A stretch of DNA of 16,582 nucleotides from Clostridiales bacterium UBA1390 (GTDB lineage Bacteria; Bacillota; Clostridia; Lachnospirales; Bianqueaceae), in NCBI GenBank assembly GCA_002305315.1, contig DBQQ01000027.1, forward strand, positions 36,126 to 52,707. Reading direction: 5' to 3'. Below, piece after piece: positions 1 to 16,582 of this stretch (position 1 is the first letter of the stretch; each line of letters begins with the position of its first letter). Position numbers and translations under genes: made by a program. The notes under the pieces were generated by a model, which worked only from the letters and a program-made list of their open reading frames with translations, was not told where the DNA came from and did no database searches.

Positions 1-30
1 TGCCATGCCACGCCTATTATACCATGCCCT
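1..30. repeat. Right end of a dispersed hairpin repeat (truncated by window edge)
   Basis: GCCACGCC at 7-14 followed by a TATACCAT-type stretch matches the right end of the structured repeat at 10831-10932, where GCCACGCC (10911-10918) is followed by TTTATACCAT. Only the right half is in the window, so the hairpin partner cannot be seen. Confidence 0.4.
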
Positions 31-38
31 ATCTTAAA

Positions 39-84
39 ATGGAAGGAGAATCCATTGACAGACTTCCATTGTCTATAGTATAGT
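39..84 (+). promoter_or_regulatory. Promoter of the LUD-domain gene with a flanking inverted repeat
   Basis: A consensus -35 TTGACA (55-60) is followed after 18 bp by -10 TATAGT (79-84). An inverted repeat, ATGGAAG (39-45) and CTTCCAT (63-69), straddles the -35 box and could be an operator. The gene's ribosome binding site GAGGTG is at 109-114, 8 bases before the ATG. Confidence 0.6.
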
Positions 85-122
85 AAGTATATATTTTATC
101 GTAGAACTGAGGTGAAACCGTC

Positions 123-737
123 ATGAATTCGAATACATTCTCCACCGTCCAAAAGAATTTAGAAGCACGCGGCTATCGTGTCCAATGTTTTTCCAAAGCA
201 GAGGATGCTGTCCACTATCTGGATCGAACATTGGATGGACAAACCATCGGATTCGGCGGATCCATGACGCTGGAAGAAATAGGGCTCTACGAAGCCCTTG
301 CTCCACACAATACCGTGTATTGGCATCAGCGGATTCCCGAAGGTCAGACCTGTCAGCAAGTTCGCCTATCCGCCAATGCTGCGCCTTTCTATATCTCTTC
401 GGTAAATGGCCTTGCCGAAACCGGAGAAATGATCAATATTGATGGAAACTGCAACCGCGTCGCGTCGATCTTTTATGGTCACACGAAAGTCTATCTCATT
501 ATCGGCATCAACAAACTCGCGAAAGATTATGAAAGTGCCCTGTATCGCGCCCGCCATGTCGCGGCTCCTCGCAATGCGCAGCGCGTCGGCGCCAAGACCC
601 CCTGCGCGATTTCCGGTGACAGATGCTATGACTGCCAGAGTCCCGATCGCATTTGCCGCGGCCTTTCTGTATTATGGGGAAAACCCATGACCGGAGAATT
701 TGAGATTCTTCTCATACAAGAGGAACTGGGGTATTAG
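123..737 (+). CDS. LUD-domain (LutC/DUF162-like) protein, 'lactate utilization protein'
   Basis: The 204-aa product resembles the single-domain LUD family (PF02589), related to LutB/LutC, which take part in lactate oxidation in other Firmicutes. Family-like stretches are the early GFGGSMT motif and the central NGLAETG and FYGHTKVYL segments. A Cys-rich tail motif (CYDC, then C seven residues later) is near the C-terminus. The ATG at 123 has a GAGGTG ribosome binding site and a strong promoter upstream. No lutA or lutB partner is adjacent, so the substrate is unknown; stand-alone LUD proteins are common in clostridia and mostly uncharacterised. It is followed 91 bp later by an amidohydrolase on the same strand, which may or may not be co-transcribed. 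Family assignment is secure; function is inferred only at family level. Confidence 0.85.
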   Translation: MNSNTFSTVQKNLEARGYRVQCFSKAEDAVHYLDRTLDGQTIGFGGSMTLEEIGLYEALAPHNTVYWHQRIPEGQTCQQVRLSANAAPFYISSVNGLAETGEMINIDGNCNRVASIFYGHTKVYLIIGINKLAKDYESALYRARHVAAPRNAQRVGAKTPCAISGDRCYDCQSPDRICRGLSVLWGKPMTGEFEILLIQEELGY

Positions 738-828
738 CGCAATTGCATCCTTCTATTTTATATTTGTGGACACGTTCCAAAAGCATTATTCCTAATTCTG
801 TGATTATTTTTATGGGAGGTATATCATT

Positions 829-1683
829 GTGTTAGACTGGTCAAAGGTAAAAAAGATAGATGCTCATATTCATATTCTTCCAGACTGTGTACATGAGATG
901 AATCCTGATTCCGACCCAGAGGAATCCTGGACCTATGCCAAGATAGACGACTATATAAAAAATATGGATCTTTTTCATATTGAGAAGGCTATTATCATGC
1001 CTTTGAATGATCCTTATCTATTGTCTACGAATTTTACCATATCTGCCGTACACAAAAACCTGTTCGATATGAAAAGGCGTTATCCCCATCGTTTCTACGC
1101 ATTTGCAGATATCGATCCACGTAATTCATCAGCTATTTCTGTCGAATCGCTTTGCGTCGCAATCTCTGAATATGGCCTAGATGGAATCAAAATCCATCCC
1201 AATAATACCGGCATCCCCTTGGACTCGGAATATAACGATGTCATCTTCTCTTTTGCGCAATCGCAGAAAATTCCCGTAACACTATACTCCTATCCCAATA
1301 CCCCGAACGATCCCAGCGCAGCATGGCGTATTCACCATATATTAGAAAAATATCCGGATCTGATTCTTATCATCGCGCATATGGGTGGATTTCAGTGGGA
1401 GGATTTGGTCTCTCTACCTGTTTTTGTAGATATGTCCGCCATTCTGCCGGACTACTCGCGAAAATTTAGCATTGCCAACACCAATACCCTCCTTCGTCAA
1501 TTTGGATCCGATCGTTTAATTTTTGCTACGGACTATCCGGATAACCGGGTATTGTCCCCTTCTGAGATCTATGATTCCTACTTTCATCTTTTGAATCGAA
1601 TGGATTTTACCCCGGAAGAAGTCCAGAAAATTGCCTATGATAACATCCATAAAATCTTAGAAAATTCAAAAAAACAGGGATAA
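829..1683 (+). CDS. Amidohydrolase 2-type metal-dependent hydrolase (COG2159-like)
   Basis: The 284-aa product is a TIM-barrel hydrolase/decarboxylase of the amidohydrolase-2 superfamily. Visible landmarks are the HxH metal motif after strand 1 (DAHIH, H13/H15), GIKIHP (K121, H123), IIAHMGG (H184) and FATDYPD (D235, the strand-8 aspartate). The strand-5 histidine usual in this family is not obvious: the expected place reads VTLYSYP (about 150-156), so one metal ligand may be missing or shifted. The start is GTG at 829, chosen because GGGAGG (814-819) precedes it by 9 bases and the next frame is stopped. A hairpin that could terminate transcription overlaps the stop codon. The substrate cannot be predicted. 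Confidence 0.85.
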   Translation: MLDWSKVKKIDAHIHILPDCVHEMNPDSDPEESWTYAKIDDYIKNMDLFHIEKAIIMPLNDPYLLSTNFTISAVHKNLFDMKRRYPHRFYAFADIDPRNSSAISVESLCVAISEYGLDGIKIHPNNTGIPLDSEYNDVIFSFAQSQKIPVTLYSYPNTPNDPSAAWRIHHILEKYPDLILIIAHMGGFQWEDLVSLPVFVDMSAILPDYSRKFSIANTNTLLRQFGSDRLIFATDYPDNRVLSPSEIYDSYFHLLNRMDFTPEEVQKIAYDNIHKILENSKKQG

Positions 1684-1715
1684 CTCTTTCTCGCAAGTGG
1701 GTCATCCCTGTCTTT
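1674..1715 (+). terminator. Terminator-like hairpin after the amidohydrolase
   Basis: ACAGGGAT (1674-1681) pairs with ATCCCTGT (1704-1711), followed by a short CTTT tract. The stem overlaps the gene's last codons. The weak U-tract makes efficiency uncertain. Confidence 0.5.
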
Positions 1716-1798
1716 AAAATTGCCTGTTCCCTTTGAAGATCATCCCCGTGAAGCCATGGTTCTTTTTGTGAAATCAGGATTTTCTCTTTATAACCGTT

Positions 1799-2077
1799 CT
1801 ATTCGTTATATAAATTTCTAAAGGGTGAATCTGGATGCTCCCTTCGCAATTTCTCAATACTCTCAGCGAGAAGATCTTCAAATTTCTTTGATTCCATTGT
1901 CTTTTGACATCGTTGCTCAGCAAGCTCTCGCACCTTCTGCTTTGCATCTTCATCTACATCTTCTCTAAGAACCTCCAGATGTGCTCTTTGAAATTCTTCT
2001 ATAAAACTATCCTTGAAACCTATTTTAAATCCATCCCCAAATCCCTCTTCAAATATCCCCCATCCCAGGCCACACAT
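1799..2077 (-). CDS. Orphan Rpn-type C-terminal tail, small protein (92 aa)
   Basis: This frame sits downstream of the left rpn gene and begins in a duplicated copy of that gene's 3' region. The upstream reading frame (open to about 2200) has no convincing start of its own. The ATG at 2077 is preceded by the same TGAGGAGG (2093-2086) found inside the rpn gene, at ideal spacing, so I chose it. The product starts MCGLGWGIFEEG, parallel to MCNLSWGIYQDG in the rpn tail. It then diverges into a charged, probably helical tail ending in SPFRNLYNE and lacks the GMPLEKIARI module of the other three tails. Either a stand-alone short form (antitoxin-like) or a silent alternative tail cassette. Expression is not shown. 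Confidence 0.5.
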   Translation of the reverse strand: MCGLGWGIFEEGFGDGFKIGFKDSFIEEFQRAHLEVLREDVDEDAKQKVRELAEQRCQKTMESKKFEDLLAESIEKLRREHPDSPFRNLYNE

Positions 2078-2153
2078 CTGCGTTACCTCCTCACTCATCT
2101 TCTTTGTCATGGCGATATGATACTGCTCCTGAAGGATCTGTTTCTTTTTTGAA
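2041..2153 (-). repeat. Duplicated rpn 3' segment (orphan copy; parent copy at about 2337-2440)
   Basis: The segment encoding KKQILQEQYHIAMTKKM through the MC start of the short protein recurs 287 bp away inside the rpn gene (internal ATGs at 2364 and 2077). It includes the ribosome binding site and ATG unchanged. Confidence 0.75.
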
Positions 2154-2163
2154 AGGTCGTGAC

Positions 2164-2364
2164 TTATACCGGATCCGAAACGGGTGCTTCCGCCAGCCAT
2201 TCCTGGATCTTCGTCATACTTTCGGAGACAATGCGGGCAATCTTCTCTAAAGGCATACCATCCTGGTATAGAGCAAGAGCAACTTCCTTACCTTTCTGTT
2301 CAATCCCTTGCTCGACTCCATCCTCAACTCCATCCTGATATATACCCCAACTCAAGTTACACAT
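2164..2364 (-). CDS. Intragenic short form of the left Rpn protein (66 aa, in frame)
   Basis: Within the rpn gene, TGAGGAGGT is followed 8 bases later by ATG (2364-2362) at residue 262, in frame. The product starts MCNLSWGIYQDG and would be the C-terminal domain only. In characterised Rpn systems a C-terminal short protein made from an internal start inhibits the full-length nuclease (established for some rpn genes). That this one is translated and inhibitory is inference. The block is identical in all four tail copies here. Confidence 0.55.
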   Translation of the reverse strand: MCNLSWGIYQDGVEDGVEQGIEQKGKEVALALYQDGMPLEKIARIVSESMTKIQEWLAEAPVSDPV

Positions 2365-3147
2365 CTGCGTTACCTCCTCACTCATCTTCTTTGTCATGGC
2401 GATATGATACCTCTCCTGCAAGATTTGTTTCTTCTCTTCTGTTTGCAGCTTTCCAGACAACAAAACCTCTAAAAATCCCAGTATCCCCTCGTGCGTTCCC
2501 TCGTCGTACTCTCCTACATGCAGCAGAATCAGATTCTTCAGCCGATAATTCTCCGGGTCACTCCTGTTTTCTCCCACCAGACATTCTTCCACCATCTCAT
2601 AGCGATTCATGCTGTTGCGGTACTTCTTCGCGGATTTCGTACAGATCCATATGGAGTAAACCTTCTTTACCGCCCCATAGTCCATTCCGGAAAATACCGT
2701 GCCGTACTGGGATGAGATCAATCGGCTCCCATAGTATACGGCTCTCTTCAATAGCGGATACCACGTCTGCTTCTCATTCTGCGCTTCGATATTCAGAATC
2801 AGATAGAGCCTTTCCGGATCCTTCGGCAGTAGTGCCTTGAAGCGAATATCATACCGTACCATTCCTTCGGTCACTGTGATATCCTCTGTATTCAAACCCA
2901 AGATTCGCTCCGGCTTTTCACATTCGGAGATCTCTTCGTCCGCATGTACAGCAGTCTCCCCGACTTGCGGGTCCCCTTCAATAAATTGTTCCACGATCTC
3001 CTTCGGGGTATAGTCCTGATATTCCGGCAGACACTCCCTGAGGATATAAGCCAGAACAATCTTCTGGGACAGCAGCCGCTTTGCGGCTTCATCGTATAGG
3101 GCTCTTCCTTCCGTAAGGAAAAGAGCATGGGATAGATCCTGATTCAT
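2164..3147 (-). CDS. Rpn-family PD-(D/E)XK nuclease / 'PDDEXK_2 transposase-like' protein, left copy
   Basis: The 327-aa product is a member of the Rpn (recombination-promoting nuclease)/PDDEXK_2 family, whose characterised members are DNA endonucleases and some of which restrict phage. The nuclease core is visible as YDIRF (D100) followed by NIEAQNE (E121, Q123), the family's D...ExQ version of PD-(D/E)xK. The C-terminal part has the typical DG/EG-rich helical segment and the GMPLEKIARI...KIQEWL module. The start is ATG 3147, with AAAGGGGA just upstream; longer upstream starts lack a ribosome binding site. It differs from the right copy at roughly 20 of the first 261 residues, while tails differ more. 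A strong internal ribosome binding site opens a 66-aa short form in the same frame. Target unknown; nuclease assignment is by motif. Confidence 0.85.
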   Translation of the reverse strand: MNQDLSHALFLTEGRALYDEAAKRLLSQKIVLAYILRECLPEYQDYTPKEIVEQFIEGDPQVGETAVHADEEISECEKPERILGLNTEDITVTEGMVRYDIRFKALLPKDPERLYLILNIEAQNEKQTWYPLLKRAVYYGSRLISSQYGTVFSGMDYGAVKKVYSIWICTKSAKKYRNSMNRYEMVEECLVGENRSDPENYRLKNLILLHVGEYDEGTHEGILGFLEVLLSGKLQTEEKKQILQERYHIAMTKKMSEEVTQMCNLSWGIYQDGVEDGVEQGIEQKGKEVALALYQDGMPLEKIARIVSESMTKIQEWLAEAPVSDPV

Positions 3148-3267
3148 AGATATTCCCCTTTCTTCTGCGTGAATAGCTAGCATCAATGGATACAGAAAGA
3201 GCCTCGCTTCACAAAGAGGAATCTACTGACTGTATCATATCACCTGAGACTTGAAAAAACAAGTACC

Positions 3268-3355
3268 CTGGCCATAGATAAAATCTATAGCCAGCCGAGA
3301 ATCCTTTAGATATAAGGAATGGAGATAGTATATCACGCGTGGAATTTTTGCACAA
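3268..3355 (-). promoter_or_regulatory. Left rpn promoter and structured leader
   Basis: On the - strand an extended -10 TGATATACT (3335-3327) follows a weak -35 TTGTGC (3355-3350) with a 17-bp spacer. Downstream in the leader lies a 12-bp stem with a 3-base loop (3268-3279 with 3283-3294). The leader runs about 170 bases to the ATG and is conserved in the right arm, which suggests regulation in the untranslated RNA. Confidence 0.6.
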
Positions 3356-3470
3356 TTTCCAGAACTGGCAACTTATCTTATGAAGTTGCTCAGATAGAAC
3401 AACGGAATGTATTGTCAAAAAGGGGAATGTAGGGAGACATTCTCAAGGAAGATAGAGGGATTCTGGGCAT

Positions 3471-4010
3471 GGAGAGTATCATCACTTCAGCGAAAAGAAT
3501 TGTAAAATTCGAAGGGGCGGATGAGAAACCGGAGGGCGGCTTCTCGCAGAACTCTACAGGGGCCCTAGGCGGAGAGTATCATCACTTCAGCAAAAAGAAT
3601 TGTAAAATTCGAAGGGCGGATGAGAAACCGGAGGACGTCTTCTCGCAGAACTCTACAGGGGCCCTAGGCGGAGAGTATCATCACTTCGGCAAAAAGAATT
3701 GTAAAATTTAGAGAGGCAGATGAGAAATCTGCGGGCAGCTTCTCGCAGAAAGCTGCGGGAGACCTAGGCGAACAGAATATCATCGCTGCAGGCGAACAGA
3801 ATGTAAAATTTGAAGAGGTGGATGAGAAAACCAAGGACAACTCCTTGCAGGAAAGAAGCATGGACCTAGAGATTATCATCACTGATGTAAAATGAAATGT
3901 AAAATTTGTAGTGCGAGATGAGAATTTTGTGACGCCCACTGCAGAAAGACGCGAGTTCTGGGTACCTGAGTATCATCACTGCTGCGAAAAGAATTGTAAA
4001 ATCGGACCCA
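3471..4010 (+). repeat. Array of six degenerate ~99-bp repeats (33-aa protein repeat remnants)
   Basis: GAGTATCATCACTTC-like unit starts recur near 3471, 3571, 3670, 3770, 3869 and 3967. In one frame the units read like ESIITSAKRIVKF, then ADEK, then FSQ, then LG. Units 3 to 5 stay open for about 75 codons to a stop just before 3897, while 1-2 bp indels break the frame in units 1 and 2. Several differences between units 1 and 3 are third-position synonymous, pointing to a former repeat protein rather than a purely noncoding array. A similar, shorter array in the opposite orientation is at 7860-8145. No spacer/repeat architecture of CRISPR type is present. Confidence 0.75.
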
Positions 4011-4021
4011 CCGTATGATAA

Positions 4022-4062
4022 GAAAATCCCCTATGAAATCATACTGACTTCATAGGGGATTA
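4022..4062 (-). terminator. Rho-independent terminator of the modification operon
   Basis: A perfect 13-bp stem (AATCCCCTATGAA, 4025-4037, with 4049-4061) has an 11-base loop. On the - strand it is followed by TTTTCTTATC. It overlaps the stop codon of the kinase-like gene and marks the end of the leftward operon. Confidence 0.85.
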
Positions 4063-4677
4063 GGTACTCTGTGATATTACTGTATCTCGCACTAATTCCA
4101 CCGCTTCTCGATCGGGTCTGCAGCATAGATGATATACGGGGACCTTCTGAAAGAAATGATCCACGTTTTCCCACATCTTTTCCTGCACTTCATCCGGCCA
4201 GGTGTCTGAAAGAAAAATCTCAGGCAGGCAATAACTCAACGCCTGAAAAGGCTCCATGGTAGCGATGGTATTTTCCTTCGCCTGTTCCAAGGTAACGAGT
4301 GCCGCAATCGGTGCGCTCCGTTCCTCACAATAGGGACTGGAACCGTGAACGGGCGCACCGAGCGCATAGAATCCACCTTCTTGCTTTTGAATCAGGGACG
4401 CATCTCCGTTGACAATTGTCGCCCCTAAGTAATCTCTCCATAGCTCCGCCTGCGTCGTCTTTCCAATGCCAGAGGGACCGGTGAAGAGAATGGCTTTCCC
4501 CTGATATAATACGTAGGAGCAATGCAGATGAAAATGCCCTGTGGAGACTAAAGTGGGAAGCGCCAAACGATAGGCAGATTCAATGAGAGTATGTAACACC
4601 TCAGACTCGGTGCAGGAGACGGAGATGGACTCAGTGGGAGAGGTGAGGGTGAAATCGAGTTTTTTTTTACTCTTCAT
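4060..4677 (-). CDS. HPr-kinase-like (HprK/PEPCK-fold) protein of a peptide-modification cassette
   Basis: The 205-aa product has a Walker A motif GPSGIGKT (about 67-74), then NGDASLI and GAPVHGSS, as in the small HprK-like ATP-dependent kinase family. Such proteins recur in RiPP clusters; in some lasso-peptide clusters they phosphorylate a serine of the precursor. The frame is open to an ATG at 4749, but I prefer ATG 4677 (MKSKKKLDF), which overlaps the stop of the upstream 123-aa gene by 11 bases and implies translational coupling. No strong ribosome binding site precedes it. Last gene before the terminator at 4022-4062. Kinase activity and target are inferred from family and context. Confidence 0.8.
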   Translation of the reverse strand: MKSKKKLDFTLTSPTESISVSCTESEVLHTLIESAYRLALPTLVSTGHFHLHCSYVLYQGKAILFTGPSGIGKTTQAELWRDYLGATIVNGDASLIQKQEGGFYALGAPVHGSSPYCEERSAPIAALVTLEQAKENTIATMEPFQALSYCLPEIFLSDTWPDEVQEKMWENVDHFFQKVPVYHLCCRPDREAVELVRDTVISQST

Positions 4678-5038
4678 AACTATAACAATTTCGCACACCG
4701 GGTATGGACCCATATGATTGATGTAATAATTGTGCAATAGCTCCAGCATTTTCAGGATTTGCTGCTAAATATGTATATATTTCACTTTGACTCATTCCAT
4801 TAAAGAAAGTTCCCCAAAAGGAAAATCTATCTAACAATTCCCAATTAACACCTCCATTCCCTTCATTATCTGTTGTAAAACCATAATCAGTCCATGCTAA
4901 AGAATAAGTAATTTCAACGCTCCCACCAATTGAAATAGGTCCCGAACTTACTTCTTCTCCTACATTCATCAACATTATATTTGCTCCACCATATTTCTCA
5001 AGTTCTTCTTTAGTAATTGTTCCACTAATAGTTTTCAT
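4667..5038 (-). CDS. 123-aa unrecognised protein, candidate substrate of the radical SAM/kinase cassette
   Basis: I do not recognise this family. It has the strongest ribosome binding site in the operon (GAGGAGG, 8 or so bases before ATG 5038), lies directly after the radical SAM gene (15-bp gap) and ends inside the start of the kinase-like gene. The N-terminus is polar and leader-like (MKTISGTITKEELEKYGG). The middle is rich in Gly, Asn, Ser, Trp and Tyr, and there is a single Cys in the ending NCYSYEE. Position and expression signal make it the best candidate precursor, although it is longer than most RiPP precursors. No signal peptide or membrane segment is evident. Base composition is visibly more AT-rich than the flanking enzyme genes, suggesting separate turnover. 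Confidence 0.7.
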   Translation of the reverse strand: MKTISGTITKEELEKYGGANIMLMNVGEEVSSGPISIGGSVEITYSLAWTDYGFTTDNEGNGGVNWELLDRFSFWGTFFNGMSQSEIYTYLAANPENAGAIAQLLHQSYGSIPGVRNCYSYEE

Positions 5039-5053
5039 CCTAATTTCCTCCTC

Positions 5054-6121
5054 TTATTTTTCCGCATCTCGCTTCATTCGCTGTGCGGTCTTACACTTTC
5101 CTTCTCCCAGCTTCGAGCCTTCTGCGTACAGTACCGCCGGGCATGTCCTGCAATATGTATTGGCTTCGCAGCCGGAACAGCATCCTCGCGGATACTGTCT
5201 GTCCAGATCGTCCAGCATCTCATCAAAACACTGGCTGATGGACGTTTTTAGTGGTTCATATTTCATGTCCATATGAGAACACAGACTCAAATGGCCATTC
5301 CATAGAACCCAGTAGCCTCCATTCTGGTAGTTTCCGCAGATATCCAGCGGACTCATCACTTTCTGGTGAGGCTTGATATGTAGATCGCAGCGTTCTTCCT
5401 CACTCAGATCCTCATACAGGATTCGTGATGCTAGGATATCCGCTGACTGATCATTACGGCGGCTGTTCATGACATTGTGCGTATGCTGCAGGGGCAGACC
5501 GTACTCCGCAGCCAGACGATGGATCGCATCCAGTTCCGCCTCGTTCTCTCGGATGACGGTTGAGACCAACACCAGGGGAATCTGTGCCGCTAATACATTT
5601 TCGATTCCTCTCTTCACTCGCCGCAGGCCATCCTTCACACCGCATACTTTCTCATAAGTCTCTTCCGTCGCGCCATAGATCGTCGCCTTGATGCGAGTCG
5701 GCGGTCGGCTGGCGATCAGATCCAGAAGTTTTCCATCCAGCAGGGACAGATTGGTCTGCAGGCTGATCCAGAAGCCCATGTCTGTCAGTGCGGTATAGAT
5801 CTCCGGGAAATCCGGCCGTACCAGAGGTTCGCCTCCGGTGATCGTCAGGCTCAATGTACCTGCTTCTATCGCCTGCTCCCCCAGTTGAATCCATTCCTTG
5901 GCGCTGAGTTCGCGGCCTCGTAGCGCGATCGCGCCTTCCTCCAGATGCACGTAGCACATACGGCAATGGAAGTTGCAGCGCGGTGTTAATTCAAAGGCTG
6001 CCTGTATGGGGAGAGGTTTTCTTCTCGGAGACGGATTTGATGACGTTTCCGTCCTTGTCGAGATAGACTCTTCCGGAGATACTGTGTGTTCCGGGTTGGA
6101 GCCTTGTATCTGTGGTATCAT
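5054..6121 (-). CDS. Radical SAM/SPASM-type peptide-modifying enzyme
   Basis: The 355-aa product carries the radical SAM 4Fe-4S motif CNFHCRMC (C49, C53, C56), the SAM-binding TITGGEP stretch, and a Cys-rich SPASM-like C-terminus (CGNYQ..., CCSGCEANTYCRTC..., CKTA) that should hold auxiliary clusters. Such enzymes typically make C-C or thioether links or epimerise residues in ribosomal peptides. ATG 6121 has AAGGA 9 bases upstream; there is no alternative start before the CxxxCxxC motif, so the gene overlaps the PqqD-like gene by about 130 bp in another frame. Its first ~40 residues are Ser/Pro/Thr-rich and read like an overlap product. The exact reaction cannot be told from sequence. Confidence 0.9.
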   Translation of the reverse strand: MIPQIQGSNPEHTVSPEESISTRTETSSNPSPRRKPLPIQAAFELTPRCNFHCRMCYVHLEEGAIALRGRELSAKEWIQLGEQAIEAGTLSLTITGGEPLVRPDFPEIYTALTDMGFWISLQTNLSLLDGKLLDLIASRPPTRIKATIYGATEETYEKVCGVKDGLRRVKRGIENVLAAQIPLVLVSTVIRENEAELDAIHRLAAEYGLPLQHTHNVMNSRRNDQSADILASRILYEDLSEEERCDLHIKPHQKVMSPLDICGNYQNGGYWVLWNGHLSLCSHMDMKYEPLKTSISQCFDEMLDDLDRQYPRGCCSGCEANTYCRTCPAVLYAEGSKLGEGKCKTAQRMKRDAEK

Positions 6122-6419
6122 CTGAAATCATCCTTGCCTGTTTGAGTGTACCTACAATCTTCTCCACATCCTTACGAAGGACATCTTCCTCCACCGCGTA
6201 GATGGTGAGCCCTTGGCTTACAATATCATCAACGGTGAATTCGCCTGCCTGCATCAGCCCGACCAAGCGGGCCGCTTCCTTATTGAGCAGTACAGATTGT
6301 TTGACGATACGAGTCGTTTCTCCGATCGGGAGCAACACGGTCTGGCCTGCGACCTGACGAGTTTTCAGTCCTTCAACTAGACGCATCTTACCATCCGACA
6401 CTTCTTTCCCTCCTCCCAT
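5991..6419 (-). CDS. PqqD-like peptide-binding (RRE) protein
   Basis: The 142-aa product has a PqqD-like fold pattern: a GQTVLLPIGETTRIVKQSV strand region, LNKEAARLVGLM helix, and the VEKIVGTLKQARMI end helix. In RiPP systems PqqD/RRE proteins bind the precursor leader and deliver it to the radical SAM enzyme. Family domains are about 90 aa; the extra C-terminal segment (GRVYLDKDGNVI) lies in the overlap with the radical SAM gene. Two starts are possible: ATG 6419 with AGGAG about 11 bases upstream, or GTG 6401 with a better-placed AGGAGG (6414-6409, 7-base spacing). This is the first gene of the leftward operon, and its leader begins inside recombination site 6438-6466. Confidence 0.8.
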   Translation of the reverse strand: MGGGKEVSDGKMRLVEGLKTRQVAGQTVLLPIGETTRIVKQSVLLNKEAARLVGLMQAGEFTVDDIVSQGLTIYAVEEDVLRKDVEKIVGTLKQARMISDDTTDTRLQPGTHSISGRVYLDKDGNVIKSVSEKKTSPHTGSL

Positions 6420-6437
6420 CTCAAGACTTTCTCCTAT

Positions 6438-6466
6438 ATTTCGTAGAATACAGGATTCTACGAAAT
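6438..6466. repeat. Recombination site A (left inverted site of the invertible segment)
   Basis: ATTTCGTAGAAT (6438-6449) and ATTCTACGAAAT (6455-6466) are perfect 12-bp inverted arms around a 5-bp core ACAGG. The reverse complement is the site at 7715-7743, differing only at the outermost base. The last codons and TAG stop of the recombinase gene lie in the right arm. Confidence 0.85.
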
Positions 6467-7402
6467 CCTTTGCAGCTTGTTCATCTGCTCCCTTTTGTAT
6501 TCAAATGAAGAGTGAAAGTAATATTCCATAGTAATCTGTATTTCAGAATGCCCTAGAATTTCACCCAAAGTTTTCATATCCCAGCCTAAAGTCACACATC
6601 GTGTCGCAAACGTATGACGCAAGCAATGAAAATTAAGATACGGAATCTGGCATATTTGCAATATCCTGCGATACGCATATTGCAATGTCCGGGGTTCCAT
6701 AGGCATTTCACAATTGGTCAGTAAATAATGATCAAGGTTTTCCGTCGAGAAGAAGGGACGTATATATTTTATGATAGATGAAGGGAGCGGAATCAGACGA
6801 ATCCCTGCATTGCTTTTGGGCAAAGAGATTCGCAGTTCCGTTTTCGTTTTACTTGTGACATCCTGCGTTTTTAAGCGCTGTACCGATCTTGCAATCATCA
6901 ATGTCCCATTGTCAAAATCTATATCGTTCCATCGAATGGCGCACAATTCACCAATTCTTACTCCTGAATACAAGGCAATCAGAATTGCTAACGTATAATT
7001 ATGAGGATGCGCGTCAATATACGATTCTAATTTGTACAACTCGGCCTGTGAAAATACACGAACAAAAGCCTTCTTTCTTTTAATATTAGGCATGATATGG
7101 GTCTTAAAAGAAATAAAGTGATGCTGATTTCCGTACTCTAATATTCGATTCAGCAACATGATACTTGTCCTTTGATTTCCCGCGGACAATTTTTCGGAGG
7201 CAAACTTCTGGCGTATATATTGACTAAATGCTTCTATATCTTGTTCCTTCAAATCATTGCATGACTTTTCGGAGAAAAAGGGGAGAATGTAGCGCCGAAT
7301 CAGCTGTTCATACTTGACATATGTCGAAGGTGCGATTCGGTGTTTCTGTTCTCTTAACCAAGTTCCACAGAGTTCCGCCAATAAAAATTTTTTTGAATGC
7401 AT
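6458..7402 (-). CDS. Tyrosine recombinase (phage-integrase family), predicted DNA invertase
   Basis: The 314-aa product has an N-terminal SAM-like core-binding region and a C-terminal catalytic domain. Catalytic residues are visible: SGVRIGEL (R149), HCLRH (H259, R262), LGHSEIQITMEYY (H285 and nucleophile Y294). It resembles Xer/integrase-type enzymes of Firmicutes mobile elements. ATG 7402 follows GGAGA at a normal distance. The final codons (ATT TCG TAG) are part of recombination site A. There is no tRNA or other att-like host gene at either site, and no excisionase gene, which argues for inversion rather than integration. A - strand promoter is not clear in 7403-7500. Confidence 0.92.
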   Translation of the reverse strand: MHSKKFLLAELCGTWLREQKHRIAPSTYVKYEQLIRRYILPFFSEKSCNDLKEQDIEAFSQYIRQKFASEKLSAGNQRTSIMLLNRILEYGNQHHFISFKTHIMPNIKRKKAFVRVFSQAELYKLESYIDAHPHNYTLAILIALYSGVRIGELCAIRWNDIDFDNGTLMIARSVQRLKTQDVTSKTKTELRISLPKSNAGIRLIPLPSSIIKYIRPFFSTENLDHYLLTNCEMPMEPRTLQYAYRRILQICQIPYLNFHCLRHTFATRCVTLGWDMKTLGEILGHSEIQITMEYYFHSSFEYKREQMNKLQRIS

Positions 7403-7685
7403 AACCGTCTCCTATGTAAAATATTTAGGTTATTTGAGGAGAACCTATAACCCCTAGACTAGATCATTGTAATAGATATCTGCATATTTTTTAATGTCAG
7501 AAAATACCGTCGTCCTTAGTTTTTTCTTGTATCTCCAGTTTTTAAAAGATGTCTTCATGTACCGTCCTCTTGGTTTTTTATGATTTTCGGCTATTTCTGA
7601 TATTTATTAGATTATTTTTTGTTTTTTCCAGTGCTTACCATTTGTACCGAAGATTTACCGATTATCCCAAAACGCTTGTAATAGA

Positions 7686-7714
7686 TTGATTTTGAAAATG
7701 CTAAATGATAGAAT
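7686..7714 (+). promoter_or_regulatory. Outward-facing promoter of the invertible segment
   Basis: -35 TTGATT (7686-7691), 17-bp spacer, extended -10 TGA-TAGAAT (TG at 7706-7707, -10 at 7709-7714). It ends directly before recombination site B, so transcription would begin inside the site and run rightward. In this orientation it meets only the terminator at 7763-7804; the next gene starts at 8474 with its own promoter. Confidence 0.65.
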
Positions 7715-7743
7715 GTTTCGTAGAATCCTGTATTCTACGAAAT
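7715..7743. repeat. Recombination site B (right inverted site of the invertible segment)
   Basis: TTTCGTAGAAT (7716-7726) and ATTCTACGAAA (7732-7742) flank the core CCTGT (7727-7731), the reverse complement of the core in site A. The only difference is G at 7715 opposite the A expected from the other arm. Confidence 0.85.
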
Positions 7744-7762
7744 CATAATACTCTATAATATC

Positions 7763-7804
7763 AAGGCCTCTGTGAAGTCAATCTGACCTCAAGGGGCCTT
7801 TTTA
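7763..7804 (+). terminator. Terminator blocking the outward promoter in the present orientation
   Basis: AAGGCC (7763-7768) pairs with GGCCTT (7795-7800), and the stem continues inward (GAAGTCA/TGACCTC with one mismatch and one bulge), ending in TTTTT. It lies about 45 bp beyond site B and would limit the outward transcript to roughly 85 bases. Confidence 0.75.
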
Positions 7805-7859
7805 TCATATCATGGTTTTGATTTTACATCTCATAATAAGGAAGTGAGGATAGGCTCGA

Positions 7860-8145
7860 GGCGTATGTGGCTTTACTGAGAAGACTTTCTGGACTCTCTC
7901 ATCTCACTCTCTAAATATTACAATTCTTTTCGCTACAGTGATGATACTCTCAATGCCTAGGGTTCCTGCAACTTTCTGCGAGAAGTCGCCCTCAGAGTTC
8001 TCATCCGCCTCTTTGGATTTTACAATTCCTTTTACAAAAGTGATGATACTCTCTCCGCCTAGAACTCGCTTTTTCTATGGTGAGTCACATAGAACTCTCA
8101 TCTCGCACTACAAATTTTACATTTCTTTTGATATTCTCAATGCTC
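7860..8145 (-). repeat. Shorter inverted array of the 33-aa repeat remnants
   Basis: On the - strand, units such as ESIITFVKGIVKS...ADENSEG...FSQKVAGTLG match the units at 3471-4010. About two and a half units remain, with stops and indels. The array sits upstream of the right rpn gene just as its counterpart does on the left. Confidence 0.7.
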
Positions 8146-8265
8146 AGGGCGCATGAATCCTTATATGGGAGCCTTCTGGCTCTCTCATTCCCCTTTACAC
8201 CAATGGTAATACATTCCGTTGTTCTATCTGAGCAACTTCATAAGATAAGTTACCCATTTTGGAAA

Positions 8266-8353
8266 TTGCGCGAAAATTCCACGCGTGATATACTATCTCC
8301 ATTCCTTATATCTAAAGGATTCTCGGCTGGCTATAGATTTTATCTATGGCCAG
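8266..8353 (+). promoter_or_regulatory. Right rpn promoter and structured leader
   Basis: Extended -10 TGATATACT (8286-8294) with a weak -35 TTGCGC 17 bp upstream, then a 12-bp stem with a TTT loop (8327-8338 with 8342-8353), in a leader of about 170 bases. The same elements precede the left copy; one stem position changes from C to T yet still pairs with G, so pairing is kept. Confidence 0.6.
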
Positions 8354-8473
8354 GGTACTTGTTTTTTCAGGTCTCAGGTGATATGATACAGTTAGTAGAT
8401 TCCTCTTTGTGAAGTGAGACTCTTTCTGTATCCATTGATGCCAGCTACTTACACAGAAGAAAGGGGAATATCT

Positions 8474-9433
8474 ATGAATCAGGATCTATCCCATGCTCTT
8501 TTCCTTACGGAAGGAAGAGCCTTATACGATGAAGCCGCAAAGCGACTGTTGTCCCAGAAGATCGTTCTGGCTTACATCCTGAAGGGGTGTCTTATGAAAT
8601 ATCAGGACTATACTCCGGAGGAGATCGCGGATCGCTTCATTGAAGGAGACCCGCAGATCGGGGAGGCCGCTGTGCATGCGGACGAAGAAATCTCCGAATG
8701 GGAAAAGCCGGAGCGAATCTTGGGTTTGAATACAGAGGATATCACAGTGACCGAAGGACTGGTGCGGTATGATATTCGCTTCAAGGCACTACTGCCGAAG
8801 GATCCGGAAAGGTTCTATCTGATCCTGAATATCGAAGCGCAGAATGAGCAGCAGACGTGGTATCCGCTATTGAAGAGAGCCGTATACTATGGGAGCCGAT
8901 TGATCTCATCCCAGTATGGCACGGTATTTTCCGGGATGGACTATGGGGCGGTGAAGAAGGTCTATTCCATATGGATCTGTACGAAATCCGCGAAGAAGTA
9001 CCGCAATAGTATGAATCGTTATGAGATGGTGGAAGAATGTCTGGTAGGAGAAAGCAAGAGTGATCCGGAGAATTATCGGCTGATGAATCTGATTCTGCTG
9101 CATGTGGGAGAGTACGATGAGGGAACACACGAGGGGATACTGGGATTTTTAGAGATTTTGTTGTCCGGAAAGCTGCAAGCAGAAGAAAAGAAACAGATCC
9201 TACAGGAGCAGTATCATATCACCATGACAAAGAAGATGAGTGAGGAGGTAACGCAGATGTGTAACTTGAGTTGGGGTATATATCAGGATGGAGTTGAGGA
9301 TAAAGCAAAGGAGATTGCTATGCGGTTATACCAGGATGGCATGCCCCTGGAGAAGATTGCTCGTATTGTCTCCGAGAGCCTGGCGAAGATCCAGGAATGG
9401 CTGGCAGAAGAGCACGCTTCGGATCCGGTATAA
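8474..9433 (+). CDS. Rpn-family PD-(D/E)XK nuclease / 'PDDEXK_2 transposase-like' protein, right copy
   Basis: The 319-aa product is paralogous to the left rpn product through residue 261 (same D...ExQ core: YDIRF and NIEAQNE). Its tail is shorter: MCNLSWGIYQDGVED, then the KEIAMRLYQDGMPLEKIARI module. It lacks the DGVEQGIEQ-type insertion of the left copy. ATG 8474 has AAAGGGGA upstream; the longer frame from 8414 lacks a ribosome binding site and overlaps the conserved leader. The tail region is duplicated directly after the stop codon. Two intact divergent nuclease copies suggest a maintained system rather than debris. Biological target not known. Confidence 0.85.
   Translation: MNQDLSHALFLTEGRALYDEAAKRLLSQKIVLAYILKGCLMKYQDYTPEEIADRFIEGDPQIGEAAVHADEEISEWEKPERILGLNTEDITVTEGLVRYDIRFKALLPKDPERFYLILNIEAQNEQQTWYPLLKRAVYYGSRLISSQYGTVFSGMDYGAVKKVYSIWICTKSAKKYRNSMNRYEMVEECLVGESKSDPENYRLMNLILLHVGEYDEGTHEGILGFLEILLSGKLQAEEKKQILQEQYHITMTKKMSEEVTQMCNLSWGIYQDGVEDKAKEIAMRLYQDGMPLEKIARIVSESLAKIQEWLAEEHASDPV
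9257..9433 (+). CDS. Intragenic short form of the right Rpn protein (58 aa, in frame)
   Basis: GAGGAGGT (9242-9249) lies 7-8 bases before an in-frame ATG (9257) at residue 262, opening the 58-aa tail MCNLSWGIYQDG... This is the same position as in the left copy. By analogy with described intragenic Rpn short forms it may be an inhibitor of the nuclease; translation is not shown here. Confidence 0.55.
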   Translation: MCNLSWGIYQDGVEDKAKEIAMRLYQDGMPLEKIARIVSESLAKIQEWLAEEHASDPV

Positions 9434-9519
9434 GTCACAACCTTTCAAAAAAGAAACAAATCCTACAGGAGCAGTATCATATCACCATGACAAAAAAGAT
9501 GAGTGAGGAGGTAACGCAG

Positions 9520-9696
9520 ATGTGTAACTTGAGTTGGGGTATATATCAGGATGGATATGAAGAACGAGGCAAAAAAGATGCTCTTGCCCTTTACCAGGAT
9601 GGCATGCCTTTAGAGAGGATTGCCCGCATTCTTTCCGAGAGCCTGGCCAAGATCCAGGAATGGCTTGCGGAAGCACCCTCCGGGGATTCTGCATAA
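9520..9696 (+). CDS. Orphan Rpn-type C-terminal tail, small protein (58 aa)
   Basis: ATG 9520 follows GAGGAGG (9505-9511) at optimal spacing. The product (MCNLSWGIYQDGYEERG...) is the same length as the intragenic short form of the adjacent rpn gene and keeps the ALYQDGMPLERIARI and KIQEWLAEA module, with a different middle. The frame is open back to 9397 but without a usable start there. It could be an independently expressed short form with altered specificity, or a tail donor for recombination into the parent gene. It probably shares the parent's transcript. Confidence 0.55.
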   Translation: MCNLSWGIYQDGYEERGKKDALALYQDGMPLERIARILSESLAKIQEWLAEAPSGDSA

Positions 9697-9769
9697 ATGA
9701 TTCAATTTTCATGACGAGAATATATTGACAGGAAAACTTTGCGAGTCTCCTCCTTCTCTCGACTTCTGA

Positions 9770-9804
9770 GTAAAAAGGCAGGAAATCGTTTCCGATTTCC
9801 TGCC
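9770..9804 (-). terminator. Terminator of the GNAT/TIGR04076 operon
   Basis: Perfect 12-bp stem GGCAGGAAATCG (9777-9788) with 9793-9804, TTTC loop, followed on the - strand by TTTTT. The rest of 9697-9855 shows no gene. Confidence 0.85.
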
Positions 9805-9855
9805 AGGTAGCGCCGCTGATGCGGTGAATATGTAATTTTGAAAGGTTTGCAAAAA

Positions 9856-10266
9856 TTATCCGGTATAAGCATCACTTGCATGATTCTTAAAATTTTGATT
9901 CTCAAGCCACTGTTTTTCTTCCTCTGTTTCCGGAATATCAATTCTTTCAATTTTGAAAATCACTGGCCTCGTTCCATCATTACAACAAGCAATCATCATT
10001 CTCTCGTCATTTGTCCATTTATGCATGATAGAACCTCCTTGCAAAGCGGTATAAACATACCGACTAATTGCATCCCAGGCTTCACCACAGAATTTTCCAT
10101 CCATCAAATGATAAAAATCATCTTGTTCGCTGGTTCTTTTCAAAACAAACGTATCTCCCTCCTTGAAACAAGGACAAGGACCAGATTTAGGATCAGCAAG
10201 ATACTTTTCTTGATAGTCAGTAAACACTTTCGTTTCCAATACTGTTATTCTACATTCGTGCTGCAT
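9856..10266 (-). CDS. TIGR04076 family protein
   Basis: The 136-aa product has the pattern of this small family of unknown function: an N-terminal CRITVLETKV strand, GPCPCFKEGDTF, a central region with AWDAISRYVY, then MMIACCNDGTRPVIFKIER near the C-terminus. It has an extra ~20-residue acidic and polar tail. ATG 10266 follows GGAGG with 8-base spacing. It lies 25 bp after the GNAT gene on the same strand and is followed by a strong terminator, so the two form an operon. The conserved Cys residues (CPC, ACC) suggest metal or redox chemistry, but no function is known to me. Confidence 0.8.
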   Translation of the reverse strand: MQHECRITVLETKVFTDYQEKYLADPKSGPCPCFKEGDTFVLKRTSEQDDFYHLMDGKFCGEAWDAISRYVYTALQGGSIMHKWTNDERMMIACCNDGTRPVIFKIERIDIPETEEEKQWLENQNFKNHASDAYTG

Positions 10267-10291
10267 ACATGATACCTCCGCTAATTAAAAT

Positions 10292-10774
10292 TTATAAAAC
10301 TAACTCCATAAGAATGTATTCGTTCTCCTCTGTTGTCATAAACCCATTCTTTTTCCAAAACGCATTACTTTGAGGATTGTTCCTATCCACCCCAATACGA
10401 ATTTTTCTACAACCTATTTTTTTCAAGTATATACTGCACCCCTTGATAATATCTGAACCAATACCTTTGTTCTGGTATCCCAAATTCATCATAAACAATC
10501 CGATGTAAGCAATACCTTGTTCCGGATAATCGAGGATCAAATCCATGATTGCTACCAAAGTTTTCTTTTCAAAAAAGCCTATATAAAATTTGTCGTTATA
10601 ATCTTTACCAGGTGGAAGTGCATGCATATCTTCTAATATGCTCTTCCTTGTGACCAGCGGGGGATGGAATTGATAAAAAATCTTATTCTTACAGCATACA
10701 TCATATATTCGCTCCACATCTTCTACACCTAACTTACGCACATTAAATGTGTTAGATAACCATTCTATCTCCAT
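10292..10774 (-). CDS. GNAT family N-acetyltransferase
   Basis: The 160-aa product follows the GNAT fold: LVAIMDLILDYP (strands 3-4), IAYIGLFMMNLGYQNKGIGSDII (strand 4 to the acetyl-CoA-binding Q/NKGIG loop) and IRIGVDRNNPQSNAFWKKNGF (strands 5-6). This marks an acetyl-CoA-dependent acyltransferase with unknown substrate. ATG 10774 has AAGGAGA at a normal distance. First gene of a two-gene operon with the TIGR04076 gene. Confidence 0.85.
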   Translation of the reverse strand: MEIEWLSNTFNVRKLGVEDVERIYDVCCKNKIFYQFHPPLVTRKSILEDMHALPPGKDYNDKFYIGFFEKKTLVAIMDLILDYPEQGIAYIGLFMMNLGYQNKGIGSDIIKGCSIYLKKIGCRKIRIGVDRNNPQSNAFWKKNGFMTTEENEYILMELVL

Positions 10775-10830
10775 GCATCATTCTCCTTTCTACAATCTCA
10801 TTTTAACATAGACCCCATTATACCACAACA

Positions 10831-10932
10831 AAACTTCCTTCGGAGTTTGACGCCCTTTGGCGGCAAACTCGAGGCGTGGCTCAGCCCCTACAGTACTAGA
10901 TAACTGTCATGCCACGCCCTTTATACCATATC
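10831..10932. repeat. Structured dispersed repeat with three successive hairpins
   Basis: Hairpin 1: AAACTTC (10831-10837) with GGAGTTT (10842-10848). Hairpin 2: TTTGACGCC (10846-10854) with GGCGGCAAA (10859-10867), one mismatch; it shares three bases with hairpin 1. Hairpin 3: GGCGTGGC (10873-10880) with GCCACGCC (10911-10918). Its right end recurs at 1-30. It dominates the gene-free stretch 10775-11198; from 10933 to 11137 I see only a weak hairpin near 11060-11090. Confidence 0.45.
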
Positions 10933-11137
10933 CCCCCTCTTTTAGGAATAGATTAACTCTGCCGACTGGAGAACAGATTGCGGAGTAAGGTGTTCTCGAC
11001 TCGTAAGTTTATAAAAAGGATAGCCAGCGTAGTTTCGCAATACCGTATAGTTAGGGTCTCACCAGAAAACCAGACCTTGCAGGCTTTTCTGTACATTTAG
11101 ATCGCAGCACGGATTTTCCTCCAGCGGATTCTGCATC

Positions 11138-11166
11138 TGGACAAAAAATGGCTGAAATGCTATACT
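11138..11166 (+). promoter_or_regulatory. Promoter of the Cys-rich/LysR pair
   Basis: -35 TGGACA (11138-11143), 17-bp spacer, -10 TATACT (11161-11166). It lies 32 bp before the GTG start, whose ribosome binding site is GAAAGGAG (11181-11188). Confidence 0.65.
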
Positions 11167-11198
11167 GATGGTGCTTTTAAGAAAGGAGACGATAGTAA

Positions 11199-11474
11199 GT
11201 GAAGGCTTGTTCTCACTTTTTTTCTAATAATCATTGTGAGTTTTTCCCCTGCCACAAGGGGGCCGATCCCCATCATTTTAACTGTCTGTTTTGCTATTGC
11301 CCTCTTTATGTACTAGGCTCAAACTGCGGCGGCCATTTTTCCTATCTGGAGGACGGTACCAAAGATTGCAGTGCCTGTCTATATCCCCATCTTCCTGAAA
11401 ACTACGCGAAAATCATCGCTAGATATCCGGAAATCAAGCAGATCCTGCATCGTGTCGAGGAAATACAGGCATGA
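11199..11474 (+). CDS. Cysteine-rich small domain protein (PF04071-like)
   Basis: The 91-aa product is dense in Cys and His: ACSHFFSNNHCEFFPCHKG, NCLFCYCPLY, then C...CSACLYPH. This pattern fits the Cys-rich small domain family, probably binding zinc or another metal. The first half is the domain; the rest is a helical tail (NYAKIIARYPEIKQIL). Start is GTG 11199 with GAAAGGAG upstream. The stop overlaps the start of the LysR gene (ATGA), so both are translated from one message. The family is sometimes found with corrinoid-related genes, which would fit the nearby methionine-synthase-like gene, but this is suggestive only. Confidence 0.75.
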   Translation: MKACSHFFSNNHCEFFPCHKGADPHHFNCLFCYCPLYVLGSNCGGHFSYLEDGTKDCSACLYPHLPENYAKIIARYPEIKQILHRVEEIQA

Positions 11475-12373
11475 CATTATTACAGCTCAAATACGTCATT
11501 ACTGTGGCTTCTTCCCAAACCATCAGCAAAGCGGCCGAAGAACTCTATATTACACAACCCAGTTTGACCGCCTCAATTAAAGAATTGGAAAACGAAATTG
11601 GGATTACCATTTTTCAACGTACCAATAAAGGGATCGTTTTAACCATGGAGGGGGAAGAATTTCTCAGCTATGCCAGACAAATTATAGGACAATTCCAGCT
11701 TTTAGAAGAACGTTATCTGGGGACGGCACCGGTCCGTCATCAGTTCTGTGTATCCACCCAGCACTATTCCTTTGCCGTGGAAGCGTTTGTTGCTCTTTTG
11801 AAGGAATACGGCGGAGATACCTATGATTTCCGTATTCGAGAGACCCAGACCTATGAGATCATCGAGGATGTTGCCAAGCTCAAAAGTGAAATTGGTATTT
11901 TATATCTGAATCAGTTCAATGAGACGGTACTGCGCAAGCTCTTTAGAAATCACAATCTCCATTTCAAACGGCTTTTTATCGCAAAGCCCCATGTATTTGT
12001 CGATATCCACAATCCATTGGCCCAGAAAAAAGCAGTCACACTCGAGGATCTGGCGCCCTATCCGCGTCTGTCTTACGAGCAGGGAGATCATAATGCGTTC
12101 TATTTTTCAGAAGAAATTCTAAGTACCCTGGAAAGTCAAAAAGATATTATGGTGAGCGACCGTGCAACGCTATTTAACCTGTTGATTGGCCTCAATGGGT
12201 ATACGATTTGCAGCGGTGTGATCAATGAAGAACTCAATGGAAAAAACATCGTATCTCTTCCCCTTTTAGTGGACGATTATATGGAAATTGGTTATATCAC
12301 ACACAAACAGGTTGTTTTAAGCCGATTTGCAGCATTATATCTGGATGCTCTTAAGAAGTTTGCCATAGGCTGA
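11471..12373 (+). CDS. LysR-family transcriptional regulator
   Basis: The 300-aa product has the LysR winged helix at the N-terminus (MTLLQLKYVITVAS, SKAAEELYITQPSLTASI, LENEIGITIFQR, LTMEGEEFLSYAR) and a periplasmic-binding-like effector domain from about residue 90. It overlaps the Cys-rich gene by 4 bases and lies 92 bp before the methyltransferase gene on the same strand. It is therefore a candidate regulator of that gene or of its own operon; LysR genes are more often divergent from their target, so the link is inferred. The stop codon lies in the loop of a strong palindrome. Confidence 0.9.
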   Translation: MTLLQLKYVITVASSQTISKAAEELYITQPSLTASIKELENEIGITIFQRTNKGIVLTMEGEEFLSYARQIIGQFQLLEERYLGTAPVRHQFCVSTQHYSFAVEAFVALLKEYGGDTYDFRIRETQTYEIIEDVAKLKSEIGILYLNQFNETVLRKLFRNHNLHFKRLFIAKPHVFVDIHNPLAQKKAVTLEDLAPYPRLSYEQGDHNAFYFSEEILSTLESQKDIMVSDRATLFNLLIGLNGYTICSGVINEELNGKNIVSLPLLVDDYMEIGYITHKQVVLSRFAALYLDALKKFAIG

Positions 12374-12386
12374 ACCTATGGCAAAC
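12358..12386. terminator. Perfect 12-bp hairpin at the end of the LysR gene
   Basis: GTTTGCCATAGG (12358-12369) pairs with CCTATGGCAAAC (12375-12386) around a CTGAA loop containing the stop codon. There is no U-tract, so it may be a weak terminator, a message-stabilising stem, or an operator upstream of the promoter at 12403-12431. Confidence 0.5.
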
Positions 12387-12402
12387 CGCTTCATTTATGT
12401 AT

Positions 12403-12431
12403 TTTACCCCTTCCACTTCTTCTGCTATACT
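12403..12431 (+). promoter_or_regulatory. Promoter of the MetE-like gene
   Basis: -35 TTTACC (12403-12408), 17-bp spacer, -10 TATACT (12426-12431). The -10 is identical to that of the upstream operon. No S-box or T-box leader fits the short distance to the gene. Confidence 0.5.
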
Positions 12432-12465
12432 GCATAGGAATTCATAAATGAAGGAGACTATAGAA

Positions 12466-13581
12466 ATGAAGCAGTTAAATACCCCTTTTCGGTACGACTA
12501 TGTGGGCAGCTTTCTTCGTCCTCAAGTCTTAAAAGACGCACGTTCCGCCTACGAAGCCGGTCATATTTCTTGCGAGACATTACGTGCAGCAGAAGATCAG
12601 GCCATACGGGATCTCGTAAAAAAACAAAAATCCCTTGGCTATCATGTGATCACTGATGGAGAATTTCGGCGTGCTACGTGGCACTTGGATTTTATGTGGG
12701 GATTTCACGGCATTGCGCATACGCCTACGCAGAAGGGCATTCCGTTCCACGGCGAGGATGCCAAGATTGATGACACCTATTTGATCGATAAATTATCTGT
12801 TGAGACGCATCCCTTTGTTGCACATTTTCGTTTTGTTCAGGAGTTAGAGGATGAGCACACCGTTGCAAAACAGACGCTTCCAGCACCCGCCCAGTTTTTG
12901 GAACAGTTAATTATGCCCATGAATCTGGCTTCGACACGAAGGATCTATCCGACGGATCAGGCCCTCATAGAAGATATCGCTGCAGGATATCAGAAAATAC
13001 TATGGGATCTGTATGACGCCGGATGCCGCAATATTCAATTGGATGACTGCACTTGGGGATGCTTTGTAGACCCACGAGCCTCCCTGCTTTTCGGCGCGGA
13101 AGATGCCCGCTTGGAAGAATTGATGCAGATGTTCTTAGACATCAATAATCTGGCTATCTCCGGGTTACCGGATGATCTTATCATCAATACCCATATCTGC
13201 CGCGGTAATTTCCACTCCACATGGGCTTGCACAGGATCCTACGACAAGATTGCAGACCTGGTTTTTCGCAGAGAAAATGTACAATCACTGTATCTGGAAT
13301 TCGACGATGCCCGTTCTGGTGATTTTCGTTGTCTGAGCCACGTATCTCCTGATAAAAAAGTGGTTCTGGGCTTAATCACAACCAAAACCGCACAGTTAGA
13401 AAATCCGGAAACGATCATCGCACGCATTCAGGAGGCCTCACAGTACATCCCGTTAGAGAGATTGTATCTGAGTCCTCAATGTGGCTTTGCCTCTTGTGAA
13501 ATCGGGAACAAACTGACAGAAGAAGAGCAATGGGCCAAACTCAAACTTGTCAAAGAAATTGCCGAAAGCGTGTGGGGCTGA
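12466..13581 (+). CDS. MetE C-terminal-domain-like methyltransferase (YxjG/YxjH type)
   Basis: The 371-aa product is a single-barrel relative of cobalamin-independent methionine synthase. Landmarks are the N-terminal YVGSFLRP, DGEFRR, QLDDCTW, INTHICRGN (His and Cys zinc ligands) and LSPQCGFAS (second Cys zinc ligand). These single-domain enzymes transfer a methyl group to homocysteine or a similar thiol; the methyl donor is uncertain. ATG 12466 is preceded by AAGGAG (12451-12456) at 9 bases; the ATG at 12448 lacks such a site. The gene has its own promoter and lies after the LysR gene. A hairpin at 13650-13691 ends the unit. Confidence 0.88.
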   Translation: MKQLNTPFRYDYVGSFLRPQVLKDARSAYEAGHISCETLRAAEDQAIRDLVKKQKSLGYHVITDGEFRRATWHLDFMWGFHGIAHTPTQKGIPFHGEDAKIDDTYLIDKLSVETHPFVAHFRFVQELEDEHTVAKQTLPAPAQFLEQLIMPMNLASTRRIYPTDQALIEDIAAGYQKILWDLYDAGCRNIQLDDCTWGCFVDPRASLLFGAEDARLEELMQMFLDINNLAISGLPDDLIINTHICRGNFHSTWACTGSYDKIADLVFRRENVQSLYLEFDDARSGDFRCLSHVSPDKKVVLGLITTKTAQLENPETIIARIQEASQYIPLERLYLSPQCGFASCEIGNKLTEEEQWAKLKLVKEIAESVWG

Positions 13582-13649
13582 CCGTTTTTATATTGATTCC
13601 ACAGATTCCATCCTCATTCACTGACGGTTATCAGAATCATAAAATCAGA

Positions 13650-13691
13650 GGACTATGCCATCCATGATCAAAATCATAGACAGCATAGTCC
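13650..13691. terminator. Bidirectional terminator-like hairpin between convergent genes
   Basis: GGACTATGC (13650-13658) pairs with GCATAGTCC (13683-13691); an inner ATGAT/ATCAT stem extends it. T-rich stretches flank both sides (CCATTCTTATAG to the right; TGATTTTATG on the other strand). It serves the converging methyltransferase and phosphofructokinase genes. Confidence 0.55.
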
Positions 13692-13722
13692 CATTCTTAT
13701 AGAACCTTACTCTTCCTGCATT

Positions 13723-14967
13723 TTACATCCGCTCTACCTTTTTATCCTGATAATAGAGATGACGCGGCAAGCCATCTACCATGATCGGGGACAACTCTGC
13801 CTGAATCAACGGACGAATATATCCCAGGAACTCCGAAGTTACATACATATTATCGGTATCGATCCAATCCAGCGGCACCTTCTTCTCCACATTCGCGATC
13901 TGATGGATATCATAGGTATCCGTAGCGCACTGATAAGGATCCTGAGACAGCCGCTTGAGAACAACCATCTTAGCGGTTTCTCCTTCGAATGCTGCCTTTA
14001 CGGCTGCACCACCTACCTGGAAAGCCTCCGTAATATCTACACGCGATACGATATGCGATGCACACCGCTGCAACGTATTGAACTCAATAGCACGCGTCTT
14101 GCATCCATAGCGCTTCGCAACCTGATCTGCCAAATACCGGGCCGTTCCCGTCAGTGTACGATGACCAAACGCATCGACAAAAGATACTGTATCCGTCAAC
14201 TCACATACATAACGGCCGTCAGCCAGCTTCATGCCTTCGGATACCGCAATTACAATGGATTTCTTTTGCTGCTGCAACTGTCCTACACGCCGCAGGAAAT
14301 CTTCCACATCCATGGGAATCTCCGGCAGATAGATCATATCTGGACCTTCACAATCCTCCCCGCGAGCCAGGGCCGCTGCGCCTGTAAGCCATCCAGCATT
14401 CCGCCCCATGATCTCCACAATCGTGACCATCTTGGCATCATACACGAGTCCGTCTCGAATGACTTCCTTCACGATCGAACCAATGTATTTGGCCGCGCTG
14501 CCATAACCAGGCGTATGGTCAGTCACCGCCAAATCATTATCAATCGTCTTGGGCACACCCATAAAAGCAATGTTGCTGCCGATCTGCTTTGCATAATCAG
14601 AAAGCTTACGAATAGTATCCATGGAATCGTTTCCACCAATATAGAAGAAACACTTGATCCCTAACTTATACAGAATCTCGAAGATATGATTATACACTTC
14701 GTCATTCTCACCAATCTCCGGCAGTTTATATCGACAAGATCCCAGATATGCAGAAGGCGTCCGCTTCAGCAGCTCAATATCCAGATCGCTGCGGATATGT
14801 TCATCCAAGTCCACATAGCGCTCCTCCAAAAGCCCCTGAATGCCATGCACCATACCATATACTTTTGCAGCACCACGATCCTTCGCGGTCTTAAAAACTC
14901 CTACCAAGCTGGAATTGATCACAGCAGTCGGACCACCGGACTGCCCAACAATAACATTGCCTATCAT
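13723..14967 (-). CDS. 6-phosphofructokinase, PPi-dependent type
   Basis: The 414-aa product is a PfkA-superfamily enzyme: IVGQSGGPTAVINSS at the N-terminus (phosphate loop), IGGNDSMDTI and GVPKTIDNDL. PKTIDND, with Lys where ATP enzymes carry Gly, and the Asp-type position after GGN are typical of the pyrophosphate-using group. It phosphorylates fructose 6-phosphate in glycolysis and can run in reverse. ATG 14967 is chosen because GGGGAGG lies just upstream; the upstream frame to 15033 reaches into the promoter. Cytoplasmic, monocistronic, with a housekeeping promoter. It marks the return to core chromosome before the element on the right. Confidence 0.9.
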   Translation of the reverse strand: MIGNVIVGQSGGPTAVINSSLVGVFKTAKDRGAAKVYGMVHGIQGLLEERYVDLDEHIRSDLDIELLKRTPSAYLGSCRYKLPEIGENDEVYNHIFEILYKLGIKCFFYIGGNDSMDTIRKLSDYAKQIGSNIAFMGVPKTIDNDLAVTDHTPGYGSAAKYIGSIVKEVIRDGLVYDAKMVTIVEIMGRNAGWLTGAAALARGEDCEGPDMIYLPEIPMDVEDFLRRVGQLQQQKKSIVIAVSEGMKLADGRYVCELTDTVSFVDAFGHRTLTGTARYLADQVAKRYGCKTRAIEFNTLQRCASHIVSRVDITEAFQVGGAAVKAAFEGETAKMVVLKRLSQDPYQCATDTYDIHQIANVEKKVPLDWIDTDNMYVTSEFLGYIRPLIQAELSPIMVDGLPRHLYYQDKKVERM

Positions 14968-15032
14968 ATGAATCCTCCCCTTATGCATTCCGCCGACGGT
15001 CCGGCGAACGCTCGCTTTATTATTATGCAACA

Positions 15033-15061
15033 ATCATAGCATATTTCTTCAAAAAAATCAA
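15033..15061 (-). promoter_or_regulatory. Promoter of the phosphofructokinase gene
   Basis: On the - strand: -35 TTGATT (15061-15056), 17-bp spacer, -10 TATGAT (15038-15033). The leader has a small CGCCG/CGGCG hairpin before the ribosome binding site. Confidence 0.7.
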
Positions 15062-15094
15062 GAAGAATTCCGGTTTCGGCGCGGTGAGATAAGA

Positions 15095-15131
15095 AAACAA
15101 GCAAAAAGCCTTAAATCATCGCGTTTTAAGG
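15095..15131 (-). terminator. Leftward terminator at the edge of the mobile element
   Basis: CCTTAAA (15109-15115) pairs with TTTAAGG (15125-15131), followed on the - strand by CTTTTTGCTTGTTTTC. It would stop leftward transcripts before the phosphofructokinase promoter region. Confidence 0.5.
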
Positions 15132-15168
15132 ACAGCGGGCAAACAGGTTACAACTAAATAACCGAGCA

Positions 15169-15200
15169 AAAGGGGCGTTATCGCAAGATAGCGTCCCTTT
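15169..15200. other. Long stem-loop with GCAA tetraloop at the element's end
   Basis: Fourteen base pairs (15169-15182 with 15187-15200, two of them G-T) close a GCAA loop. It may be an RNA structure in the element's leader or a site for an element protein. Confidence 0.5.
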
Positions 15201-15212
15201 CTGCATATTGCC

Positions 15213-15245
15213 ACGCCACAGATCAAAAGTCTGTGGCGTTTTTTT
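15213..15245 (+). terminator. Rho-independent terminator
   Basis: ACGCCACAG (15213-15221) pairs with CTGTGGCGT (15231-15239), followed by a run of seven T. It shields the element's genes from upstream transcription. Confidence 0.85.
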
Positions 15246-15274
15246 ATGCCCGCAGGAAAGGAGGCGCAGCCGGA

Positions 15275-15493
15275 ATGTATTTTACAAACGGCAAAAAGCG
15301 GGCGTTTGAACTGCTCATGCAACAGAAGCCGGGATTTGACCGCTTTCAATCCGGCTGTACCGGAAGTGATGAAGATTGCTGCACTTGCCGTTTCTACCGC
15401 CCGCAATGGAAATATGAGTTTTGCGTTTTCAAAGAGTGTCCCTATTGCCCCGGCAAAAGGACGCGGAAAACGACTGCCAGCATGGACAAATAG
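15275..15493 (+). CDS. Small cysteine-rich protein of the conjugative element
   Basis: The 72-aa product has the Cys pattern GCTG, DCCTCRFYRP, FCVFKECPYCPG, probably a zinc-binding fold. It then has a basic KRTRKT tail. ATG 15275 (MYFTNGKKRAFELLM) follows AAAGGAGG with about 11-base spacing. It precedes the replication initiator, as in related elements; its function is not known to me. Confidence 0.65.
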   Translation: MYFTNGKKRAFELLMQQKPGFDRFQSGCTGSDEDCCTCRFYRPQWKYEFCVFKECPYCPGKRTRKTTASMDK

Positions 15494-15619
15494 ACGCGCA
15501 AAAAGCCTTGTTTCATGCGGCTTTACAGAAGCGAAACAAGCGCAGGCCGATACTTCATACCTAAAAGCGCAAAATCGGCTTTCTAATTGTCCATGCAGAC
15601 CGAGAAAGGAAGTGATGAA

Positions 15620-16525
15620 ATGTCAACAGTTTTTCGAGTGGAAAAGCGGCAAGGCTATACCATTATGAGCAATCATCATTTGCGAAACGCCGAGTTGACC
15701 TTAAAGGCAAAGGGGCTTTTATCACAAATGCTGTCCTTGCCCGAAAACTGGGATTATACCTTAAAGGGCTTATCCCGTATCAACAAAGAAAGCATTGACG
15801 CGATCCGTACCGCAATATGGGAGTTGGAACGGGCGGGATATATCACCCGCAAGCAAGGCCGCGACGAAAAAGGAAAAATGACTGCCATTGAATACACCAT
15901 ATATGAGCAGCCGCAGGAAATGGCCGCTTGCCCGCAGTTGGAAAATCCAATACCGGATAACCCGATGTTGGAAAATCCGACACCGGACAACCCGACGACG
16001 GAAAATCCAATGCAAATAAATAAAGATATATCAAAAACAGATTTACAAAAAACGGATTTAATCAATAACGGATCCATTCCTATCCTATCCCCTAACCCCT
16101 TTCCCTTGGAGAGTACGGCAGAGCCGGAACGGAAAGGAACGGAAGCGAAAACCAATAGCGCAGTAGAGATTTATCGGGAAATTATCAAGGACAATATCGA
16201 GTACGATCATCTCATTCAAAACCGCAGCGTTGATGTGGAGCGTCTAAATGAGATCGTTGAAATCATGCTGGAAACTGTCTGCACAGCCCGAAAGACAATC
16301 CGCATTGCCGGGGACGACTACCCCGCCGAACTGGTAAAGTCAAAGTTTTTGAAACTGGACAGCAGCCATATTGAGTATGTCTTTGACTGCCTGCATGAGA
16401 ATACCACCAAAGTACGCAATATCAAGCAGTATTTGAAAGCCGTACTTTTCAATGCGCCGAATACGATAGGCAACTATTATTCCGCGTTAGTCAATCACGA
16501 TCTGTACGGCGGCGAGCAGGCGTAG
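15620..16525 (+). CDS. Replication initiator-like helix-turn-helix protein (DUF6017 type)
   Basis: The 301-aa product begins with a winged-helix replication-initiator domain (FRVEKRQGYTIMSNHHLRN, LTLKAKGLLSQMLSLP, IRTAIWELERAGYI). It then has a linker built of repeated ENPxPDNP units (about 15940-16015) and a C-terminal helical domain (EIYREIIKDNI, KSKFLKLDSSHIEYV, VRNIKQYLKAVLFNA) typical of such element proteins. ATG 15620 follows AAAGGAAG; the longer frame from 15587 lacks a good site. It probably binds the element's origin or supports its replication after excision. Confidence 0.8.
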   Translation: MSTVFRVEKRQGYTIMSNHHLRNAELTLKAKGLLSQMLSLPENWDYTLKGLSRINKESIDAIRTAIWELERAGYITRKQGRDEKGKMTAIEYTIYEQPQEMAACPQLENPIPDNPMLENPTPDNPTTENPMQINKDISKTDLQKTDLINNGSIPILSPNPFPLESTAEPERKGTEAKTNSAVEIYREIIKDNIEYDHLIQNRSVDVERLNEIVEIMLETVCTARKTIRIAGDDYPAELVKSKFLKLDSSHIEYVFDCLHENTTKVRNIKQYLKAVLFNAPNTIGNYYSALVNHDLYGGEQA

Positions 16526-16555
16526 CCGCGTTTCACCGGGAAAGGAGTTGATACC

Positions 16556-16582
16556 TTGCAGGAGGAAGTAACCCAAAAAACG
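16556..16582 (+). CDS. Start of a further element gene (truncated by window edge)
   Basis: TTG 16556 follows AAAGGAG (16541-16547) with 8-base spacing and opens a frame (QEEVTQKT) to the window end. Too short to identify. Confidence 0.45.

Follow-up and report, generated by a model that had tools for sequence, protein, structure and literature searches.

A probable self-contained promoter-inversion cassette in front of a RiPP-like modification operon in Clostridiales bacterium UBA1390

Capsules, fimbriae and surface proteins are known targets of invertible promoters. In the gut systems of the Mpi type (Bacteroides fragilis), a promoter lying between inverted repeats is flipped by a recombinase, so that it reads either into a surface operon or into a dead end, and a single recombinase may act at many remote sites; Jiang et al. 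(2019) reportedly dealt with the invertible promoters of gut bacteria. The locus described here lies in a window of 16,582 nucleotides of contig DBQQ01000027.1 (assembly GCA_002305315.1; Table 1) and resembles the Mpi type in having a promoter between inverted repeats, but its recombinase lies inside the segment and its target is a peptide-modification operon. A study of the hCom2 gut community, in which repeats were grouped by homology, inversion was assessed by read counts and promoters were sought inside the segments, linked a Clostridia 'inverton group 139' to a tyrosine-type 'invertase group 35' (PMC11892184). Our locus is like group 139 in combining a putative Clostridia inverton with a tyrosine-type recombinase close by, a likeness at the level of description, and the main text of that paper has no occurrence of 'radical SAM', 'bacteriocin' or 'peptide'. 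The switch is of a known kind; its control of such a peptide system appears to be new.

The operon itself shares with the PQQ, mycofactocin and SynChlorMet systems a PqqD-like protein and a radical SAM maturase encoded next to a small ORF, and with SynChlorMet also a ScmC-like (HprK-like) protein; set against these three, the complete clusters of the present system have an HprK-like partner, an ABC transporter and exopolysaccharide-type genes. HprK-like tailoring kinases also occur, together with a PqqD-type protein, in the RiPP operons of lasso-peptide systems. Both proteins are shared with our locus, but the window has a radical SAM enzyme instead, and neither a lasso cyclase nor a leader protease was recognised among its ORFs, inspected by eye with nine proteins scanned.

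We put the probability at about 0.78 that a self-contained inversion cassette, made up of a recombinase and an outward promoter between inverted sites, flips in front of this RiPP-like operon. The arms of the two sites are 28 nt each, 100% complementary and spaced 1250 nt apart, and each site is a near-palindrome, TTTCGTAGAAT-5 nt-ATTCTACGAAA, around a core (ACAGG/CCTGT) whose asymmetry makes it directional. In a scan of the whole assembly (2.8 Mb, 61 contigs, 96% complete) allowing up to two mismatches, sites A and B were the sole two copies. As in described invertons, inverted repeats bound a segment with an outward promoter, here recognised by consensus and conservation. The tyrosine recombinase inside the segment, which would act on these repeats, is intact; it is XerA/integrase-like by NCBIfam, every score being below the cut-off. 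The single assembly shows the segment in one orientation. A Rpn/PDDEXK_2 gene pair and inverted repeats of ~100 nt flank the locus, and an Rfam scan gave 0 matches at the gathering threshold. In addition, a recombinase cluster at 96% includes a 1308-bp contig, close to the 1306 bp of the segment, a length that assembly breaks at the sites would explain; we gave this no weight because short contigs are common among the same matches.

Table 1. Predicted features of the cassette and operon, in window coordinates.
Feature	Position	Strand	Details
Invertible segment including both sites	6438..7743	.	1306 bp; perfect inverted arms
Recombination site A	6438..6465	.	TTTCGTAGAAT-5-ATTCTACGAAA; core ACAGG on +
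Recombination site B	7716..7743	.	core CCTGT on +
Tyrosine recombinase, 314 aa	6458..7402	-	PF00589 1.5e-25, PF14659 5.6e-11
Probable recombinase promoter	7466..7494	-	TTAAAA-17-TACAAT; 9/12, 63 nt before ATG; consensus match only
Outward promoter	7686..7714	+	TTGATT-17-TAGAAT, TGn-extended -10; abuts site B; consensus and conservation
Terminator faced by outward promoter in present orientation	7763..7804	+	fold and T-run
PqqD-like peptide-recognition protein	5991..6419	-	PF05402 3.4e-08; probable start GTG 6401
Radical SAM protein, Cys-rich C-terminus, candidate peptide maturase	5054..6121	-	PF04055 2.7e-22
Candidate precursor peptide, 123 aa	4667..5038	-	precursor family
HprK-like P-loop protein	4060..4749	-	TIGR04249 ScmC, weak
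Operon terminator	4025..4061	-	strong; pattern scan; -26.2 kcal/mol

The outward promoter ends one base short of site B and has a consensus score of 9/12. Significance from this score alone was rejected as within chance, as the region holds 14 such sites compared with 9.5 ± 2.7 in shuffles, and a score as good also arose in 7% of 200 local shuffles. We nevertheless accepted the promoter because its hexamer pair and spacing are conserved in related cassettes. The three that were found (L210, L211 and L212), all in another family of the same order, have recombinases 50–52% identical to that of the window, related sites and TTGATT-N17-TAGAAT at the same place; the motif occurs four times in 136 kb (both strands) of the four loci, each time at the cassette. 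The hexamers have been kept exactly while the spacer between them has diverged, suggesting that it is the hexamers that matter. The sequence-only reading had proposed an outward promoter abutting site B and now pointing at a terminator, and both proposals stand: the hexamers and spacing recur in the three relatives, and positions 7755–7812 fold into a stem followed by TTTTT (-20.8 kcal/mol), although a pattern scan for terminators did not list the feature.

The L211 cassette, whose half-sites differ from those of the window by a single base in one copy, precedes a PqqD gene (PF05402, 1.4e-11) and a 101-aa ORF ending CCDI. A profile of 26 other precursors gave this ORF as the best among all ORFs of L210, L211, L212 and L214 (E 4.8e-4, compared with 0.039 for the best of 300 shuffles), and it was found by the profile alone, a pairwise search with the window precursor missing it. 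No radical SAM gene is present on the 14.4-kb contig of L211, and an ABC exporter lies about 9 kb upstream. The promoter-switch design is therefore well supported, on comparative grounds, by the conserved promoter and sites, by a geometry shared with many relatives and by the independent occurrence at L211 ahead of a peptide operon of the same type.

The more distant relatives come from a search of 392 genomes (E ≤ 1e-40, at most five candidates scored per genome), of which 62, our own included, had a match. We examined 104 loci (L053–L056 among them), leaving out one listed match (G214:C1:116333), and scored 104 recombinase genes from 103 loci, L198 having none under the limits used and L182 having two. 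Inverted repeats matching at 23/26 or better surrounded the recombinase in 52/104 cases, whereas the best of 10 shuffles, which preserve base composition only, reached 23 in 0/104; 61/104 scored at least 22, and of the 43 below 22 nine were without full flanks. Promoters, terminators and neighbours were studied in 60 cassettes, the 52 together with eight of the nine at 22, the ninth (L178) having been removed manually; the counts include near-duplicate loci of sister species, which are not independent (L098/L099, L103/L186 and L149/L150). An outward promoter of at least 10/12 lay within 90 bp inside the site in 44/60, as opposed to 1/60 on the other strand, 4/60 in shuffled sequence and 4/60 in the following 90 bp. 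Neighbouring genes directed away from the segment were found on both sides in 28/60 cassettes and on neither in 5/60; where only one side had such a gene, it was the 'off' side in 22/60 and the 'on' side in 5/60, so that assemblies lean to the 'off' orientation. L184 and L190, which are from different genomes, have homologous NTP_transf_5 target genes (56% identical), on the 'off' side in the first and the 'on' side in the second; the two genes may be paralogues. In L131 and L202 the segment has homologous genes at either end. Across the order, the cassette targets include surface proteins, an NRPS-like gene, a radical SAM gene and polysaccharide-type operons.

For the operon, the sequence-only reading had given the order PqqD, radical SAM, 123-aa ORF and HprK-like protein, which is confirmed, with Pfam matches for the first two genes (PF05402 and PF04055); the start of the PqqD gene is probably not the ATG at 6419 but the GTG at 6401, which is better placed after GGAGGAGGG. 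Relatives of this PqqD-like protein precede a radical SAM gene in L043, L050, L051 and L052. The radical SAM protein, which from its motif may be of the SPASM type, has its best NCBIfam match to a PqqE-like model, far under the cut-off, the scores of all 25 radical SAM models shown lying far below theirs. The SynChlorMet models ScmC, ScmE and ScmF reached 20/125, 65/400 and 66/400 bits, below their cut-offs, the first (TIGR04249, 3e-4) being the match of the HprK-like protein. A relative of the latter (L050:6156-6956) matches Hpr_kinase_C at 1.5e-05 and 25/33 bits, below the Pfam cut-off; GPSGIGKTT and HGSSPYCE are conserved in these proteins, and among PDB sequences the match is weak, the HPr kinase 1ko7 (E = 0.016) coming behind an unrelated P-loop protein. 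The 123-aa candidate precursor has no match in Pfam or NCBIfam. It belongs to a family of 101–138 aa with conserved leaders (MGQARGTITQEELEKYGGANIMLMN type), variable, W/G-rich middles and a Cys 2–8 residues from the C-terminus in 23/23 members found. A candidate maturase with a recognition protein, and next to it a candidate precursor of conserved leader and variable core, are both present, as in radical SAM RiPP systems, and the earlier RiPP-like interpretation is supported; an exporter or protease was recognised neither among the window ORFs, by eye, nor among the nine scanned proteins.

A full copy of an exopolysaccharide-linked peptide system lies on contig 28 of the same genome, and the window operon is probably an exporter-less satellite of such a cluster. 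The closest radical SAM relative, in L043 (65%), has neither sites nor recombinase, which speaks against the cassette reading. The complete cluster would be two-component-regulated, with a LytTR regulator, kinase, PqqD, radical SAM protein, precursor, HprK-like protein and ABC exporter. We tentatively suggest, as a possibility we rate at somewhat under even odds, that there are phase-variable satellite RiPP operons, lacking an exporter and carrying a different precursor and an invertible-promoter cassette, which feed a stochastic second peptide into the export line of the complete cluster. The arrangement was seen twice, in the window and at L211.

We infer that recombination between sites A and B by this recombinase turns the 1.3-kb segment around. 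As sequenced, the outward promoter, if active, would run into the terminator, and the operon would receive at most readthrough from recombinase transcripts; after inversion the promoter would instead face the operon, and transcripts would begin within the site, some 60 nt ahead of the probable start of PqqD. Cells making little and cells making much of a modified peptide would then coexist in the population. PqqD would present the precursor, the radical SAM enzyme would modify it, the HprK-like protein would probably phosphorylate something and the other cluster's exporter would presumably serve for export. If the promoter does control the operon, the population can gamble on making the modified peptide, and such peptides may be missed in culture, since most cells would be off. 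Because the cassette is compact and recurrent, with a recognisable site and promoter, genomes and metagenome reads could be mined with it for other phase-variable operons.

How complete the 'off' state would be is a separate matter. The window has no terminator between recombinase and operon, whereas 15/60 relatives have one (3/60 in shuffled sequence); the recombinase stop codon falls inside site A, leaving no room for it, and does so also in L210, L211 and L212. The 'off' state therefore probably leaks, and of the earlier promoter-switch claim the design is well supported by comparison, but strict dependence on orientation is not supported as stated, although the geometry agrees with it. In the present orientation the probable recombinase promoter, which scores the same 9/12 as the outward one, would read into the operon, and a weak match of 9/12 (TGAACA-17-TAGAAT, 6483–6455, minus strand) crosses site A, so that the earlier statement of 'no evident promoter' before the operon was slightly too strong. 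These observations favour an operon that is on in both orientations, by recombinase readthrough or from the outward promoter, the inversion being a dimmer or a two-promoter switch. We think this rather unlikely, as site A forms a 12-bp hairpin (-12.6 kcal/mol, although without a T-run) that closes the recombinase message, such messages are usually weak, and the outward hexamers are exact despite the diverged spacer.

That the segment no longer flips, or that the recombinase is the integrase of a decayed mobile element with the repeats as its remnants, would agree with the one orientation seen, with the frequent occurrence of integrases in the same superfamily and with the flanking Rpn/PDDEXK_2 pair and ~100-nt repeats. 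It is very improbable given the perfect 28-nt arms, directional core and intact recombinase, and given that the geometry and outward promoter are repeated in many relatives, with the subfamily hexamers conserved; a mobile-element integrase was rejected as the main reading on the grounds of the sites, the promoter and the geometry. A different doubt concerns the product: the PqqD/radical SAM/HprK-like set might serve protein modification, or make a cofactor, for exopolysaccharide assembly, with the 123-aa protein as a structural partner. The complete relative L050 does lie beside NTP_transf_5, a ParA-like ATPase and a surface Ig-like protein, the precursors are long with W/G-rich middles, and the window member matches no NCBIfam model. 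We consider this unlikely, however, because PqqD adjoins the radical SAM gene as well as a small, variable ORF that carries a conserved leader, the near-terminal Cys is found in every member, and L043 and L050 have an ABC transporter, all of which argue for a modified peptide.

Relatives of the recombinase at ~50% identity came from the sample of family f6, in which 4/230 genomes had a match. None was found at E ≤ 1e-66 in the families of G187 (48 genomes) and G097 (7 genomes), nor, besides our own genome, in a phylum sample of 398 genomes, and the loci with recombinases of 39–40% identity (L213 and L090) have no detectable sites. Among 19 genomes of its own family (E ≤ 1e-30), a match besides our own genome was seen only in G002, whose locus (L055) has no detectable sites, and a class sample of 391 genomes gave, besides our own, one further genome (G528, 38% identity). 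Viral relatives were found at four loci, with 22–29% identity, and plasmid matches in 12 records, all below 60% identity.

The arms that bound the invertible segment (see the table) are each near-palindromes, with 11-nt half-sites around an asymmetric 5-nt core, as is usual for the crossover sites of tyrosine recombinases. No third copy was found in the 2.8-Mb assembly with up to two mismatches allowed, and the inverted sites are more than chance. The closest solved structures to the recombinase are an Int protein, an integron integrase and Xer-type recombinases. Consensus scoring of the 313 bp that separate the recombinase start from site B gave one outward promoter-like match of at least 8/12, TTGATT-17-TAGAAT, while TTAAAA-17-TACAAT, on the opposite strand of the same interval, precedes the recombinase. 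By score alone the outward match is not above chance, and we therefore compared relatives.

Features of the switch, of the operon and of the three closest cassettes (L210, L211 and L212)
Feature	Position (window)	Details
Invertible segment	6438-7743	1306 bp; a perfect 28-nt inverted arm at each end
Site A; site B	6438-6465; 7716-7743	
Tyrosine recombinase		sole gene of the segment, intact; PF00589, 1.5e-25
Outward promoter match	ends at 7714	
Terminator beyond site B	7755-7812	-20.8 kcal/mol
Operon PqqD - radical SAM - 123-aa ORF - HprK-like	starts 19 nt beyond site A	
Operon terminator	4025-4061	
L210		repeat score 22/26; target leucine-rich-repeat (BspA-type) surface protein
L211		repeat score 25/26; target PqqD protein + 101-aa ORF
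L212		repeat score 21/26, below the threshold used; target VWA-domain protein

A search of 392 genomes of the order (E ≤ 1e-40) found a recombinase in 62, the window's own genome counted; 104 loci, some of them near-duplicates from sister species, were fetched, and the best inverted 26-mer pair was scored around 104 recombinase genes in 103 loci. Scores of at least 23/26 were obtained at 52/104 genes and of at least 22 at 61/104, against 0/104 and 2/104 in a shuffle control (best of 10). In the 60 cassettes kept, the median distance is 367 bp from the 5′ site to the recombinase start and 64 bp from its stop to the 3′ site, and TTCGT/TTCGC or the complement lies within the site in 37. A promoter of at least 10/12 is found on the outward strand, at most 90 bp inside the 5′ site, in 44/60, compared with 1/60 on the other strand, 4/60 after shuffling and 4/60 in the next 90 bp. 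Because sites, geometry and outward promoter recur in this way, the recombinase with an outward promoter between inverted sites is, as judged from these sequences, a family of modules.

The three closest recombinases (50-52% identical) were found among 230 genomes searched in family f6, to which L210, L211 and L212 all belong, the window lying in f1. In all three, as in the window, the recombinase stop falls inside the site; immediately inward of the site stands exactly TTGATT-N17-TAGAAT, whose spacer has diverged. With both strands counted, the four loci amount to 136 kb and contain four matches to this motif, 4/4 at the cassette; all loci compared amount to 3.56 Mb and contain 12, overlapping copies included. 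By eye, terminator-like hairpins follow the 5′ site in L210 and L212, and none is visible past that of L211. Around the recombinase relatives of 39-40% identity (L213 and L090), sites were not detectable.

L211 is an independent instance, in which the same cassette has the same kind of peptide operon behind it. Its 101-aa ORF was not recovered by a search with the window precursor alone; with a profile of 26 other precursors, its own type excluded, it outranked every other ORF of the four loci, with E 4.8e-4. The same profile gave 1e-6 for its type-mate P0140 and 1e-5 for P0135, against 0.039 for the best of 300 shuffles; some training members had originally been found with a profile containing L211.

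All four operon genes recur in L043, L050, L051 and L052, and the same set, judged by their ORFs, in L110 and L113; none of these loci has a relative of the window recombinase at E ≤ 1e-3. L043, whose radical SAM protein is 65% identical to the window's, has a second PqqD; LytTR precedes the set and an ABC transporter follows it. In L050 (40% identity), the set is preceded by a LytTR response regulator and GHKL kinase and followed by an ABC transporter and exopolysaccharide-type genes; with this locus (742-10917), on contig 28, the window's own genome (G000) carries the peptide system a second time, in complete form.

The small ORFs belong to a single family: W49, G53 and C118 (window numbering) are invariant in an alignment of 14, and a profile search gave 23 members (P0121-P0143), those of the window and L211 included. 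The last Cys lies 2-8 residues from the C-terminus in 23/23 and is the single Cys in 21/23, the tail being otherwise variable; window-type members have a common leader, MGQARGTITQEELEKYGGANIMLMN with changes, beyond which they diverge. We read these proteins, from their sequences, as precursors, possibly an undescribed RiPP-like family; the window's matches no Pfam or NCBIfam model. Because neither the window operon nor that of L211 has an exporter, while one exists elsewhere (on contig 28 for the window, and ~9 kb upstream, at L214, for L211), our model makes both operons satellites of an exporter-bearing peptide system. No radical SAM or HprK relative was found on the L211 contig.

The sequence-only reading had placed an outward promoter at site B, facing a terminator, and the predicted elements agree with this. 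In the present orientation the promoter would fire into that terminator; inverted, it would read through site A to the probable PqqD start, ~60 nt from the inferred transcription start point. The further claim that the operon depends on orientation fits this geometry, but strict dependence is doubtful: the window has no terminator between recombinase and operon and the recombinase stop lies inside the site, so that some leak into the operon would be expected in the present orientation. A low/high switch, rather than off/on, is thus a live rival, the stop being so placed in the three closest relatives too. In a pattern scan, the 3′ spacer holds a terminator in 15/60 kept relatives versus 3/60 shuffled.

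Flipping of such cassettes is suggested indirectly by comparison of loci. The segments of L184 and L190 lie in opposite orientations relative to NTP_transf_5 targets that are 56% identical, although the genomes differ and the targets may be paralogues. Homologous genes flank the segment on both sides in L131 (41%) and L202 (65%), and L135, L184 and L202 seem, by eye and with three genes checked by Pfam, to lie between two diverging polysaccharide operons; the arrangement in L131, L135 and L202 suggests a two-way toggle, not on/off. Outward-pointing neighbour genes stand on the 3′ side only in 22/60, the 5′ side only in 5/60, both in 28/60 and neither in 5/60; given the excess of 3′-only over 5′-only cases, the assemblies lean to 'off', which we counted against flipping.

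Clostridial invertons tied to a tyrosine recombinase family, possibly the present one, are already described (PMC11892184: inverton group 139, linked to invertase group 35); the peptide-operon target is what is apparently new. Among the matches listed from the open-licence literature (titles and abstract starts), none combined phase variation or inversion with RiPP, radical SAM, bacteriocin or ribosomally synthesized peptides, and none PqqD with HPr kinase/HprK. The switch would thus be of a known kind and its target apparently of a new one, with good comparative support.

Other cassettes precede other genes. In L100 (389-4647), a more distant one stands before a radical SAM gene (360 aa; PF04055, 1.2e-23) with a 391-aa partner that matches nothing in Pfam; this may be a phase-variable maturase operon of a second kind. 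Those of L102, L108 and L127, with similar sites, precede a ~1148-aa protein (76-83% identical among the three), which by its condensation, AMP-binding and thioesterase domains (Pfam, L102) is predicted to be NRPS-like. The cassettes of L105 and L107 adjoin genes that we take to resemble JAB-type protease, ubiquitin-like and E1-like proteins.

In the window, two inverted copies of an Rpn/PDDEXK_2 family gene (2020-3413 and 8208-9577; 93% over 1094 nt) enclose operon and cassette together, and homologous recombination between the two could flip the intervening 4.8 kb, leaving the switch itself unchanged. Arrays of a ~100-nt repeat, GAGAGTATCATCACTTC...GAATTGTAAAATT, lie mutually inverted across the operon at 3464-4021 and 7816-8134; all six matches of the repeat in the window's genome are on its contig.
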